From: Lachnospiraceae bacterium
GTDB lineage: Bacteria > Bacillota > Clostridia > Lachnospirales > Bianqueaceae
Reading direction: 5' to 3'
Length of the DNA stretch: 64,000 nucleotides
Assembly (NCBI GenBank): GCA_022794035.1
Contig: JAAWDX010000003.1
Location: 310,001 to 374,000 of the forward strand
Below are positions 1-64,000 of the stretch, piece after piece. Every line of letters starts with the position of its first letter. The stretch's first letter is position 1. Below the pieces are notes generated by a model that ran no database searches, was not told where the DNA came from, and worked only from the letters and a program-made list of their open reading frames with translations. The translations under genes and the position numbers were made by a program.

Positions 1-26
1 GTTCCATCACAGAGATCATCGAATAA
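1..26 (+). CDS. 3' end of a host gene (partial)
   Basis: The first 26 bases read in frame 3 as SITEIIE followed by TAA at 24-26, and an intrinsic terminator follows directly. This is probably the C-terminus of the host gene upstream of exoA. Too little is present to identify it. Confidence 0.4.
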
Positions 27-38
27 GGTAAAGATTAA

Positions 39-67
39 AAGGGCGCCGAAATGGGCGCCCTTTTTTT
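39..67 (+). terminator. Intrinsic terminator upstream of exoA
   Basis: A GGGCGCC/GGGCGCC-type hairpin (41-60; arms AAGGGCGCC and GGGCGCCCTT) is followed by a run of seven T. It separates the upstream host gene from exoA. Confidence 0.9.
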
Positions 68-98
68 ATCAAAGTGAATACTGAGAGTGAGGAAGAAA

Positions 99-917
99 AT
101 GAAACTCATATCATGGAATGTCAACGGATTAAGAGCTTGTATGCAAAAGGGGTTCAAAGAGTTTTTTGATGCCTCGGATGCGGATTTCTTTTGTTTACAG
201 GAGACAAAGCTGCAGGAAGGCCAGATTGATTTTGCACCGGAAGGATATTATGCATACTGGAATTATGCTGAAAAGAAGGGGTATTCTGGTACTGCCATTT
301 TTACTAAGCATAAGCCTTTGCGTGTGAGCTATGGGATAGGCATTGAAGAGCATGATCATGAAGGGCGCGTGATCACATTGGAATATGAAAACTTTTATGT
401 GATCACCGTGTATACGCCTAATTCCAAGCGAGAGCTCCTGCGCCTTCCGTATCGGATGATTTGGGAGGATGATTTTTTAGCATATTTAAAAAAGCTTGAA
501 ACTGTTAAGCCAGTTATTTATTGTGGAGACCTTAAGACTGAGCACTCATCATATACATCAGATGTGAAAAGAAAACCGGTGATTATTTGTGGTGATCTGA
601 ATGTGGCAGCTGCCCCAATAGATTTGCGCAATCCTAAATCAAACGAACGAAACGCTGGATATACTCCCGAGGAGAGGGAAAAAATGCGCTGCCTGCTAGA
701 ATCTGGATTTGTAGATACGTTTCGCTATATGTACCCTGATAAGCAAGAATTTTCTTGGTGGAGTTATATGCGCAATTCAAGAGAAAAGAATATCGGTTGG
801 CGCATTGATTACTTTCTGATATCCGAATTTGCAAAATCCAGTATCAAAGATGCAGGAATTATGACGGATATTTACGGCTCCGATCATGCACCGGTATTAC
901 TTGATGTGGACATCTAG
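99..917 (+). CDS. exoA: Exodeoxyribonuclease III, host-phage hybrid
   Basis: Xth/ExoA-type AP endonuclease and 3'-5' exonuclease for base excision repair. The ATG at 99 is preceded by GAGGAAG; the GTG at 87 lies in that RBS. Seen: MKLISWNVNGLR, QETK, a first CGDL (residues 142-145), a second ICGDLN (163-168), FSWWSYM, WRIDYF and SDHAP near the end. Residues 1-145 are host. From the AA at 534-535 the frame continues into phage DNA, which adds a 13-residue linker, repeats the KPVIxCGDL strand and supplies a complete C-terminal half. The product is 272 aa against about 251 for the reconstructed uninterrupted gene. The catalytic Asp-Asn pair therefore comes from the phage copy. Whether the 22-residue insertion is tolerated is inference. 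Confidence 0.93.
   Translation: MKLISWNVNGLRACMQKGFKEFFDASDADFFCLQETKLQEGQIDFAPEGYYAYWNYAEKKGYSGTAIFTKHKPLRVSYGIGIEEHDHEGRVITLEYENFYVITVYTPNSKRELLRLPYRMIWEDDFLAYLKKLETVKPVIYCGDLKTEHSSYTSDVKRKPVIICGDLNVAAAPIDLRNPKSNERNAGYTPEEREKMRCLLESGFVDTFRYMYPDKQEFSWWSYMRNSREKNIGWRIDYFLISEFAKSSIKDAGIMTDIYGSDHAPVLLDVDI
512..560. other. attL: attL, left prophage junction
   Basis: Host exoA sequence ends at GACCTT and phage sequence begins after the shared AA at 534-535. Joining the phage half here (536 onward) to the phage half left of 50067 gives a dyad: AGTGC, six bases, AA, six bases, GCACT, with the symmetry continuing outward (ATATGATA against the complement of CATCATAT). That is the expected form of attP for a large serine integrase with a central dinucleotide. 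The exact cut position is inferred. Confidence 0.8.
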
Positions 918-2477
918 GACAAATTGGCCTTCAGAATCCCGGCTATAATCAATCTTCTCAATGATATTTTTTAAAAATTGATTTTTATCTTGTGCATCAA
1001 TTTCATCGTCCTGCAGCGATTCCAATGCATCGGAAAGCAGCAGGACTTTTTCCTCATACTCAACTTTTTCCGGCATGGTGCTTTCTATTTCCGCGATTTG
1101 CTGCTCAATTGATTCGATCGTTGCATTATGTTTTGACTTTCTTTCCAAAAATTCATTTGATGTGTAGATTCCGTTTTCGTAATCATCAAACGCTTTCTCG
1201 AGTTTTCGCTTTGTAGCTTTTAATTGTGCCTGAAGCTTGTCTATTCGATCGATAAGGGCCCCTTCATCTACATCAGGAAGATTATCCACTTTAACCTCAA
1301 AATCATCTATATATAGTTTTAAACACTGCGTAAGGGCATCCATAACGTCATTAACCGCTGCGGATTTAACAGTACAAAACTGAGATAGGGGATGTGTATA
1401 TCTATCTCGAGTATTTCCCTTATGTTTGCTGTAGTGCATCATTTTGCCGCAGCTCTTGCATGCGAGTAGACCGGCCAGCGGATTGATCAGTTTTAATCCG
1501 CTTTTTGTTTTGTCTGTTTTGAAATCTTTATTTGCTTCCATGAATGTCTCCTCATCGACCATTGCTTCGTGTTTTCCATCAAATAGCATATAGTGCTCTG
1601 TATGATTTGATCTCGGTCTGCTAGTTTTAAGTTTGCCATCTACCATTGTTTTAATCCGCATTCGATCATTCCAACGGACTTTTCCCATATTTACCGGATT
1701 CATTAGAATTGATTTCACGCTGTCTTTTGACCATTCCAGTTCGCCTCTATATGTTGGAATGCCCATTGAGGTCAGGCGCTTGGCGATTTTACCGGGGGAC
1801 ATTTTTTCTTTTATACGCCACTCGTACATCATTTTCCCAACATCAAATTCCTGCGGATGCGGCGTTAGAGTTCGGCTTCGTTTTGATTTTATGATATTCC
1901 AGCCATATGGTCGATAGCTACCCATATAGTTTCCCTCAACGACAGCCTGTTTCCGGCCCCGGTCAAGTCGTTTTTGAATCATCTTGTATTCGCGGCGGCT
2001 CATGAATAATTCAAATTCCATGTACTCTTCATCATCTGAATTGTGCGCTACGTCATATGTTTTTGTTGGCGTTACGACCAGCAGGCCGGTGTTGTTGTTT
2101 GCATACTTTAGGCAGTCTATTATCTTCTGGGCATCCCCTTGATTACCTCGCGACAATCTGGTTACTTCTACAATAATAATCCCTCGATATAGCCCAGCAT
2201 AGCAATCAGCGATCAGTTTTTGAATTTCTGGCCTTGCCTCTATTGTTTCTCCGGAAACGATCTCGGAATAGATTTTGCCAACGTATAGGCCTTTTTTCTC
2301 GGCCAGTTCAATCAGTATTTCTTTATGCCGTTTTAGAGTTTCACCGGCACCCATTGCCTCCGCCTCTATGTCTTTTCTTGATTTTCGAAGATAGATTGCA
2401 TATATATCCATCTTAGGAGGCAGAGTGTTGTCTATGATTCTATTTGTGTCCAATGTATTTATCATGCTCACTTTCAA
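897..2477 (-). CDS. int: Large serine recombinase (phage integrase)
   Basis: Site-specific recombinase that integrates and, with a directionality factor, excises the phage. Seen: N-terminal resolvase domain with YLRKS (catalytic Ser33), SGETIEARP and VTRLSRG; recombinase domain at about 190-300; zinc ribbon with C340, C343 and C368; and a charged coiled coil at about 405-480. At 526 aa the length fits the family. A TTG start is taken because GGAG lies 12 nt upstream and the promoter's predicted start of transcription is near 2497; ATG at residue 5 is the alternative. Its 3' end overlaps hybrid exoA by 21 bp, convergent, as expected for an integrase gene beside attP. Confidence 0.95.
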   Translation of the reverse strand: MKVSMINTLDTNRIIDNTLPPKMDIYAIYLRKSRKDIEAEAMGAGETLKRHKEILIELAEKKGLYVGKIYSEIVSGETIEARPEIQKLIADCYAGLYRGIIIVEVTRLSRGNQGDAQKIIDCLKYANNNTGLLVVTPTKTYDVAHNSDDEEYMEFELFMSRREYKMIQKRLDRGRKQAVVEGNYMGSYRPYGWNIIKSKRSRTLTPHPQEFDVGKMMYEWRIKEKMSPGKIAKRLTSMGIPTYRGELEWSKDSVKSILMNPVNMGKVRWNDRMRIKTMVDGKLKTSRPRSNHTEHYMLFDGKHEAMVDEETFMEANKDFKTDKTKSGLKLINPLAGLLACKSCGKMMHYSKHKGNTRDRYTHPLSQFCTVKSAAVNDVMDALTQCLKLYIDDFEVKVDNLPDVDEGALIDRIDKLQAQLKATKRKLEKAFDDYENGIYTSNEFLERKSKHNATIESIEQQIAEIESTMPEKVEYEEKVLLLSDALESLQDDEIDAQDKNQFLKNIIEKIDYSRDSEGQFVLDVHIK

Positions 2478-2503
2478 CTATTTGCGCTTCTCCTTTCACG
2501 GAT

Positions 2504-2532
2504 ATTATAACATCAGAATTGACCAACTTCAA
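2504..2532 (-). promoter_or_regulatory. Integrase promoter
   Basis: On the minus strand TTGAAG, a 17-bp spacer and TATAAT lie just upstream of the integrase RBS. It reads as a good housekeeping-sigma promoter. Confidence 0.7.
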
Positions 2533-2603
2533 CGGGAACAGAAAGAAGATAAAAAGTTTGCAAAACTGCAAAGTCTGTGTTGACATTATTTTAAATAGTG
2601 CTT

Positions 2604-2649
2604 AAAAAATAATCTCTGAATCCCTTTATTTATACGGTTTTCAGAGATT
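2604..2649 (-). terminator. Intrinsic terminator after the winged-helix gene
   Basis: A 10-bp stem AATCTCTGAA/TTCAGAGATT (2611-2620 with 2640-2649) is followed on the minus strand by ATTTTTT. Confidence 0.75.
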
Positions 2650-2656
2650 TTATGTA

Positions 2657-3637
2657 TTAGATCAGCGTTGCAATTTTGTTAAATATCCCAGGTCTGAATT
2701 TGTAAAATGTAGTGCCTGATGATTGATGCGGAATGACAATTTTTGCATTGTCCAAAACAACCAACTGATAGGATGCAGCATCCAGATGCATGCCAAGTGC
2801 AGCTGATATTTCATGCATTGATGATTCTCCATTTTTCATAATATATTTTATAATGTTCATTTGATCTGGATTTTTCAGCGCATTAGCTAAAATCGTTAAA
2901 TCATTCGTATAACCGCCATGTGCATTCGATAGGTAATCCAATCCCAATAAAATAATATTCGGGGACTGATAGATATAAATGATTTTTCTGTGCAATAGGC
3001 AAAATGATATATATTGTGTGCTAGGCGATTTTTCGCAATTTATTTCTGTAAACGCCCGTGCAACAAATGCATCCGGATCCGCATCAAGAGCATCAACATA
3101 TCTAGGCACATCAATTTCATATTTTTTTCTCATTCCTAAAATTATACTATATTTATCAGCTATGGCATTCTTCAACGATTTTTCATATATCTCCGGATCA
3201 TCAAAATATGCTATCAACAGCTGTTTTACATTTTCATCACAATTTAGCGTATTTGATATGTATCTGGCTATATCATAACTATTGTCTGGCATAGGTGCAT
3301 TATCTGTCCAGAAATCCCATAGCAGCTGTCGGACAGGGATATCACTTCCATTCAATATAGCGAATATATCTGAAATATTTATTTTACCCCCTAGATCATG
3401 CATAGTACGAATAAAAACCATACGTGAAAAAAATGACATCGTATGTTGTTTCTGTTTGAAAAACACAGCACAGCGTTGATCGATTTCTCCAATCTCCTCT
3501 ACAATATTTTTATAGTAAATTAGATCATCTGGCGTATCTGCAATATGTGCTTCCCATGATTCCTGATTAAAATATATTACAAATACAAAGTACATATCCA
3601 TAATAGCGCCGGGATCTGCGCATAATTTATAGTTCAT
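2657..3637 (-). CDS. Winged-helix regulator-like protein, cargo
   Basis: A 326-aa protein. The ATG at 3637 follows AGGAGG at 10 nt. The last ~90 residues look like an ArsR-type winged helix (NPDQMNIIKYIMKNGESSMHEISAALGM, split here as IIKYIMKNGESSMHEI and a following recognition helix). The N-terminal ~230 residues match no family I recognise and are rich in Ile, Tyr and Asp. It has its own promoter and terminator, and sits between integrase and hicBA, where lysogenic cargo genes usually lie. It is probably expressed in the lysogen; its target is unknown. Confidence 0.7.
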   Translation of the reverse strand: MNYKLCADPGAIMDMYFVFVIYFNQESWEAHIADTPDDLIYYKNIVEEIGEIDQRCAVFFKQKQHTMSFFSRMVFIRTMHDLGGKINISDIFAILNGSDIPVRQLLWDFWTDNAPMPDNSYDIARYISNTLNCDENVKQLLIAYFDDPEIYEKSLKNAIADKYSIILGMRKKYEIDVPRYVDALDADPDAFVARAFTEINCEKSPSTQYISFCLLHRKIIYIYQSPNIILLGLDYLSNAHGGYTNDLTILANALKNPDQMNIIKYIMKNGESSMHEISAALGMHLDAASYQLVVLDNAKIVIPHQSSGTTFYKFRPGIFNKIATLI

Positions 3638-3682
3638 TATAAATAAACCTCCTGTTTTTTTGTAATTCACGGGGCCAATATC

Positions 3683-3711
3683 AGTATAATGAACAAAAAA
3701 CAGGATTTCAA
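3683..3711 (-). promoter_or_regulatory. Promoter of the winged-helix gene
   Basis: Minus-strand TTGAAA, 17-bp spacer and TATACT lie about 45 bp before the start codon at 3637. Confidence 0.7.
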
Positions 3712-3730
3712 GCTGTAAAAAATGGATAAA

Positions 3731-3755
3731 ATCCCAGACAATTGCTGTCTGGGAT
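3731..3755 (-). terminator. Hairpin downstream of hicB
   Basis: A perfect 10-bp stem ATCCCAGACA/TGTCTGGGAT with a 5-nt loop is followed on the minus strand by a short TTTT. It probably ends the hicAB transcript, although the T-tract is weak. Confidence 0.5.
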
Positions 3756-3842
3756 AATTCTGGAATATAAAATTAAATTGGCGTCACTTTTTCTTAAAAT
3801 TTCTAAAATACATTAGGTAGAACTAGTGAAGCAGTTTCCGAC

Positions 3843-4271
3843 CTAAACGACATGCAGCTTTTCCTTCAATGCATCTTGCAGTGTCTGCGAAAAATTGACA
3901 TCATGTTCCAGCGCTAGCGTATTGAGCCATGCAGGAATAGTAATAGTCTTTTTAACGGATTTTTCAAAATGCTCTTTGGCGTATGCTGCCACATCAACCG
4001 ATACCATATTGACAAATGATTCACACTCTGGGGCCTCGGGAGTCAACTCTTTTGCGATAGCTACGGGATCAATATCAGTCATTTTAGATGGGGAAGGGAT
4101 TTCATCTCCGTCTTTTTGGCAGGAGTACAGGTAGCCTGCAAGACAATCAACAGCCATTTCCATCGCCTCTTCAAAATCGGATCCCTCTGTGGCCAGCCAA
4201 TTAAGATCGGGAAAGACAACAGAGTAAGCACCATCTTCTGCATAAAAACAAGCCGGGTACATAGATAACAT
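3843..4271 (-). CDS. hicB: HicB-family antitoxin
   Basis: Antitoxin partner of HicA. The N-terminal half is the partial RNase-H-like HicB fold (YPACFYAEDGAYSVVFPDLN, then EAMEMAVDCLAGYL). The C-terminal part (KKTITIPAWLNTLALEHDVNFSQTL) looks like a ribbon-helix-helix or HicB DNA-binding segment. 142 aa; AGGAGGT lies 8 nt before the ATG. It is second in the operon behind hicA, which is the common order, and probably represses the promoter at 4532-4560. Confidence 0.92.
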   Translation of the reverse strand: MLSMYPACFYAEDGAYSVVFPDLNWLATEGSDFEEAMEMAVDCLAGYLYSCQKDGDEIPSPSKMTDIDPVAIAKELTPEAPECESFVNMVSVDVAAYAKEHFEKSVKKTITIPAWLNTLALEHDVNFSQTLQDALKEKLHVV

Positions 4272-4314
4272 ATAGATACACCTCCTATATAATTCTTGGA
4301 AGCAGGCAAGGGGG

Positions 4315-4506
4315 CTACTTGAGCCCCGCCTGTTTCCTGATGGAGTTCTCGGTTTTCTTGCTCAAGTCCTTACCTGTATGAAAAGGAATTGTAACTTTTC
4401 CGGGCTTCGTAGGGTGTACATAATGTTTATGTGATCCTACTTGATGCTTGAAAATCCATCCATCTGCAAGGATTATTTTCTCCATTTCTCGTGGTTTTAA
4501 TGGCAT
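4315..4506 (-). CDS. hicA: HicA toxin, mRNA interferase
   Basis: A 63-aa dsRBD-like ribonuclease. It carries the family signature GSHKHYVHP with the catalytic His, followed by GKVTIPFHTGKDLSKKT. GGGAGGT lies 8 nt before the ATG. A 43-bp gap separates it from hicB. In this setting it may stabilise the prophage or act in abortive infection. Confidence 0.95.
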   Translation of the reverse strand: MPLKPREMEKIILADGWIFKHQVGSHKHYVHPTKPGKVTIPFHTGKDLSKKTENSIRKQAGLK

Positions 4507-4531
4507 TTATGTTTACCTCCCTTGCAGTATT

Positions 4532-4567
4532 ATAATACCATATAATACGTATAAAATCAATACGTAT
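4532..4567 (-). promoter_or_regulatory. hicAB promoter with paired ATACGTAT operators
   Basis: Minus-strand TTGATT (complement of 4555-4560), 17-bp spacer and TATTAT (complement of 4532-4537). Two copies of the palindrome ATACGTAT lie at 4545-4552 and 4560-4567, 15 bp apart, one in the spacer and one over the -35 edge. This is the place expected for HicB autorepression. Confidence 0.65.
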
Positions 4568-4591
4568 AAATAAAATAAATACAAAATATTT

Positions 4592-5065
4592 TCAAGGCGT
4601 GTCTTTGTCTTTATCTTCGGAGGATGTCCATTTAGCCCGTTTCTCTTCCATCATTTTTTGCATCAGCATGGTTTCGATTTCCTGCTGTACTTGTTTGGGA
4701 AATTCATTATATTTCAAAATGAAAGAGTTAACAAAGTCGACATCATATATATTCAATAACTTATTGACATCTTCTTTTTGATCTGATCGCCGATAGGCTC
4801 TTACTAAATTTTCTTCATGGGGCGTTAGAACAAGATCAGATGCGTGATCTGGTTTTGTGATAAACCGATTTATCCCTAAAAAATAGTCAGAGTCTATATT
4901 CAGTGCTTCGATTATGCGTTTGGCTATTTTTAGGTCAGGAATTCTATAATTATTTTCATAATTTGTTAGCGTTGATACTGCTACGCCGATTTCCTCTGCC
5001 AGCTGCGCCATTGTCATTCCACGGCGCTGTCGTGCAGACCTGATTTTTTCCCCGAGTGTTTTCAA
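4592..5065 (-). CDS. XRE-family repressor, module A
   Basis: Probable CI-type lysogeny repressor. It has an N-terminal helix-turn-helix (LGEKIRSARQRRGMTMAQLA, then VSTLTNYENN) and a C-terminal helical part without an S24 peptidase, so RecA-driven self-cleavage is not expected. The TTG at 5065 is chosen because AGAGGTG lies 6 nt upstream; the longer frame to 5092 would begin inside the promoter -10. It is divergent from a small early gene across four TTCN5GAA sites. Confidence 0.88.
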   Translation of the reverse strand: MKTLGEKIRSARQRRGMTMAQLAEEIGVAVSTLTNYENNYRIPDLKIAKRIIEALNIDSDYFLGINRFITKPDHASDLVLTPHEENLVRAYRRSDQKEDVNKLLNIYDVDFVNSFILKYNEFPKQVQQEIETMLMQKMMEEKRAKWTSSEDKDKDTP

Positions 5066-5091
5066 TGTATGCACCTCTTTTCCTATCATCA

Positions 5092-5244
5092 ATTATATGT
5101 TAGCATTTTCAATATGTCAATCAAAATATTTCAAAACGAAAAATAAAATAATTCGTAACGAAATATTTGACTTGACACATCACCATCAAAGTAGTATTAT
5201 TAGCTTAGTCATTCAATACGAAACATTAAGTGATTCAAAATGAA
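5092..5244. promoter_or_regulatory. Module A divergent promoters and four operators
   Basis: Leftward promoter: TTGACA/17 bp/TATAAT (complement of 5115-5120 and 5092-5097). Rightward promoter: TTGACA 5172-5177, 17 bp, TATTAT 5195-5200. Four dyads TTCN5GAA lie at 5130-5140, 5152-5162, 5212-5222 and 5234-5244. The spacing is exactly 22 bp (two helical turns) within each pair, with one pair behind the leftward -35 and the other just downstream of the rightward start. This is a classic repressor switch. Confidence 0.85.
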
Positions 5245-5318
5245 ATACTTGAGGCGGTGATAATGATTAAAATATAGACTATTTTTATGCACTAGGTAAT
5301 ATTACGGAGGAAGAGAAA

Positions 5319-5450
5319 ATGAAATACATAGAACGATCTATTGAATTGTTGGAAAAAATAAAAGAAAAAATAATCACAATTGATGATGAAGACATGGAAT
5401 ATATTTACGAAACTATAAAAAACATAATCCTAGTCAATCAAAAAGGCTGA
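5319..5450 (+). CDS. Small acidic/basic helical protein, first gene of module A
   Basis: 43 aa beginning MKYIERSIELLEKIKEKI; ACGGAGG lies upstream. It is the first gene on the rightward module A transcript, where a Cro-like or anti-repressor gene would be expected, but no HTH is visible. Its stop codon lies in the left arm of a terminator. Function unknown. Confidence 0.6.
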   Translation: MKYIERSIELLEKIKEKIITIDDEDMEYIYETIKNIILVNQKG

Positions 5451-5470
5451 GCATTGCTCAGCCTTTTTTT
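5444..5470. terminator. Bidirectional terminator between modules A and B
   Basis: The stem AGGCTGAGC/GCTCAGCCT (5444-5452 with 5456-5464) has a 3-nt loop and a T-run to 5470, with an A-run on the other side. Each arm contains the stop codon of one of the two convergent genes. Confidence 0.85.
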
Positions 5471-5838
5471 TCTGCCAGCTTCTCCGCGATGGTCGCCAAT
5501 ACTTCCCATTCATTTTCATTCAAGTTGGCCAAAACAGATAGAAATCGAGATTTAAAACTATCTGGCCCTTCCTTAAATACCGTTGCTGCGAATTTTGACA
5601 ATTCGGCTGCCCTGCTGGGAGGCAGGATCATATCGCCTTCTCCGGTCTTTAACCAGTCTATACTAATATTAAACTGTTCGCATATATCTTCAATTATACG
5701 TTCACTTGGCGTGGTGTCTTCCCTATTGATTATTTTCCAAACATAGGCGGGAGTCACGTTTATTTTTTTTGCAAAATCTGTTTGATTCAAACCACTATGT
5801 TCAAATACCCGGCATATACGATCTCTGATAGTTTCCAA
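5458..5838 (-). CDS. XRE-family repressor, module B
   Basis: About 126 aa. HTH segment GLNQTDFAKKINVTPAYVWK followed by INREDTTPSERII, then DWLKTGEGDM, typical of small phage repressors. The start is taken as TTG at 5838, 11 nt after AAGGAGG; TTG at 5847 is the alternative. The predicted transcription start is near 5857. It is divergent from a 53-aa gene across two TAAACCMAGTTTA palindromes. It is distinct in sequence from the module A repressor. Confidence 0.85.
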   Translation of the reverse strand: METIRDRICRVFEHSGLNQTDFAKKINVTPAYVWKIINREDTTPSERIIEDICEQFNISIDWLKTGEGDMILPPSRAAELSKFAATVFKEGPDSFKSRFLSVLANLNENEWEVLATIAEKLAEKKG

Positions 5839-5863
5839 TTTTTTCAAAACCTCCTTTTTTAGA

Positions 5864-5965
5864 AGTATACAACATGGAAAATAATTAGTCAATGAAAAAA
5901 TAAACCCAGTTTAAAAATAACGCTTGACAATACAACTTAGTAATAATATAATTAAACCAAGTTTA
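5864..5965. promoter_or_regulatory. Module B divergent promoters and two operators
   Basis: Leftward: TTGACT/17/TATACT (complement of 5887-5892 and 5864-5869). Rightward: TTGACA 5924-5929, 17 bp, TATAAT 5947-5952. The palindrome TAAACCMAGTTTA occurs at 5901-5913 and 5953-5965, 52 bp (five turns) apart. One site is beside the leftward -35 and the other directly after the rightward -10. Confidence 0.85.
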
Positions 5966-5983
5966 AAATGAAGGAGGGATTAT

Positions 5984-6145
5984 ATGACAGAAAAAGAAAA
6001 GCTGATTGAAGATCGCATCAGGAAGGCGATTCCACAGCTAACTACAGATCAGCAAGAGGCATGGCTGACTATCGGTGAAACTATGGTGCTTATCAAGAAC
6101 ATCATGGAGGAGAATAGGCGAAAAGAAGCAGAGCCTGCAAGTTGA
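5984..6145 (+). CDS. Small helical protein, first gene of module B
   Basis: 53 aa, starting MTEKEKLIEDRIRKAIPQ; GAAGGAGGG precedes the ATG. It occupies the cro position opposite the module B repressor but shows no recognisable HTH. Its end lies within a 10-bp hairpin (6128-6155). Function unknown. Confidence 0.6.
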   Translation: MTEKEKLIEDRIRKAIPQLTTDQQEAWLTIGETMVLIKNIMEENRRKEAEPAS

Positions 6146-6155
6146 CAGGCTCTGC
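6128..6155. terminator. Hairpin at the end of module B
   Basis: GCAGAGCCTG pairs with CAGGCTCTGC across an 8-nt loop containing the stop of the small gene. There is no strong T-run, so termination may be partial or factor-assisted. Confidence 0.4.
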
Positions 6156-6181
6156 GGAGAAGAAGTCGAATTGATAATATT

Positions 6182-6775
6182 TCATTTGTTATTTTCGGTG
6201 AGTTTGTAAATGAGTTCACGTTCTTCGTGGGATGGTTCTTTGCCAGATTTCTTTAGCATTCTAATGAATCGATTTGTCATACCATCTCCATATGCTCCGT
6301 TTAAGAGGGCTTCTGTACAAATGTTTGCTGACTGTTTAAACTGGCCTCTTTTTTCATATATCATGGCCAATCTTTTATACGCAGGAACATTTTCAGGAGG
6401 TTTCTTTCCATGTTTAATTTCGATAGAGGACATGAGCTTATATAGAGCAATGTTCTCGTAGCACTCTACGATATATTGGTCTGCAGCAGGGCCAGTGAAT
6501 GATTTGGAGTTGTAGAGTATAGACCAGCCAGACTGAATTTTTTTCATACCGGCATAATATGCATCCGAAACAGGCTTGAGTATTTCTAGGTATCGCTCAA
6601 ACTCCTCAAATTCCCATTTTGCGAATTTCCAGTTATTTACTACCTTAAGATATTCCCATTGCTCAGAAGAGCCACCAGCATCTATGAAATTGAGCAAGTT
6701 CTCATACTCTGTCAAGGATGTATCAACAGTGAAATCAAAAGTTTTCTTGCCAAACAGCTTTTTAAATAGTCCCAT
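6182..6775 (-). CDS. Helical-repeat protein of unknown function, module C
   Basis: 197 aa; GGAGG lies 9 nt before the ATG. It begins MGLFKKLFGKK. The C-terminal third (AYKRLAMIYEKRGQFKQSAN, then ICTEALLNGAYGDG) looks like a TPR-type helical pair. It follows the module C repressor in the same direction, so it is probably co-transcribed in the lysogen. It could be a cargo or superinfection gene; nothing in the sequence fixes its role. Confidence 0.7.
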   Translation of the reverse strand: MGLFKKLFGKKTFDFTVDTSLTEYENLLNFIDAGGSSEQWEYLKVVNNWKFAKWEFEEFERYLEILKPVSDAYYAGMKKIQSGWSILYNSKSFTGPAADQYIVECYENIALYKLMSSIEIKHGKKPPENVPAYKRLAMIYEKRGQFKQSANICTEALLNGAYGDGMTNRFIRMLKKSGKEPSHEERELIYKLTENNK

Positions 6776-6828
6776 ATGGCGATTGCCTCCATTTTTTTAG
6801 ATTTGCTGAGCAGCGGCTCGAGGAGAGG

Positions 6829-7059
6829 TTACTTATTTATCTCTGGCTTGTCGGTGCGACCAAGGAGGTAGTCAACAGAGCAGTCAAGGTAATCGGCGAT
6901 CTTAACGATTGCTTCTATTCTTGGATAAAACCCTCCTGATTGCATAGAAGATAAGGTATTTATACTTAGGTTGCATTCAGAAAGCAATTCTTTAATTGTA
7001 ATTTTGTTCTGTTTAGCAAGCGCCTTAATTGTTATCGCAACTTCTTGTGAATTATGCAT
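6829..7059 (-). CDS. XRE-family repressor, module C
   Basis: 76 aa, essentially one HTH domain: IKELLSECNLSINTLSSMQS, then DYLDCSVDYLLGRTD, the usual ending of small XRE regulators. GAGGTAC precedes the start. It faces a promoter carrying two TCACAANTTATTGTGA palindromes. It is the third repressor of this kind in 2.5 kb. Confidence 0.88.
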   Translation of the reverse strand: MHNSQEVAITIKALAKQNKITIKELLSECNLSINTLSSMQSGGFYPRIEAIVKIADYLDCSVDYLLGRTDKPEINK

Positions 7060-7095
7060 TATATGTACCTCGTAAATTTGTGCAAGTTTACAAAA

Positions 7096-7147
7096 TCACA
7101 ATTTATTGTGATTTTGTGTTGATTATCACAAGTTATTGTGATATAAT
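7096..7147. promoter_or_regulatory. Module C promoter with two operators
   Basis: Rightward TTGATT 7119-7124, 17 bp, TATAAT 7142-7147. The palindrome TCACAANTTATTGTGA occurs at 7096-7111 and 7126-7141, 30 bp apart. The second copy fills the spacer exactly, so binding should block polymerase. The leftward promoter for the repressor is not obvious. Confidence 0.85.
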
Positions 7148-7200
7148 ATAACCAGGTTAAGAAATTAACCTAAATATACCAAAACAGGAGGAAAAAAGCA

Positions 7201-7323
7201 ATGAGCAAGCGAAAGAAAAGCGGTAATGAAGAAGATCGGCGACTCAAAACCATCATTCTCATTACCGCAGTCACAAACCTTATCAAGACACTGATCGATT
7301 TGATCAGCAGCTTGATAGAGTAG
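7201..7323 (+). CDS. Small membrane-type protein, first gene of module C
   Basis: 40 aa: a basic start (MSKRKKSGNEEDRR) followed by a hydrophobic or amphipathic helix to the end (IILITAVTNLIKTLIDLISS). AGGAGG lies upstream. It is the first gene behind the TCACAA operators. It could be a small membrane regulator or toxin-like peptide. A GGGGC-GAAA-GCCCC hairpin follows at 7328-7341. Confidence 0.6.
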   Translation: MSKRKKSGNEEDRRLKTIILITAVTNLIKTLIDLISSLIE

Positions 7324-7415
7324 GGATAGGGGCGAAAGCCCCTTCTCCTAAAAGATATATCTTTCAAGGTTCATTGTCAATATATAAATTCAAATTTTAA
7401 ACAGGAGGTAAAAGG

Positions 7416-7505
7416 ATGGAAACATTAAAAATTGTGTTACAGATTGCAAATATCTGGCTTGATGTCTTGCTTATTGCATTATTGGTTAGGGGGTGGAGAA
7501 AGTGA
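7416..7505 (+). CDS. 29-aa membrane peptide
   Basis: METLKIVLQIANI followed by WLDVLLIALLVRGWRK forms one hydrophobic helix with a basic end. AGGAGGTAAAAGG lies upstream. Its stop overlaps the GTG of the next gene (GTGA), suggesting coupled translation. Function unknown. Confidence 0.55.
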   Translation: METLKIVLQIANIWLDVLLIALLVRGWRK

Positions 7506-7693
7506 GCGTAGGCGCAATGATTCGGAAAAAGCGAGAGGAGAAAGGCTTGCAGCAAGTGGATGTTGCAGATCGTGTCGGAATCTCTCAGGCAATGTTATGC
7601 CAGATTGAGAGAGGTACTAAGAATCCATCGCTGCAAGTGAGTAAGGAAATAGCAAACGTGCTAGGCTGTCAGATCGAAGATTTACTGGAATAA
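7502..7693 (+). CDS. XRE-family DNA-binding protein (Cro-like)
   Basis: 63 aa with a full HTH (MIRKKREEKGLQQVDVADR, then GISQAMLCQIERGTKNPS). GTG at 7502 is chosen because AGGGGG at 7488-7493 is 8 nt upstream; GTG at 7493 would overlap the RBS. It is the fourth XRE protein of the region and the only one on the early strand, so it is a candidate Cro. Confidence 0.85.
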   Translation: MSVGAMIRKKREEKGLQQVDVADRVGISQAMLCQIERGTKNPSLQVSKEIANVLGCQIEDLLE

Positions 7694-7737
7694 ATTAAAA
7701 ACCCGAGCAGCAGCTCGATAAAAAGGAGAACACAACA

Positions 7738-7992
7738 ATGAGCAAATTTTTAACTGATGAACAGGTGCAGATTGAAATTGATCAGCTGAATGAATCGCCG
7801 GCCGTAGCGTTGGCAAGACAGGAGCAGCGCCTAAAATATCGCAAGCGCCAATATTTATATGTGCTTCGCTGGTATGAAAAGCGAGGCAAGGAGTTGATGG
7901 CTGCTGGTATTACCTATGAGGCCATGGTGGAAGACTACAACCGATTAAAACAAGAGGATGGAGTTGAAATTGATGGAAGCGGCGAAGACTGA
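7738..7992 (+). CDS. Early phage protein, unknown
   Basis: 84 aa, helical and charged (QLNESPAVALARQEQRLKYR). AAAAGGAG precedes the start. Its 3' end overlaps the next gene, consistent with a tight early operon. No family recognised. Confidence 0.75.
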   Translation: MSKFLTDEQVQIEIDQLNESPAVALARQEQRLKYRKRQYLYVLRWYEKRGKELMAAGITYEAMVEDYNRLKQEDGVEIDGSGED

Positions 7993-8128
7993 GATCAGAT
8001 ACGGCAATGCAATCGTTCGGATGCATGGAACACCTAACACAGAGACGATAAAAAAAGCGGCAGAGCAATATTTAAGGAGAGTTGAGCAATGCAGACAAAG
8101 AGAAAGCAGAGAGAAATCAAGCACCTGA
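7973..8128 (+). CDS. Small early phage protein, unknown
   Basis: 51 aa (MEAAKTEIRYGNAIVRMHG, then TPNTETIKKAAEQYL). ATG at 7973 follows GGATGGAG at 9 nt; ATG at 7958 would leave no spacing. It overlaps both neighbours in different frames. Short proteins of this type are common ahead of YqaJ in Firmicutes phages. Confidence 0.65.
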   Translation: MEAAKTEIRYGNAIVRMHGTPNTETIKKAAEQYLRRVEQCRQRESREKSST

Positions 8129-8265
8129 AGCACCTACGTGCGGAGTATATAGAGGATTCTGCATTTTGGTACGTGCAAGGAGATTATGCCCAGCATCTTA
8201 GATCAGTAATGCGGGCAGTGGATATAAACCATCAGATCATTGCAAGAAGGAAGAGGTTTTTTTAA
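8089..8265 (+). CDS. Small basic early phage protein, unknown
   Basis: 58 aa, starting MQTKRKQREIKHLKHLRAEY. AAGGAG lies 9 nt before the ATG. Its TAA overlaps the ATG of the exonuclease gene (TAATG), indicating translational coupling. Confidence 0.7.
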   Translation: MQTKRKQREIKHLKHLRAEYIEDSAFWYVQGDYAQHLRSVMRAVDINHQIIARRKRFF

Positions 8266-8921
8266 TGGCGGTTAAGATGCTGACATTTGATAGCCGGGAG
8301 GAATGGCTGAAAGGCCGTGGGCGTACCATAGGAGGCTCGGATGCATCGGCAGTTATTGGGTTAAATAGATGGAAATCGAATGTTGATCTTTTTCTTGAAA
8401 AGACAGGTCAAAAAGAGCCTGACGATATATCAGAAAAACCATATGTGAAATATGGAAATGATGCAGAAATGCACCTGCGGGAACTTTTTCGGTTAGATTT
8501 TCCGCAATACCGAGTTGAGTATGTAGCAAACAATATGTGGATCAATGATAAATACCCGTGGGCGCATTACTCTGCAGATGGATGGCTTTTCGATGAGGCT
8601 GGAAGGCTTGGCGTTTTAGAAATCAAAACAACCGAAATTCTGAAAAGCATGCAGAAAGAAAAGTGGAATAACCGGGTGCCAGATAACTACTTCGTGCAAT
8701 GTCTGCACGGCATGGCGGTAATGGATGCGGAATGCTGCTGGCTAAAAGGTCAACTGAAAACAGTTTTTGAGGGTGTCCCTTACCTGCAAACAAGGCACTA
8801 CTGCATTGAAAGAAGCGAAGTGCAAGATCAGATTGATTATTTGATGCAGGAAGAAGAAAAATTCTGGTTAAGTATGCAAAAAAAAGAATGTCCGCCGCTG
8901 GTATTACCAGATGTAATTTGA
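8265..8921 (+). CDS. YqaJ-like exonuclease (lambda-exonuclease family)
   Basis: 218 aa. Predicted 5'-3' exonuclease of the PD-(D/E)xK superfamily, partner of the Bet annealase at 10357. Seen: GGSDASAVIGLNRW, DGWLF and the LEIKTTE motif carrying the ExK residues. Together with Bet it forms a two-component single-strand annealing system for phage DNA. Confidence 0.9.
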   Translation: MAVKMLTFDSREEWLKGRGRTIGGSDASAVIGLNRWKSNVDLFLEKTGQKEPDDISEKPYVKYGNDAEMHLRELFRLDFPQYRVEYVANNMWINDKYPWAHYSADGWLFDEAGRLGVLEIKTTEILKSMQKEKWNNRVPDNYFVQCLHGMAVMDAECCWLKGQLKTVFEGVPYLQTRHYCIERSEVQDQIDYLMQEEEKFWLSMQKKECPPLVLPDVI

Positions 8922-8973
8922 AATCAACCTGCAATGCAGGATGAAATAAAAACCAAAAGGAGAATAAAGCAAA

Positions 8974-9804
8974 ATGGAGCTAAGGATTGAACAATTTCAG
9001 CTGCCGAAAAAGATTGAGTTTAATTTTGCAGAACTGAAAGAAGAGCTCGCCGCCAAGGTTGAGAAGTATAACGGTCTTGTCTATGACGATTCTCAGATCA
9101 AGCTTGCGAAATCGGATGTTTCAAATCTGAGAAAGCTGAAAAAGGCCTTGAATGATGAACGAATCCGCAAGGAAAAAGAGTACATGCAACCGTTTAACGA
9201 GTTTAAGGCAGAGATCAATGAGGTTATTCAGATTATTGATCAGCCGATTGCTATGATCAGCAGGCAGATCGAGGACTATGACAACCAAAAGAAGCAGCAA
9301 AAGCTAATCGAAATCAGAGAATATTTTGACAGCTGCGAGCGCCCTGAATGGCTGAATTTCGATCAGATTTTTGATGAAAGATGGCTGAATGCCTCGGTAT
9401 CGATGAAGCAGGTTGCTGTTGCTATTGATGAAAGATTAGACCAGATCGAGATTGAGATGAAAACATTGAAAACTCTTCCGGAATTTTCATTTGAGGCAAT
9501 TGAAACCTACAAGCACAGCCTAAACATCAACATGGCAATAGCGGAAGGCCAGCGGTTGGCTGAAATTCAGAAGAGAAAGGCAGAAGAAGTTGCCAGAAGG
9601 CAGCAGGAAGCAGAGGAAAAGGCAAAACAGGAAGCGGCTGTCCTGCATGCTGCACCGACAGAAAATGATCAATCTATGGAAGTGCAGATAGAAATGCCTG
9701 TTAGAGAGTGGATATCCTTCAAAGCATATCTCAGCGTTGAAGAGGCACGGGAACTTTGTGCATGGTTTAAACAGAACGGCATCCAGTACGGACCGGCAAG
9801 GTAA
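8974..9804 (+). CDS. DUF1351 family protein
   Basis: 276 aa, almost entirely charged helix with a long coiled coil (residues ~10-110 and ~180-225, e.g. KSDVSNLRKLKKALNDERIR). DUF1351 proteins sit between YqaJ and Bet/RecT in many Firmicutes phages, as here, so a role with the recombinase is likely but unproven. Confidence 0.85.
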   Translation: MELRIEQFQLPKKIEFNFAELKEELAAKVEKYNGLVYDDSQIKLAKSDVSNLRKLKKALNDERIRKEKEYMQPFNEFKAEINEVIQIIDQPIAMISRQIEDYDNQKKQQKLIEIREYFDSCERPEWLNFDQIFDERWLNASVSMKQVAVAIDERLDQIEIEMKTLKTLPEFSFEAIETYKHSLNINMAIAEGQRLAEIQKRKAEEVARRQQEAEEKAKQEAAVLHAAPTENDQSMEVQIEMPVREWISFKAYLSVEEARELCAWFKQNGIQYGPAR

Positions 9805-9816
9805 GAAAGGGAAATC

Positions 9817-10029
9817 ATGGGATTTACAGAAATTTTGACAATTATCTTTGTTGTATTAAAGTGCTTCGGCCTTATCAGCTGGTCATGGTGGCTTGTGCTA
9901 CTGCCGGAACTGATTGCATTTGCGTTGTATCTGCTCCTGATTGTGCATGCGATTTACACGTATTATCAGGTCGCAAAGGAAGCTAAAAAATTCAGGAAAT
10001 CGTTTTTTGATGACCTGATGAAACATTAA
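9817..10029 (+). CDS. Small two-helix membrane protein
   Basis: 70 aa with two hydrophobic segments (about 5-24 and 27-50: SWWLVLLPELIAFALYLLLI) and a basic C-terminus. Weak RBS GAAAGGGAAATC. Co-directional within the recombination operon. Function unknown. Confidence 0.7.
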   Translation: MGFTEILTIIFVVLKCFGLISWSWWLVLLPELIAFALYLLLIVHAIYTYYQVAKEAKKFRKSFFDDLMKH

Positions 10030-10047
10030 GAAAAGGAGAAAAACAAA

Positions 10048-10320
10048 ATGATTACTTGTGACAAAGGACACGTAAAAATGAATGGTCCATTTCCGATTAT
10101 ATTGTCAGAATGTACAGTCGTTATACGTTCCATCTTTGAAATACTGACCGAAAAAGGAATGCCGGAAGAATTGGCAAAAAGACTCATTCAGAATGCTTAT
10201 GATACGGCATTCATGAGCAATGAAGAAATAGAAAAATCAAGCAATGAAGCCAAATCAAATATGTCGAATGATCTAAGAATTGTTATCGAACGCCTTGCAG
10301 AAGCCTTGCAAGAAGATTGA
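10048..10320 (+). CDS. Early phage protein, unknown
   Basis: 90 aa, mixed then helical (CTVVIRSIFEILTEKGMPEE). AAAAGGAG lies upstream. Its position between DUF1351 and Bet is conserved in related phages for small helper proteins, but no function can be read from the sequence. Confidence 0.7.
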   Translation: MITCDKGHVKMNGPFPIILSECTVVIRSIFEILTEKGMPEELAKRLIQNAYDTAFMSNEEIEKSSNEAKSNMSNDLRIVIERLAEALQED

Positions 10321-10356
10321 ATTTGAAATTTTTTTTAAGAAAAGGAGAGGAACAAA

Positions 10357-11103
10357 ATGGCAGTAACAAATCAAATCACACCACGCAAGAACAGCACTCA
10401 AATTCTTGAGTACGAAGCAAACGGCGAAAAGGTTAAACTTTCGCCGCAAACCGTAAGAAACTATCTTGTTTCCGGCGGCGGCAATGTCAGCGATCAGGAA
10501 GTCGTGATGTTTCTCAATCTTTGCAAGTACCAACACCTTAATCCGTTTCTAAGGGAGGCGTACCTCATCAAGTATGGTAACAGTCCGGCAACGATCGTCA
10601 CAGGTAAGGACGTATTTATTAAGAGGGCAAAGCGTAATCCTGCTTTCATGGGAAAACAGTCTGGAATTATCGTGCAGACGGAAAACGGCGAAACGATTGA
10701 GCGGGAAGGAACTTTTCACCTGCAGGAAGAGAAGATAGTCGGCGGCTGGGCAAAAGTATTTGTGAGAGGTTATGAGCATCCAGAATATGCCTCTGTAGCA
10801 TTTGACGAATACGCAGGCAGAAAAAGCAATGGGGAGCTCAATAGCCAATGGGCATCCAAACCGGCAACCATGATCAAAAAGGTTGCTCTCGTGCAGGCGT
10901 TACGCGAAACATTCCCAGAGGATTTTAACGGTCTGTATGTGCAGGAAGAAAAACCCGAGACTTCTGAGATTGTGCTTGATGAAACAATAATTTCAGAGCC
11001 AGCTCAGCTGCAGCAAGAAGTGCAGCCAGTGCAGCAGATACAGCAGGAACCAGTGCAGACCGCTGACAATGTGCAAGCGGCGCTGTTTGGTGATAATTTT
11101 TAA
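10357..11103 (+). CDS. bet: Bet/RecT-type single-strand annealing protein
   Basis: 248 aa annealase. Seen: SDQEVVMFLNLCKYQHLNPF, AYLIKYGNSPATIVTGKDVF, GWAKVFVRGYEHP and FDEYAGRK, followed by WASKPATMIKKVALVQALRE, all typical of phage recombination protein Bet. The last ~50 residues are a Gln-rich tail. It works with the YqaJ exonuclease at 8265 and SSB at 11781. Confidence 0.95.
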   Translation: MAVTNQITPRKNSTQILEYEANGEKVKLSPQTVRNYLVSGGGNVSDQEVVMFLNLCKYQHLNPFLREAYLIKYGNSPATIVTGKDVFIKRAKRNPAFMGKQSGIIVQTENGETIEREGTFHLQEEKIVGGWAKVFVRGYEHPEYASVAFDEYAGRKSNGELNSQWASKPATMIKKVALVQALRETFPEDFNGLYVQEEKPETSEIVLDETIISEPAQLQQEVQPVQQIQQEPVQTADNVQAALFGDNF

Positions 11104-11125
11104 AATTTAAAGGAGATCAAGGAAA

Positions 11126-11491
11126 ATGGAAAAAATCACACTGAATGGAATCGATTATGTAAAGGAAGAGGATGTCAAAGAGCTATCACCTGCTGAAAAG
11201 TTGGATGGCATGGAATATTGCATCATTCGAACCTATTCCGCTGGTGTATTTGCCGGATATGTAGAGAGCAGAAACGGAAAAGAAACCGTTATCCGAAAAG
11301 TGCGTAGGATCTGGCGTTGGGCGGGTGCCAATACTCTGTCTCAGTTAGCGGTTGACGGAACGTGCAAGCCGGAGGAGTGTAAATTCGCTTGCGAAGTGGA
11401 CAAGATCATTGTCACGGAAGCGATTGAAATTATTCCTTGTACAAAAAAAGCCATGCGATCAATTAAAGGGGTAGAAGAATGGAGAATGTAA
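11126..11491 (+). CDS. DUF6948-like phage protein
   Basis: 121 aa. The core RTYSAGVFAGYVESRNGKE, then VIRKVRRIWRWAGANTLSQL, resembles a domain found in many phages (I recall it as DUF6948). In relatives it is followed by a Gly-Ser-Asp-rich tail; here that tail is the separate overlapping frame at 11479. Function unknown. Confidence 0.75.
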   Translation: MEKITLNGIDYVKEEDVKELSPAEKLDGMEYCIIRTYSAGVFAGYVESRNGKETVIRKVRRIWRWAGANTLSQLAVDGTCKPEECKFACEVDKIIVTEAIEIIPCTKKAMRSIKGVEEWRM

Positions 11492-11697
11492 CTAAGAAGC
11501 CCTCTGGCTGTGGTTCTGGCTCAGGCTTCGGCTTTGAAGATGGCACTGGCGGTTTCTTTGGCCTTTGCGATGGCACTGGCGATGGCACTGGCATTAGTGA
11601 TGGCTATGGTTTTAGCAATGGCTGGGGTGATGGCTCCGGCACTGGCACTGGCTTTGGCTATAGTTGTGGATCCGGCAATGGCCGGGGCGACGGGTAA
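11479..11697 (+). CDS. Gly-rich repeat protein
   Basis: 72 aa, about 45% Gly with Ser, Thr, Asp and aromatic spacing (DGTGGFFGLCDGTGDGTG). The ATG overlaps the upstream gene by 13 bp with AAAGGGG 7 nt before it. The DNA is built from near-repeats of GATGGCACTGGC, so all frames look repetitive. The Gly frame is preferred because it has the RBS and matches low-complexity tails seen after this domain in other phages. Confidence 0.6.
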   Translation: MENVTKKPSGCGSGSGFGFEDGTGGFFGLCDGTGDGTGISDGYGFSNGWGDGSGTGTGFGYSCGSGNGRGDG

Positions 11698-11737
11698 TCG
11701 AATGAATTTTACTGTTATTTCGTAAATACAAAAATAT

Positions 11738-11765
11738 ACCCCGCATGGTATTTTCCCTGCGGGGT
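11738..11765 (+). promoter_or_regulatory. Stem-loop just before ssb
   Basis: ACCCCGCA pairs with TGCGGGGT across a 12-nt loop, ending a few bases before the ssb RBS. With no T-run it does not look like a terminator. It may affect ssb translation or RNA stability. Confidence 0.5.
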
Positions 11766-11780
11766 AGGAAAGGAAACATT

Positions 11781-12269
11781 ATGAATAAATTCATCATATC
11801 TGGCCGGCTCTGTGCCGACCCTGAGATCAGGTATACGCAGAATGGGACACTGGTTGTCACTTTTGATTTTGCTGTCAATCGACGTTTTAAGCGGGAGGGT
11901 GATCCGGATGCCGATTTCTTCCGCTGTAGCGCATTCGGAAAAACCGCTGAGGTATTTCAAAAATGCAGTATCACGAAGGGTACGAAGTTGATACTGGAAG
12001 GCGAAGTGCGCAATAACAACTACACCGACAAGGAAGGAGTGAAGCACTACAGCGTGCAAGTTGTTGTTTCGTCGATAGAATTTTGCGAAAGCAAAGCAGC
12101 AGATCAAAACTCGCAGGAAGCTGCACCTGCATATGCACCGAATAACACGGGATATAATGCTGCCGTTACCGCTGCGCATGCATTCCCGCCAGCGCCGCAA
12201 TACTCGCAAGAATCTATTGGATATGACGGATTTGAGGAATATCAGTCAGATGAGGGGCTCCCGTTTTAA
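11781..12269 (+). CDS. ssb: Single-stranded DNA-binding protein
   Basis: 162 aa. OB-fold (MNKFIISGRLCADPEIRYT, then FDFAVNRRF and DADFFRCSAFGKTAEV), an Ala/Pro/Asn linker, and the acidic C-terminal tip DEGLPF that binds partner proteins. GGAAAGGAAAC lies upstream. It coats single strands during phage replication and annealing. The stop overlaps the next ATG (TAATG). Confidence 0.97.
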   Translation: MNKFIISGRLCADPEIRYTQNGTLVVTFDFAVNRRFKREGDPDADFFRCSAFGKTAEVFQKCSITKGTKLILEGEVRNNNYTDKEGVKHYSVQVVVSSIEFCESKAADQNSQEAAPAYAPNNTGYNAAVTAAHAFPPAPQYSQESIGYDGFEEYQSDEGLPF

Positions 12270-12628
12270 TGGCGAAGTATCGAAGCAAAAAAACGATCAT
12301 TGACGGAATAACGTTCGATTCACTGAAAGAGGCCCGGAGATATAGGGAGCTGCGCCTGCTAGAAAAGGCGGGCGCAATCTCTGATCTCCGCACGCAAGTC
12401 AGGTTTGTTCTCATTCCTGCACAGCGGGAGCCGGACGGAATCGGGAAACGTGGCGGCAAGATCAAGGGAAAACTGATTGAGCGGGAATGCATCTACGTGG
12501 CAGATTTTTGCTATACAGAAAATGGTGCTCAAATTGTGGAAGATACAAAGGGATTTCGGACAAAGGATTACATAATCAAGAGAAAACTTCTCTTGTGGAT
12601 TCATGGAATCCGGATCCGAGAGACTTAA
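12269..12628 (+). CDS. DUF1064 nuclease-like protein
   Basis: 119 aa. Starts MAKYRSKKTIIDGITFDSLK and carries YVADFCYTENG, then VEDTKGFRTKDY, the conserved D...ExxK-like core of DUF1064 (PD-(D/E)xK-type fold; possible Holliday-junction or replication nuclease). It is coupled to ssb. The 144 bp after it contain no gene that I can support. Confidence 0.88.
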   Translation: MAKYRSKKTIIDGITFDSLKEARRYRELRLLEKAGAISDLRTQVRFVLIPAQREPDGIGKRGGKIKGKLIERECIYVADFCYTENGAQIVEDTKGFRTKDYIIKRKLLLWIHGIRIRET

Positions 12629-12772
12629 TGATCTGATAAAGGTTTGATTTAATACCCCGTCAGGATTGCGTAACGGCATGATGAGGCGCTTTATATCGTA
12701 TCAGTGAGTATTTTATCGATCGAAGAAATAAATCGGCTTAAACTGCCGTTAAATGATTAAGGAGATTAACTA

Positions 12773-13090
12773 ATGAATGAACTGGTTAACACGAAGAACC
12801 TTGTAGCTGGAATTTTGAAACAAGATAAGACAGCGAGGGATAGCGACGATTACCTGTATTACCTTGTCTGCAAGGAAAAAATGAAAGCGGCCGGCGATAA
12901 TATTGACGGCATTAGTTTCCGGGATGGCCTGATATACCGAAGTTTTTACGGCCTTCCAGCATTTGAAACTGTCCGCCGAGCAAGACAGAAAATTCAGGCG
13001 CAGAACCCGGATCTTTGCGCAAGTGCAGATATGCAGGGCATGCGGGAAATGAAAGAAGCGAGATTTAGAGCATTTGCAAAAGAGGAATGA
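12773..13090 (+). CDS. Early phage protein, unknown
   Basis: 105 aa, helical (DDYLYYLVCKEKMKAAGDNI, then RRARQKIQAQNPDLCAS). AAGGAG lies upstream. Proteins with this C-terminus commonly sit before the replisome organiser in Firmicutes phages. Function unknown. Confidence 0.75.
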   Translation: MNELVNTKNLVAGILKQDKTARDSDDYLYYLVCKEKMKAAGDNIDGISFRDGLIYRSFYGLPAFETVRRARQKIQAQNPDLCASADMQGMREMKEARFRAFAKEE

Positions 13091-13095
13091 GCATC

Positions 13096-13293
13096 ATGAA
13101 GTTAGTTATCTACATGAAGAGCAAGGAGAAAGTCGTATTTCAAAACGACGAATGGACCAAAGTCTCCACAGCGGGAATCCAAAATGAGCAATTGATTATT
13201 GTGGAAAAAGAACAACACAATATCGCTCTGATTCCTATGTGCAATATTGAATATTACAGGCTTTACGAGGTGGAGCATGGCGGAGAAGGATAA
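13096..13293 (+). CDS. Small beta-rich phage protein, unknown
   Basis: 65 aa. ATG at 13096 is chosen because GAGG at 13082-13085 lies 10 nt upstream; the ATG at 13087 is too close. It looks like a short SH3-like beta protein (VVFQNDEWTKV, LIIVEKEQHNIALIPMCNIEYY). It overlaps the replisome organiser start by 17 bp. Confidence 0.6.
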   Translation: MKLVIYMKSKEKVVFQNDEWTKVSTAGIQNEQLIIVEKEQHNIALIPMCNIEYYRLYEVEHGGEG

Positions 13294-14182
13294 AAGATAT
13301 TATTGGCTGAAGTTGAAACGTGATTTTTTCAAGCGGCATGACATCCGGATTATCGAAAATATGCCGAATGGCAAAGATTACATTCTCTTTTACCTGAAAT
13401 TGCTTTGTGAAAGTGTTGATCATGACGGAAATCTAAGGTTCAGCGACGAGATACCGTATAACGAAGAAATGATTGCGACTATCACAAATACAAATATAGA
13501 TATTGTGAGAAGTGCGATTAAAATATTTACGCAGCTGCATATGATGGATGTCATGGATGATGGCACCTATCACATGAAAGAAGTATGCAGGATGTTAGGA
13601 AGCGAGAGCTACTGGGCGCAAAAAAAGCGGGAGCAGAAAGAGCGTGAAGCGATACAAGGGCAAAGCGTTGGAAATTTTCCAATCGAGTCCAACGATTTTC
13701 CAACGAGTCCAAGTAAGAGAAAGAGTAAGAGTAAGACTATAGATAAAGACAATAAAAACAATGTGCAAAACAAGCCAACTAAAACGGACATTGATTGTTT
13801 TTTTGATTACATTTGGAGCCTATATCCTGTCAAAAAAGGAAAAGGGCAAGTGTCAGCAGCCAAGAAAGCAGCGCTTTATGATATAGGGCCTGATGAAATG
13901 AAGAGAGCGATCAATCGGTATTTGGAAGAACTTCAAAAAGATGCAGCGTGGAGAAAACCACAAAACGGAAGCACATTTTTCAATTCTGGATATGTTGACT
14001 ATTTGGACGCTAACTTCAAGCCAGATGAAGTACCAGAAAAGCAAGGCAGCAAGACATCAAGAACTACAGGATTTCATAATTTCACGCCGAGGAATGATAG
14101 CGATTGGGACGATATCGAAAAGATGGCGCAGCAAAGGCAACAAAGCCTGCTTGCAGAACATGGAGCCGAGGAGGAGCTATGA
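13277..14182 (+). CDS. Phage replisome organiser
   Basis: 301 aa. The N-terminal replisome-organiser winged-helix domain (YYWLKLKRDFFKRHDIRIIE, then GKDYILFYLKLLCES) should bind the phage origin. A Ser/Lys-rich linker (~150-185) follows, then a DnaD-like C-terminal helical part (FFDYIWSLYPVKKGKG). The ATG at 13277 follows GAGGTGGAG. No DnaC-type helicase loader gene follows, so the host loader may be used. The linker-coding DNA (13720-13765) is AG-rich; an origin there is possible but not shown. Confidence 0.9.
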   Translation: MAEKDKRYYWLKLKRDFFKRHDIRIIENMPNGKDYILFYLKLLCESVDHDGNLRFSDEIPYNEEMIATITNTNIDIVRSAIKIFTQLHMMDVMDDGTYHMKEVCRMLGSESYWAQKKREQKEREAIQGQSVGNFPIESNDFPTSPSKRKSKSKTIDKDNKNNVQNKPTKTDIDCFFDYIWSLYPVKKGKGQVSAAKKAALYDIGPDEMKRAINRYLEELQKDAAWRKPQNGSTFFNSGYVDYLDANFKPDEVPEKQGSKTSRTTGFHNFTPRNDSDWDDIEKMAQQRQQSLLAEHGAEEEL

Positions 14183-14210
14183 ATTCGCTGAATGATCGGA
14201 AAGGAAAAAC

Positions 14211-14696
14211 ATGGTAAACGAGTTACTGCGAAATGGTGATGGATATGTAGACCCAACGGCATATAAGGCACTAAGCAAAATCCGAAAAGAAGAAAGGTCG
14301 GCAAAAATGAAATACCAAGGCATGGATATTCGAAGGGGAGATATATTTTATATCTACAAACAGGCGTATACAGGCAGCGAACAGGAGTCAGGAAGGCCGG
14401 CAATTGTAGTATCAAACAATATCGGCAATGAGCATGCACCTATTGTCAGTGTAGTATACATGACAACGCAAGAGAAAAACAACCAGCCAACGCATGCAAA
14501 AGTGAATTGTAATAAACGGGAATGCACGGTCCTTTGCGAACAGGTTGCAACGGTATCCAAAAGCAAGATTGGCAGCTATATTACATCTTGCACTGAAGAG
14601 GAAATGGATGAGGTAGATGCAGCCCTTGCCTGTGCGTTAGGTCTGGATTTTGATATAGTATATGCGGAAGATGAAAAGATATCAAGGAGAATTTGA
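14211..14696 (+). CDS. PemK/MazF-like endoribonuclease domain protein
   Basis: 161 aa. A 40-residue helical N-terminal extension precedes a PemK/MazF fold: IRRGDIFYI, SGRPAIVVSN, PIVSVVYMTT, CEQVATVSKSKIG. AAAGGA lies 6 nt before the ATG. No antitoxin gene adjoins it. Phage-borne MazF-like proteins of this kind are common in replication modules and may be a regulator or host-takeover nuclease rather than half of a TA pair. Confidence 0.9.
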   Translation: MVNELLRNGDGYVDPTAYKALSKIRKEERSAKMKYQGMDIRRGDIFYIYKQAYTGSEQESGRPAIVVSNNIGNEHAPIVSVVYMTTQEKNNQPTHAKVNCNKRECTVLCEQVATVSKSKIGSYITSCTEEEMDEVDAALACALGLDFDIVYAEDEKISRRI

Positions 14697-14735
14697 AAAA
14701 AGCAAGGTGGTACATCGAAAAGGAGATTGGAAGAA

Positions 14736-15026
14736 ATGCAAATTAATCTTGACAAGAATTTTTATATCGGCATCGATGAATACAATCACACTCTGCATAT
14801 GAAATTCATCGGAAAAACAAGGGAAGGCGAAAAAAGACAGTCTGACAAGGTGATTGGATACTATGGAAGCATTGATGATTGTTTAGAGGCGTATCTGGAT
14901 GCCCGTCAGAATCATTTAACAGTAGAAAGAGCCGTCTCTTTGCGCGAGTACGTAAATTTGGTCACAAAGTCGAACAAGGAGGCTTTACGGGCCTTTAAAC
15001 GATTGATCAAGGAGTCAACATGCTGA
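14736..15026 (+). CDS. Early phage protein, unknown
   Basis: 96 aa (KNFYIGIDEYNHTLHMKFIG, then SIDDCLEAYLDARQ). ATG at 14736 is 10 nt after AAGGAG; a TTG at 14727 would be too close. Conserved-looking phage protein next to Dam. No function assigned. Confidence 0.75.
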   Translation: MQINLDKNFYIGIDEYNHTLHMKFIGKTREGEKRQSDKVIGYYGSIDDCLEAYLDARQNHLTVERAVSLREYVNLVTKSNKEALRAFKRLIKESTC

Positions 15027-15121
15027 GCGTATCGATCTTTATCGTGCTGGCCGGGTTTAAACTGGCGAGGATGGCGGCAAGGAGAATGGAGGCAGGAGCA
15101 TTACATGAATGCAGTGATTAA
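15020..15121 (+). CDS. 33-aa membrane peptide
   Basis: MLSVSIFIVLAGFKLARMAA gives one short hydrophobic helix, then a basic end. CAAGGAG precedes the ATG. It overlaps both neighbours. Its reality rests on RBS and context only. Confidence 0.4.
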   Translation: MLSVSIFIVLAGFKLARMAARRMEAGALHECSD

Positions 15122-15941
15122 ATATCCCGGCAGCAAGTGGTCAATAGCAAACTGGATTATTTCATTTTTTCCTAAACATCATAGTTATCTGGAACCGTTT
15201 TTTGGGTCAGGAGCTGTTTTATTCAACAAGCCAAGATCGAATATAGAAACAGTAAATGATATGGATGGGTCGGTAGTGAATTTGTTCCGGTGGATTAAGA
15301 ATGATCCTGAAAAGCTGGCGCATGAAATATATTATACGCCATACTCTAGACAGGTTTATGACGATTCGTTTAAATCGGTACCAGATGATAGTCTACAGCG
15401 TGCAGTAAATTTATGTGTTCGGTTAAATATGGGGCATGGGTTTAGAACAAATGGTAAAAAAGTAGGATGGAAAAATGATATTCAGGGAAGGGAACGTGCA
15501 TACGCAGCCTTGGATTGGTCAACGATGCAAGACAGAATTATGACTGCTGCTGAACGGCTAAGAGGTGTACAGATTGAATGCAAACCGGCAATAGATGTTA
15601 TAAAACGGTTTAATTTTGATAATGTGCTGATATACGCTGATCCCCCGTATGTGCTATCTACTAGGCACGGAAAGCAATATAAACATGAAATGGATGATGA
15701 CGATCATGAACAACTGCTACAATCGTTGTTAGCCCACAAGGGCCCCGTGATAATAAGTGGATATGATAGCGATGTGTATAATGATTTATTAAAAGGCTGG
15801 TACCGAAAACATCAAACGGCATATTCACAGGTTTGTAGTAAAAAAGATGAAGTAATCTGGATGAATTTCAGACCAGACGATCAGATGCGATTGGATGAAA
15901 TGGCTGAGGCCGAGGAGGAAAAAGAATGGAATATGAATTGA
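15105..15941 (+). CDS. D12-class N6-adenine DNA methyltransferase (Dam-like)
   Basis: 278 aa. Seen: N-terminal IKYPGSKW and the FGSGAVLF SAM-binding loop, VNDMDG, and catalytic DPPY in LIYADPPYVLS. GGCAGGAGC lies upstream. It methylates adenine in phage or host DNA, probably against restriction or to mark replication. The target cannot be read from the sequence. No matching restriction gene is nearby, so it is an orphan methylase. Confidence 0.95.
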   Translation: MNAVIKYPGSKWSIANWIISFFPKHHSYLEPFFGSGAVLFNKPRSNIETVNDMDGSVVNLFRWIKNDPEKLAHEIYYTPYSRQVYDDSFKSVPDDSLQRAVNLCVRLNMGHGFRTNGKKVGWKNDIQGRERAYAALDWSTMQDRIMTAAERLRGVQIECKPAIDVIKRFNFDNVLIYADPPYVLSTRHGKQYKHEMDDDDHEQLLQSLLAHKGPVIISGYDSDVYNDLLKGWYRKHQTAYSQVCSKKDEVIWMNFRPDDQMRLDEMAEAEEEKEWNMN

Positions 15942-16348
15942 TAAATCCAAGTGACCCATATACATTTTTAGCGGATGATGCTGAAACTGCAGCACTTGTT
16001 GTATTACTGATAAGTAATTTATGTGGCGCAGAATCGAAAGATAAAAAAGAGTATATACCCATATTGCTTTCACCAGAACAGTATATAGAACGGTTTGGGA
16101 GAACAGCAAAAGAAGGACTAAATGCTAAAAGGAATGAATTGGCAATAGCTTTAGAATCTATGATGTATGGTCATTTTAAAGATAGAAAACGATATGAAGC
16201 TGCCTTAAAGGCGATTACAGATCAAGAAAAAAAGAAATTGTTTATGGATGAATGGCAAGATGCCCATACGAGTCTAAATGATATAGGCACTTATTGTCAC
16301 GAGCTAGCAACGAAAATAAAAGAAATGAAAACAGAAGAGAGGGAATAA
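15926..16348 (+). CDS. Phage protein, unknown
   Basis: 140 aa, mostly helical (DDAETAALVVLLISNLCGAE, then LLSPEQYIERFGRT). GGAGGAAAAAGA lies directly upstream. It overlaps the methylase end by 16 bp, so it is in the same operon. It resembles hypothetical proteins of other Clostridia phages. Confidence 0.75.
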   Translation: MEYELINPSDPYTFLADDAETAALVVLLISNLCGAESKDKKEYIPILLSPEQYIERFGRTAKEGLNAKRNELAIALESMMYGHFKDRKRYEAALKAITDQEKKKLFMDEWQDAHTSLNDIGTYCHELATKIKEMKTEERE

Positions 16349-16349
16349 A

Positions 16350-16772
16350 ATGCCAATAAAAAATTACACAACGAAAATACCAGCGCTGCAGACAGTAGGG
16401 GAAATACAGGGGATCCTAGAAGCGCATGGGGCTAAAAAGATCATGATGGATTATGGTGATGATGGAAAAGTGAAGAGTGTTGTATTCGCGCTAGAAACAG
16501 CAACAGGACTGCGAGGTTATCTGCTCCCCGCACGGATAGATGGCGTTGCGGCAGTTCTGGCCAAGCAACGGGTGAAATGTGACTATGATACGGCTGAAAG
16601 AGTCGCTTGGAGAATCGTAAAAGATTGGATAGATGCGAAGATGGCATTTTTAGAATCTGAACAGGCAGCAATGGACGAGATATTCTTGCCGTATATGGTG
16701 AATGACGAAGGGCATACATTGTACAACGTGTTTCTAGAAAATAAACTGAAATTCATAGGGATGGAGGAATAA
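16350..16772 (+). CDS. Phage protein, unknown
   Basis: 140 aa, alpha/beta (IMMDYGDDGKVKSVVFALET, then GLRGYLLPARIDGV; AERVAWRIVKDWIDA). GAGAGGG lies upstream. I recall this pattern as a common phage hypothetical protein; no activity is evident. Confidence 0.8.
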   Translation: MPIKNYTTKIPALQTVGEIQGILEAHGAKKIMMDYGDDGKVKSVVFALETATGLRGYLLPARIDGVAAVLAKQRVKCDYDTAERVAWRIVKDWIDAKMAFLESEQAAMDEIFLPYMVNDEGHTLYNVFLENKLKFIGMEE

Positions 16773-16776
16773 AAGA

Positions 16777-17130
16777 ATGAGTGAGATCAATTTGCTAAGA
16801 GAGTATTGTAAGCTGTGTACTTCGCGTGGTTTATGCATAGAATGCCCGATTAAAGAAGTAAAGGAAGGTGACTGCCGGCAATGGATTCTAGAACATTGGG
16901 ATCAGGCGGTCGAAATCATCACCAAGTGGGCTAAGGAGCATCCGCAGAAAACGCGGCAGGATGTATTTTTGGAGCGGTACCCAGATGCGGTAGTAGATAA
17001 TACTAAAGTGCTGGGAATTAAACCATGTTATATGGGAGCACACAGGAAAGAAAATGTAATGTGCGGTGGTTATAATGACTGCTATGATTGCAGGAAAGAT
17101 TACTGGTCAGCGCCGGCAGAGGAGGAATAA
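16777..17130 (+). CDS. Cys-rich phage protein, paralogue 1
   Basis: 117 aa with about 11 Cys (CKLCTSRGLCIECP at the start, CGGYNDCYDCRKDYW at the end), so it probably binds zinc. The middle KTRQDVFLERYPDA is shared with the next gene. GGGATGGAGG lies upstream. It is a tandem duplicate with 17132-17509. Function unknown. Confidence 0.75.
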   Translation: MSEINLLREYCKLCTSRGLCIECPIKEVKEGDCRQWILEHWDQAVEIITKWAKEHPQKTRQDVFLERYPDAVVDNTKVLGIKPCYMGAHRKENVMCGGYNDCYDCRKDYWSAPAEEE

Positions 17131-17131
17131 A

Positions 17132-17509
17132 ATGAGCGAGATCAATTTGCTAAAAGAGTATTGCAGGATGTGTGATACATTCGGAGAATGCAGCGAGGGA
17201 TGCCTAATAAATCAAAGAGCTAGGCATGTCGGTGATACATGTCAGAGTTGGATCCTAGACAATTTTGATCAGGCAAATGAAATCATCACCGCATGGGCGC
17301 AGGAGCATCCGGAAAAACCGGTGCGGACACGGCAGGATGTATTTCTGGAACGGTACCCAAAGGCAGTCGTAATAGACGGGGTGCTAGAAATACATCCATG
17401 TGCAATGGGGTTTATTGATGAAGGCGGGAAAGATTGCGAAAATGTTGATTCGTGCGAGACTTGCCATCAATCATACTGGCTCGCACCAGCCGAGGAGGAA
17501 GAGGGATGA
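17132..17509 (+). CDS. Cys-rich phage protein, paralogue 2
   Basis: 125 aa. The same architecture as its neighbour: MSEINLLKEYCRMCDTFGEC, TRQDVFLERYPKAV, then CHQSYWLAPAEEE. The starts (MSEINLL) and the ends are nearly identical, so this is a recent tandem duplication. ATG at 17132 follows GGAGGAATAA. Confidence 0.75.
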   Translation: MSEINLLKEYCRMCDTFGECSEGCLINQRARHVGDTCQSWILDNFDQANEIITAWAQEHPEKPVRTRQDVFLERYPKAVVIDGVLEIHPCAMGFIDEGGKDCENVDSCETCHQSYWLAPAEEEEG

Positions 17510-17769
17510 GACTGATTGATGCGGATGAGCTGCGAGAGAACATGATAAACGTATGGATGGTAGGAACCGACAAGGATGTTGATTATGTTATGGATGAGGT
17601 ATTGCATGAAATTGATATTGCGCCGACGGTAATGGTACGATGTAAAGAGTGTAAGTATTTTGAAAAGGCAGAGTGCATAGATGGATTCCTAATATGCCCT
17701 GCTAGTGGTATGGAAATACATGAAAATGATTTTTGCAGCTATGCGGAAAGGAGAAGCCGGGATGATTAG
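17506..17769 (+). CDS. Small zinc-ribbon-like phage protein
   Basis: 87 aa. Starts MRLIDADELREN, with VRCKECKYFEKAECIDG and later LICPASG and FCSYAER: four to five Cys in CxxC-type spacing. The ATG overlaps the upstream TGA (ATGA); GGAAGAGGG is the RBS. A common phage protein of unknown role. Confidence 0.8.
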   Translation: MRLIDADELRENMINVWMVGTDKDVDYVMDEVLHEIDIAPTVMVRCKECKYFEKAECIDGFLICPASGMEIHENDFCSYAERRSRDD

Positions 17770-18166
17770 ATTACATGATGCTGATGATGGGCATGAAATT
17801 TGGTTGAATGAAATATATATCGATGAGATCACTGCAGACGAGAAGGTTACTATTGTTTCTATGTTGGCTAGGGAATGCTGCTGCGTCACCGAAACTCCGG
17901 AGCAGATTCTGGGAAAGATGGGAGAGACAACGCAGCCAGCGCCGGCGAAGAACAATCTAACAAAATGGATTATAGGAATGAGCGATGAGGCGTTAGAGAA
18001 TGTTATTTCGGCCGGTACGCAGCGCCACACGTGCCTAGCATGCCCGGCTAAGGATCTATGTGATGAAATGGATGGTAGCTGCGCCGGTGCATTCAGACGC
18101 TGGGCGATGGAGGCATCCGAGGAATCAGATAAAAGGAGGGTAAAAAAGAATGAATGTGATGCTTGA
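17762..18166 (+). CDS. FlbD-like plus Cys-rich fusion protein
   Basis: 134 aa. Residues 1-50 (MIRLHDADDGHEIWLNEIYI) resemble the short flagellar FlbD-like beta domain. The rest (WIIGMSDEALENVIS, then CLACPAKDLCDEMDGSCAGA) is a Cys-rich module of the same general style as the two paralogues upstream. AAGGAG lies 9 nt before the ATG. Function unknown; the fusion is unusual. Confidence 0.7.
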   Translation: MIRLHDADDGHEIWLNEIYIDEITADEKVTIVSMLARECCCVTETPEQILGKMGETTQPAPAKNNLTKWIIGMSDEALENVISAGTQRHTCLACPAKDLCDEMDGSCAGAFRRWAMEASEESDKRRVKKNECDA

Positions 18167-18560
18167 TGAAGGTGCGAAACTTCCACTCAGGGCGCATGAT
18201 GCAGATGCTGGTTATGATTTATTTTCAAGAGAGAGTGCATATATTCCAGCAGGAGGAAGTCATAAATTTGATACAGGCGTTCATATGCAGATACCGGAAG
18301 GGTTTGCTGGATTGCTGGTTAGTAAAAGCGGATTGAATGTAAATTACGGGTTAAAAAGCGAAGGTTTGATTGATAGCGGATACACGGGCAGCATTGTTGT
18401 AAAATTGTATAACCACGGCGAAGAAGGCGTTTACATTAAAAACGGTCAGAAGATCAGCCAGATTATCATTATTCCGATTAAAACCGAAGAACTAGCAATC
18501 GTGGACAAGTTTTCTGACACCGAAAGAGGAAGCAATGGTTTCGGGAGCAGCGGATTATGA
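18150..18560 (+). CDS. dut: dUTP diphosphatase
   Basis: 136 aa trimeric dUTPase. Seen: motif 1 HDADAGYDL, motif 2 LVSKSGL, motif 3 GLIDSGYTGSI, motif 4 GQKISQIII, motif 5 ERGSNGFGSSG. It hydrolyses dUTP to dUMP and PPi, keeping uracil out of phage DNA. AGGAGGG lies 10 nt upstream. It overlaps the previous gene. Confidence 0.97.
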   Translation: MNVMLDEGAKLPLRAHDADAGYDLFSRESAYIPAGGSHKFDTGVHMQIPEGFAGLLVSKSGLNVNYGLKSEGLIDSGYTGSIVVKLYNHGEEGVYIKNGQKISQIIIIPIKTEELAIVDKFSDTERGSNGFGSSGL

Positions 18561-18649
18561 TGATTGATATGCATGTTGGACCGGTTGAGATTATTTGCTG
18601 TGTGTGTTTAATTTTCCTTATGGCCTGTATGGCAATTAAAGAATCATGA
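18557..18649 (+). CDS. 30-aa membrane peptide
   Basis: MMIDMHVGPVEIICCVCL then IFLMACMAIKES: one Cys-rich hydrophobic helix. GGGAG lies 9 nt upstream. The start overlaps the dut stop and the end overlaps the next ATG (ATGA), a coupled arrangement that supports expression. Confidence 0.5.
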   Translation: MMIDMHVGPVEIICCVCLIFLMACMAIKES

Positions 18650-18924
18650 CAACTTACACAATGGGATGCGGAATAATGCCGAAATGGGTTACACAGCGGC
18701 TAATTGCCTATAAACGAATGGACGGAAAAACGGGATATGAGTTGCACATTGGGTTTAGTGTATTTGACATTATGCCCGGTGATACAATCATGAAGGACGG
18801 CCATCAAATACATGTTGAAAGGATGTGCAGCCACAGCAATGGAAGTCAAAAAGTATTTGGAACAAATAGAAAAGTACGACAGAATCATAGAAAACAAGCT
18901 GGAAGAAAAACAGAGATGGCATGA
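18646..18924 (+). CDS. Phage protein, unknown
   Basis: 92 aa. The first 60 residues look genuine (MPKWVTQRLIAYKRMDGKTG, then GDTIMKDGHQIHVERM); the rest overlaps the late-regulator gene in another frame and may be poorly constrained. The ATG is coupled to the 30-aa gene. Confidence 0.55.
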   Translation: MTTYTMGCGIMPKWVTQRLIAYKRMDGKTGYELHIGFSVFDIMPGDTIMKDGHQIHVERMCSHSNGSQKVFGTNRKVRQNHRKQAGRKTEMA

Positions 18925-19255
18925 AATTGCAACCAGCATAACGGTGCAAACTGAAGGCGAGAAGGTGAAATCATCTGGACGACAACAGAAGATGGCGGAT
19001 GCTGTGGATATGTACATTGATCTTGAAAGAGAAATAGACCTGATCATTGCTCAGAGGGCGCAGGAGAGGCAGACCGTTATCAACACGCTTGAACTGCTGC
19101 CCGCTCTTGAGTATGACGTGCTCTATCGAAAACATGTAAAATATCAATCATTTGATGATATTGCAGAGGCACATGCAAAATCATACAGCTGGGCCACTAG
19201 TGTATATGGACAGGCCCTGCAAAGTCTTCAAAAACTTCTGGATGATGGAAGGTGA
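18839..19255 (+). CDS. ArpU/RinA-like late transcription regulator (DUF1492)
   Basis: 138 aa. Coiled coil (VKKYLEQIEKYDRIIENKLE) then a sigma-region-4-like helical end (ALEYDVLYRKHVKYQSFDDI, SYSWATSVYGQALQ). DUF1492/ArpU/RinA proteins activate late genes in Gram-positive phages and sit right before the terminase region, as here. It lies beside the phased repeat array at 19511, a likely target. ATG at 18839 is used for family fit, although the RBS (AAAGGA, 15 nt) is distant; ATG at 18812 is possible. Confidence 0.8.
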   Translation: MEVKKYLEQIEKYDRIIENKLEEKQRWHEIATSITVQTEGEKVKSSGRQQKMADAVDMYIDLEREIDLIIAQRAQERQTVINTLELLPALEYDVLYRKHVKYQSFDDIAEAHAKSYSWATSVYGQALQSLQKLLDDGR

Positions 19256-19260
19256 ATGAT

Positions 19261-19513
19261 ATGCTGCAGAGAGTGGAAAACGAAGATGCGATTAAGTATG
19301 GCTGCAAATACTGTAGCCATGCCAAACGAAAGAGACGAAAAAGCGAATCTGGAAGATGGGGGGGTGTTCTGGTGCTGTCCATATGAAAAATGTCCGTACG
19401 GAGAGATCGACCAAGCTGGAAGTTTCAAAAAGTATTTGAAGGGTGATCAATATAAAACGCAATTTGAAATTCTGGAGGGTGGCGTTGCTTCCGGCGGTGA
19501 TAAGTATGCTTGA
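19261..19513 (+). pseudogene. Zinc-ribbon phage protein interrupted by a frameshift in a G7 run
   Basis: From ATG 19261 (GGAAGG 8 nt upstream) the frame reads MLQRVENEDAIKYGCKYCSH and then runs out of frame. The continuation WCCPYEKCPYGEIDQAGSF is in the other frame to 19513. The two pieces together match a common phage zinc-binding protein (CxxC ... CPYxxCPY). Removing one G from the G7 at 19358-19364 restores one frame. It may be a sequencing error, a mutation, phase variation or slippage. Confidence 0.6.
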
Positions 19514-19640
19514 TCTGGAGTAATCTGGAATTATTTGCAAAAAATTAGCGTAATCTGGAATTTTCTGCAAAAAGTTAGCGAAAATTAGCGTGAATTGCAA
19601 AAAGTTGTTATAAATTGCAAAAAGTTGGCGTGCATTGGAG
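19511..19640. repeat. 10-bp phased repeat array upstream of the packaging genes
   Basis: Thirteen consecutive decamers keep a TT or CT at positions 5-6 in strict 10-bp register. The unit TGCAAAAARTTRGCG recurs at 19536, 19566, 19596 and 19616 (steps 30, 30, 20). The array ends 10 bp before an extended -10 promoter. One factor per helical turn could bind one face; the adjacent ArpU/RinA-like regulator is the obvious candidate. No coding function is seen in this stretch. Confidence 0.7.
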
Positions 19641-19646
19641 TAAAAA

Positions 19647-19658
19647 CTGTGATATAGT
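19647..19658 (+). promoter_or_regulatory. Putative late promoter (extended -10)
   Basis: TGATATAGT (TG, one base, TATAGT at 19653-19658) has no good -35, which is typical of an activator-dependent promoter. It stands just downstream of the phased array and before the terminase region. Confidence 0.5.
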
Positions 19659-19676
19659 GTAAAACGTGAAAATTTG

Positions 19677-19709
19677 AAAAGCGCTGGGCTGATGCCTTGG
19701 CGCTTTTTT
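19677..19709 (+). terminator. Terminator-like hairpin in the late leader
   Basis: AAAAGCGC ... GCGCTTTTTT (19677-19684 with 19700-19709) with GGGC/GCC support near the loop. It lies between the putative late promoter and the first late gene, so it would need to be read through or antiterminated. Confidence 0.75.
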
Positions 19710-19732
19710 CATTGCAAAGGAGCTGATATGAA

Positions 19733-20065
19733 ATGAAGATCAATGTACTTGGAACTATATATGACTTAATCGAGTCCAGTGCGGCAGAAGATGAAAATTT
19801 GGCCGAAATGGATGGATATTGCGATACAAGTGCGAAACTATGTGTTGTTGATGATATGAAAAATGCTGCTAAGGAAAGTTTCTCGAAAAAGAATTTAGAT
19901 GAATACAAAAATGGCACCAAGAGACATGAATTGATTCATGCCTTTATGTATGAATCTGGTCTTGACGCAAATAGTTTTTGGGCGCAGAACGAAGAGTTGG
20001 TGGATTGGATTGCGCTGCAGTTTCCGAAAATGAAAAAAGCATTCGAAGAGGCCGGTTGTCTGTAA
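19733..20065 (+). CDS. Small zinc metallopeptidase-like protein
   Basis: 110 aa with HELIH in KRHELIHAFMYESG, followed by EELVDW as a possible third ligand, so a compact zincin. AAGGAG lies 10 nt upstream. Similar proteins occur near phage terminases. It could be an ImmA-like protease, but no repressor gene adjoins it. First gene of the late region. Confidence 0.8.
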   Translation: MKINVLGTIYDLIESSAAEDENLAEMDGYCDTSAKLCVVDDMKNAAKESFSKKNLDEYKNGTKRHELIHAFMYESGLDANSFWAQNEELVDWIALQFPKMKKAFEEAGCL

Positions 20066-20087
20066 GTGACGAAAGGAAAATGAGAAC

Positions 20088-20651
20088 GTGAATATAATCG
20101 AAAAAAAATTAAACGAGATAAAGCCGTATGAAAAAAATCCAAGAAGAAATGACGACGCAGTAAAATATGTCGTTGAATCAATCAAAGAATTTGGATTTAA
20201 GGTGCCGATCATAATTGATAAGAACGGAATCATCGTTGCTGGTCATACCCGGTACAAAGCGGCAAAAAAGCTAAACATGGAGAAGGTTCCCTGCGTTATT
20301 GCTGATGATCTGACAGAAGAACAGGTAAAGGCGTTTCGATTGGCTGATAACAAAACCAGCGAGATGGCAGCATGGGATTTTGACCTGCTTCACGAAGAAT
20401 TGGATGAATTGCAGCAGTTTGATTTTTCGATGGAAGACTTCGGATTCTATAACAATTTCAATGACGATGAATTCGATGATCTGTTTGAAAGCAAGGCAAA
20501 AGAGCAGACAGAAAGCAGAAAGGACGAATCAGCAGATGATTTTTCCGGGCAGTGGAAAGTCATTGTACGTGCAGAGAGCGAAGAAGAGGCGCAGGAAATT
20601 GCAGAACTGCTGAATGAAAGCGGTTATGAATGCGAGGTTATGCGGATATGA
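20088..20651 (+). CDS. ParB/Srx-domain protein, possibly DpdB-like
   Basis: 187 aa, GTG start. N-terminal ParB-like domain: NEIKPYEKNPRRND, VVESIKEFGFKVPIIIDKNG, IIVAGHTRYKAAKKL (GHTR motif), FRLADNKTSE. A ~30-aa C-terminal alpha/beta segment follows (WKVIVRAESEEEAQEIAELL). Similar proteins often accompany phage DNA methylases. Here it directly precedes a QueD-like gene and a DpdA-like transglycosylase. In bacterial Dpd systems DpdB is a ParB/sulfiredoxin-type ATPase needed with DpdA, so an equivalent role is a reasonable inference. Confidence 0.88.
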   Translation: MNIIEKKLNEIKPYEKNPRRNDDAVKYVVESIKEFGFKVPIIIDKNGIIVAGHTRYKAAKKLNMEKVPCVIADDLTEEQVKAFRLADNKTSEMAAWDFDLLHEELDELQQFDFSMEDFGFYNNFNDDEFDDLFESKAKEQTESRKDESADDFSGQWKVIVRAESEEEAQEIAELLNESGYECEVMRI

Positions 20652-20986
20652 TGCAGATTATTACTTTTAATCAGATTATCGGGTGTCATAACTGGCCCGG
20701 TGCTCCTGAGAGATATGCTTATTTGAGGAATACGCACCGCCATGTGTTTCATGTGCGCTGCTGGTTTTATGTTGATCATTCGGACCGGCAGATCGAGATA
20801 AACGATATGCAGCAGATCATTGAATATGAATTTACAAAAAAATGGAGCCTGAAAGGGGAGGGAAAAGGCTTTCAGTTTGGAGCAATGAGCTGCGAAGACA
20901 TTGCGAAGTGGTGCGTTGATACATTCGAATGCGAAGCCTGCGAAGTGATGGAAGATGGGTTTGGTGGAGCTTATGTTAGGCGCTAA
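20648..20986 (+). CDS. QueD/PTPS-like T-fold protein
   Basis: 112 aa. Zinc triad of the 6-carboxytetrahydropterin synthase fold: H14 in GCHNW, H30 and H32 in THRHVFHVR, then a DM..II segment and a final EDGFGGAYV. The catalytic Cys that normally lies just before HxH is absent (YLRNTHRH), so it may not perform the QueD reaction and could act on a 7-deazaguanine. GAGG is 10 nt upstream. It overlaps both neighbours within the deazaguanine cassette. Confidence 0.75.
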   Translation: MMQIITFNQIIGCHNWPGAPERYAYLRNTHRHVFHVRCWFYVDHSDRQIEINDMQQIIEYEFTKKWSLKGEGKGFQFGAMSCEDIAKWCVDTFECEACEVMEDGFGGAYVRR

Positions 20987-21878
20987 CTGTAAAGTGCATT
21001 TCGCGGGTTCTGATAATAGCGTGCCGCATCTGGCAAGCAGTAATGTTGCGGGAGTAAACTACCAGCTCTTTACTTGTTATCCATTCATCGCAAACAAAAA
21101 ACCGGAAGATGATTTTCGATTTGGTGAAGGTGATTTATTTGTTCCTAGATGGGTGCAGCAACTGCGCAAGCATGTTATCATGGATTCTGGTCTATTTACC
21201 CTTATGTTTGGGGCGAAGAAAAATGAGAAGCAGACTATTGAAACGCTAACAGCATGGCAAGACAAAACAGCAAAGTTTGTAAGGCAGAATAACCTCACTT
21301 GTACTTGCGTTGAAATTGATTGCCAAAAGGTGCTTGGCGTTGATGAGGCATGGTATTTCAGGAGGAGAATGAAAGAGGTTATGCCAAACAACCGGCATAT
21401 CAATGTTTTTCATTTAGAAGATGGAAGGAAAGGACTCGACAGGCTCATTGAGTTTTCTGAATATATTGCAATATCAGTGCCGGAGCTGCGCATTCATAGG
21501 CCGAAGTCGTACAAATACGAAGTCACATGGTTAGCAAACTATATTAAGAACAAAAAACCGAGTATTGATATTCACCTGCTGGGATGCACCGAAAAGGGAT
21601 TGCTTGAGCAAAATAAATTTTGTACAAGCGCAGATTCTACTAGCTGGCTTTCTTCTGTGAGGTATGGGAATTCCAACTACAAAAGATACAATATCAACCA
21701 GCTTAGGCAAGAAAAACGACTGCAAGTGCGTCCATTATTGCAGGCTGAATATGATAAGTACAAAACGCCTTCCATGCAGGCGATGAGCGACAAAAAAATA
21801 AAGTATATTGAAGATTGCTATTTTTCGGCTGTTTTTTGCAAAACTATGTACGAAAAATCAGTTGGACCGCAAGATTGA
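20973..21878 (+). CDS. dpdA: DpdA-like DNA guanine transglycosylase
   Basis: 302 aa, related to tRNA-guanine transglycosylase. Seen (from ATG 20973): MDSGLFTLMFG at 70-80 (the DSG motif of the TGT pocket), CVEIDC at 112-117, IHLLGC at 200-205 and SADSTSW at 219-225. Phage DpdA enzymes swap guanine in DNA for a 7-deazaguanine, protecting the genome from nucleases. The neighbours (two T-fold-like genes, ParB-like, YhhQ-type transporter) support DNA rather than tRNA modification. The modified base made here is unknown. Confidence 0.8.
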   Translation: MLGANCKVHFAGSDNSVPHLASSNVAGVNYQLFTCYPFIANKKPEDDFRFGEGDLFVPRWVQQLRKHVIMDSGLFTLMFGAKKNEKQTIETLTAWQDKTAKFVRQNNLTCTCVEIDCQKVLGVDEAWYFRRRMKEVMPNNRHINVFHLEDGRKGLDRLIEFSEYIAISVPELRIHRPKSYKYEVTWLANYIKNKKPSIDIHLLGCTEKGLLEQNKFCTSADSTSWLSSVRYGNSNYKRYNINQLRQEKRLQVRPLLQAEYDKYKTPSMQAMSDKKIKYIEDCYFSAVFCKTMYEKSVGPQD

Positions 21879-21930
21879 TCAATGACAGAGAGCTGCAAAG
21901 CCGCTCTATTTTTATTTGGAGGAATTATGC

Positions 21931-22422
21931 ATGTGTAAAATGACTAAAATGACGACGAAAGATGCGATGGGCATAGCAATAGAGCAGGCCCGAAAAACGA
22001 TGAATGAAAATATTGGCGGTCCCTTTGGGGCGGCCATTTTTGATGAACACGGAAATTTGATTGCAGTAAATAGCAATAGAGTTTTGCAAGACCACGACCC
22101 GACGGCGCACGCAGAAATCACGGCCATTCGAGAGGCGTGTAAGAAATTAGGCACACATGACCTTTCCGGCTGCATTATGGTTGCGACTGGCTACCCCTGC
22201 CCGATGTGCCTTGGGGCGATGATTTGGGCAAACATTAAAACGTGTTATTATGGCTGCACGCCAAAGGATGCCGAAGCAATAGGATTTCGAGATGAATTTA
22301 TCTATGAGTTTATCAAAGGAAAATGCAGCGATACCAATGTATTGAAATTCGAGGAATCGCAGCGGGAAAACTGCTTGCAGCTCTTTGAAGAATATCATAA
22401 AAAAGAAAAGGAGTTATATTGA
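21931..22422 (+). CDS. guaD: Guanine deaminase
   Basis: 163 aa zinc cytidine-deaminase-fold enzyme: IGGPFGAAIFDEHGNLI, DPTAHAEITAIREAC (H60, E62), YPCPMCLGAMIWA (C90, C93), then GFRDEFIYE. It is close in pattern to B. subtilis guanine deaminase rather than tRNA or cytidine deaminases. It converts guanine to xanthine and ammonia. ATG 21931 lies 9 nt after GGAGG. It sits inside the deazaguanine cassette, and guanine is the base released by DpdA exchange. Confidence 0.88.
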   Translation: MCKMTKMTTKDAMGIAIEQARKTMNENIGGPFGAAIFDEHGNLIAVNSNRVLQDHDPTAHAEITAIREACKKLGTHDLSGCIMVATGYPCPMCLGAMIWANIKTCYYGCTPKDAEAIGFRDEFIYEFIKGKCSDTNVLKFEESQRENCLQLFEEYHKKEKELY

Positions 22423-22730
22423 TGATTGAAAACATTTACAAAGTGAAATCTATTGAGATCGAAGCAAGTGCAAAGTGTTTTTGCCCGCTGGGGCAGGATT
22501 GGTACACAAACCAGTTTTGCATTTATATGGATCCTGGTCAAAAAATTCCGGACTACTGCGATATTGACAGATGGATTCGTGAAAATCTCAACGGTCAATC
22601 ACTGATCATTGAGGATGCCACAAACAGGTTATATCAGCATGTTATGAAAGAATACGAGCCGTTTTTCTGTAGTATTGATAATTGTGTTGAAGATGCCAGA
22701 CACAGCAAGGTTACAATCACGGTTGAGTAA
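22422..22730 (+). CDS. QueF/QueD-like T-fold protein (tentative)
   Basis: 102 aa. AKCFCPLGQDWYTNQF recalls the Cys-containing CPxTGQPD segment of QueF, and DARHSKVTITVE fits a T-fold ending. It is shorter than QueF (~150 aa). AAAGGAG lies 8 nt upstream and the start is coupled to the deaminase stop (TGATG). It probably acts on a 7-deazaguanine (reduction, decarboxylation or similar). The assignment rests on short motifs and on its neighbours. Confidence 0.55.
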   Translation: MIENIYKVKSIEIEASAKCFCPLGQDWYTNQFCIYMDPGQKIPDYCDIDRWIRENLNGQSLIIEDATNRLYQHVMKEYEPFFCSIDNCVEDARHSKVTITVE

Positions 22731-22742
22731 GGAGAAAAAGCA

Positions 22743-23390
22743 ATGAATAAGAAAGTCAGTATTTTGCAGCTTTTGTTGACGCTGCTTTTTGTTGTTAGCC
22801 TTTTGATCAGCAATATCATCACAGGAAAACAGATTCAGCTTCCGTTTGATATTACGATGACAGGCGCTATTTTCATATTTCCTGTCACCTATATTCTCTC
22901 GGATGTGTTTTCGGAGATATACGGCTACAGATGGAGCCGCATAACATGCTATCTGGCGTTTGCAGCTAACTTGTTTGCAGTTATTATGTTCAGCATTGTT
23001 ATTGCAACGCCTGCGCCCGGCTACTGGCCGAATCAAGAAGCGTTTGAAACAGTGCTAGGAAATTCGCCGAGGATTCTGTTTTCTTCCCTTGCGGCTTTTG
23101 TAATTGGCGACCTTGCGAATGACCTTGTTTTCAAGAAAATGAAAAGCAAGCATCCAAATGATCATAAAGGATTCGGCTTCCGTGCTATTTTATCTAGTTT
23201 CTGCGGGGAGCTGGTGGACAGTTTAGTATTTTTACCGCTGGCGTTTTTGGGTACTATGCCAGTATCAACGCTAGTTACAATGACGATTTTACAGGTATTT
23301 TTGAAAACAGGTTATGAGATTATAGTGCTACCGATTACACACTTGGTTGTTAAGAAAGTCGGTAAATATGAAATGAAGATAGCAAAATAG
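22743..23390 (+). CDS. yhhQ: YhhQ/QPTR-type queuosine precursor transporter
   Basis: 215 aa with about six membrane helices. Signature region PVTYILSDVFSEIYGYRWSR and a later GELVDSLVFLPLAF match the VUT/QPTR family, which imports preQ0, preQ1 or queuine. AAGGAG lies upstream. A phage copy beside DpdA suggests that the phage relies on salvaged 7-deazaguanine, consistent with the absence of folE, queE and queC here. Confidence 0.93.
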   Translation: MNKKVSILQLLLTLLFVVSLLISNIITGKQIQLPFDITMTGAIFIFPVTYILSDVFSEIYGYRWSRITCYLAFAANLFAVIMFSIVIATPAPGYWPNQEAFETVLGNSPRILFSSLAAFVIGDLANDLVFKKMKSKHPNDHKGFGFRAILSSFCGELVDSLVFLPLAFLGTMPVSTLVTMTILQVFLKTGYEIIVLPITHLVVKKVGKYEMKIAK

Positions 23391-23411
23391 AAAGCGAAAG
23401 AGGGATGCGAA

Positions 23412-23813
23412 ATGGACGGAAAGAAGTATCAGTTTGATAAAATGACGCCGGAGCGCCGTGCAGAGTGCGGAAGAAAAGGCGGTATCGCATCAGGAGAAGT
23501 GCGAAGAGAGAAAAAAGCAATGAAAGAAACCATTGCTTCCGTCCTTCGTATGCCGATTAAAAACGGGAAATCTGTTGATATTGAATCTTTACGCAGTTTC
23601 GCAGCGCTTCGAGGAAAAAACATCTCAGTGCAAGAAGCAATCATCATTGCTCAAATACAGAGAGCCATGAAAGGCGATACAAGAGCCGCTGAGTTTATTC
23701 GCGATTCAAGCGGGAACAAGCTAAAAGAAGCTGTTAAAATTGATGCAAACATCAATAATCCATTTGAAGGTCTAAGCACTGAGGAACTGAGAAAACTGAT
23801 TGAAGATGCTTAA
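23412..23813 (+). CDS. terS: Terminase small subunit-like protein
   Basis: 133 aa. Starts with basic RRAECGRKGGIASGEVRREK, then NISVQEAIIIAQIQRAMKGD and RAAEFIRDSSG. This pattern and the position directly before terL support a small terminase (DNA recognition). The stop overlaps terL. The packaging signal itself is not identified. Confidence 0.8.
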   Translation: MDGKKYQFDKMTPERRAECGRKGGIASGEVRREKKAMKETIASVLRMPIKNGKSVDIESLRSFAALRGKNISVQEAIIIAQIQRAMKGDTRAAEFIRDSSGNKLKEAVKIDANINNPFEGLSTEELRKLIEDA

Positions 23814-25221
23814 AGATGTGCTCAAGCGTTTTGCGAAGATTGAACTTGCAAAACGTGAATTCTGGGAATACTGTAAATTGACATCTCCGGATTTTTACAA
23901 AGAAGAGCGCTCTTTCCTTCGTGAGCTGGCTGAGAAGTTGCAGTGGTTTATTGAGGAATCTGATTCTCAATTTATGGTAGTGACGCTACCACCACGGCAT
24001 GGGAAAAGTAGAACAGCAAGCAAGCTTGTACAATGGCTTTTTGGGAAATACGGATCAGGAAAAAGGGTTATGACAGGATCATACAATGAAACCTTGTCAG
24101 GAACATTCGCTAAGGCAGTTCGTAATACAATAGCAGCTGTTTCAACTGGTGATTCTATTGTGTACAATGATATATTTCCGAATATCCATATCAAATATGG
24201 AGAAGCAGCGGCGCAAATGTGGGCATTAGAGGGCAGCGATCAGATCAATTATCTTGCCACGAGCCCGACTGGTACGGCAACAGGTTTCGGTTGCGATATA
24301 ATGATAATTGATGATCTTATTAAATCTGCAGCAGAAGCCTACAATGAAAATGCCTTGATGGCACAAATTGAATGGTTTACCAATACTATGTTGTCCAGAA
24401 CGGAAAAAGAATTTAAAGTTATCATCATTATGACCCGATGGGCCAATGGCGATTTGGCAGGGTACGTATTAGAAAACTATGAGAATGTTATTCATATAAA
24501 TTACAAGGCATTACAAAATGATGGAACTATGCTCTGCGACGAAATACTTTCACGCAAAGATTTTGAGTTGAAAACCAAAAACATGAATAAAGATATAATA
24601 GCAGCCAATTATCAACAAGAGCCCATCGATATAAAGGGCCGCCTATATACCAATATTCAAACATACAGCAGTATTCCTGAAGACGATTCCGGAAAAGCGT
24701 TGTTTGATTATATATTGAACTACACCGACACTGCCGATGAGGGCAGTGATTTTTTATGTTCAATTTGTTACGGCATGTATGGATCCGCCTACTATATCTT
24801 GGATGTTCTTTACACCAAGGATCCGATGGAAATAACAGAACCAGCAACGGCGAAAATGCTAACACGAAACAATGTAGGTAATGCGCTGATTGAATCAAAT
24901 AATGGCGGCAGAGGATTTGCTAGGAATGTTGAGCGAGAACTTAGGGAATTAGGCAATACTCATACGGCGGTCAAATGGTTTCATCAGAGTCAGAACAAAA
25001 AGGCCAGAATTCTTTCTAATAGTACGGGCGTTATGAATAATGTGCTTTTTCCTGTTGATTGGGAAGAGCGCTGGCCAGAGTTCGCAAATTCCATAAGAGT
25101 CTACCAAAAAGAGGGAAAGAATGAGCATGATGATGCTGAAGATGCGATTACTGGCGTTTATGAGAACCCGAAGCCAAAGGAGCCGCCTAAGCTTAATAAG
25201 TCATTCAGAGGAGGGATATAG
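23806..25221 (+). CDS. terL: Terminase large subunit
   Basis: 471 aa packaging motor. Walker A PPRHGKS at 62-68; Walker B IMIIDD at 165-170; the motor motif IIIMTRWANGD; a C-terminal RNase-H-like nuclease with YTDTADEG and HDDAEDA. ATG 23806 is used; a TTG lies six bases earlier. The ending overlaps the portal GTG (TAGTG). It forms the ATP-driven packaging complex with TerS and the portal. Confidence 0.96.
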   Translation: MLKDVLKRFAKIELAKREFWEYCKLTSPDFYKEERSFLRELAEKLQWFIEESDSQFMVVTLPPRHGKSRTASKLVQWLFGKYGSGKRVMTGSYNETLSGTFAKAVRNTIAAVSTGDSIVYNDIFPNIHIKYGEAAAQMWALEGSDQINYLATSPTGTATGFGCDIMIIDDLIKSAAEAYNENALMAQIEWFTNTMLSRTEKEFKVIIIMTRWANGDLAGYVLENYENVIHINYKALQNDGTMLCDEILSRKDFELKTKNMNKDIIAANYQQEPIDIKGRLYTNIQTYSSIPEDDSGKALFDYILNYTDTADEGSDFLCSICYGMYGSAYYILDVLYTKDPMEITEPATAKMLTRNNVGNALIESNNGGRGFARNVERELRELGNTHTAVKWFHQSQNKKARILSNSTGVMNNVLFPVDWEERWPEFANSIRVYQKEGKNEHDDAEDAITGVYENPKPKEPPKLNKSFRGGI

Positions 25222-26576
25222 TGTTTAAGATTCCGAAAGACTTAGTATTAACAGATGATTTGCTGGATGAATTTCTGACAAAGCACAGGCAGGAAGTGAC
25301 CAATATTTACGAGCCGCTGCATAAAGCGTATACCAGCGATCATGATATTTTGCATCAAGACAAAAAACCAAACTACAAGCCAGATAATAGGATAGTTGCC
25401 AACTTTCCGAAGTACATCGTTGACACCATGAACGGATTTTTTATTGGCAATCCTATCAAAATCGCTTGCGATGATGATGCGGTTGCTGACTGGGTGGATT
25501 ATCTTGATCAGTACAATGATCAGGATGATAACAATGCAGAACTTTCGAAAATTTGTAGCATTTACGGGCATGGCTACGAAATGTACTATGTAAATGAGGA
25601 TTCTGAACTTTGCATCACCTATCTAAATCCAATGGAGGCATTCATGATCTATGATGAATCGATCATTGAACGACCTCTTTATTTTGTCCGGAGATATGTA
25701 GATTATGAGGGTAACGAATGGGGAAGCATTTCGGATTCTGAGAATGTCCGACATTTTCAATATTCTAGTGGGATAAAATGGTTAGATGAAAAGCCGCATT
25801 ATTTTGGCGATGTTCCTGCGACTGAGTATTTGGAAAACGCTGAGCGTCAAAGCATCTTTGCGGCAGTTCTTTCTATGGTCAATGCCTATAACAAAGCTAT
25901 TTCTGAAAAAGCAAACGACGTTGATTATTTTGCAGATGCCTATTTGAAGGTTTTGGGAACGAAGATCGACTCTGAAGATGTCAGGTTTATGCGAGATAAC
26001 CGAGTAATCAATTACTATGGTGAAGATTCAGACAAAATAATTGCTGATTTCATGTCAAAACCGTCTGCTGACGAAACGCAGGAGAATTTGCTGGACCGAA
26101 TGGAAAGATTGATTTTTCAGATCAGCATGGTTGCCAATATTTCAGATGAAAACTTTGGTACATCCTCTGGCATTGCAATGAAGTACAAGCTGCAAGCCAT
26201 GAATAACCTGCGCAAGACCAAAGAGCGAAAGTTTACTAGCGGCATGAATCGCCGTTACAAGCTTTTGTTCGGCCATCCGTTGCGCAAAGTACCTGCAGAC
26301 GCATGGGTGCAGCTGAAGTACATCTTTACACCTAACCTTCCTTCTAACATTCTTGAAGAGGCACAGATTGCAGCACAGCTTTCCGGTATTGTATCACGAG
26401 AGACACAGCTTGGCGTGCTTTCCATCGTGGACAATGTGCAGGATGAGCTCGCGCGGATTGCAGACGAAGACGCACCCGCCGAGGAAACAATTGTTGATCG
26501 CATGACCTTCGGGACAATGCAAGAGGATAGTGCAAATGATGAAGAGGCTACAGAAGCAAAAACAGATGAAGCTTAA
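25221..26576 (+). CDS. Portal protein (SPP1 gp6 family)
   Basis: 451 aa. Seen: NYKPDNRIVANFPKYIVDTM, NGFFIGNPI, IYGHGYEMYYVNEDS and FGTSSGIAMKYKLQ, all typical of SPP1-type portals. It forms the dodecameric ring through which DNA enters and leaves. GTG start coupled to terL. The C-terminus is acidic and overlaps the minor head gene by 41 bp. Confidence 0.95.
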   Translation: MFKIPKDLVLTDDLLDEFLTKHRQEVTNIYEPLHKAYTSDHDILHQDKKPNYKPDNRIVANFPKYIVDTMNGFFIGNPIKIACDDDAVADWVDYLDQYNDQDDNNAELSKICSIYGHGYEMYYVNEDSELCITYLNPMEAFMIYDESIIERPLYFVRRYVDYEGNEWGSISDSENVRHFQYSSGIKWLDEKPHYFGDVPATEYLENAERQSIFAAVLSMVNAYNKAISEKANDVDYFADAYLKVLGTKIDSEDVRFMRDNRVINYYGEDSDKIIADFMSKPSADETQENLLDRMERLIFQISMVANISDENFGTSSGIAMKYKLQAMNNLRKTKERKFTSGMNRRYKLLFGHPLRKVPADAWVQLKYIFTPNLPSNILEEAQIAAQLSGIVSRETQLGVLSIVDNVQDELARIADEDAPAEETIVDRMTFGTMQEDSANDEEATEAKTDEA

Positions 26577-28056
26577 TTTGCAGTTCTTTGCGTCGAAATC
26601 TAGTAAAGATTATTGGAGAGAACGTGAGGAGGAAGCATTAAAGCATTATGTGACAGAGGAAGCAGAATATGACCGGCGAATCAGGCAAATATATAGGGAT
26701 ATGCTAGATGGCTGTCAGGATCAAATAAACGCATTTTACGGCCGTTATGCAGCCAAGGAAGGTATTTCTATGGCTGAAGCCAAAAAACGAGCTTATTCTC
26801 TCGATATCGAAGCCTACGAGCGAAAGGCAAAGCGATATGTGCGAGAGAAAGACTTCTCAAAGACTGCAAATGAAGAAATGCGGTTATACAATTTGACGAT
26901 GAAGGTTAATCGGTTGGAGCTCTTGAAAGCCGAGATGGGAATTGAGTTGATCACCGGACATGATAAACTGGAAAAATTCATGAGTAGTATTTTGCTGGGA
27001 CGAACAATGGCTGAACTAAAGCGTCAGTCTGGAATTCTTGGAAAGACCCTCATAAATAATAAAAAAGGCGCTGAATCCATTGTAAATGCCTCGTTTCACA
27101 ATGCGACATTCTCAGATCGCATCTGGATGCATCAAGATCTGTTAAAAGCTGAACTGTCAAAGCTGCTTCAAAGTGGCATGATTCAGGGAAAAGGATCACG
27201 CGAACTGGCAAAGACGCTGGAAAGCAAATTTTCAGTTAGTAGATCTAACGCAGAACGGCTCATGCGGACTGAATTGGCAAGGGTGCAGACATCAGCACAA
27301 AAACAGGCATTTGTTGAAGACGGAATACAGAAATATAGATTTGTGACGGTAGGTGCTGGTGCTTGTGATATATGCGCAGCGATGGACGGCAAAGTGTTCA
27401 ACGTTGCAGACATGATGCCCGGTCTTAATGCAGCTCCTATGCATCCTAGATGTCGTTGTAGTGCAGCTATTTCCAAAGAAGATATGGCACGGATGAGGCA
27501 GTTGTTGGATTCCAAGCTGGATGATGTTTACAATGCAGGTATTGCGGAACAAAATAAGACGAAACCAGTTGATAATTCTGGGAAAAATAGTATAATAAAA
27601 GAGGCGATAAACGCAACAATAAACAGTGGGGCGCTTACGAGAAAGAACGATCCCGATTTCAAAAAAAGGGAAGCGTTTGCTAAATCCTATTATCAGGAGA
27701 TTATAGGAAGAGACAGCGAGAATGAAATTTCTGCAGTCGCTAAAAATAGCGCATCTTCTGTAGAAGATATTCGCAAAGTGTATTTGCATGTGTTTGTGCA
27801 AGAACATTTATTTGCGGATGGTTCTGTTCATAAATTCGATCCTGATTATGACATGGCGCAATCATGGTTTAGGTTAAGGGAAGGTATAAATATAAAAGAA
27901 CATGATCTGGTCATGTTGAAACACGAATTGATGGAATCGGAAATAATAAAGAATGGATCAGATGTGACATATGAACAAGCGCATGAAGCGGCTGAAAAAA
28001 TATATAACTACAAAGCGGAGCTCGAAAAATATCTGAAGGAGAATGGATTGGAGTGA
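26536..28056 (+). CDS. MuF/SPP1 gp7-like minor head protein with toxin-like C-terminus
   Basis: 506 aa. An N-terminal LNLQFFAS tag identical in style to ribosomal L27 propeptides; helical body; MuF core FVTVGAGACDICAAMDGKVF and PMHPRCRC (to ~310). After a linker, residues ~340-506 form an extra domain (VYLHVFVQEHLF, FDPDYDMAQSWFRLREG, LVMLKHELMESE, ending YNYKAELEKYL), of a type seen at the C-termini of polymorphic toxins. ATG 26536 is 9 nt after GAGG. The small gene after it may encode immunity. Injected with DNA or head-associated. Confidence 0.88.
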   Translation: MMKRLQKQKQMKLNLQFFASKSSKDYWREREEEALKHYVTEEAEYDRRIRQIYRDMLDGCQDQINAFYGRYAAKEGISMAEAKKRAYSLDIEAYERKAKRYVREKDFSKTANEEMRLYNLTMKVNRLELLKAEMGIELITGHDKLEKFMSSILLGRTMAELKRQSGILGKTLINNKKGAESIVNASFHNATFSDRIWMHQDLLKAELSKLLQSGMIQGKGSRELAKTLESKFSVSRSNAERLMRTELARVQTSAQKQAFVEDGIQKYRFVTVGAGACDICAAMDGKVFNVADMMPGLNAAPMHPRCRCSAAISKEDMARMRQLLDSKLDDVYNAGIAEQNKTKPVDNSGKNSIIKEAINATINSGALTRKNDPDFKKREAFAKSYYQEIIGRDSENEISAVAKNSASSVEDIRKVYLHVFVQEHLFADGSVHKFDPDYDMAQSWFRLREGINIKEHDLVMLKHELMESEIIKNGSDVTYEQAHEAAEKIYNYKAELEKYLKENGLE

Positions 28057-28069
28057 GTAGGTGGTTGAT

Positions 28070-28288
28070 ATGTTAAAATATAAACTTCTTGAAAAAGTTG
28101 GGAAAGAATTTATTTATGCCTATTATCCGGAGGGCAAAGAAACTTCTGCGGGAATTGTTGGTATATCAGAATCTGGGAATAAAAGGTTGATTTCTGAATC
28201 AGAAGCTGATTTTGGAGGAAGGTATGCATATCATGCAATGAGCGGAATAAACACAGACAAAGAGAGCGGGACTGTTGCATGGTATTGA
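28070..28288 (+). CDS. Small protein after the MuF toxin-like gene, candidate immunity protein
   Basis: 72 aa, beta-rich and acidic (MLKYKLLEKVGKEFIYAYYP, then SAGIVGISESG). It starts 14 bp after the MuF stop and is followed at once by a terminator, so it forms a two-gene unit with MuF. ATG 28070 follows AGGTGG; GTG 28061 with GGAG at 7 nt is possible. Immunity is inferred from position only. Confidence 0.6.
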   Translation: MLKYKLLEKVGKEFIYAYYPEGKETSAGIVGISESGNKRLISESEADFGGRYAYHAMSGINTDKESGTVAWY

Positions 28289-28305
28289 TTCAAACAGTAA
28301 AAATA

Positions 28306-28335
28306 AGGCACTTTGCGAAAGCAAGGTGCTTTTTT
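28306..28335 (+). terminator. Terminator after the candidate immunity gene
   Basis: GCACTTTGC-GAAA-GCAAGGTGC (one G-U pair) followed by TTTTTT. Nearly the same hairpin recurs after prp at 28646-28678. Confidence 0.8.
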
Positions 28336-28355
28336 CGTGTGGAAGGTGATGAAAA

Positions 28356-28643
28356 TTGACTGTAATAAAACGCACAGAGGCAGGCATATCAATCAGCGGT
28401 CATGCGGGATATGCTGAGCATGGGAAAGACATTGTCTGCGCTGCTGTTTCGGTGATGGCGCAGAACCTGATCAGGTCGATCGAGGAGCTCACTGAGGATA
28501 AAATCGAATACTATATCGGACCGGGCAGTATTAACATTGAGTTCGGGGAGCTTTCCGAAGAGGCAAGGCTCTTGATGGACTCTTTTTATATAGGAGCTGC
28601 GATGATATCGGAAGAATACCCGGAAAATGTAACGATCGAATAA
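28356..28643 (+). CDS. prp: Prp-like cysteine protease
   Basis: 95 aa. The ribosomal-processing cysteine protease family cleaves the N-terminal extension of ribosomal protein L27 in Firmicutes. Catalytic His16 (SGHAGYAEHG) and Cys28 (DIVCAAVSVM) are 12 residues apart, as in S. aureus Prp. TTG start with AAGGTGAT upstream. Four structural proteins of this phage carry the L27-like LxLQxFA tag, so this enzyme probably processes them during head and tail assembly. Encoding it in the phage frees maturation from host Prp. Confidence 0.9.
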   Translation: MTVIKRTEAGISISGHAGYAEHGKDIVCAAVSVMAQNLIRSIEELTEDKIEYYIGPGSINIEFGELSEEARLLMDSFYIGAAMISEEYPENVTIE

Positions 28644-28645
28644 TT

Positions 28646-28678
28646 AAGCACTTTGCATATTTGCAAGGTGTTTTTTTA
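28646..28678 (+). terminator. Terminator after prp
   Basis: GCACTTTGCA/TTGCAAGGTG stem with TTTTTTT. It is a near-copy of the hairpin at 28306, so similar hairpins flank prp. The ~110 bp that follow before the scaffold gene hold no gene. Confidence 0.8.
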
Positions 28679-28790
28679 TTGGGTGCAAGCATTGAATCAC
28701 CCATCAAAAAAGCTATGGATAAGAGCAGGCTTGCATCTCTCTAAACTGTAAGGAATTCAAGCGTGAGAATCAAAACACGGAGGTATAAAC

Positions 28791-29408
28791 ATGAAGAACG
28801 AAAAAATCAAGATGTTGTTGCAGTTATTCGCAGAAGAGGGCGGCACAGAAAATGGTGCAGACGGTGAAGGTGGAGCCGGCGGCGCAGGAATCCAGAACGG
28901 ATCCGGTGATCAATCAGATACTAAGACCGGATTGAAATATACGGATGCAGACCTCGATCGCATTCTTGGCAAGAAATTTGCAGAATGGCAGCAGAAACGC
29001 ACGAAAGAGGTAAGCGAAGCTGAACGCCTTGCAAAGATGAGCGCAGAGGAAAAGGCAAACGAGCATGTGAAGTCTTTGGAGAAACGTGTTCTTGAATTTG
29101 AACAGCGCGAGGCCAGAAACGAAATGATGAGACAGGCTCGTGCGCTGTTGGCTGAGCGCGACATCAATGCAAGCGATGCTATTCTGGTAAATCTGATTGC
29201 TGATGATGCAGACAACACAAAATTGGCAGTTGAGAACTTCGCGAAAGAGTTTGAAACTGCTGTTGAAAATGCTGTAAAGGCCAAACTAAAGAGCGAAACT
29301 CCTAGATCGGGCGCTCCCTCCGGTTTGACCCGAGAGCAGATTATGAACATTCAAAACCGCTCCGAGAGACAGCGGTTGATCAAAGAAAATATGCACTTGT
29401 TTAAATGA
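28791..29408 (+). CDS. Capsid scaffolding protein (DUF4355-like)
   Basis: 205 aa. An N-terminal LLQLFAEEG tag, a Gly-rich acidic stretch, a long coiled coil (KKFAEWQQKRTKEVSEAERL, MSAEEKANEHVKSLEKRV) and a basic end (SERQRLIKENMHLFK). Length, charge and position before the major capsid gene fit a scaffold. Predicted Prp cleavage lies after F in LLQLF-A. Confidence 0.88.
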   Translation: MKNEKIKMLLQLFAEEGGTENGADGEGGAGGAGIQNGSGDQSDTKTGLKYTDADLDRILGKKFAEWQQKRTKEVSEAERLAKMSAEEKANEHVKSLEKRVLEFEQREARNEMMRQARALLAERDINASDAILVNLIADDADNTKLAVENFAKEFETAVENAVKAKLKSETPRSGAPSGLTREQIMNIQNRSERQRLIKENMHLFK

Positions 29409-29424
29409 AAGGAGATTTAACATT

Positions 29425-30597
29425 ATGAAAAAGATGGGACTTAATCTGCAGTTATTTGCTGCAGAAGAAAACTTGATCATGGCGACCGATATGGAACCAG
29501 CTATTTCCATTGACTTTGCTTCTAGGTTAAACAGCAACATTTCCGAGTTGATGAAGCTGTTGGGCATTGTAGATCTGGATTCTGTTCCTGCTGGTACTAC
29601 CATTGATATCTATGCGGCGAGTTCTACCGGGCTTGCTGATCAGGTTGGCGAAGGTGAGAAAATAAAACTGACCAAGGTGATGCGTAAGAAGGTTAAAAGC
29701 ATTACCTTGGAACTGGAAAAATATCGCTGGGCAACTTCTGCTGAAAATATCCAGAAAGTAGGTCGCGAAAAGGCCATTAACGATACGGACGATGTTGTAA
29801 TTGGCCTGATTCGCAAGGATGTAAAGCGGCGTTTCGTTGAAAACTTGCTGACCGGAACTGGAAGCGCAACCGGCACTACTTTGCAGGCAACGCTCGCGAA
29901 GTCTTGGGCCGCAGTTGGTAAATACTTTGAGGACAGAGATGTTACTCCTATCTATTTCGTTTCTCTTGACGATGTGGCAGATTATCTGTCTACGGCTCAG
30001 ATTGGCCTAGCTCAGGCATTTGGATTCTCCTACATCGAAAATTTCCTCGGACTTGGTACTACTATTGTGCTGCCTGCCTTGGAAAAGGGTAAGATTATTG
30101 CGACTGCCAAAGAAAATCTGCGAGGCGTAAAAATCAACATGTCTTCTGGTGATGTTGCTAGGACATTTGGCCTTACTTCTGATCAGACCGGCATTGTTGG
30201 AATGAAGCACTACCTTGCCGAAGATGAGGCAACGGTAGGTTCTCTTGCTATGGCCGGTATTACCTTCTATCCAGAGGAGGCAGAGGGCGTAATCGTCGGT
30301 ACTATCGGAGAATCTGTCGGATTGGATAATCTGACTGTAACCAGCGTTGCCGGAACTAACAGCGGAGATACTAAGATCACCGTTAGCCCTGCATTAACTT
30401 CCGGAAATTCCTACAAGTACAAGGTGGCAGACAATGCAACTCTGCCGGCTGCTGGCCAGAATGTGCGTACATGGACGAACTGGGACGGTTCCGCTGATAT
30501 TACTGCTGCTACTGGCAAGGAGATTGTCATTGTGGAATGCGATGCAGATTACAAGGCAGTTAAGGGCGGCGTTGCTACAGTTACCGCTAAGGAGTAA
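29425..30597 (+). CDS. Major capsid protein
   Basis: 390 aa. N-terminal LNLQLFAAEEN tag, HK97-like body (VIGLIRKDVKRRFVENLLTG, ATSAENIQKVGREKA) and an Ig-like or beta-sandwich C-terminal extension from about residue 300 (LTVTSVAGTNSGDTKITVS), probably decorating the shell. AAAGGAG lies upstream. It follows the scaffold directly. Confidence 0.9.
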   Translation: MKKMGLNLQLFAAEENLIMATDMEPAISIDFASRLNSNISELMKLLGIVDLDSVPAGTTIDIYAASSTGLADQVGEGEKIKLTKVMRKKVKSITLELEKYRWATSAENIQKVGREKAINDTDDVVIGLIRKDVKRRFVENLLTGTGSATGTTLQATLAKSWAAVGKYFEDRDVTPIYFVSLDDVADYLSTAQIGLAQAFGFSYIENFLGLGTTIVLPALEKGKIIATAKENLRGVKINMSSGDVARTFGLTSDQTGIVGMKHYLAEDEATVGSLAMAGITFYPEEAEGVIVGTIGESVGLDNLTVTSVAGTNSGDTKITVSPALTSGNSYKYKVADNATLPAAGQNVRTWTNWDGSADITAATGKEIVIVECDADYKAVKGGVATVTAKE

Positions 30598-30608
30598 GGT
30601 AGTTCCTG

Positions 30609-30833
30609 ATGTACAAAGTAATCAAGTTTTTTACAGATTTGCATGATGCCGATTACCCGTATCAGGTGGGGGACCAATTCCCCCGCCCGGGAATCGAGGT
30701 GACGGAAAATCGCATTGCAGAACTATCTGGGAGCGACAATAAGCAGGGAGTGCCGCTGATTGCACTTGTCGAAGAGCAACCAGAGACTAAGAAGGCAGTT
30801 TCTAGGGCGAGAAAAGCAGCTGCCAAGAAATAA
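30609..30833 (+). CDS. Small head protein, unknown
   Basis: 74 aa (FFTDLHDADYPYQVGDQFPR, ending in the basic KAVSRARKAAAKK). This protein type regularly sits between capsid and connector genes in Firmicutes phages. Exact role not known. Confidence 0.8.
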   Translation: MYKVIKFFTDLHDADYPYQVGDQFPRPGIEVTENRIAELSGSDNKQGVPLIALVEEQPETKKAVSRARKAAAKK

Positions 30834-30845
30834 GGAGGCATCTAT

Positions 30846-31172
30846 ATGCTGAATAAACTGAAATTGCTGCTAGGTATACCGGTAGATGATACAGATTTAG
30901 ACGAAAAACTGAATCTTATCATTAGCATGACGACCGATCGGCTGAAAATATTGCTAGAAGGATTCGAGCCACCGGAAGAACTTGCTCATATTATCATTGA
31001 TGTTTCTGTGAAGCGTTATAATCGTATCGGTAGCGAGGGCATGGCAAGTCATACAGTGGAAGGGGAAAGTCAGAGTTTTGTTGACAGCGATTTTGACGAA
31101 TTCGCAGATGAAATACAGGCTTTTCTCGATTCAAAAAGTGATAGCAAGCGTGGAAAGGTGAGGTTTTTATAA
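30846..31172 (+). CDS. Head-tail connector (gp6/gp15-like)
   Basis: 108 aa, helical: KLLLGIPVDDTDLDEKLNLI, ELAHIIIDVSVKRYNRIGSE, EGESQSF, DFDEFADEIQAFL. Matches the phage DNA-packaging/connector family that docks onto the portal. GGAGG lies before the ATG. Its stop overlaps the next ATG (TAATG). Confidence 0.9.
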   Translation: MLNKLKLLLGIPVDDTDLDEKLNLIISMTTDRLKILLEGFEPPEELAHIIIDVSVKRYNRIGSEGMASHTVEGESQSFVDSDFDEFADEIQAFLDSKSDSKRGKVRFL

Positions 31173-31489
31173 TGCGTTTTGATACTCCCATATACTTTCA
31201 GACTGTCCAGCAGGGCGCATACGACCCGAAAACCGGCAATTATGCGCCGGAAACTGTTACAGAGGTGAAGGGGTATGCGTCTGTTACAGATTCCAGCGCA
31301 GAAACGCTGAATCTCATATACGGGCAGATCAAGCAAGGAAGCCGGACAATCCGCCTGCAAACGCCATACAAAGAGCCTTTCAGTCGCATACGGATAGGAA
31401 ATACGATCTACAGAGTGGACAGAATGAGAAGACTGCGGACAAAGCAAACTTTTATTGTTAGCGAGGTGCAGCAAAATGGCGAAACTTAA
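31172..31489 (+). CDS. Head closure / head-tail joining protein
   Basis: 105 aa beta-barrel protein of SPP1 gp16 type: RFDTPIYFQTV, YASVTDSSAET, FSRIRIGNTIYRVDRMR. It closes the capsid exit after packaging. Coupled to the connector gene upstream. Confidence 0.88.
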   Translation: MRFDTPIYFQTVQQGAYDPKTGNYAPETVTEVKGYASVTDSSAETLNLIYGQIKQGSRTIRLQTPYKEPFSRIRIGNTIYRVDRMRRLRTKQTFIVSEVQQNGET

Positions 31490-31823
31490 GATTGAGGGGT
31501 TGGGTGAATTGCAGAAAGGACTGCGTAAAAAGGCATCTCTTGACCTTGTGAAACAGACCGTCAAACTCAACACAATGGAGATGAAAGATAAAATCCACGA
31601 TAATGCTGTGTTTACCCGCGGATATAGTACAGGTGATACACAGAGAAGTGTTTCATATTCGATCGAGGATTCAGGTTTTACTGGTGTTGCCGGTGCTAAG
31701 ATGCACTATGATGAATATGTGGAAAAAGGAACTCGCTTTATGGATGCGCAACCCTTTATTCGCCCTGCTTATGAAGAACAGGCGAAGAAATTCAAAAGCG
31801 ATATGCGGAAACTTGTGAGGTGA
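31476..31823 (+). CDS. HK97 gp10-like tail completion protein
   Basis: 115 aa. MAKLKIEGLGELQKGLRK, then GYSTGDTQRSVSYSIED and YDEYVEKGTRFMDAQPFIRP, the signature of HK97 gp10/minor tail proteins. ATG 31476 follows GCGAGG. It overlaps the head closure gene by 14 bp. Confidence 0.92.
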   Translation: MAKLKIEGLGELQKGLRKKASLDLVKQTVKLNTMEMKDKIHDNAVFTRGYSTGDTQRSVSYSIEDSGFTGVAGAKMHYDEYVEKGTRFMDAQPFIRPAYEEQAKKFKSDMRKLVR

Positions 31824-31827
31824 TCAG

Positions 31828-32217
31828 ATGGATCGTGACCCACAGCAGGAATTATTCACAGAATTAAAATTCGCAATTGAAGCACTTGGATATGACGTAT
31901 ACGACAGTGTTTTGCCACCTAAGAATACGCCATATCCATTTGTTTATCTTGGCGATTTTCAGCAGAATGATGCAGAACTAAAAAATGCAGTGTTTGGCGC
32001 AGTGTATCCAATGATTCATGTGTGGCATAACAATCTGCAGCAGCGTGGAACTGTATCAGAAATGATGCTGAATATCAAGACCGCATGCAGAAAAATTGAA
32101 AAAACCGATAATTTTGCATGGATTATTGGAAGTATGAATTCAAGAATCATACCTGATAATACAACCGCTCAGCCTCTTCTTCACGGGGTAATTGAGCCAA
32201 CATTTAGATTCAGTTAA
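31828..32217 (+). CDS. Tail terminator/completion protein (DUF3168-like)
   Basis: 129 aa alpha/beta protein: LFTELKFAIEALGYDVYDS, YPFVYLGDFQQND, MIHVWHN. By order and pattern it is the SPP1 gp17-type protein joining tail tube to head. Confidence 0.85.
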   Translation: MDRDPQQELFTELKFAIEALGYDVYDSVLPPKNTPYPFVYLGDFQQNDAELKNAVFGAVYPMIHVWHNNLQQRGTVSEMMLNIKTACRKIEKTDNFAWIIGSMNSRIIPDNTTAQPLLHGVIEPTFRFS

Positions 32218-32231
32218 GGAGGAAAATATAT

Positions 32232-32777
32232 ATGGAGAAGTTTAAACTAGACTTGCAGGCATTTGCTAGCGCCGTTTCCGGTAAAAAGATTGTTTATCTT
32301 TACAGGATTTTGGAAAATGCGACTACTGTTGCCGGTGCGATGCTGGCATTTACAACCGAGAACGGTAGAACAAAATCCAAAGATGCAGATTCTACCATCA
32401 CAAAAGACGGGGCAATCAGAACGCCCGGCGCATCCGAAATCGAGATCACGGCAACTTCGATTTTATCTAAAGGGGACACGATGATTGATTCTTTGGAAGC
32501 TGCCATGGATGAAGATAAAATTATCGAAATCTGGGAGGCTAATCTGGAAGAGCTTGTGACAGGAGAAAGCGCACAAAACAAATTCAAAGGTCATTACTAT
32601 CAGGGATATTTGACCGAGATTGAAATTACTTCCAATGCAGAGGATTTTGTCGAGGTATCTTTGACATTTGGAGTAAATGGCAATGGTAAGGCCGGAAGTG
32701 TCACTGTTACCACTGAACAGCAGGAAATGGCTGATTATGTTTTTGCTGACACTACCAAAAAAGAAACGGGAGCGTAA
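32232..32777 (+). CDS. Major tail tube protein (TP901-1 family)
   Basis: 181 aa. It starts with a tag like the capsid proteins (FKLDLQAFASAVSGKK), then the TP901-1-type tube body (KDGAIRTPGASEIEITATSI, IIEIWEANLEE, YYQGYLTEIEIT). GGAGGAAAATATAT lies upstream. It forms the flexible tail tube of a siphovirus. The tag suggests Prp trimming here too. Confidence 0.92.
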   Translation: MEKFKLDLQAFASAVSGKKIVYLYRILENATTVAGAMLAFTTENGRTKSKDADSTITKDGAIRTPGASEIEITATSILSKGDTMIDSLEAAMDEDKIIEIWEANLEELVTGESAQNKFKGHYYQGYLTEIEITSNAEDFVEVSLTFGVNGNGKAGSVTVTTEQQEMADYVFADTTKKETGA

Positions 32778-32804
32778 GAGGGCAGAGATGCCCTCTTTAA
32801 ATTT
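32776..32804 (+). terminator. Intrinsic terminator after the tail tube gene
   Basis: AAGAGGGCA-GAGA-TGCCCTCTT hairpin (32776-32784 with 32789-32797) followed by TAAATTTTT. It probably lowers transcription of the downstream tail genes relative to tube and capsid genes. Confidence 0.75.
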
Positions 32805-32838
32805 TTAAATTCAAAAAAATAAATTGTGAGGTATGAAA

Positions 32839-33213
32839 ATGTTTGAAATTACAATTAACGAAGTTGTATATCAGTTTAACTTTGGAATGGGATTCATGCG
32901 AGAAATTAACAAAAAGGTGACAACGCCGATTGATGGCCTAAAAGATGTTAAGAAAAATATCGGCCTGCAGTATCTTGTAGCATCTATCATTGATGGCGAC
33001 CTTGAAGCGCTGGTTGAAGTGCTAGACTGCGCGAACAAAGGACAAAATCCTAGAGTTACCAGACAGCTGCTGGATGCCTATATTGATGATGAATCAACGG
33101 ATATTGATGCTCTTTTTGATCAGGTGCTGGATTTTTTAAAGAAAACGAATGCTACGGCGAAGACGGTTGGCGATCTCCTCAGGGTGATCGAGGAAGCAAA
33201 GGGGAAGAAGTAA
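32839..33213 (+). CDS. Tail assembly chaperone, short (G-type) form
   Basis: 124 aa: MFEITINEVVYQFNFGMGF, then VASIIDGDLEALVEVLDCAN and AYIDDESTDID. ATG 32839 is 6 nt after GTGAGG. It is the lambda gpG-like partner of the tape measure. The gene ends three codons after the slippery site at 33198, where a fraction of ribosomes should shift into the T-type frame. Confidence 0.9.
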   Translation: MFEITINEVVYQFNFGMGFMREINKKVTTPIDGLKDVKKNIGLQYLVASIIDGDLEALVEVLDCANKGQNPRVTRQLLDAYIDDESTDIDALFDQVLDFLKKTNATAKTVGDLLRVIEEAKGKK

Positions 33214-33575
33214 ACACTGAAGAAGGTACGATTGAGAGCCTATACCGAGAAGTTGCGCTTAATTGTTTTCGATTTTTGGATTTCAAGAGTTTTGCAGAAG
33301 TGGACAGGATCACGATTCCTGAATACCGCCTGTTGATGGAAGCTGTTGAATATCGGCAAATTGATGCCGATTACAGAAACCATCTGCAGGCGTTTTTAAA
33401 TTTCGCTGTTAAGGCAGAAAAGAAAGTAGGTAAAGGGAAGAGTGTTCCGGTTTATAAGAAATTTAAGAAATTCTATGATTATGAATTTGCGGTAAATAAG
33501 ATTCGAGACAAGAAGAAACCAGAGAAGGAAAAAAGTCGGTTTTCCGGTATTGGAAAGTTTTTGAATAGGGGGTGA
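32839..33575 (+). CDS. Tail assembly chaperone, -1 frameshift fusion (GT-type)
   Basis: From A AAG GGG at 33198-33204 a -1 shift continues as GEEVNTEEGTIESLYREVAL, CFRFLDFKSFAEVDRITIPE and on to 33575 with no stop. The downstream frame has no good start of its own. This mirrors lambda G/GT, in which the fusion recruits the tape measure and tail tube proteins. Followed 5 bp later by the tape measure gene. Confidence 0.85.
33198..33204 (+). other. Programmed -1 frameshift site
   Basis: A AAG GGG fits X XXY YYZ in the chaperone frame, 7 bases before the TAA at 33211. The tRNAs can re-pair on AAA and GGG. Confidence 0.75.
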
Positions 33576-33579
33576 AACC

Positions 33580-36500
33580 ATGGCAGAGAGCTATTCTGTA
33601 AAAGCTGTACTGTCAGCAGTTGACAGGGGCTTTATATCCACCCTAAAAGGCGCTGAAAAGACAACAGAGAGTCTTGCGAGCAAGATAAAAAGCGGTTTTG
33701 CATTTGGTGTTTTGACAGGAATGGGACAGCAGGCATTTAGCGCACTAACAAGCAGTGTGCGAGGCTTGATGAGTGAAATGAACTCAGCAAATGCATCATG
33801 GAAAACATTCGAAGGTAACCTGTCAATGATTGGCAAGAACAGCGGAGAAATAAAATCCATAAAAAAGGAATTGCAGTCCTTCGCAGAGCAGACCGTTTAT
33901 AATGCATCCGACATGGCAACGACCTATTCACAGCTTGCTGCTGTTGGTGTGAAAGATACCACAAAGCTAGTTAAGGGCTTCGGGGGTCTGGCGGCGGCTT
34001 CAGAGAATCCGAAGCAGGCTATGAAAACGCTTTCGACGCAGGCGACGCAGATGGCTGCAAAGCCTACTGTCGCATGGCAGGATTTTAAACTGATGCTTGA
34101 GCAAACTCCTGCCGGTATCGCTGCAGTTGCAAAACAGATGGGAATGACAACATCTGAACTGGTTGCAGGCGTTCAGGATGGTACTGTGGCCACTGAAGAC
34201 TTTTTTGATGCTATCTCAAAGGTCGGTACAAACAAAGAATTTACGAAGCTGGCAACGGAATATAAAACAGTTGGTCAGGCTATGGATGGTCTGACCGAAA
34301 CAGTTTCAAACAAACTAGCGCCAGCATTTGATGTGCTATCTGGTGTTGGAATTAAGGCTGTTTCTGGTATAGCGGATGCACTAGATAAAATAGATGGCGA
34401 GGCAATAGCTGGAAAGATTTCGGGTTGGATTGAGAAAGCAAGGCCATATTGGGAATCGTTTAAGCAAGCGATGGCTAGCACGTGGTCAACAGTTAAATAT
34501 GCGTTTAAGTCCATCAAAGAAAGTCTAGGTGATTTATTTGGTGAGTTTGGATCAACGGATTCACTTGATAGTTTTAGGGCTTCCATGGATTCACTTGCAT
34601 CATTCATTAAAAATACGATGCGCACGATACAGCAGTTTTTCAAAAAAATTGCAGATACAGGCGCATTTAAAGCATTAAAACAAGCGATTTCAGATGTTGG
34701 TAGCGCATTTAGCCATGTTTTCTCTTCAATCTCAAAAGAAGGGTCAAGGGGTACATTTAACGGAATCGCTACAGCTATTGGAAATGTTGTAAAGTGGATC
34801 TCAAAAGCGGTTAGTGCCGTTGCTAAATTTGTCAGCAGTCTTGATTCTGGTATGTTTTCTGGTATTTTGAAAGGCGTTGTCGGTGTAAAAGCTGGCTTTA
34901 AAGCTCTCAATTTCGTAAAATCCTTTAAGCCGTTCAGTTTTTTTAAGAAGAATACAGAAAATGCAATCGGGCAAACAGGGAATACGGTTTCATCGGGAGC
35001 TTCTAAGATTGTCAATATTGTTAGGTCAATTGGAAACGTGATAAAAAGCGCTTTTGAAGGAATCGGAATAGCGGCACAAGGTATAGGGACCGGAATACAG
35101 TCGGCATTTATTGGAATCGGCAAGGCGTTAAAGCTTGCAAATCCGGTGAATATCCTTGCTGTTGGTGCTGCAATTGGAATCATTGTTGCTGCGTTTACTC
35201 TTCTGGCGACGCAAGGAGATGGCGTATCAAAGATTCTTGTCGGCATCAGCGGCGTTCTAAATACAGTCGGTAAAGTCATATCGACCATTATAACAACTGC
35301 GATTAAAGCAGTGGCGCAGGCACTTCTTATACTTTCGCCTATTATTCCTATCATTGCAGCAGCTCTTGTTTCTCTTTCGCCGCTGGTAACGGCATTCGGG
35401 GAGGCATTTTCGCTTGTAGCGCAGGCAATAGGAGAGGCGGTATCAAAAATCATCGAGGTACTAACGCCAATCGTTGAAATTATTGGTAATGTGGTTACGG
35501 AAATTGTACGAGTGATCGGTGATGTAGTAGTTGGTATCCTAAACGTCATTTCGCCAATTCTGCCAGAACTGACAAGTTGTTTTACACAAATTGCCGATAT
35601 CGTATCAAATGCTATTGTCAGAATCGTAGAGGCGATTGCTCCATACATTCCATGCATACAAAAAATGGTAGAGGCAACGGCGCAGGCGATTCAGGCGGTT
35701 TGCGATGCGTTTAAAACTCTCGTGCAGCAAATAGTGCCGATAATACAGGCTATAATAGATCTAGTAGTAGCTCTGGGCGATGCGATCAGTAACGTCCTTC
35801 ACGCTATCGCCGATGTGATAGAAAGCGTAGGCAACGCTATCAAAAATATCTTCGAGGGCATCGGGAATGCAATTAGTAAAGTAATTGATAGTATTGCTGG
35901 TGTAATTGAGTCAATCGGAAATGCAGCGCTAAATGCAGGTAAGGGATTTGATTTATTCGCCAATGGCATAAAAACCATTACAGAACTTGATCTTTTTGAT
36001 ATGGTAGCCTCTATGGCGGCGGTTGCGTCCGAGGTTGGTGGGCTTAAAAAAGCATTTTCCGGATTCGATGTGATCGGATCAGCAGTAAAGGATTTCGCTG
36101 ATGGGCTGACAGCTGTTTCTATGGTTGGCGGAACAGCAGCGGCATCAATTATCATGATCTCAAGGGGGGCCACGCCTCTCGCTGCAGCTCTTGTTTTGAT
36201 GGTTTCGCCTCTTGGCGTGATAGTTCCAGCTATGAATAAGTTTGCAGTAGCATCCACGACAGCAGCAACGGGGATTTCGAGTTTTAGTCAAAGTTTATTT
36301 GCGGCGTTTAGCGTTGCTGTGGCATTTGGCTTGCTATTAACTACATTATCAGGAAATGTGATAGTGCTTAAAACCTCGCTGGTGCTGTTATCTTCTATGG
36401 TACTAACTGCCTCTAAGTCTATTATGATATGCTCTACGATGATTTCTACGATGTGCAGTGGTATGAAGATACTTTCAGGCGCAATACTCAATGCCAGCTC

Positions 36501-37500
36501 ATCAGGAACCAGACTATCAGGCGTTTTAACATCTGCCTCGAAATCAGTAACTGTTTTGTCTGCATCTTTGATGGCTCTTATGGGAGTATCGACAGCACTT
36601 AGTGCAGCTCTGTTGATGCTGTCCTCTGCCGTGTTTTCTATGCTTCCCGCTGCGGCGTCTGGTGCGATTGGTGTGGCAGCGTTTGGAACTGCTATGATGA
36701 GTGCCTTGGGCGGGACCGTTGCTATTGCGGGTGCATTATTACTTGTCGGGTCTTCTATGGCTGACATTGCGGATGATGCAAAAATGGCAGAAAAATCACT
36801 CACCAGCATGCGGCAGTCTATGGATATCGTGGATGAAGGTCTATCTGCACTTGGGGATATGGCAAATAATGCGATGGATGCTCTTTGTGGTTCGTTTAGT
36901 GCTGCGGAAAAAGATGCAAAGCAATCAGGAAAAGAACTGGCGAACGGATTTACAAACGCCGTTAAAAATGGTCTTGCAAAAGTACCCGTTATTGCAATGG
37001 CATCCGTTCAAGGCATTATTAGAATGTTAAAATCCGGTTATTCTGGCGCATACAGTGCCGGAGCCTATATAAGCCAGGGATTTGCACAAGGTATGCTCTC
37101 AGCAGTTGGTACAGTTCAGAATGCCGCTGCACAGCTTGCCGCAGCTGCAGATGCTGCTATAAGAGCAAAGGCTAAAATCGGGAGCCCTTCAAAAGTCGCC
37201 GATGATAACGGTGTGTATTATGGTGAAGGCCTTGAAAATGGTTTGTTGTCTAAGGTTAGGGATGTTTGGAGGGCGGCAGAGAAACTTGTATCTCTTCCAT
37301 CTGTTCAAACGCCTGATCTTTCCATGTCCTATGGTGGAGAAATGAATATGGATTACGACTATTATCAGAACGCACGGTACACCGTTGAGGTTCCGCTGTA
37401 TATTGATGGTAAGGAGTTTGCAAAGGCTACTGCAGACGATATGCAAAACGAGATCGGAAAGAAGTCTATAAGGGTAGGCCGTAAACACGGTATTGTATAA
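33580..37500 (+). CDS. Tape measure protein
   Basis: 1306 aa. N-terminal tape-measure domain (FEGNLSMIGKNSGEIKSIKK, TVYNASDMATTYSQLAAVGV, EQTPAGIAAVAKQMG), several hydrophobic stretches (~515-535 and ~580-610, and many after 850) and a C-terminal KIGSPSKVADDNGVYYGEGL. It sets tail length and helps DNA entry. It follows the chaperone pair, the usual order. At 0.15 nm per residue it would imply a tail near 200 nm, a rule-of-thumb estimate only. Confidence 0.96.
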   Translation: MAESYSVKAVLSAVDRGFISTLKGAEKTTESLASKIKSGFAFGVLTGMGQQAFSALTSSVRGLMSEMNSANASWKTFEGNLSMIGKNSGEIKSIKKELQSFAEQTVYNASDMATTYSQLAAVGVKDTTKLVKGFGGLAAASENPKQAMKTLSTQATQMAAKPTVAWQDFKLMLEQTPAGIAAVAKQMGMTTSELVAGVQDGTVATEDFFDAISKVGTNKEFTKLATEYKTVGQAMDGLTETVSNKLAPAFDVLSGVGIKAVSGIADALDKIDGEAIAGKISGWIEKARPYWESFKQAMASTWSTVKYAFKSIKESLGDLFGEFGSTDSLDSFRASMDSLASFIKNTMRTIQQFFKKIADTGAFKALKQAISDVGSAFSHVFSSISKEGSRGTFNGIATAIGNVVKWISKAVSAVAKFVSSLDSGMFSGILKGVVGVKAGFKALNFVKSFKPFSFFKKNTENAIGQTGNTVSSGASKIVNIVRSIGNVIKSAFEGIGIAAQGIGTGIQSAFIGIGKALKLANPVNILAVGAAIGIIVAAFTLLATQGDGVSKILVGISGVLNTVGKVISTIITTAIKAVAQALLILSPIIPIIAAALVSLSPLVTAFGEAFSLVAQAIGEAVSKIIEVLTPIVEIIGNVVTEIVRVIGDVVVGILNVISPILPELTSCFTQIADIVSNAIVRIVEAIAPYIPCIQKMVEATAQAIQAVCDAFKTLVQQIVPIIQAIIDLVVALGDAISNVLHAIADVIESVGNAIKNIFEGIGNAISKVIDSIAGVIESIGNAALNAGKGFDLFANGIKTITELDLFDMVASMAAVASEVGGLKKAFSGFDVIGSAVKDFADGLTAVSMVGGTAAASIIMISRGATPLAAALVLMVSPLGVIVPAMNKFAVASTTAATGISSFSQSLFAAFSVAVAFGLLLTTLSGNVIVLKTSLVLLSSMVLTASKSIMICSTMISTMCSGMKILSGAILNASSSGTRLSGVLTSASKSVTVLSASLMALMGVSTALSAALLMLSSAVFSMLPAAASGAIGVAAFGTAMMSALGGTVAIAGALLLVGSSMADIADDAKMAEKSLTSMRQSMDIVDEGLSALGDMANNAMDALCGSFSAAEKDAKQSGKELANGFTNAVKNGLAKVPVIAMASVQGIIRMLKSGYSGAYSAGAYISQGFAQGMLSAVGTVQNAAAQLAAAADAAIRAKAKIGSPSKVADDNGVYYGEGLENGLLSKVRDVWRAAEKLVSLPSVQTPDLSMSYGGEMNMDYDYYQNARYTVEVPLYIDGKEFAKATADDMQNEIGKKSIRVGRKHGIV

Positions 37501-37522
37501 AAGAAAGGGGCAGTATAATTCT

Positions 37523-39568
37523 ATGTATGATTTTATTGATGTAACTGAAACTTCAGACGGGGTTATGCTGCCCGCCGAAGCCATGAAAATCAATGGCGAA
37601 TATATTGAAAATATGATTCCCGGCTATAGGACGATCTCTGTGTCCGGCCGGGAATCTCTTTCACCTAAAATTTCAACATACGAAACTGGGGTAATGGATG
37701 GCTCAAAAATTAAGAGCCGGAAATATCCTTCGCGGACAATAACAGTCCGATATCAGCTGATTGCAGAATCAAACGAGTCTTTTCGATCGGCCTACAATAT
37801 GTTAGGTGGAATTCTGAACACGGAAAATGCGCAGCTGATATTTGACGATGAACCAGATAAATTTTTCATTGGCACGCCGTCAACCATTGGGGATGTGGCA
37901 CCGGGATTAAACAGCGTGACAGGTGAATTTGAAATATTATGTGTGGATCCGTTTAAGTACTCGGTATACGAATACGAGGCTGTTCCGGAGTTTGGAGAAA
38001 ACAGCGTATTGATTGATTATGGTGGAACGCATAAGTCATACCCAAAGCTAGAAGCTGATTTTTACAGTGAGGATGATGGAAACGGAGCGGCGTTGACCGG
38101 AAAGGGCGATTGCGGATATGTTGCGTTTTTCACGGAGAATGAAAAAATAATACAGCTCGGTGATCCTGACGAAGTGGACGGGGAAGAGTTTCCAAAGTCA
38201 CAAACACTGCTCAATCAGATATTTCAGTCTAATACAGCATGGGGATCAACTGCTCAATCTTTATGGTCCGCGAACAATGGCACGATTTTAGGCTATGATG
38301 TTGTGCAGTCGGGAGCTGCAGGAATGGGCGGGGCATCGTTTACAGCAGCAGGAAAGCCTCAAAACGCAGTTATTTTGAATACGCAAAGTAAAGCAAGTGC
38401 TCCATATGTTAACTATAAAATTTCTTCAATGGAATCATATAGGGGTGCTGACTATGTAGTTCTTAGTGTTACGGTTATGACCTCACTTGCAAATACTAGT
38501 TCATACTTTGGAAATGGGTATACACTGAAAGGATCATTATACATCGGTGGCGCATGGCGCGATATCCAGATTAAAAGTGCTGCGGAATACTGGAGTGGCA
38601 CAAGTGGCCATGCAATATGTCTGAGCATAAAAGTCACGGGTATTTCAGCAACGACAGCCTCTATAACCGGAATCAAATTCAAAGTGACACGTCCTGATGG
38701 TCTTGGCACGACGGGAGTCCTTTCCGAAACATCCTGTGCCAATATCCCGATCAGTCAATATATGGGCACGCCTACTTCGTATTATTTGACTGCTGCTGAT
38801 TTTGGTACATTTTCAGGGAATAAATGGCATGGTCCGTCTATTACCCGGACAATAGGGGCAGATGCGAACGGAGAGACAGGTGCAATAAACTTCACATTTT
38901 CCTACAAACAAAAAATGGCTATCGGAAATGGCAGCAGCGATCAAAATCAGCTTGGAGGTTTCCATTGCAATTTGACTGCTGCAGATGGGAGCGTTGTGGC
39001 TGGAATCCGCATTGTAAAAAATAAAACAGGAAAGACAGCGCTTTTGATGATGCACGTAAACGGCGTTAAAGTTCATCAGGTAAATCTTGATCTGTCATAC
39101 AATAATAAATACTTTGGGAATGCATCTAATTCTGTAATGACCTCGACGATCCAGAAAAGTGGCAGCGAGGTTATTTTTAATATTGGCGGATATCGAAAAG
39201 TATTTACGAACTCAGCGATTGCGGCAACGAAGGTTGTTAAAATCACATTCATGTTTGAAAAGTGGATGAGTCGTACCCCCCTTGCATTTAATGGTCTGTA
39301 CTGGGCGAAATTTACGAAGGACAATTGTACAACATTTAAGGATATTCCAAACAAATTCGGAGCAAACGATGTTTTGATCGCAGATTGCAGCGATGCAAAA
39401 GTATATCTGAATGGTAGTTTAAATGAAGATCTCGGAGCTCTTGGCAATGATTGGGAAGATTTTGTATTAACGCCCGGCTTGAATCAGATTTTTTTCTCTT
39501 ACTCTGATTTTGTGGAAGAAGGATATGAACCGACAATCAAAGTGCGGTACCGTGAGGTATTTTTATGA
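37523..39568 (+). CDS. Distal tail protein (Dit) with C-terminal extension
   Basis: 681 aa. N-terminal Dit domain (MYDFIDVTETSDGVMLPAEA, RKYPSRTITVRYQL, FGENSVLIDYGGTHKSYPKL), much longer than the ~250-aa minimal Dit. Residues ~230-600 look beta-rich and carbohydrate-module-like (YVNYKISSMESYRGADYVVL, TIQKSGSEVIFNIGG), suggesting an evolved Dit that binds cell-wall sugars. AAGGGG lies about 12 nt upstream. Confidence 0.88.
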   Translation: MYDFIDVTETSDGVMLPAEAMKINGEYIENMIPGYRTISVSGRESLSPKISTYETGVMDGSKIKSRKYPSRTITVRYQLIAESNESFRSAYNMLGGILNTENAQLIFDDEPDKFFIGTPSTIGDVAPGLNSVTGEFEILCVDPFKYSVYEYEAVPEFGENSVLIDYGGTHKSYPKLEADFYSEDDGNGAALTGKGDCGYVAFFTENEKIIQLGDPDEVDGEEFPKSQTLLNQIFQSNTAWGSTAQSLWSANNGTILGYDVVQSGAAGMGGASFTAAGKPQNAVILNTQSKASAPYVNYKISSMESYRGADYVVLSVTVMTSLANTSSYFGNGYTLKGSLYIGGAWRDIQIKSAAEYWSGTSGHAICLSIKVTGISATTASITGIKFKVTRPDGLGTTGVLSETSCANIPISQYMGTPTSYYLTAADFGTFSGNKWHGPSITRTIGADANGETGAINFTFSYKQKMAIGNGSSDQNQLGGFHCNLTAADGSVVAGIRIVKNKTGKTALLMMHVNGVKVHQVNLDLSYNNKYFGNASNSVMTSTIQKSGSEVIFNIGGYRKVFTNSAIAATKVVKITFMFEKWMSRTPLAFNGLYWAKFTKDNCTTFKDIPNKFGANDVLIADCSDAKVYLNGSLNEDLGALGNDWEDFVLTPGLNQIFFSYSDFVEEGYEPTIKVRYREVFL

Positions 39569-42500
39569 TTATCTATTTTGCAGATCGACAGTTGAATATC
39601 ATAGGCAGCGCAAGCACGAGTCTGCCTGATGGTTTGACGGTTACGGATGATAAGAAAACGGAGGATGTCGAAACCGGCGTTTCGATTTTTGAATGTAAAA
39701 TCCACTTTGAAGACGGCACTAGAGGCGATGTAAAGCGCTCTGTAGAGGTTGGAAATTATTTACTGCGCAGCAACGGAAAAGAAAACGAATTTTATCAGAT
39801 CATTGAAACGGAAGAAGACACTAAAAAGCAAAATATCTATGCCTATGCTGAAGATGATGGAATGGATTTGCTTAATGAGGTAGTGGGTCCATACAAGGCG
39901 GATAAAGCGTATAATATTGCCCACTATATCAGCAAATTTGCATCCGGATCTGGTTTCGTTATCGGTGTGAATGAAGCGTCAACGCTTACCAGAAAGCTAA
40001 GCTGGGACGGAGAAGCGACGGCAGCGGAGCGAATTGCCAGCGTTGCAACTCAGTTTGATAATTGCGAAATATCGTATAGTTTTGATATCAAAGGTCTCAC
40101 CGTCCGAAAGAAGTATATCAATATTCATAAAAAGCGGGGGCAGGATTCCGGCGTGCAGCTGCGGCTAAATTATGACATTGACAGCATCATTACGTCAAAA
40201 TCAATTGCGAATCTTGCAACTGCACTGCACTGCGAAGGCGGAACGCCTGACAATGCAGAGGATCCCATAACACTGGGCGGTTATAGTTATGACGATGGGG
40301 ATTTCTATGTTGAAAATGGCGTTTTGAAGTCAAGGGAGGCCTTAAAAAATTGGTCACGCTATCTTTGGAAGATTGATGATTCGCATCTGTCAGGCGCACA
40401 CATTACAAAACGATATTCCTACGACACGCTCAGTCAATCAACACTTTGTGCTCATGCGATTACGAAGCTTAAAGCACTTCGACAAATCGAGGTGAATTAT
40501 GAAGTTGATATCAAGAAATTGCCGGATAATGTGCGAATTGGAGATCGGGTAAACATTATTGATGATGATGGCGAGTTATACCTATCTACTCGCATTTTGA
40601 CGCTGGAAACATCTGTTGCAAACGAAGAAATGAAGGCTATACTCGGCGAATACCTGATAAGAAACAGCGGTATATCACAGAAAGTTTCAGATCTGGCTGC
40701 TCAGTTTTCAAAGATGTCTATTTCTGCATCTCGCGCTTTGTCGATCGCAAATAATGCAAAATCTACAGCTGATACAGCTCAATCAGCTGCAAATTCCGCT
40801 GCAGCAGAAGCGGAAACAGCACAGCAAGTGGCCAGTTCGGCGCAATCAGCTGCAAACAATGCTGCACAGTCTGCAGAGGCAGCACAGACGGCGGCCAATA
40901 ATGCCCAATCTGCTGTTGATCTTGTTAAGCAAGATGTAGATGGGATTAAAACAACCGTTTCTAATGCGAAGGAAGCAGCGGAACAAGCACAGCAGGCAGC
41001 GACTACAGCAAAGAAAAAAGCTGAAGAAGCACATACAGCAGCTACAAATGCGCAATCTGCGGCGAATGGTGCAAAAACTGCCGCTGATGCTGCACAGAAA
41101 ACCGCAGATGAAGCCGTAAGTAATGCCAGTACAGCGAAAAGCACCGCAGATGCAGCTAAAACGAAAGCAGAAGCTGCAGCGACTACAGCGGAAGCAGCAA
41201 AGATAGATGCAGAGGCTGCGAAGGCAGATATTGATTCATTAGGCGAAAATCTGACAACGATTGAAGATACAATGATTGCAGAGTACGCCAGAAAAACAGA
41301 TCTTACCGAGGCGCAAGCAAGCCTACAAACGCAAATCACAAAAAATGCGGCAGAAATTAGTTCCACGGCCTCAAGCGTTACTCGGATAGATGAAACAGCC
41401 AATAATGCGTACAGCGAACTGCAAGGAGCTCTTGGACTGGCTGAACGGGCACAAAATGAGGCGGCAGCAGCGCAGCAAGCAGCCAATGCGGCGCAAGCGG
41501 CTGCAGATACTGCGGCAAAAGCGGCGACAACTGCACAGGCAGAAGCAGACGAAGCGCAGTCCGCAGCGAATACGGCAAAAACAGTACTTGACAATGCAAG
41601 ATCAAGTCTTGCTAGTGCAAAAGAGGACCTTGCAACTGTACAGGCTAGAGCAGACGCAACAGAGGAAGAGATTGCAGCAGCGCAGGCGGCGGTTACGGCG
41701 GCGCAGACAGCAGTAGATACAGCAAAAAGCGATTGGAAAACTGCAATTGAAGAGGCTGACACTGCAAAACAAACAGCGTCAGAAGCTGCTTCGAATGCAA
41801 ATAAGGCACAAGCAATAGCAAACAAAGCGGCGGCTGATGCAGCTATAGCACAAACTGTGGCAAATGAAGCGACAGGTAATGCATCAGCAGCGCAAACTGC
41901 GGCCAATGAAGCGGTGCAAACAGCGCATAATGCACAAAAAACCGCTAATCAGGCAGTTTCAGAAGCAGTTTCAGCTCAAGCTACAGCGGATACAGCTGCG
42001 GTAACAGCAGCAGCAGCTCAAGCGGTTGCGAATGATGCACAGGTAACAGCAACACAGGCAGCAGCTGATCTTGCCGCAGCACAGACCAGATTGCAGGAAG
42101 TTCTTGCAGATGTGGACGCGACAGAGGAAGAAATTGCCGCAGCACAGGCGACGGTTACGGCGGCGCAGAGCGCCGCAGATACAGCAGCGAATAATGCAAC
42201 CACAGCACAGCAAGCCGCTGATGAAGCACAAGCTAATGCCGATAACGCACAAGCAGCAGCGGATAACGCAAAAAGTGCGGCGAATGTAGCACAGGCAGAA
42301 GCAGACGAAGCACAGGCTGCAGCGAATGAAGCAAAATCGATTGTATATGGTCTATCTAACCGGGTTGCAAATGCGGAAACCAATATTACACAAAATGCCC
42401 ACGCTATTGCCCTTTCAGCAACAAAAAAAGAAGTAACTCAAACGCTGGGCGGCTACTATACGAAAGAAGAGACTAATGCTGCAATAAATGTTAGTGCAGA

Positions 42501-43107
42501 TTCAATCACTCAAACAGTGAGCACTACGTATGCAACGAAACAATCACTTGCTGAAACCGACACAAAGGCTGGAAATGCACAAACATCTGCTGATGATAAT
42601 TCAGAACGCATAACGACTTCCGAGTCTAAAATTCAGCAACTGGCTGGAATGATTTCGATGCTGGTCACAGATGGAAATGGTGCATCGATGATGACGCAGA
42701 CAGCAGATGGGGGATGGACCTTTAGCATGGGGTCCATTGTAGAAGCACTGTCCAAGGCACAAAATGATGTGGATGCGCTTTCCGGGGATGTGAGCGAAAC
42801 AAGCAGCGAACTTGCAACATTAAAGTCTACACTAGATGATCTGGGGGTGCTTGCTGACTATGTAGTTATTACAACATATAACGGTCAGCCATGTATTGAA
42901 CTTGGGGAATCTGAAAACGCATTTAAACTGCGAATCACTAATACAGAAATTCAATTTGCAGATGGCACCATAATTCCGGCATATATCACTAACAGAAAAC
43001 TAATGATCAATCAGGCTGAGGTCAAAGAAGAAATGCAATTTGGTGGATTTGTTTGGAAAGTTAGAGATAACGACAATCTGGGATTGATTTGGAAGGGAGA
43101 TGAATGA
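39565..43107 (+). CDS. Tail-associated protein (Tal/endopeptidase-tail type) with long Ala-rich coiled coil
   Basis: 1180 aa. Residues 1-380: prophage tail endopeptidase/gp18-like hub (FYQIIETEEDTKKQNIYAYA, YLWKIDDSHLSGAHITKRYS, LPDNVRIGDRVNIIDDDGEL). Residues ~395-930: continuous Ala-Gln-Asn-rich heptads (STADTAQSAANSAAAEAE), a trimeric coiled-coil stalk. A C-terminal beta domain follows (VVITTYNGQPCIELGESENA). Two internal copies of ATEEEIAAAQ lie 152 residues apart. The start overlaps the Dit stop (ATGA). Confidence 0.9.
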   Translation: MIIYFADRQLNIIGSASTSLPDGLTVTDDKKTEDVETGVSIFECKIHFEDGTRGDVKRSVEVGNYLLRSNGKENEFYQIIETEEDTKKQNIYAYAEDDGMDLLNEVVGPYKADKAYNIAHYISKFASGSGFVIGVNEASTLTRKLSWDGEATAAERIASVATQFDNCEISYSFDIKGLTVRKKYINIHKKRGQDSGVQLRLNYDIDSIITSKSIANLATALHCEGGTPDNAEDPITLGGYSYDDGDFYVENGVLKSREALKNWSRYLWKIDDSHLSGAHITKRYSYDTLSQSTLCAHAITKLKALRQIEVNYEVDIKKLPDNVRIGDRVNIIDDDGELYLSTRILTLETSVANEEMKAILGEYLIRNSGISQKVSDLAAQFSKMSISASRALSIANNAKSTADTAQSAANSAAAEAETAQQVASSAQSAANNAAQSAEAAQTAANNAQSAVDLVKQDVDGIKTTVSNAKEAAEQAQQAATTAKKKAEEAHTAATNAQSAANGAKTAADAAQKTADEAVSNASTAKSTADAAKTKAEAAATTAEAAKIDAEAAKADIDSLGENLTTIEDTMIAEYARKTDLTEAQASLQTQITKNAAEISSTASSVTRIDETANNAYSELQGALGLAERAQNEAAAAQQAANAAQAAADTAAKAATTAQAEADEAQSAANTAKTVLDNARSSLASAKEDLATVQARADATEEEIAAAQAAVTAAQTAVDTAKSDWKTAIEEADTAKQTASEAASNANKAQAIANKAAADAAIAQTVANEATGNASAAQTAANEAVQTAHNAQKTANQAVSEAVSAQATADTAAVTAAAAQAVANDAQVTATQAAADLAAAQTRLQEVLADVDATEEEIAAAQATVTAAQSAADTAANNATTAQQAADEAQANADNAQAAADNAKSAANVAQAEADEAQAAANEAKSIVYGLSNRVANAETNITQNAHAIALSATKKEVTQTLGGYYTKEETNAAINVSADSITQTVSTTYATKQSLAETDTKAGNAQTSADDNSERITTSESKIQQLAGMISMLVTDGNGASMMTQTADGGWTFSMGSIVEALSKAQNDVDALSGDVSETSSELATLKSTLDDLGVLADYVVITTYNGQPCIELGESENAFKLRITNTEIQFADGTIIPAYITNRKLMINQAEVKEEMQFGGFVWKVRDNDNLGLIWKGDE

Positions 43108-43109
43108 TA

Positions 43110-44999
43110 ATGGCATCATGTAGTACGCCCCGTTGGGTATCTAGTTCCCCGTATGTTACTCTGACAGTTACGCAGCAATCACAAACCGGAGATTCTGCGG
43201 TTCTTGCATGGAATCTCAAATATATATCTGATTATGCAGCTGGCACAAGCAGTGCAAATACCTATAGGGTTGTTATCAATGGCTCAACTGTAAAATCCAG
43301 TAGTTATGACATCAATGGGAAAACCGGAACCCATACAATTGCAAGCGGAACAGTTACAGTTAGCAAGGGAACTGCAGCAAAAAATATTTCTTTTAGCGTT
43401 TCTTTTGATTGGGAGATTACTTGGTCAGGAAATTACTGCGGAACTAATTCGGCATCTGGTAGCATTTCGATATCTGCAAAAAGTTCATACACCGTTAGTT
43501 ATAATGCAAATGGAGGATCCGGAGCTCCTTCCTCTCAAACAAAGTGGTATAACACAGCCTTAACACTATCAGGCACAAAGCCTACAAGAACGGGGTACAC
43601 GTTCAAGGGATGGGCAACATCCTCAAGCGGGAGCGTTGTTTATGCAGCTGGTGCAAGCTATACAACAAACGCTGCTGCCACTTTATACGCTGTATGGCAG
43701 GCGAACACCTACACGGTTACATTTAATGCCAATGGTGGATCGGGTGCTCCGTCAAATCAGACAAAGACTTATGGTGTAAATTTGACGCTATCCAGCACAA
43801 GGCCGACAAGGACAAATTATAACTTTCTCGGCTGGGGCACTTCTGCATCCGCAACGACGGTTTCTTATGCGGCAGGTGCAGTCTATTCTCAAAATGCTGC
43901 AATTACGCTCTATGCGATATGGGAGCTAGCGTATACAAAGCCTAGAATTACTGGGTTATCTGCTGCACGATGCGATTCTTCTGGTACATCTTCTGATGAC
44001 GGAGCTTATGTGAGGGTTTCTTTTGGCTGGCAAACAGATAAGACAGTCAGTTCGATTGCACTTGCATGGTCCTCAACATCTGGCGGGTCCGGGTCTAGCA
44101 CTGTTTCGGCATCCGGCACAAGTGGCAGCGTTAGTCAGGTAATCGGTGGGGGTAATATCTCAACGGAGTATAGTTATACAATTACAGTTACGGTGTCTGA
44201 TTCCGGTGGCAGTACAACTTATACGAGGACCGTTTCCGGAAAGGCATATGCCATTGATTTTTTAGGCGGTGGAAAAGGTGCTGCATTTGGAAAGGCAGCT
44301 GAAACGGATGATTTTTTGGATGTAGCTTGGAATGAGAGGGTTAGAAAGGACTTAACGGTTGAGGGCAAGATATATCCTGTATCAGGAATTTATGTTCATG
44401 ATAAAAGAGACGCAGTAGCATCACCGAATATGTTTGGAGATCGAGTTTTCTTTGTGTACTTCGATCAGGAGGTGGATGGAGACTGGAAAACGATACTACA
44501 TGCAAAAGGCTGGGGAGGTATTTATGATGCTTTTCAGATTGCGGGGCCGGCATCTATAGAAGATGGACGAAAGCTTTCGTGGAGGTGTGGTGGAGGAGAT
44601 AGTTTCGGTGCATGGAAAACAATATTAGATGGATCAATGGTCAAGGATTATGTTGTCGAGCAAGGTACATCCGGTATCTGGATATGGCGAAAATGGAGCA
44701 ACGGCGTTGCAGAGTGTTGGGGGAAAACAAATAAAACCATCAGCTGTACGCAGCTATGGGGCAGCGCGATGTATTTGGATTCAGGCGGGCGCACCTATGC
44801 AGATTACCCCTCCGGACTGTTTATAGATGTTCCTGTTTGCACTTACAGCGCGGAGGCGAAGAGTTCATCCGTAATCCCGATGTCAGCAGGTGATCTAGGG
44901 ACAAAAACCAGAACGCCGCAGCTGCAGTTTTGTCGGGCAACATCATTAGCTAATATGGCGGTTACAGTATTCTGGCATGCAATGGGTAAATGGAAATGA
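43110..44999 (+). CDS. Receptor-binding tail protein with two List-Bact (InlB B-type) repeats
   Basis: 629 aa. An N-terminal beta domain (SSPYVTLTVTQQSQTGD) is followed by two ~70-aa repeats, YTVSYNANGGSGAPSSQT ... GYTFKGWATSSSG and YTVTFNANGGSGAPSNQT ... NYNFLGWGTSAS, each ending LYAxWE/Q. Then comes an Ig-like domain (ITGLSAARCDSSGTSSDDG), the FLGGGKGAAFGKAAE motif of tail-fibre tips, and a pyocin-knob-like end (GDWKTILHAKGWGG; FGAWKTILDGS). ATG 43110 is 10 nt after GGGAGA. It probably recognises the host surface. Confidence 0.88.
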   Translation: MASCSTPRWVSSSPYVTLTVTQQSQTGDSAVLAWNLKYISDYAAGTSSANTYRVVINGSTVKSSSYDINGKTGTHTIASGTVTVSKGTAAKNISFSVSFDWEITWSGNYCGTNSASGSISISAKSSYTVSYNANGGSGAPSSQTKWYNTALTLSGTKPTRTGYTFKGWATSSSGSVVYAAGASYTTNAAATLYAVWQANTYTVTFNANGGSGAPSNQTKTYGVNLTLSSTRPTRTNYNFLGWGTSASATTVSYAAGAVYSQNAAITLYAIWELAYTKPRITGLSAARCDSSGTSSDDGAYVRVSFGWQTDKTVSSIALAWSSTSGGSGSSTVSASGTSGSVSQVIGGGNISTEYSYTITVTVSDSGGSTTYTRTVSGKAYAIDFLGGGKGAAFGKAAETDDFLDVAWNERVRKDLTVEGKIYPVSGIYVHDKRDAVASPNMFGDRVFFVYFDQEVDGDWKTILHAKGWGGIYDAFQIAGPASIEDGRKLSWRCGGGDSFGAWKTILDGSMVKDYVVEQGTSGIWIWRKWSNGVAECWGKTNKTISCTQLWGSAMYLDSGGRTYADYPSGLFIDVPVCTYSAEAKSSSVIPMSAGDLGTKTRTPQLQFCRATSLANMAVTVFWHAMGKWK

Positions 45000-45024
45000 T
45001 GATGGAAAGGTGGTGAGGGGATAA

Positions 45025-45318
45025 ATGGATTGGTCAACGATTATCGTGGCGGCGCTAGCGTTGATTGGAACAATCGCAGGGTCGTATTTTGCGAATAACA
45101 AAACAACGGCGGTGCTAGAAGTGCGGTTAAAAGCAGTGGAAGCGGCATCTGAAGCACGTTTTAATGCGTTGGAATCGGCGTTTGAAGCGCGATTTAAGGC
45201 ATTGGAAGAGAAGGTAAATAAGCACAATCAAGTAGTAGAACGTACAGCCATAGCGGAACAGAGCTTAAAAGCAGCATGGCGTCAGATTGATGAAATCAAG
45301 GAGGATATTAAAAAATGA
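45025..45318 (+). CDS. Membrane-anchored coiled-coil protein (XhlA/holin-accessory type)
   Basis: 97 aa: one N-terminal transmembrane helix (IIVAALALIGTIAGSYFAN), then a coiled coil with an internal repeat (EARFNALES / EARFKALEE). It lies directly before the holin and overlaps its start (ATGA), so it probably belongs to the lysis module. Confidence 0.75.
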   Translation: MDWSTIIVAALALIGTIAGSYFANNKTTAVLEVRLKAVEAASEARFNALESAFEARFKALEEKVNKHNQVVERTAIAEQSLKAAWRQIDEIKEDIKK

Positions 45319-45572
45319 ATTTAGAATTTATTACTGACATGTATATTCCGGTGGTATTAGTGGCTTGTCTGGTGGTCGGGTACATCGTTAAAAAATGGAT
45401 CAGGGATGTAGACAATAAGTGGATTCCTACTATCTGCTGCATTTTAGGGATGGTACTGGCCTGTGTTGTGCAGGCGGATATCAGCGTGCAGGTAGTAGTA
45501 GCCGGCGCTGTGACAGGACTAGCCTCCACGGGGTTGCATCAGGCGTTCAAGCAGTTAATAGAAAAGGAATAA
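45315..45572 (+). CDS. Holin
   Basis: 85 aa with two or three membrane helices (IPVVLVACLVVGYIV; WIPTICCILGMVLACVVQ; VVVAGAVTGLASTGLHQAF) and a charged C-terminus, matching the A118-like phage holin family. It makes membrane lesions to release the amidase encoded next. Confidence 0.92.
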   Translation: MNLEFITDMYIPVVLVACLVVGYIVKKWIRDVDNKWIPTICCILGMVLACVVQADISVQVVVAGAVTGLASTGLHQAFKQLIEKE

Positions 45573-45641
45573 TTAAAGAAAACGGCGTTTTGTTTTCCTT
45601 ACAGGACGCAGAAACAATTCTAAGTAAAGAGGATTTTAATT

Positions 45642-46385
45642 ATGAAGATCATTAAAAAAATTTATCAGTGGGCATATGCGCCGGCGAGGCGCACTGCATC
45701 CGATATTAAGTACATTATCCTGCACCACGCAGCAGCTGAGAGTTGTACGGCGGACGATATACACCGCTGGCATCTGAAAAATGGATGGGCCGGGATGGGG
45801 TACAATTACTTCATCGCGAAGGATGGTACCATTTACACGGGCCGAGATGAGCTGCAGTGCGGGGCGCACACGGAGGACTACAATACGTCCGGCATGGGGA
45901 TCTGCTGCGAGGGCAATTATATGGTTGAAACGATGCCGGCGGCGCAGAAGGCAGCGTTGATCGAGCTGATTAAGGACATTCGGAAACGCTATGGCAATCT
46001 GCCGATCAAGGGGCATCGGGATCTGAATGCCACTAGCTGCCCCGGAGACAATTTCCCGATGGCTGAGATCATTGCAGCGGTGGAAGGACAAGCCGGCGCT
46101 AAACCGGGACAGACAGGCACTAAACCGGAACAAGAAGCAAATAAAACGAATCAGGAGGTATGCGAAGTGAAGGTAAGAGTATTGGGTATGGGTGACGATG
46201 GCAAGGCTGTTAGAGCGTTGCAGCGGCTGTTGATCTCCGAGGGATATAACTGTGGAGGATTCGGAGCGGATGGCGTGTTCGGCGCCGGCACGGAAAGATC
46301 CGTAAGGGCGTATCAGGGTGCCCATGGGCTGGCCGTGGATGGCATTGTTGGCGCGAAGACGTGGGGCTGCTTGCTAGGCTGCTAA
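45642..46385 (+). CDS. N-acetylmuramoyl-L-alanine amidase (endolysin)
   Basis: 247 aa. Amidase_2 (PGRP-like) domain: IKYIILHHAAAESCTADDIH (zinc His at 28-29), MGYNYFIAKDGTIYTGR, KGHRDLNATSCPG. A linker rich in Lys/Pro/Gln (~150-175) precedes one peptidoglycan-binding domain (GKAVRALQRLLISEGYNCGG, GVFGAGTERSVRAYQ). It cuts the stem peptide from MurNAc at lysis. Confidence 0.96.
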   Translation: MKIIKKIYQWAYAPARRTASDIKYIILHHAAAESCTADDIHRWHLKNGWAGMGYNYFIAKDGTIYTGRDELQCGAHTEDYNTSGMGICCEGNYMVETMPAAQKAALIELIKDIRKRYGNLPIKGHRDLNATSCPGDNFPMAEIIAAVEGQAGAKPGQTGTKPEQEANKTNQEVCEVKVRVLGMGDDGKAVRALQRLLISEGYNCGGFGADGVFGAGTERSVRAYQGAHGLAVDGIVGAKTWGCLLGC

Positions 46386-46407
46386 GATTGACAGCGCCCT
46401 AGGGGCA

Positions 46408-46438
46408 AGAGCCTAGAATCATATTGATTTTAGGCTCT
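46408..46438 (+). terminator. Hairpin after the amidase gene
   Basis: AGAGCCTA pairs with TAGGCTCT (46408-46415 with 46431-46438). There is no clear T-run. It may support the strong terminator just downstream. Confidence 0.4.
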
Positions 46439-46448
46439 AATAATTAGT

Positions 46449-46480
46449 AACCCCGCCTGAAAATGGCGGGGTTATTTTTA
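46449..46480 (+). terminator. Strong terminator of the late operon
   Basis: AACCCCGCC-TGAAAAT-GGCGGGGTT followed by ATTTTTA. It ends the late (lysis) transcript and separates it from the accessory block. Confidence 0.9.
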
Positions 46481-46509
46481 TTGACAAATTTAATTATAAT
46501 ATGTATAAT
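46481..46509 (+). promoter_or_regulatory. Consensus promoter of a candidate small RNA
   Basis: TTGACA (46481-46486), 17 bp, TATAAT (46504-46509): a perfect consensus promoter. It begins immediately after the late terminator. Confidence 0.8.
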
Positions 46510-46514
46510 TCAAT

Positions 46515-46631
46515 TGTGTCTGTTTGTGGTTATTCAGACACAAAGTCTCCGCTTTGTGGCGGATGTGAGTAGAAATAAAGTATACAATAGTATGCGAAAA
46601 ATAAGGTGGTATATGCCGCCTTATTTTTTTA
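46515..46631 (+). ncRNA. Candidate structured small RNA (~115 nt)
   Basis: It runs from the consensus promoter to a terminator hairpin (ATAAGGTGG / CCGCCTTAT then TTTTTTT). Inside are GTGTCTG/CAGACAC (46516-46522 with 46535-46541) and CACAAAG/CTTTGTG, which compete for pairing. No ORF with an RBS fits; the long frame through here crosses the terminator and the next promoter. Function unknown. Confidence 0.5.
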
Positions 46632-46640
46632 TAGAAACCG

Positions 46641-46669
46641 TTGACGTGGTGCTAGCACTATGGTATAAT
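46641..46669 (+). promoter_or_regulatory. RHH gene promoter with GTGCTAGCAC operator
   Basis: TTGACG (46641-46646), 17 bp, TATAAT (46664-46669). The spacer contains the palindrome GTGCTAGCAC (46649-46658), shared with the promoter at 46967. Confidence 0.75.
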
Positions 46670-46691
46670 ATAACCCGAAGAAGAAAAATAA

Positions 46692-46752
46692 AAGGATTCT
46701 GCCGCAAACAGAATCCTTAAAGACTCCCAGATGGCTTGCCCCATCTGGTTTC
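46692..46752 (+). promoter_or_regulatory. Two-hairpin leader of the RHH gene
   Basis: AAGGATTCTG/CAGAATCCTT (46692-46701 with 46709-46718) and CCAGATGG/CCATCTGG (46727-46734 with 46741-46748) followed by TTTCCTATTT. The second may be an attenuator. The first would work as a terminator on the opposite strand (TTTTATTTTT). Together with the promoter this could also release a ~75-nt RNA. Confidence 0.5.
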
Positions 46753-46787
46753 CTATTTAATAATATCATCAGGAGTGCAAAAAGTCA

Positions 46788-46970
46788 ATGAATACACAAA
46801 ATGAGTGGAAAAAAAAGAATATGACACAAATTGCAATTCGTTTGCACAATAAGAACGATAAGGAGATAATTGATCACATAAAATCACAAAAAAATATAGC
46901 TGATTACATTAGAAACCTTGTAGCTGAGGATATTGAAAAAAATATAAAAAAAGATGAAAATAACTGTTGA
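46788..46970 (+). CDS. Ribbon-helix-helix (Arc/CopG-like) DNA-binding protein
   Basis: 60 aa: TQIAIRLHNKNDKEIIDHIK, then NIADYIRNLVAEDIEK, a typical RHH strand and two helices. AGGAG lies 12 nt upstream. Two promoters around it carry the palindrome GTGCTAGCAC, so it probably represses itself and the downstream gene. Its stop codon is inside the -35 of the next promoter. Confidence 0.8.
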   Translation: MNTQNEWKKKNMTQIAIRLHNKNDKEIIDHIKSQKNIADYIRNLVAEDIEKNIKKDENNC

Positions 46971-46995
46971 CATAGTGCTAGCACTATGATATAAT
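46967..46995 (+). promoter_or_regulatory. Promoter with 14-bp palindromic operator
   Basis: TTGACA (46967-46972), 17 bp, TATAAT (46990-46995). TAGTGCTAGCACTA, a perfect palindrome, occupies 46973-46986 in the spacer. Likely target of the RHH protein. Confidence 0.8.
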
Positions 46996-47060
46996 ACAGA
47001 CATAAGGTTGAAACAAACCTACTCACAAAACCACAAATAAAACAAAAGGAGATCAATAAA

Positions 47061-47330
47061 ATGACAATCAAAGGAATTAAAAAAGCAGTTGGAGATTTTA
47101 ACAGACTGAATGCAGGAGGAACTTATTCACCTCGATACGGCTATTTGATGTTTGATTCAGAAACAGGCGAAGTTTGGACAGATGAATTTTACGATCTTGG
47201 TCATGGAAGCTGGAACAATTACGAAAGTGAAACAATCGTAAATATCGGAAATGAAGTTATCAGAGAGTTTGGATCAGTTACTATGGCAAACGTAAAAAGA
47301 TATATTGAAAGACTAATTGAAGAAAAATAA
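47061..47330 (+). CDS. Conserved accessory protein, unknown
   Basis: 89 aa (YSPRYGYLMFDSETGEVWTD, then LGHGSWNNYESETIVN). AAAAGGAG lies upstream. The pattern is one I recall from small proteins on Clostridia mobile elements. Controlled by the palindrome-bearing promoter at 46967 and closed by its own terminator. Function unknown. Confidence 0.75.
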   Translation: MTIKGIKKAVGDFNRLNAGGTYSPRYGYLMFDSETGEVWTDEFYDLGHGSWNNYESETIVNIGNEVIREFGSVTMANVKRYIERLIEEK

Positions 47331-47364
47331 AAAGGACCTCATCTAAACAGAATGTTTTATTTAT

Positions 47365-47393
47365 ACCGGATGTTATTCATCCGGTTTTCTTTA
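47365..47393 (+). terminator. Terminator after 47330
   Basis: ACCGGATG-TTATT-CATCCGGT followed by TTTCTTTAT. Confidence 0.8.
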
Positions 47394-47467
47394 TATCTTA
47401 TACGGGTGTCAATTATTTCTCAGTGAAAATATAGAAGAGGCTAAGTAGAAGTTATAACCTATTTTGC

Positions 47468-47575
47468 TTGAAATATTCTGAAGATTGTGTTATTATAATA
47501 TTGCAGCTTGGCCATTGTGACGTTCTCCTAAATGATGAAAGGCAGTCAACCCTAAAAGGAAGACTGCCTTTTTTG
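47468..47575 (+). ncRNA. Candidate small RNA with its promoter (~70-nt transcript)
   Basis: Promoter TTGAAA (47468-47473), 17 bp, TATTAT (47491-47496); predicted start near 47503; terminator AAAGGCAGTC/GACTGCCTTT with T-run at 47538-47575. No ORF is visible. It ends against the 3' end of the opposite gene at 47579. It could be an antisense or trans-acting RNA. Confidence 0.45.
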
Positions 47576-47578
47576 TTT

Positions 47579-48184
47579 TTATAATGATACGGTTATTATA
47601 CGATTGCTTGGATTCATTCCGTGCATCTTCATGCTCATATCGCTTGCATAGCATCGAACTGACAAAGAATTACTTTCTACGGCGTTTAGAGAGATTTGTG
47701 AATATTTCTCTCCTAATTGTTTTCGGACTTGCATGTCTATTTCATGAAATGCATTTCTAGCTTTTTCTGCATGCTCTGAGCAATATATGAAATTGTCCAT
47801 CAAATTATATCTGCCTCCATTTGCGTGTACGTGATATCCATCAAATATATCTGTGACGATCATTTTCTCAAAACTGCAATGCAACTCCTCATTAACCAGC
47901 TTGAGGATCCCGGACTTACTGTACTCAAACCTTCCTTTACATTCAATCGGCAGTCGATGCTCTTCGAAATCATAATTAGGTTTACTATTTGTGATATAGT
48001 GGCAATAATCAATGAACCCATATGCCCATGAGTCTGGGAAACCTTTTGGAACTGCTTTACTAGTAATCTCAAGATATATTGACTTGCCTTTATCGTTAAT
48101 AAAGGCAGTTCTGATTCTGCAATTCTCAACGTCACCTCGCGGAACGCAGCCAGCTCCTTCGAAATATAATACTTTTTTACTCAT
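47579..48184 (-). CDS. Accessory protein, unknown
   Basis: 201 aa. Alpha/beta with GKSIYLEITSKAVPKG, GFIDYCHYITNSKPNYD and VTDIFDGYHVHANGGRYNL. AAAGGATG lies upstream. It follows the 105-aa gene by 7 bp, so the two form an operon. Not recognised beyond similarity to hypothetical proteins of Clostridia mobile elements. It is expressed opposite to the late genes, as lysogenic cargo often is. Confidence 0.7.
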   Translation of the reverse strand: MSKKVLYFEGAGCVPRGDVENCRIRTAFINDKGKSIYLEITSKAVPKGFPDSWAYGFIDYCHYITNSKPNYDFEEHRLPIECKGRFEYSKSGILKLVNEELHCSFEKMIVTDIFDGYHVHANGGRYNLMDNFIYCSEHAEKARNAFHEIDMQVRKQLGEKYSQISLNAVESNSLSVRCYASDMSMKMHGMNPSNRIITVSL

Positions 48185-48191
48185 AATGTTC

Positions 48192-48509
48192 TCATCCTTT
48201 CACGTAAGGGGGATCAAAGCCACGTTCTTCATTTTCTCTCCGAAAACAGTGCCCGCAATACTGCCAGATGCCATTTGGGCCACTTGTGATGCGTTTGAAT
48301 GTTGCAAATACAGGTCTAAACCTGCCTGCCTTCGGATCGTAATGGTGCGAATATGGCTCTCCGATCTGTGCGCTGAATGAACTCATATTTGCTGGCGGTA
48401 GCATATCCATTGCATCATCAACAACGGCCTGCTCTACATAGTCGCCAATTTGTGCTTTTGAATATGAAAATGTTTCTTCGGTGAATACCTCTTTGTTGTT
48501 ATAAATCAC
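48192..48509 (-). CDS. Conserved accessory protein, unknown
   Basis: 105 aa, GTG start after AGAAAGGA. It has YSKAQIGDYVEQAVVDDAMD, MLPPANMSS, GEPYSHH, then GIWQYCGHCFRRENEER. The pattern is one I recall from hypothetical proteins of Firmicutes accessory regions; CGHC may bind metal. First gene of a two-gene operon with 47579-48184. Confidence 0.75.
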   Translation of the reverse strand: MIYNNKEVFTEETFSYSKAQIGDYVEQAVVDDAMDMLPPANMSSFSAQIGEPYSHHYDPKAGRFRPVFATFKRITSGPNGIWQYCGHCFRRENEERGFDPPYVKG

Positions 48510-48534
48510 GTTTTATCCTTTCTTATTCAGAGGC

Positions 48535-48645
48535 TTGATTTATTTGCCTTGTTGTGGTAAAATCTTTATTATCTGAGGTGTGCAAGGCTCACACCCCAGA
48601 CCCTTTAGAAGATGTTTTCATTGGTAGTGGGCATCTTCTTTTTTT
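48535..48645 (+). ncRNA. Candidate two-hairpin small RNA with its promoter (~76-nt transcript)
   Basis: Promoter TTGATT (48535-48540), 17 bp, TAAAAT (48558-48563). The predicted RNA (48570-48645) has GGTGTG/CACACC (48577-48582 with 48590-48595) and the terminator AGAAGATG/CATCTTCT with a T-run. Its 3' end touches the stop codon of the convergent 40-aa gene, an arrangement seen in antisense-RNA pairs. Confidence 0.5.
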
Positions 48646-48766
48646 ATTTTACTTTTGCTTCTCTGATCAGCTCAGCGGCTTCTTTAACCGTTTTTGCTTT
48701 GCTTTCTATCAGTTTAGCTAGAGTTTCAAGAAAAGCGTTGAATTCTGCATTTGTCATTCCTTCCAT
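48644..48766 (-). CDS. Small helical protein, unknown
   Basis: 40 aa: MEGMTNAEFNAFLETLAKLI, then ESKAKTVKEAAELI. Minus-strand RBS AAAGGA lies about 9 nt upstream. It is charged and amphipathic, not a hydrophobic type I toxin. Convergent with the small RNA at 48570-48645. Confidence 0.55.
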   Translation of the reverse strand: MEGMTNAEFNAFLETLAKLIESKAKTVKEAAELIREAKVK

Positions 48767-48966
48767 ATTGCCGTTCCTTTCTGCCTTGTATTTCAAAGTG
48801 GTTTATTTCCTTTGATGATATAATTTTCCTATGAATACCCGCATAAGACAATTGATAGAATAGACTAAGATTGAATGGTATTTTTGTGCATTTCGAACTG
48901 TTACCATTTATAGATTCTCATGGGATAATAAGATCATAAAAAGGAAAGAACAAAGGAGAAATCAAA

Positions 48967-49107
48967 ATGAAGAAACATGAGATTAAGGTTGAAGCAGTTA
49001 GTAACAAATACGCTTTATACATAAACGGAAATTACGCTGGGCTGTATAATAGAACGATTATCAATATCAAAATGCGTGCATGGAATCTTCCGGAAATCGA
49101 GTTTTAA
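48967..49107 (+). CDS. Small basic accessory protein, unknown
   Basis: 46 aa (MKKHEIKVEAVSNKYALYIN, then NYAGLYNRTIIN). AAAGGAG lies upstream. It starts a run of four small plus-strand genes at the right end of the prophage. No family recognised. Confidence 0.55.
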   Translation: MKKHEIKVEAVSNKYALYINGNYAGLYNRTIINIKMRAWNLPEIEF

Positions 49108-49188
49108 TCATCCAACTGGTAAGTCGTAAGATTATTAAAAATCTAACGTCCCGCCCCAGAAGTACGAAGGCAGAAAAGGAAGAGGAAT

Positions 49189-49395
49189 ATGTTTACTTGG
49201 TATTTTACCCCGGATAAAGAGGACATAAAGGCGTGTAAAGGCGGAATTTTCCCTTGCAGCGCTGATGAAGCGTACAAGACTGAATCTATTGCTATATGGC
49301 ACGGAAAGAAGTGGATGAAGGAATGCGGACGAACGGGTGAAGTTAAAGCTATTCCGGCGGCAAATCGTACTCCATCCTATATTTTGGATTACTGA
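49189..49395 (+). CDS. Small accessory protein, unknown
   Basis: 68 aa (MFTWYFTPDKEDIKACKGGI, then IAIWHGKKWMKECGRTGEV), Cys- and Trp-containing. GGAAGAGGAAT lies before the ATG. Function unknown. Confidence 0.6.
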   Translation: MFTWYFTPDKEDIKACKGGIFPCSADEAYKTESIAIWHGKKWMKECGRTGEVKAIPAANRTPSYILDY

Positions 49396-49440
49396 ACATA
49401 ACCAGACCCGGAACTTACAAGGAAAGAAAGGAAAATTAAA

Positions 49441-49638
49441 ATGAAGGAAGCGATCAGAAGATTACAGAAAGACGGAGAATATAGATTTGAAGGCCTTGAC
49501 AGGCAGGAAAGCCGTAAGGCTGCTGCGAAACTTGCGAAAGCAGCCATGCAGGAAGACCGTAAATATGGGATCGAAAGTAATTTCGGTATTGCAAGAGATG
49601 CATTCGGATATTATTTTGCGGCACAGATCAATAATTAA
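49441..49638 (+). CDS. Small basic accessory protein, unknown
   Basis: 65 aa, mainly helical (GLDRQESRKAAAKLAKAAMQ), ending IARDAFGYYFAAQINN. GGAAAGAAAGGAAAATTAAA lies upstream. Function unknown. Confidence 0.6.
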   Translation: MKEAIRRLQKDGEYRFEGLDRQESRKAAAKLAKAAMQEDRKYGIESNFGIARDAFGYYFAAQINN

Positions 49639-49667
49639 GAGGGACAAAGCGAAGGAGAGGAAAGAAC

Positions 49668-49826
49668 ATGTATAGAAGAGGAAGTAGAAAACAAGACAGA
49701 GAAATGCATATCAAGATCGCCATATTAAAAGGAGATATCAAAAGAGCAATCGACCTCTGTGAACGGTACGGTATAACACCAAAACGATTCGGTCAGCTTG
49801 CTGAGCAAGTAGAAAGTATTGGATAA
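49668..49826 (+). CDS. Small basic helical accessory protein
   Basis: 52 aa (MYRRGSRKQDREMHIKIAIL, then RAIDLCERYGITPKRFGQL). GAAGGAGAGG lies upstream. The C-terminus could be a small HTH-like helix pair. It is the last phage gene and might be a candidate directionality factor by size, charge and position near attR, but no homology is claimed. Confidence 0.5.
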   Translation: MYRRGSRKQDREMHIKIAILKGDIKRAIDLCERYGITPKRFGQLAEQVESIG

Positions 49827-49850
49827 GCATTGCATTGATCGATATAAAGA

Positions 49851-49882
49851 AAGGGCAGGAATAAAATTCCCGCTCTTTTTTG
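49851..49882 (+). terminator. Terminator at the right end of the prophage
   Basis: GGGCAGGAAT-AAA-ATTCCCGCTC (imperfect) followed by TTTTTTG. The ~180 bp from here to attR hold no gene that I can support. Confidence 0.65.
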
Positions 49883-50042
49883 TATATATTTTTGTGAAGC
49901 ATTTAAAAGCATTTTAAGAATAAGAGGTTGCGGTGTGTAGGAATATCGGATAATGCGCGCGAAGGCGGCTTATTTTATCGTTAAGCGCTTCTGGCTGGAG
50001 TATTTTAGACTATATTACCCATATAGATATTGTAGTAAATAT

Positions 50043-50090
50043 AGTATATATGATAAGTGCGCAATAAACGTGGCGCATCAGGAGATCGAT
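50043..50090. other. attR: attR, right prophage junction
   Basis: Phage sequence (ATATATGATAAGTGCGCAATA) is cut here at the AA of 50067-50068, after which the exoA reading [12 protein letters not shown] resumes. Rejoining host halves gives GGAGACCTT-AACGTGGCG, an uninterrupted exoA frame of 251 codons. Confidence 0.8.
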
Positions 50091-50387
50091 TTAAAAAATC
50101 CCAAAACGAACCGCAACAATGCTGGATTTACAAATGAAGAGCGTGCTAAATTTACGCAGGCAGTGCAAGCAGGAATGATCGATACCTTCCGCTATTTTTA
50201 TCCGGAAAAAGAAGGGGCTTACTCATGGTGGAGCTACCAGTTTAAAGCCAGAGAAAAAAATGTCGGATGGCGTATTGATTATTTTATGGTAAGCGAAGCG
50301 TTAAAACAGAAATTGCAGGATGCCAAAATTCACCCAGAGGTGTTCGGGTCCGATCATTGTCCGGTTGAGCTGGACATTGATCTGTGA
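50067..50387 (+). pseudogene. exoA': Displaced host 3' half of exoA
   Basis: 106 codons from [20 protein letters not shown] to [12 protein letters not shown]. They encode the C-terminal part of exodeoxyribonuclease III ([19 protein letters not shown]). Cut off from its promoter and start by the prophage. It has no RBS or start codon of its own here and should regain function only on excision. Its phage-encoded replacement at 536-917 differs clearly in sequence, so the two are not recent copies. Confidence 0.92.
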
Positions 50388-50500
50388 AAATCTGGCTCTG
50401 GCAAACAGATAGACAAAAGATTTGGATGGTATTGCTAAAAAATAGCGCGAAAGCAATGGAAATTTCTATAGATTTTCATGAAAAAATGGAGAAATATTGC

Positions 50501-50529
50501 TTGCTTTTGTAAGAAGGCTATGATACAAT
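50501..50529 (+). promoter_or_regulatory. S10 operon promoter
   Basis: TTGCTT (50501-50506), 17 bp, TACAAT (50524-50529), about 260 bp upstream of rpsJ. It is the best promoter candidate for the ribosomal protein operon. Confidence 0.65.
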
Positions 50530-50535
50530 AGCAAG

Positions 50536-50796
50536 CGTGACATTGAGAACGAGGATCTGAAAGGTTGCATGGAGGCTGATAAACAGTGGTCTGTGGTAAT
50601 TTTCAGGGAGCGAATGTCAAGTTCAAGAAACTGACGGCAAGGTCACTGTACAATTGATCAGAAGTTGTGTGAATCTCGATTTGCTTGTTTACAAAGAAGA
50701 AACACACGGGTAAGTGTACAGTCGTTATTGTCGCAACAACCCTGGATTCGTAGAGAGTCTCAGGGGATTTTATGCGAATAAGGAGGCTGTTTTTTT
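50536..50796 (+). promoter_or_regulatory. S10 operon leader RNA
   Basis: About 260 nt without a gene. ACTGTACA (50645-50652) pairs perfectly with TGTACAGT (50715-50722), enclosing GTGTG/CACAC. Further on CCCTG and CAGGG (about 50745-50770) precede GATTTTAT, a possible attenuator. Autoregulation of S10 leaders by L4 is known in other bacteria; whether this RNA does so is inference. Confidence 0.5.
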
Positions 50797-51120
50797 ATGG
50801 CAGAGAAGAAATCTACAAAAATCCGCATTACACTGAAGGCATATGATCATCAGCTGATTGATCAGTCCGCACAGAAGATTGTGGAGACAGCAAAAAGAAA
50901 TGGAGCACAGGTTAGCGGTCCTATCCCGATGCCAACTCACAAAGAAGTGATAACGATTCTGCGTGCAGTTCACAAATACAAGGATTCCCGCGAGCAGTTT
51001 GAACAGAGAACTCATAAGAGACTGATCGACATCCTGCAGCCCAATAAAAAGACTTTAGATGCGCTGAGCAAGCTGGAGCTTCCGGCAGGCGTAGATATTC
51101 AAGTCGCAGCTAAAAACTAA
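50797..51120 (+). CDS. rpsJ: 30S ribosomal protein S10
   Basis: 107 aa. [40 protein letters not shown] and HKRLIDI are standard S10 sequences. AAGGAGG lies upstream. First gene of the S10 operon, also the NusE transcription factor. A 136-bp gap follows, containing a small CCGC/GCGG hairpin (51213-51225) but no gene. Confidence 0.98.
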
Positions 51121-51256
51121 TTGTTCTTTAACTACAACAAACAAGCAAAGGTACGAATGCAGTTGGTTATTTCAGTTGACATATAGATATCAGCTTAATG
51201 ACCTAGGATGAACCGCCTTGAGCGGGTCCGCTGTAGATTATTAGGAGGTAAATACC

Positions 51257-51889
51257 ATGAAGAAAGCCATTATGGCAAAGAAGATCGGTATGACTCAGAT
51301 CTTCGATCAGGAAACGGGTGAAATGATTCCCGTAACAGTCCTGGAAGCAGGTCCCTGTGTTGTAACACAGGTAAAAACCGCTGAACACGATGGATACTGC
51401 GCGATTCAGGTTGGATTTGGCGAAATTCGTGAAAAGCTGGTGAATAAGCCTTTGAAGGGCCACTTCGCAAAGGCGGGTGTTTCGGTAAAGAGAGACATTC
51501 AGGAATTCAGAATCGAAGGCGCTGAGGGATATGAGCTTGGTGCAGAGATCAAGGCTGATGTATTTGAAGTGGGCGATAAAGTTGATGTTTCTGGTGTTTC
51601 CAAAGGTAAAGGCTATCAAGGCGCAATTCATCGCCATGGCTTTGGCCGCGGACCGATGGAGCATGGTTCCAAATATCATCGCCATGCAGGTTCTATGGGT
51701 GCATCCAGTGATCCGGCACGTGTATTTAAAGGCAAGAAGCTGCCCGGTCATATGGGACATGTACAGACAACGGTTCAGAATCTAGAAGTAGTTCGAGTAG
51801 ATGCAGAGCGCAATCTGCTTTTGATCAAGGGTTCTGTACCAGGACCAAAGAAATCTGTCGTAACTGTTATCGACAGCGTAAAAGCATAA
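51257..51889 (+). CDS. rplC: 50S ribosomal protein L3
   Basis: 210 aa. [20 protein letters not shown], the [20 protein letters not shown] loop reaching the peptidyl transferase centre, and [10 protein letters not shown] are diagnostic. AGGAGGT lies upstream. Early assembly protein of the large subunit. Confidence 0.98.
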
Positions 51890-51949
51890 TCATAATCGAT
51901 CAAAAGAATCGAATTTTGCCGGCGCTTGCCGGCTGAAGGAGGAAAAAAC

Positions 51950-52570
51950 ATGGCGAAAGTAGCTGTTTATACAATGGACGGCGCTGAGAACGGTCAGATT
52001 GAATTAAAAGACAGTGTTTTCGGCGTAGAAGTAAACGTTCACGTAATGCATGAAGCTGTAGTAGCTCATCTGGCTAATATGAGACAGGGAACGCAGAGCG
52101 CTAAAACTCGTGCAGAAGTTCGTGGTGGTGGCAGAAAGCCTTACCGTCAGAAAGGAACCGGTAGAGCCCGTCAGGGAAGTATCCGCGCTCCGCAATGGGT
52201 TGGAGGCGGCGTTGTTTTCGCTCCCAAACCGCGTGATTATTCTAAGAAGATGAACAAAAAAGCACGTCGTTTGGCAATTCGCAGTGCGCTTACCACTCGC
52301 GTGCAGGATAATAAGCTGATTGTTCTGGAAGAGATGAATTTGGCTGAAATTAAAACAAAAGCAATGCAGAATGTACTGAATCAGTTCAGTCTGGAAAAAG
52401 CTTTGATTGTTTTAAACGGAGAAAATACAAACGCAGTGTTATCTGCTCGTAATATTCCCGGCGTCAAGACCATTCGCGCAGAGCAGATCAATGTATACGA
52501 CATCCTGAAGTACGAGAATTTCGTTGCAACTAAGGATGCCATTGCGAAGATTGAAGAGGTGTTTGAATAA
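51950..52570 (+). CDS. rplD: 50S ribosomal protein L4
   Basis: 206 aa from [11 protein letters not shown]. The extended loop [20 protein letters not shown], then RAPQWVGGG, lines the exit tunnel. Start 51950 follows GAAGGAGG. In several bacteria L4 represses this operon. The stop overlaps the rplW start (TAATG). Confidence 0.98.
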
Positions 52571-52869
52571 TGGCAGATATCAAATATTATGACGTACTTT
52601 TAAAGCCTGTGATCACCGAAAAAAGTATGGAGCTGATGGGCGAGAAGAAATACACCTTCCTGGTACATCCTGAAGCCAATAAGATTCAGATCCGTGAAGC
52701 TGTAGAAAAGATGTTTGAAGGCACCAAAGTCCTGAAGGTAAATACCATGAATCGTCGTGGTAAGAACAAGAGAAGAGGTTACATCGTGGGCCGTACCAAT
52801 GCTATTAAAAAAGCAATTGTAACTCTGACTCCTGACAGCAAGGACATTGAGTTTTTTGAAGGAATTTAA
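52570..52869 (+). CDS. rplW: 50S ribosomal protein L23
   Basis: 99 aa: [39 protein letters not shown] and [11 protein letters not shown]. Docking site for trigger factor and SRP at the tunnel exit. Coupled to rplD. Confidence 0.98.
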
Positions 52870-52941
52870 TCAATAGAATTAAGATTAAATCCCGGTAATT
52901 CCATTCTTAGAAATGAAGTATACCGAAAGGAGAAATAGATA

Positions 52942-53781
52942 ATGGCTATTAAGACTTATAAGCCTTATACCGCTTCTCGGAGAAATATGACAGGTTCCGC
53001 TTTCACGGAAATTACAAAGAGCGAGCCTGAGAAATCTCTGGTTGTTCGTGTTAAGAATACGGCTGGCCGCAACAGCTACGGAAAGATTACAGTACGTCAT
53101 CATGGCGGCGGTCACAAGAAGTTATACAGAATTATTGATTTTAAGAGAAATAAAGACGGGATTCCGGCTAAGGTTGTTGGAATCGAGTATGATCCTAATC
53201 GCAGTGCCAACATTGCCCTGCTTGCTTATGCGGATGGAGAAAAACGCTATATGTTAGCTCCGGAAGGACTGAAGGACGGCGACGTTGTAATCAGCGGTGA
53301 GAATGTAGAAATTAAAGTAGGCAACTGCCTGCCCCTGAGAAATATCCCTACCGGTTCCAGTGTGCACAATATCGAAATGAAACCCGGAAAAGGTGGTCAG
53401 ATGGTGCGTGCAGCAGGAAATGCCGCGCAGCTCATGGCAAAAGAAGGAAAGTTTGCAACACTGCGTCTGCCCTCTGGCGAGATGAGAATGGTTCCGATTG
53501 ACTGCAGAGCAACCATTGGTACAGTTGGAAATGGCGACCATGAGTTGATTAAAATTGGTAAAGCAGGACGTAAAAGACATATGGGAATTCGTCCCACCGT
53601 TCGCGGTTCTGTTATGAATCCTAACGACCATCCGCATGGTGGTGGTGAAGGTAAGGCGCCTGTTGGACGTCCCAGCCCGATGACTCCTTGGGGTAAACCG
53701 GCTTTGGGTCTGAAGACGCGTAAAAAGAAGAAACAGTCTAACAAATATATCGTACGCAGCCGTGCGAAGAACAGTAAATAA
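52942..53781 (+). CDS. rplB: 50S ribosomal protein L2
   Basis: 279 aa. [34 protein letters not shown], and the C-terminal [17 protein letters not shown] loop with the conserved His region ([11 protein letters not shown]). Needed for subunit joining and peptidyl transfer. AAAGGAG lies upstream. Confidence 0.98.
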
Positions 53782-53794
53782 GGAGGCATAACAG

Positions 53795-54076
53795 ATGGCA
53801 CGTTCTTTAAAGAAAGGTCCCTTTGCGGACGCATCTTTGTTAAAGAAAGTTGATGCAATGAACGCATCCGGCGACAAACAGGTTATTAAAACATGGTCTC
53901 GTCGTTCCACTATCTTCCCCTCTTTCGTTGGTCATACCTTTGCCGTACATGATGGAAGAAAGCATGTTCCGGTATACGTGACAGAGGATATGGTAGGTCA
54001 TAAGCTGGGCGAGTTCGTTTTGACCCGTACCTATCGCGGTCATGGAAAAGATGAGAAGAAAGGATCGGTAAGATAA
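53795..54076 (+). CDS. rpsS: 30S ribosomal protein S19
   Basis: 93 aa: [57 protein letters not shown]. Head of the small subunit, contacts S13. 13 bp after rplB. Confidence 0.98.
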
Positions 54077-54124
54077 TCACAAAAGTTTGGTGATATCTTG
54101 CGATTGAAATAAGGAGGAAATATC

Positions 54125-54526
54125 ATGGCGAAAGGTCATAGAAGCCAAATTAAGAGGGAGCGTAATGCGCAGAAGGATCAGCGTCCGAGAGCAAAAGTTA
54201 CGTTTGTCCGTATCGCTCCCACTAAGGCAAAGATTGTATTAGACACCATTAAAGGTAAAGACGTAGCGCTTGCTTCCGCTATTCTTGCAGCTACCCCCAG
54301 AGAAGGTGCTCGAATCATTGGCAAAGTTTTGGATTCGGCAGTGGCAAATGCTGAATATGCTGCAGCAGAGCGTGATATGGATATTGATGTTTCTAAACTT
54401 TACGTACAGGAAGCATTTGCAAATCAAGGTCCCACTTTGAAAAGAATTATGCCCAGAGCACAGGGTAGAGCAGATAGAATCCTGAAAAGAACCAGTCATA
54501 TCACGATTATTTTGAATGAGAGATAA
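54125..54526 (+). CDS. rplV: 50S ribosomal protein L22
   Basis: 133 aa with a ~22-residue basic N-terminal extension before the usual [20 protein letters not shown] start. The tunnel-lining hairpin [20 protein letters not shown] is intact. GGAGG lies upstream. Confidence 0.97.
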
Positions 54527-54537
54527 GGAGGAGACTC

Positions 54538-55197
54538 ATGGGTCAGAAAGTTAATCCGCATGGACTTAGAGTCGGCGTTATTAAGGATTGGGATGCGAAA
54601 TGGTACGCAGATGCAAACCAGTTTGGCGATCTCCTGATTGAGGATCATAAGATTCGTACCTTCCTGAAGGAAAAGCTTTATCAGGCGGGAATTTCCAAGA
54701 TCGAAATCGAGAGAGCCGCGGGCCGTATTAAAGTTATTATTATGACTGCAAAGCCTGGCATTATCATTGGAAAGGAAGCAGTTGGCGTTAAGCTGCTGAA
54801 GGATGAGCTGCAGGCACTGACAGATGCAAAGGTATCTTTGAATATTATCGAAGTAAAGCGTCCTGAAAAGGATGCACAGTTGGTAGCAGAAAATATTGCA
54901 CAGCAGCTTGAAAACCGTGTTTCCTTCCGTCGTGCATTAAAGCAGGCTATGAGCCGGGCTATGAAAGCAGGCGCTAAAGGTGTGAAGACGACGGTGGGCG
55001 GCCGTGTAGGCGGCGCTGAGATTGCGCGTAGCGAATCCTATAATGAAGGCAATCTTCCGCAGCAGACTCTGCGCGCTAACATCGATTATGGCTTTGCTGA
55101 AGCGAATACCGCTTATGGTAAGCTGGGCGTAAAAGTTTGGGTTAACCATGGTGAGGTTCTTCCTGCCAAGGCTAATAAAGAAGGGAGCGATAACTAA
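54538..55197 (+). CDS. rpsC: 30S ribosomal protein S3
   Basis: 219 aa: [22 protein letters not shown] domain ([20 protein letters not shown]) and [20 protein letters not shown]. Part of the mRNA entry channel helicase. The stop overlaps the rplP start. Confidence 0.98.
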
Positions 55198-55634
55198 TGT
55201 TAATGCCGAAGAGAGTTAAACATCGTAAGCAATTTCGCGGCAGCATGGCTGGTAAAGCTTTGCGCGGAAATCGGATTACGTATGGTGAATTCGGTTTGAT
55301 TGCTACAACTCCTGCATGGGTTAAATCAAATCAGATTGAGGCGGCCCGTGTTGCGATGACTCGTTATATCAAGCGTGGTGGTAAAGTTTGGATTAAGATT
55401 TTCCCAGACAAGCCTGTAACTGCAAAGCCGGCGGAAACTCGAATGGGTTCTGGTAAAGGTTCTACAGAGTATTGGGTAGCTGTTGTAAAACCGGGTCGTG
55501 TTATGTTTGAAATTGCCGGCGTACCGGAAGAAGTAGCGCGTGAAGCACTTCGTCTGGCTATGCATAAGCTTCCCGTCAAGTGTAAAATTGCCTCTCGTCA
55601 GGAGTTGGATGCAGAGCTTGATGCAGCTAACTAA
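55197..55634 (+). CDS. rplP: 50S ribosomal protein L16
   Basis: 145 aa: [65 protein letters not shown] lies about 10 nt before the ATG at 55197; ATG 55203 is possible. Organises the tRNA acceptor region. Confidence 0.98.
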
Positions 55635-55668
55635 TGTCGAATGAAATGATAGAGGATGGTGAATAGAA

Positions 55669-55872
55669 GTGAAGAAAACCGAATTTTTGGATGAATTAAA
55701 GGTAAAAAGCTGTGAACAGTTGGAAATGGAACTCGTTTCCGCAAAGAAAGAGCTTTTCAATCTCCGTTTTCAGAATGCCACCAATCAATTGAATAATACT
55801 GCCAGAATTAAAGAGGTTCGCAAGAACATTGCTCGGATTCAGACAGTGCTTACCCAAAAGGCGCATCAGTAA
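55669..55872 (+). CDS. rpmC: 50S ribosomal protein L29
   Basis: 67 aa, GTG start. [20 protein letters not shown] and [21 protein letters not shown] helical hairpin at the tunnel exit. Confidence 0.97.
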
Positions 55873-55898
55873 CGGATGAGTTAAGGAGGACTTTATAA

Positions 55899-56153
55899 GT
55901 GGATAGAAATTTAAGAAAAACCATGGTTGGCCTTGTTTCCAGTGACAAGATGGATAAAACAATTGTGGTTAGCGTTCAAAATAACGTAAAACATCCCGAA
56001 TATGGTAAAATCGTTAAAAGAACCTACAAGCTGAAGGCGCATGATGAAAACAACGAATGCCGCATTGGTGATCGTGTTCGTGTTATGGAAACCAGACCCT
56101 TGTCTAAAGATAAGAGATGGCGTGTAGTTGAGATTATCGAAAGAGCAAAATAA
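55899..56153 (+). CDS. rpsQ: 30S ribosomal protein S17
   Basis: 84 aa, GTG start after [65 protein letters not shown]-fold primary binder of 16S rRNA. Confidence 0.97.
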
Positions 56154-56176
56154 TTGATTGAGGAGGTTACCCTGCC

Positions 56177-56545
56177 ATGTTACAGCAAGAAAGCAGGATG
56201 AAAGTTGCCGATAATACCGGCGCCAAAGAGCTTTTGGTGATTCGTGTATTAGGCGGATCTACTCGTAGATATGCCGCTGTTGGTGATGTGGTGATTGCTG
56301 CGGTTAAAGAAGCAACACCCGGCGGAGTTGTAAAGAAGGGCGATGTTGTGCGCGCCGTTGTGGTCAGAACCGTAAGACCGGTTCGCCGTAAAAATGGAGC
56401 CTATATCCGCTTCGATGAAAACGCTGCTGTTATTATCAAAGAAGATTTAAATCCCAGAGGAACTCGTATATTTGGCCCTGTAGCCAGAGAGCTGCGTGAG
56501 AAGAAATTCTTGAGAATTCTTTCCTTAGCTCCCGAAGTACTTTAA
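56177..56545 (+). CDS. rplN: 50S ribosomal protein L14
   Basis: 122 aa: [60 protein letters not shown]. Forms an intersubunit bridge and binds ribosome silencing factor. AGGAGG lies upstream. Confidence 0.98.
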
Positions 56546-56560
56546 TTTGGAGGTGTACAG

Positions 56561-56893
56561 ATGGGAAAGATGAAAATTAAAAAGGGTGATACCGTACGTG
56601 TAATCACTGGTAAGGATAAAGGAAAAGAAGGTAAGGTGCTGGCCGTTGATCTGAAAAACGAGCGCGTCATCGTTGAGAATGTCAATATGGCTACCAAGCA
56701 TCAGAAGCCTAACGGTGCGAATCAGGGCGGAATTGTCCATCAGGAAGCTCCGATCCATGTTTCTAACGTTATGTACCTTCATGAAGGCAAGCCCACCCGT
56801 GTGGGAATTAAGTCTGAGAGCAAGACCGTAGACGGCAAAGAGGTTACAACTCGCGTGCGCTTCGCTAAGTCTACCGGTGAAGTGATTGACTAA
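56561..56893 (+). CDS. rplX: 50S ribosomal protein L24
   Basis: 110 aa with a KOW motif: [37 protein letters not shown]. Assembly initiator of the large subunit. TTGGAGG lies upstream. Confidence 0.97.
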
Positions 56894-56908
56894 TAGGAGG
56901 TATCAAGA

Positions 56909-57451
56909 GTGAGTAGCCGAATGAAAGATTTTTATAAGACTGAGGTTGTTCCCGGACTGATTAAGAAATTTAATTATAAAAATCCGATGGAAGTACCGAA
57001 GCTGGATAAGATCGTAATCAATATGGGGGTTGGAGAAGCTAAAGAAAATCCGAAGGCTTTGGAGAGCGCTGTTTCTGATCTGACGATTATCTCTGGTCAG
57101 AAGCCCATCATTACAAAAGCAAAAAAATCTATTGCAAACTTTAAATTGCGTGAAGGAATGTCAATCGGTTGTAAAGTAACGCTTCGCGGAGAAAAAATGT
57201 ATGATTTTGCAGATCGTCTGATCAGCTTAGCATTGCCGCGTGTAAGAGACTTTCGTGGTGTGAGCGCTAATTCCTTTGATGGCCGCGGCAATTACGCCCT
57301 GGGTATTAAAGAACAGCTTATTTTCCCGGAAATTTCTTATGATAAGATTGATAAAGTTCGCGGTATGGACATTATTTTTGTTACTACAGCAAAAACCGAT
57401 GAAGAAGCAAAAGAACTGCTTTCTCTGATGGGAATGCCTTTTGTAAAATAA
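56909..57451 (+). CDS. rplE: 50S ribosomal protein L5
   Basis: 180 aa, GTG start. [60 protein letters not shown]. Binds 5S rRNA. Confidence 0.98.
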
Positions 57452-57478
57452 GCGCATCATTTTTAGGAGGTTTATTAC

Positions 57479-57673
57479 ATGGCTAAAACATCCATGAAAA
57501 TTAAACAGCAGCGCCAGAATGCAAAGCCCAAATTTTCCACGAGAGCTTATAGCCGCTGCAAGATTTGCGGACGTCCGCATTCTGTACTGCGTAAGTATGG
57601 TATCTGCCGTATCTGTTTCCGTGAACTCGCTTATAAAGGCGAAATTCCGGGTGTAAAAAAAGCAAGCTGGTAA
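57479..57673 (+). CDS. rpsZ: 30S ribosomal protein S14, zinc-binding (type Z)
   Basis: 64 aa. It carries RCKICGRPH and [20 protein letters not shown]: two CxxC pairs, the zinc form usual in Firmicutes and Actinobacteria. A few residues longer at the N-terminus than the usual 61. TTAGGAGG lies upstream. Confidence 0.97.
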
Positions 57674-57709
57674 GCTTGGCATCATAGTAAATAAGGAGGT
57701 AATTTCCAG

Positions 57710-58111
57710 ATGACGATGAGCGATCCTATTGCCGATATGCTGACACGCATCCGTAACGGAAACGTAGCAAAGCATGACACCGTTGACGTTCCTTCTTCTA
57801 AGGAGAAGTTAGCGATTGTGGAGATCCTGGTCAAAGAGGGATATATTAAAAAATACGAAGTGGTTACTGATGGAAATTTTAAGACCATTCGCATGACATT
57901 GAAATATGGTAAAGACAAGAATGATAAAGTCATTACTGGACTCAAAAGAATTTCTAAGCCTGGTTTGCGAGTATATGCAGGCAAAGATGAGCTGCCTAAG
58001 GTGTTGGGCGGATTAGGCACTGCAATCATCTCTACAAACAAAGGTATTTTGACTGACAAAGAAGCACGTAAAGCCGGTGTTGGCGGCGAAGTTATTGCAT
58101 TTGTTTGGTAA
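57710..58111 (+). CDS. rpsH: 30S ribosomal protein S8
   Basis: 133 aa: [60 protein letters not shown]. Binds 16S rRNA; in E. coli S8 represses the spc operon. Confidence 0.98.
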
Positions 58112-58140
58112 GAAACGCATTAAATTAGGAGGTAAAAAGC

Positions 58141-58680
58141 ATGTCTCGAATCGGGAGAATGCCTGTAGAAATTCCTGCTGGCGTAGAAATCACAATTGCT
58201 GAGCATAACAATGTGACTGTAAAGGGACCGAAAGGAACCTTGAGCCGTGAATTACCGCAGGAAATGACGATTACACAGGAAGATGGAAAGATTATTGTGG
58301 CGCGCCCCAATGATCTGAAGAGAAATAAAAGCCTTCATGGTCTGACGAGAACACTGATTCACAATATGGTGGTTGGCGTTACACAGGGCTATGAAAAGCA
58401 TTTGGAAATCAATGGTGTTGGCTATAGAGCGGCTAAGCAGGGAAATAAATTGAACCTGACGCTCGGATACTCACATCCTGTTATTATGGAAGATCCGGAA
58501 GGCATCGAAACAGAAGTACAGGATCAGACCAAAATCATTGTTCGTGGTATCAATAAGGAAAAGGTTGGCCAATTTGCAGCTGAGATCCGCTTCAAGCGTC
58601 CGCCGGAGCCCTATAAAGGCAAAGGTATTAAATATGCTGATGAAGTGATTCGCCGCAAAGAGGGTAAGACCGGTAAATAA
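58141..58680 (+). CDS. rplF: 50S ribosomal protein L6
   Basis: 179 aa: [60 protein letters not shown]. Near the sarcin-ricin loop. TTAGGAGGT lies upstream. Confidence 0.98.
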
Positions 58681-58702
58681 GGTAAAGGGGTGACATTTCA
58701 AT

Positions 58703-59065
58703 ATGGTTAAGAAAGCATCAAGCAATCGTGTTCAGAAGCATTACAGAATGCGTAAAAATATTAACGGAACAATGCAGCGCCCTCGCCTTAGCGTTTTCCG
58801 CAGCGATAAGCACATCTATGCTCAGATTATTGATGATACAAGCGCTACGACTTTGGTAGCAGCCTCCACTGTTGAAAAAGCAGTAAAAGAAAAGGTTGAG
58901 TTTACCAATAATGTAGAGGCTGCCAAAGCTGTCGGCGAATTAGTAGCAAAGCGTGCAGTCGAAAAGGGAATCAATACAGTGGTATTTGATCGCGGCGGTT
59001 TTCTGTATCATGGAAAAATTAAAGCTTTAGCCGATGCCGCCAGAGAAGCTGGCTTGCAGTTTTAA
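58703..59065 (+). CDS. rplR: 50S ribosomal protein L18
   Basis: 120 aa: [40 protein letters not shown]. 5S rRNA-binding protein. The N-terminus is basic. GGGGTGA is the RBS. Confidence 0.97.
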
Positions 59066-59082
59066 GAATCGGAGGCAGATGA

Positions 59083-59595
59083 ATGAATAACAATAGAATT
59101 GATCCCAATACTCTGGGTGAGTTAGAATCCAAAGTAGTGACTATCAAACGTGTTACCAAGGTTGTAAAGGGTGGACGTAATATGAAATTCACAGCTTTGG
59201 TAGTAGTAGGAGATAAAAACGGTCATGTAGGATTTGGTCTGGGTAAATCTCTGGAGATTCCGGAAGCGATTCGTAAGGGAGAAGAAGCAGCGAAAAAGAA
59301 CATGATTACTGTTCCGAGAAACGATGCTAATTCTATTCCGTATACGACCAAAGGAGTACATGGAAGTGCACAGATTCTTCTGATGACAGCAGCAGAAGGT
59401 ACTGGTATTATTGCAGGAGGTCCCGCACGTACTGTTTTGGAATTGGCGGGCGTTCAAAATATCAGAACTAAGTCCTTAAGTTCTAATAATAAGAATAACG
59501 TGGTTGCTGCAACGGTTAAAGGGTTAAAAGGGCTGTGTACTCCGGAGGAGATTGCCAGAAAACGCGGCAAGACCGTTGCTGAGATTTTAGGATAA
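59083..59595 (+). CDS. rpsE: 30S ribosomal protein S5
   Basis: 170 aa: [60 protein letters not shown]. Decoding fidelity protein. AATCGGAGG lies upstream. Confidence 0.98.
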
Positions 59596-59609
59596 GGGAG
59601 ATTGATGGC

Positions 59610-59795
59610 ATGGCAAAACTTAAAATTACACTTGCAAAGTCCACAATCGGAGCGATTCCCAAGCATAAGAAAACTGCAATTGCTTTAGGCCTGAAAAAGA
59701 CGCAAAGATCGGTGATTCAGCCGGATAATGCAGCAATTCGCGGTATGATTGCTTCGATTCAGCATTTGGTTAAAGTAGAAGAAATTCAGGAATAA
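59610..59795 (+). CDS. rpmD: 50S ribosomal protein L30
   Basis: 61 aa: [40 protein letters not shown]. Bacterial short form. Confidence 0.97.
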
Positions 59796-59811
59796 TAGGA
59801 GGCACAAAAGC

Positions 59812-60255
59812 ATGAACTTACAAGATTTAAAGCCCGCTGAAGGCTCTAAACAGAGTGCTTTCCGTGTAGGCCGCGGCCATGGTTCGGGAAATGGCAAAAC
59901 CTCTGGCAGAGGTCATAAGGGTCAGAAGGCACGCTCCGGCGGCGGTGTTCGTCTTGGCTTTGAAGGTGGTCAGATGCCTTTATACAGAAGACTTCCGAAG
60001 AGAGGTATCAAGAAAAAGACGCATAGAAACTTTGTTGAGATCGTTTCTATTAACGTAGAGCGGTTAAATCAGTTTGAAGACGGTGCCGTGGTAACGGTAG
60101 AAGCTTTAAAGGCTGCCGGTATTATCAACAATCCGAAAGACGGCGTGAAGATCCTTGGAAATGGCGAACTGACAAAGAAGCTGACGGTTAAAGCTGATTA
60201 TTATAGCGCAAGCGCAAAAGAAAAGATTGAAGCTGCCGGCGGTACTGCTGAATAA
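59812..60255 (+). CDS. rplO: 50S ribosomal protein L15
   Basis: 147 aa: [20 protein letters not shown], the Gly/Arg-rich [48 protein letters not shown] lies upstream. Followed by secY, the standard order. Confidence 0.98.
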
Positions 60256-60308
60256 TAAGATGCAAGACGACCCGTAAAGGGAAGGTTGCATAAAGGAGGG
60301 CAACACAT

Positions 60309-61571
60309 TTGTTTAAAACAATTAGAGACATTGTCAAGATCCCGGATCTTCGCAGAAGAATCCTTTATACTTTGATGATGTTAGCCCTTGTCCGTTTAGG
60401 CTCATTGATCCCCAGCCCCCTGATGGATGCTGCGGTAGTGAAAAACTACTTTGCATCCGCAGGCGGTGTGATGGCACTTTTCGATATTATGTCCGGTAAT
60501 GCATTCAGTAATATGAATCTTTTTGCGATGGGAATTCAGCCCTATATCAATGCTTCCATTATTATTAGCTTGCTTACGGTAGCGATTCCCAAATTGGAGG
60601 AGCTTCAAAAAGAAGGCGAATCCGGGCGAAAGAAAATTTCACAATATACAAGAGTGCTTACAGTTGCGCTTGCCCTGCTACAATCCTTCGGTATATCTTA
60701 CGGACTTCGCAGTGGATTTACCAGTGATCTTGGTACAGCATGGTCGATCATTGTTTCCATGTCTGTATTCACAGCAGGCAGCGTTTTCGTCATGTGGATT
60801 GGTGAAAACATTACGGAAAAAGGTATAGGTAACGGCATTTCGCTGATTATTATGATTAACGTTCTGTCAAGAGTACCTTCAGCGGTGGGTGCGCTTGTAA
60901 GCTATGAGAACTATTGGATGCTGGGAGTTATTGTCGTGATCCTCGTATTGGTAGTTGCATTCATCGTAGTTTTGGAACTTGCAGAACGCCGGATTCCCAT
61001 CCAATATGCAAAGCGGATGCAGGGACGTAAGACATATGGAGGCAGCTCCACTTATATTCCGATTCGAGTTAATATGGCTGGCGTAATCCCGATTATTTTT
61101 GCTATATCCATTATGAGCCTGCCGGGGATTATCACCGGTTTTGTAACGGCAACGCCTACCGGATGGTGGGCAACAACCCTGCGCTGGCTGAATACCGCTC
61201 ATCCGTTTGGAGCCTGTTTGTATGTGGTACTCATCATCTTCTTCACATACTTCTATGCATCCATCACCTATAATCCGCGGGATATTGCGGATAACCTGAA
61301 GAAGAACGGCGGTTTCATTCCCGGTTTTCGTCCCGGAGCTCCGACGTTAGACTATTTAAAGAAAACATCTCATTACGTAGTCTTTATCGGTGCTATCATG
61401 CTGGCGATTGTCGCAAGTATTCCGGTGATTCTTTCATTTGTCTTCAAGATTGACAATTTGTCTATTGGAGGTTCCTCTCTGATGATTTGTATCGGCGTAG
61501 CGCTTGAAACCGTGAAGCAGATCGAAGGTCAGATGGTGATGCGTCATTATAAAGGATTTTTATCTAAGTAA
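60309..61571 (+). CDS. secY: Preprotein translocase channel subunit SecY
   Basis: 420 aa, ten membrane helices, TTG start after AAAGGAGG. Seen: NLFAMGIQPYINASIIISLL, ITEKGIGNGISLIIMINVLS, and GGSSTYIPIRVNMAGVIPII near the cytosolic loops that bind ribosome and SecA. It forms the Sec channel with SecE and SecG. Placed after rplO as usual for the spc operon. Confidence 0.98.
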   Translation: MFKTIRDIVKIPDLRRRILYTLMMLALVRLGSLIPSPLMDAAVVKNYFASAGGVMALFDIMSGNAFSNMNLFAMGIQPYINASIIISLLTVAIPKLEELQKEGESGRKKISQYTRVLTVALALLQSFGISYGLRSGFTSDLGTAWSIIVSMSVFTAGSVFVMWIGENITEKGIGNGISLIIMINVLSRVPSAVGALVSYENYWMLGVIVVILVLVVAFIVVLELAERRIPIQYAKRMQGRKTYGGSSTYIPIRVNMAGVIPIIFAISIMSLPGIITGFVTATPTGWWATTLRWLNTAHPFGACLYVVLIIFFTYFYASITYNPRDIADNLKKNGGFIPGFRPGAPTLDYLKKTSHYVVFIGAIMLAIVASIPVILSFVFKIDNLSIGGSSLMICIGVALETVKQIEGQMVMRHYKGFLSK

Positions 61572-61590
61572 GAAGCATGGAGGTAAAGGG

Positions 61591-62220
61591 ATGAAGCTCA
61601 TATTGCTTGGCGCCCCTGGCGCCGGAAAAGGAACGCAGGCGACACGCCTGGCAGATGCCTACCATATTCCGCATATTTCCACCGGAGATATTTTCAGAGC
61701 CAATCTGAAAAAGGAGACTCCGCTGGGATTAAAGGCAAAGGAATATATGGATCAGGGCCTGCTGGTTCCTGATGAACTTACGGTGGATCTGGTCATGGAT
61801 CGGCTGCAGGCAGCTGATTGTGAGAACGGATATATTTTAGACGGTTTTCCCAGAACATTGGTGCAGGCAGCTGCACTGGATGCCAAGGTGGAAATCGACG
61901 CGGCTGTGAATGTTGAAGTTCCGGATGAGCAGATTGTGAAGCGGATGGCAGGAAGGAGAGTTTGCCCTAAGTGCGGCGAGCCCTACCATACTGAATACAA
62001 AATTCCTCAGAAGGAGGGCATTTGTGATCGGTGTGGAGCGTCCCTGATGATCCGTAAAGATGATGAAGCAGAAACAGTAAAGAAGCGCCTGACGGTCTAC
62101 CATGAGCAGACAGCGCCTTTAATTGGTCATTATCAAACTGCTGGAAAGTTGATTACTGTGGATGGTACCAAAGCGGTGGAAACCGTTACAGAAGATATCA
62201 TAAAGGCTTTAGAAGCTTAA
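61591..62220 (+). CDS. adk: Adenylate kinase
   Basis: 209 aa. P-loop [19 protein letters not shown], and a zinc-type LID with CPKCGEPYH and CDRCG (four Cys). The AMP-binding [10 protein letters not shown] is intact. Balances ATP, ADP and AMP. GCATGGAGG lies upstream. Confidence 0.98.
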
Positions 62221-62281
62221 GGTATGTAAGCCCTTAGGATTGGACTCATCAAAGGGTCAGCAACAAAGCAGGAGGTTAAGC

Positions 62282-62500
62282 ATGTCAAAGAACGATGTTG
62301 TAGAGATGGAAGGCACTGTTGTGGAGAAGCTTCCTAATGCCATGTTTCTGGTTGAGCTGGAGAATGGGCATCGGGTGCTATCTCATATCAGCGGCAAGCT
62401 TAGAATGAACTTCATTAAAATATTACCTGGAGATAAGGTCACACTTGAACTTTCTCCCTATGATTTATCGAAAGGCCGTATTGTTTGGAGAGCTAAATGA
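62282..62500 (+). CDS. infA: Translation initiation factor IF-1
   Basis: 72 aa OB-fold: [63 protein letters not shown] 62282 follows AGGAGG. No methionine aminopeptidase gene lies between adk and infA, unlike many Firmicutes. Confidence 0.98.
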
Positions 62501-62528
62501 TCCAAGCAGGCAAGAAAGGAGCGATGAC

Positions 62529-62642
62529 ATGAAAGTACGTTCATCAGTAAAGCCTATGTGTGAAAAGTGCAAGGTCATCAAACGCAAAGGTAAGATTATG
62601 ATCATTTGCGAAAATCCGAAGCATAAGCAAAAACAAGGTTGA
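62529..62642 (+). CDS. rpmJ: 50S ribosomal protein L36
   Basis: 37 aa: [33 protein letters not shown], zinc ribbon C-x2-C ... C ... H. GAAAGGAG lies upstream. Confidence 0.97.
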
Positions 62643-62658
62643 TTAGGAGGAAAAATAT

Positions 62659-63027
62659 ATGGCACGTATTTCAGGCGTAGATTTGCCTAACGAGAAACGA
62701 GTTGAAGTTGGCCTGACTTATATTTATGGAATCGGCCACACCAGTGCCGTTCGCATTTTGAAGGAAGCCGGCGTAAATCCTGACACTCGCGTTCGTGATT
62801 TGACAGATGACGAAGTCAACAAGATCCGCAGCATTATTGATGAATCTCAGATGGTAGAGGGCGATCTTCGCAGAGAAATTGCACTGAATATCAAACGACT
62901 GACTGAGATTGGCTGCTATAGAGGCGTTCGTCACAGAAGAAGCCTGCCCGTTCGTGGACAAAATACCAAGAATAATGCACGTACGCGCAAAGGCCCGCGT
63001 CGCACGATCGCTAATAAGAAGAAATAA
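62659..63027 (+). CDS. rpsM: 30S ribosomal protein S13
   Basis: 122 aa: [59 protein letters not shown]. Head of the small subunit, contacts P-site tRNA. AGGAGG lies upstream. Confidence 0.98.
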
Positions 63028-63043
63028 TTAGGAGGGTTTAAAC

Positions 63044-63442
63044 GTGGCACCTAAGAAAGGTCTTAAAAAGACAACGCGCCGTCGTAACCGCAAAAATATT
63101 GACAGAGGTCAGGCGCACATTCAATCTACATTCAACAATACGATTGTTACTTTAACAGATACTGCCGGTAATGCTCTTTCCTGGGCAAGCGCAGGTGGAC
63201 TTGGCTTCCGCGGTTCTCGTAAGAATACTCCTTATGCAGCACAGATGGCTGCTGAGACGGCAGCAAAGGCTGCTATGGAGCATGGTTTAAAGACGGTAGA
63301 AGTGAGTGTAAAGGGTCCTGGAGCTGGCCGTGAGGCTGCGATCCGTGCTCTGCAGGCTGCTGGTCTGGAAGTTACCGCAATTCGGGATGTGACGCCCGTA
63401 CCTCATAACGGATGTCGTCCTCCCAAACGCAGAAGAGTATAA
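63044..63442 (+). CDS. rpsK: 30S ribosomal protein S11
   Basis: 132 aa, GTG start. [58 protein letters not shown]. Part of the mRNA exit and platform. Confidence 0.98.
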
Positions 63443-63460
63443 TTGGAGGTATAGGAGAAT

Positions 63461-64000
63461 ATGGCAAGATATATTGGATCTGTATGCAGACTTTGCCGTC
63501 GTGAAGGCGAAAAGCTTTTCCTGAAAGGCGAGAGATGCTACAAGAGTGATAAATGCGCGGTAGAAAAGCGTGCGTATGCACCTGGTATGCATGGTCAGGC
63601 AAGAAAGAAGATGTCTGAGTACGGTATGCAGCTGCGTGAGAAGCAGAAAGCTAAAAGAATTTATGGAATTTTGGAAACACAGTTTCATAATTACTTTGTG
63701 ACCGCAAGCGCTCAAAAGGGTATTGCCGGTGACAACCTGTTAAAGCTGCTGGAGCGTCGCTTAGATAATGTGGTTTATCGTGCAGGCTTTGGCCGTTCTC
63801 GCACAGAGGCTCGTCAGGTCATTCGTCATAATCATATTCAGGTAAATGGTAAGAAAGTGAACATTCCTTCTTATCAGGTAAAACCCGGTGATGTGATTAC
63901 TTTGAAGGAAGGCTCTGTTTCTATGCAGCGCTTCAAAGACATTTTTGATACGACTGCCGGTCGTGTAATTCCTGAATGGATCGCAGTGGATCAGGAAAAT
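63461..64000 (+). CDS. rpsD: 30S ribosomal protein S4 (runs off the window)
   Basis: 180 codons seen, no stop before the window end; about 200 aa expected. [82 protein letters not shown] lies upstream. Primary 16S rRNA binder. rpoA and rplQ probably follow outside the window. Confidence 0.97.

Follow-up and report, generated by a model that had tools for sequence, protein, structure and literature searches.

A salvage-type DpdA cassette in a temperate-phage setting, with a QueD-fold protein that probably takes the place of QueC

A phage that encodes a predicted enzyme for exchanging guanines in DNA, and none of the genes for making the replacement base, raises the question of which base would be inserted and from where it would be obtained. 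Such a case is presented by a window of 64,000 nucleotides from a Lachnospiraceae bacterium (contig JAAWDX010000003.1, positions 310,001 to 374,000), i.e. the whole stretch of DNA analysed here, taken from a bacterial genome of 2.3 Mb in 16 contigs. A first, sequence-only reading had described six consecutive, partly overlapping genes as a 7-deazaguanine cassette of a temperate phage. This layout was recovered: six open reading frames (20088-23390; table 1) lie tightly packed on a single strand, directly ahead of the genes for the small and large terminase subunits, and folE, queE and queC are indeed missing from the cassette. The temperate-phage setting is equally borne out, as the prophage, bounded by a serine integrase and an endolysin, extends over approximately 0.9-47 kb of the window and also encodes a repressor-like regulator, RecE/RecT, dUTPase, terminase, portal, major head and tape measure proteins. 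Host ribosomal protein genes (read by eye) are found from approximately 51 kb onward. A direct-repeat search for the attachment site returned no repeat of more than 10 bases, and it is possible that the prophage is defective or silent.

Table 1. Genes of the cassette and the integrase of the prophage that carries it (positions in the window).
Feature	Position	Strand	Basis
Serine integrase	900-2477	-	prophage gene
ParB/Srx N-domain protein, 187 aa	20088-20651	+	PF02195 1.5e-9; PHROG 620 1.5e-57
QueD-fold protein (TfoldA), without QueD catalytic residues	20630-20986	+	PHROG 17812 1.5e-13; AlphaFold model
DpdA, 307 aa (301 aa if start 20973)	20955-21878	+	PHROG 887 4e-21; model matches TGT
Guanine-deaminase-like protein	21916-22422 (likely start 21934)	+	PF00383 8.2e-23; PDB 1wkq 5.8e-32
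Small orphan protein	22419-22730	+	no family or PDB match
YhhQ/VUT queuosine-precursor transporter, 215 aa	22743-23390	+	PF02592 1.2e-40; TIGR00697

Judging from profiles and a predicted structure, the third gene is a DpdA, a member of the DNA-guanine transglycosylase family for which base exchange in DNA is predicted. Its only good PHROG match is the family that also holds the DpdA of phage CAjan (PHROG 887; 8e-96 for CAjan), although a direct hhalign comparison of the two profiles combined an E-value of 1.6e-4 with a probability of only 50. In CAjan, the LC-MS-proven DNA modification is lost upon deletion of dpdA (Hutinet 2019, PMC6884629). The AlphaFold model (pLDDT 90.6, pTM 0.89) resembles the TIM-barrel tRNA-guanine transglycosylases (TGT) in all 50 of the Foldseek PDB matches listed (best E 9.8e-6, prob 1.00, TMq 0.52-0.58). 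Moreover, a TGT-type DSG motif (D77-S78-G79) and a later aspartate (D227) show no variation among 31 relatives, and the DSG and D-S-S of CAjan DpdA map by alignment onto this catalytic pair. The assignment as a DpdA-like transglycosylase thereby withstood the structural comparison that the sequence-only reading had itself proposed as a test. From sequence alone, profile searches of the PDB with the DpdA and QueD-like alignments returned nothing relevant, and comparing the DpdA profile by hhalign with individual sequences of the host TGT and of the DpdA-like proteins of phages X1 and phiST gave only short, insignificant matches, those to X1 and phiST being centred on an LLG...DS motif.

An enzyme of this fold could also act on tRNA, or be non-functional, in which case the phage DNA would stay unmodified and the cassette would aid queuosine salvage by the host. 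Indeed, the host encodes TGT and QueA and carries a second VUT transporter of its own, and Mycobacterium phage Orion encodes a DpdA, yet no 7-deazaguanine was seen in it (PMC6884629). We nevertheless hold this to be quite improbable: dozens of viruses retain the active-site motifs, the nearest proven homologue, that of CAjan, acts on DNA, and the host needs no second TGT.

The gene preceding dpdA had been read as a QueD-like T-fold protein, which both the fold and a profile comparison confirmed. It matches a phage family annotated as 'unknown function' (PHROG 17812). In the PDB, the leading matches of its model (pLDDT 92.3) are synthases of the QueD kind (prob 1.00, TM 0.57-0.70), the best of them being E. 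coli QueD (TM 0.63-0.70), and its profile aligns with that of phage QueD (hhalign probability 89, E 2.4e-6). Three zinc-site histidines and a late glutamate are kept in the aligned family, but the catalytic cysteine and Asp-His of QueD, conserved in the phage QueD set, are missing from it. Judged by its residues, the product is thus no QueD, although it shares the fold.

In the characterized pathway, QueE yields 7-carboxy-7-deazaguanine (CDG), which QueC converts to preQ0 (PMC6884629). Relatives of the window DpdA were drawn from IMG/VR, from bacterial and MAG genomes (Oscillospiraceae, Veillonella, Thermoguttaceae, Bacteroidales, Treponema, Cruoricaptor) and from one phage record, Faecalibacterium phage Roos. 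Dozens of loci from viruses and prophages, spread over several bacterial phyla, show the order ParB / QueD-like / DpdA again. What usually comes next is an optional VUT, QueD, QueE and FolE, with terminase after them. FolE, QueD and QueE (identities verified on representatives) are present in most relatives with this order, and QueC never is, so that synthesis would halt at CDG. Given its fold, the QueD-like gene might be an ordinary QueD feeding preQ0 synthesis in the host; this is scarcely credible, as the catalytic residues are lost, a canonical QueD is also present in most relatives, and the host has no QueC.

Per-gene profiles run over 200 loci (155 distinct) found QueC and the QueD-like gene together in none. 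Among the 88 well-flanked loci (at least 450 bases upstream and at least 2.5 kb downstream of dpdA), 64 had the QueD-like gene only, four QueC only, none both and 20 neither (Fisher p 0.0046, a value that ignores shared ancestry and involves only four QueC loci). When QueE was present, the corresponding numbers were 54, three, none and three (p 0.0006, relatedness being again ignored). The last three loci comprise one cut by the contig end (L131), one with a decayed QueD-like frame, seen by eye (L057), and one with the gene further away (L177). In the four QueC-only loci (L041, L051, L052 and L110), the QueC proteins pass the TIGR00364 cut-off, and these loci are placed apart on a quick DpdA tree, needing four changes in a short tree search. 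Because the p values are blind to ancestry and the tree search was short, the weight lies on the zero overlap and on this separate placement. Whole-record searches with PF06508 (QueC) gave no match over the cut-off in 23 records, including the complete Roos, phiST, MA9V-3 and X1; in a second set of 24 records, 22 were without QueC, the positives being CAjan, as control, and L110, a locus without the QueD-like gene. These distributions suggest that the QueD-like gene takes QueC's place throughout the DpdA family, a point absent from the sequence-only reading.

A gene that occurs where QueC is lacking, and is lacking where QueC occurs, is most simply read as a CDG user, and the comparison of loci indicates that the PHROG 17812 protein probably consumes CDG in QueC's place. 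QueD-type pockets bind a pterin, similar in shape to CDG, and the decarboxylation of CDG to 7-deazaguanine requires neither ATP nor an additional enzyme; from gene content and residues, this decarboxylation appears the most likely reaction of the QueD-like protein. A predicted CDG decarboxylase is said to have been named DpdL by Cui in 2023, in the context of a Cellulophaga phage, and both dDG and dCDG have reportedly been found. The chemistry proposed for DpdL is the same as that considered here for PHROG 17812. Cellulophaga phage phiST has a QueD-like gene, as the window does, together with QueD-QueE-FolE; it differs in using another DpdA-like family and in synthesizing CDG.

Our preferred reading, to which we assign a probability of roughly 60%, is that of a salvage-fed DpdA cassette of a temperate phage, in which the QueD-fold protein replaces QueC, probably by CDG decarboxylation, and DpdA inserts 7-deazaguanine. 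Following replication, DpdA would swap guanines of the phage DNA for a 7-deazaguanine base; resistance to restriction would be the most likely purpose. The phage VUT transporter would import the base or a precursor, the QueD-fold protein would most likely strip the carboxyl group from CDG, and DpdA would then insert plain 7-deazaguanine (dDG) and not preQ0.

Alternatively, the QueD-fold protein could handle CDG otherwise, either binding it and passing it to DpdA, so that the DNA carries dCDG (itself reportedly among the phage bases described by Cui), or acting as a subunit or specificity factor of DpdA. In most loci the QueD-like gene is translationally linked to dpdA, with which it overlaps, and it persists in salvage loci that have no pathway to CDG, both of which would suit such a role. 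However, it also pairs with other, unrelated DpdA-like families (phiST, MA9V-3, X1) and stands away from dpdA in some phages, which better suits a pathway enzyme, and four lineages have a DpdA that works in its absence; we therefore regard this alternative as rather unlikely, and decarboxylation in QueC's place as the better account.

Position 174 of DpdA varies alongside these partners. It is serine in 78/78 loci with the QueD-like gene, Gly, Gly, Ala and Ser in the four QueC loci and glycine in CAjan, a pattern that, at the level of sequence, is consistent with a change of the pocket. Serine is nonetheless found at this position in the 15 salvage-only loci as well; since salvage-only loci without the QueD-like gene have it too, the residue is no simple reporter of the base. 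CAjan itself resembles the window in that its DpdA (306 aa) falls in the same PHROG and in having a putative preQ0 transporter, and FolE/QueD/QueE are encoded nearby. It differs in having QueC and making dPreQ0 (PMC6884629), and in the absence of a QueD-like partner or a ParB beside its dpdA; QueC is lacking from the window, as are FolE/QueD/QueE.

As to the source of the base, the YhhQ-type transporter recognized in the sequence-only reading was confirmed well above the TIGR00697 cut-off (100.3 bits versus 50.95), with a score below the stricter PRK11212 preQ0/preQ1 equivalog. On a transporter tree, it groups with two transporters from loci lacking the QueD-like gene, very long branches making this a hint only. 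In the host, no QueF was found and no QueD over the cut-off. Two QueC candidates (25 and 30 bits) passed the Pfam cut-off, but lie in ATP-pyrophosphatase-like open reading frames of 316-356 aa and were judged not to be QueC because of this length and the weak scores. The cassette, without FolE, QueD and QueE, carries a transporter. With a phage devoid of these enzymes and a host devoid of QueC, QueD and QueF, the base or its precursor would need to be imported, and VUT would be the importer, as neither partner makes the base. The salvage-fed interpretation is accordingly supported by the combination of a DpdA-type transglycosylase, a queuosine-precursor transporter and a QueD-fold protein in such a host. 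The known CDG-making steps are encoded by neither phage nor host (host profiles: QueC, QueD, QueF), and a pure CDG decarboxylase fails to explain the QueD-like gene in salvage loci unless CDG is imported. The gene's retention would make sense if CDG were imported or if the protein had a further role alongside DpdA.

The proposal that the six genes serve a single pathway found no support, as neither the deaminase nor the orphan occurs at any other locus. The former was upheld as guanine-deaminase-like, its closest solved homologue being a guanine deaminase (1wkq) and its zinc motifs, HAE and PCPMC (PCxxC), being present; guanine is its predicted substrate. Removal of the guanine released by DpdA is a possible role, for which we know of no precedent. 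The orphan had been taken for a second T-fold protein, a claim that we could not substantiate: it had no match in Pfam, PHROG (E<0.05), NCBIfam or PDB, nor in phages, plasmids or same-family genomes, and hhalign against QueF, FolE and QueD gave no signal (QueF probability 1.2, shuffled copies reaching 5.9). A CPxGQ stretch that had looked like a motif of QueF was rejected for the same reason, the alignment to QueF being no better than that of shuffles.

The first gene is ParB/Srx-like, as had been stated, and a ParB lies upstream of dpdA, within approximately 1.5 kb, in 75 of the 80 testable relatives. Its equation with DpdB does not follow, as a similar domain occurs in 471 phage records, only one or two of which have this DpdA. 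In the bacterial Dpd islands, DpdB is a ParB-like ATPase needed for base insertion, and a TGT homologue stands beside a ParB-family protein as in the window (PMC12839542); by contrast, the window lacks DpdC and other dpd genes, and its ParB is a common small nuclease/partition-like protein.

By its families and gene order, the window cassette is a real, salvage-type variant of known DpdA systems, and it is comparison that points to the function of its QueD-like member. A testable function is thereby proposed for PHROG 17812, an unnamed phage family that spans several bacterial phyla and accompanies more than one DpdA-like family. The choice between QueD-like partner and QueC would provide a gene-content rule predicting which 7-deazaguanine base a phage inserts. 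A more sweeping version appears unlikely to hold as a whole: in PHROG 17812, the QueD fold would have found a widespread second use, substituting for QueC and switching the base from preQ0 to 7-deazaguanine, with DpdA residue 174 changing alongside, while the window phage salvages its substrate and its guanine deaminase clears released guanine to drive the exchange. The locus further extends DpdA systems to prophages of gut Firmicutes; a host unable to synthesize preQ0 would there depend on salvage. Phage Roos shows ParB-like, QueD-like, DpdA and VUT genes in identical order, differing from the window by the absence of deaminase and orphan. The position ahead of terminase is likewise conserved in relatives, but that the DNA would be modified prior to packaging, as the sequence-only reading suggested, is an inference.

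Among the compared dpdA loci, the only further copy found of the deaminase-like and orphan genes of the cassette lies in L002 (IMGVR_UViG_3300006213_000288), a viral contig. This contig shows near-identity to the cassette part of the prophage.

The N6-adenine methyltransferase encoded in the same prophage as the cassette could provide a second DNA modification (see table).

Features in the prophage and in the compared phages
Feature	Location	Annotation
D12-class N6-adenine methyltransferase	window 15105-15938	PF02086 6e-27; PHROG 56
Small protein, HELIHAF metallopeptidase-like motif	window 19733-20062	PHROG 1233; directly upstream of cassette
DpdA-like protein, Cellulophaga phage phiST	L036 7774-8553	PHROG 20335, annotated unknown function; QueD-like gene nearby
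DpdA-like protein, MA9V-3	L037 6782-7576	PHROG annotated unknown function; QueD-like gene nearby

In both phiST and MA9V-3, the DpdA-like gene is separated from the QueD-like gene by a kinase-like ATPase gene. Elsewhere among the compared loci, a tandem pair of dpdA genes occupies the contig start of L131 (1-1620), and split or broken dpdA frames were observed in prophages of Thermoguttaceae and Treponema MAGs (L057, L058 and L054). Alongside its damaged dpdA frame, L057 also carries a decayed QueD-like frame.
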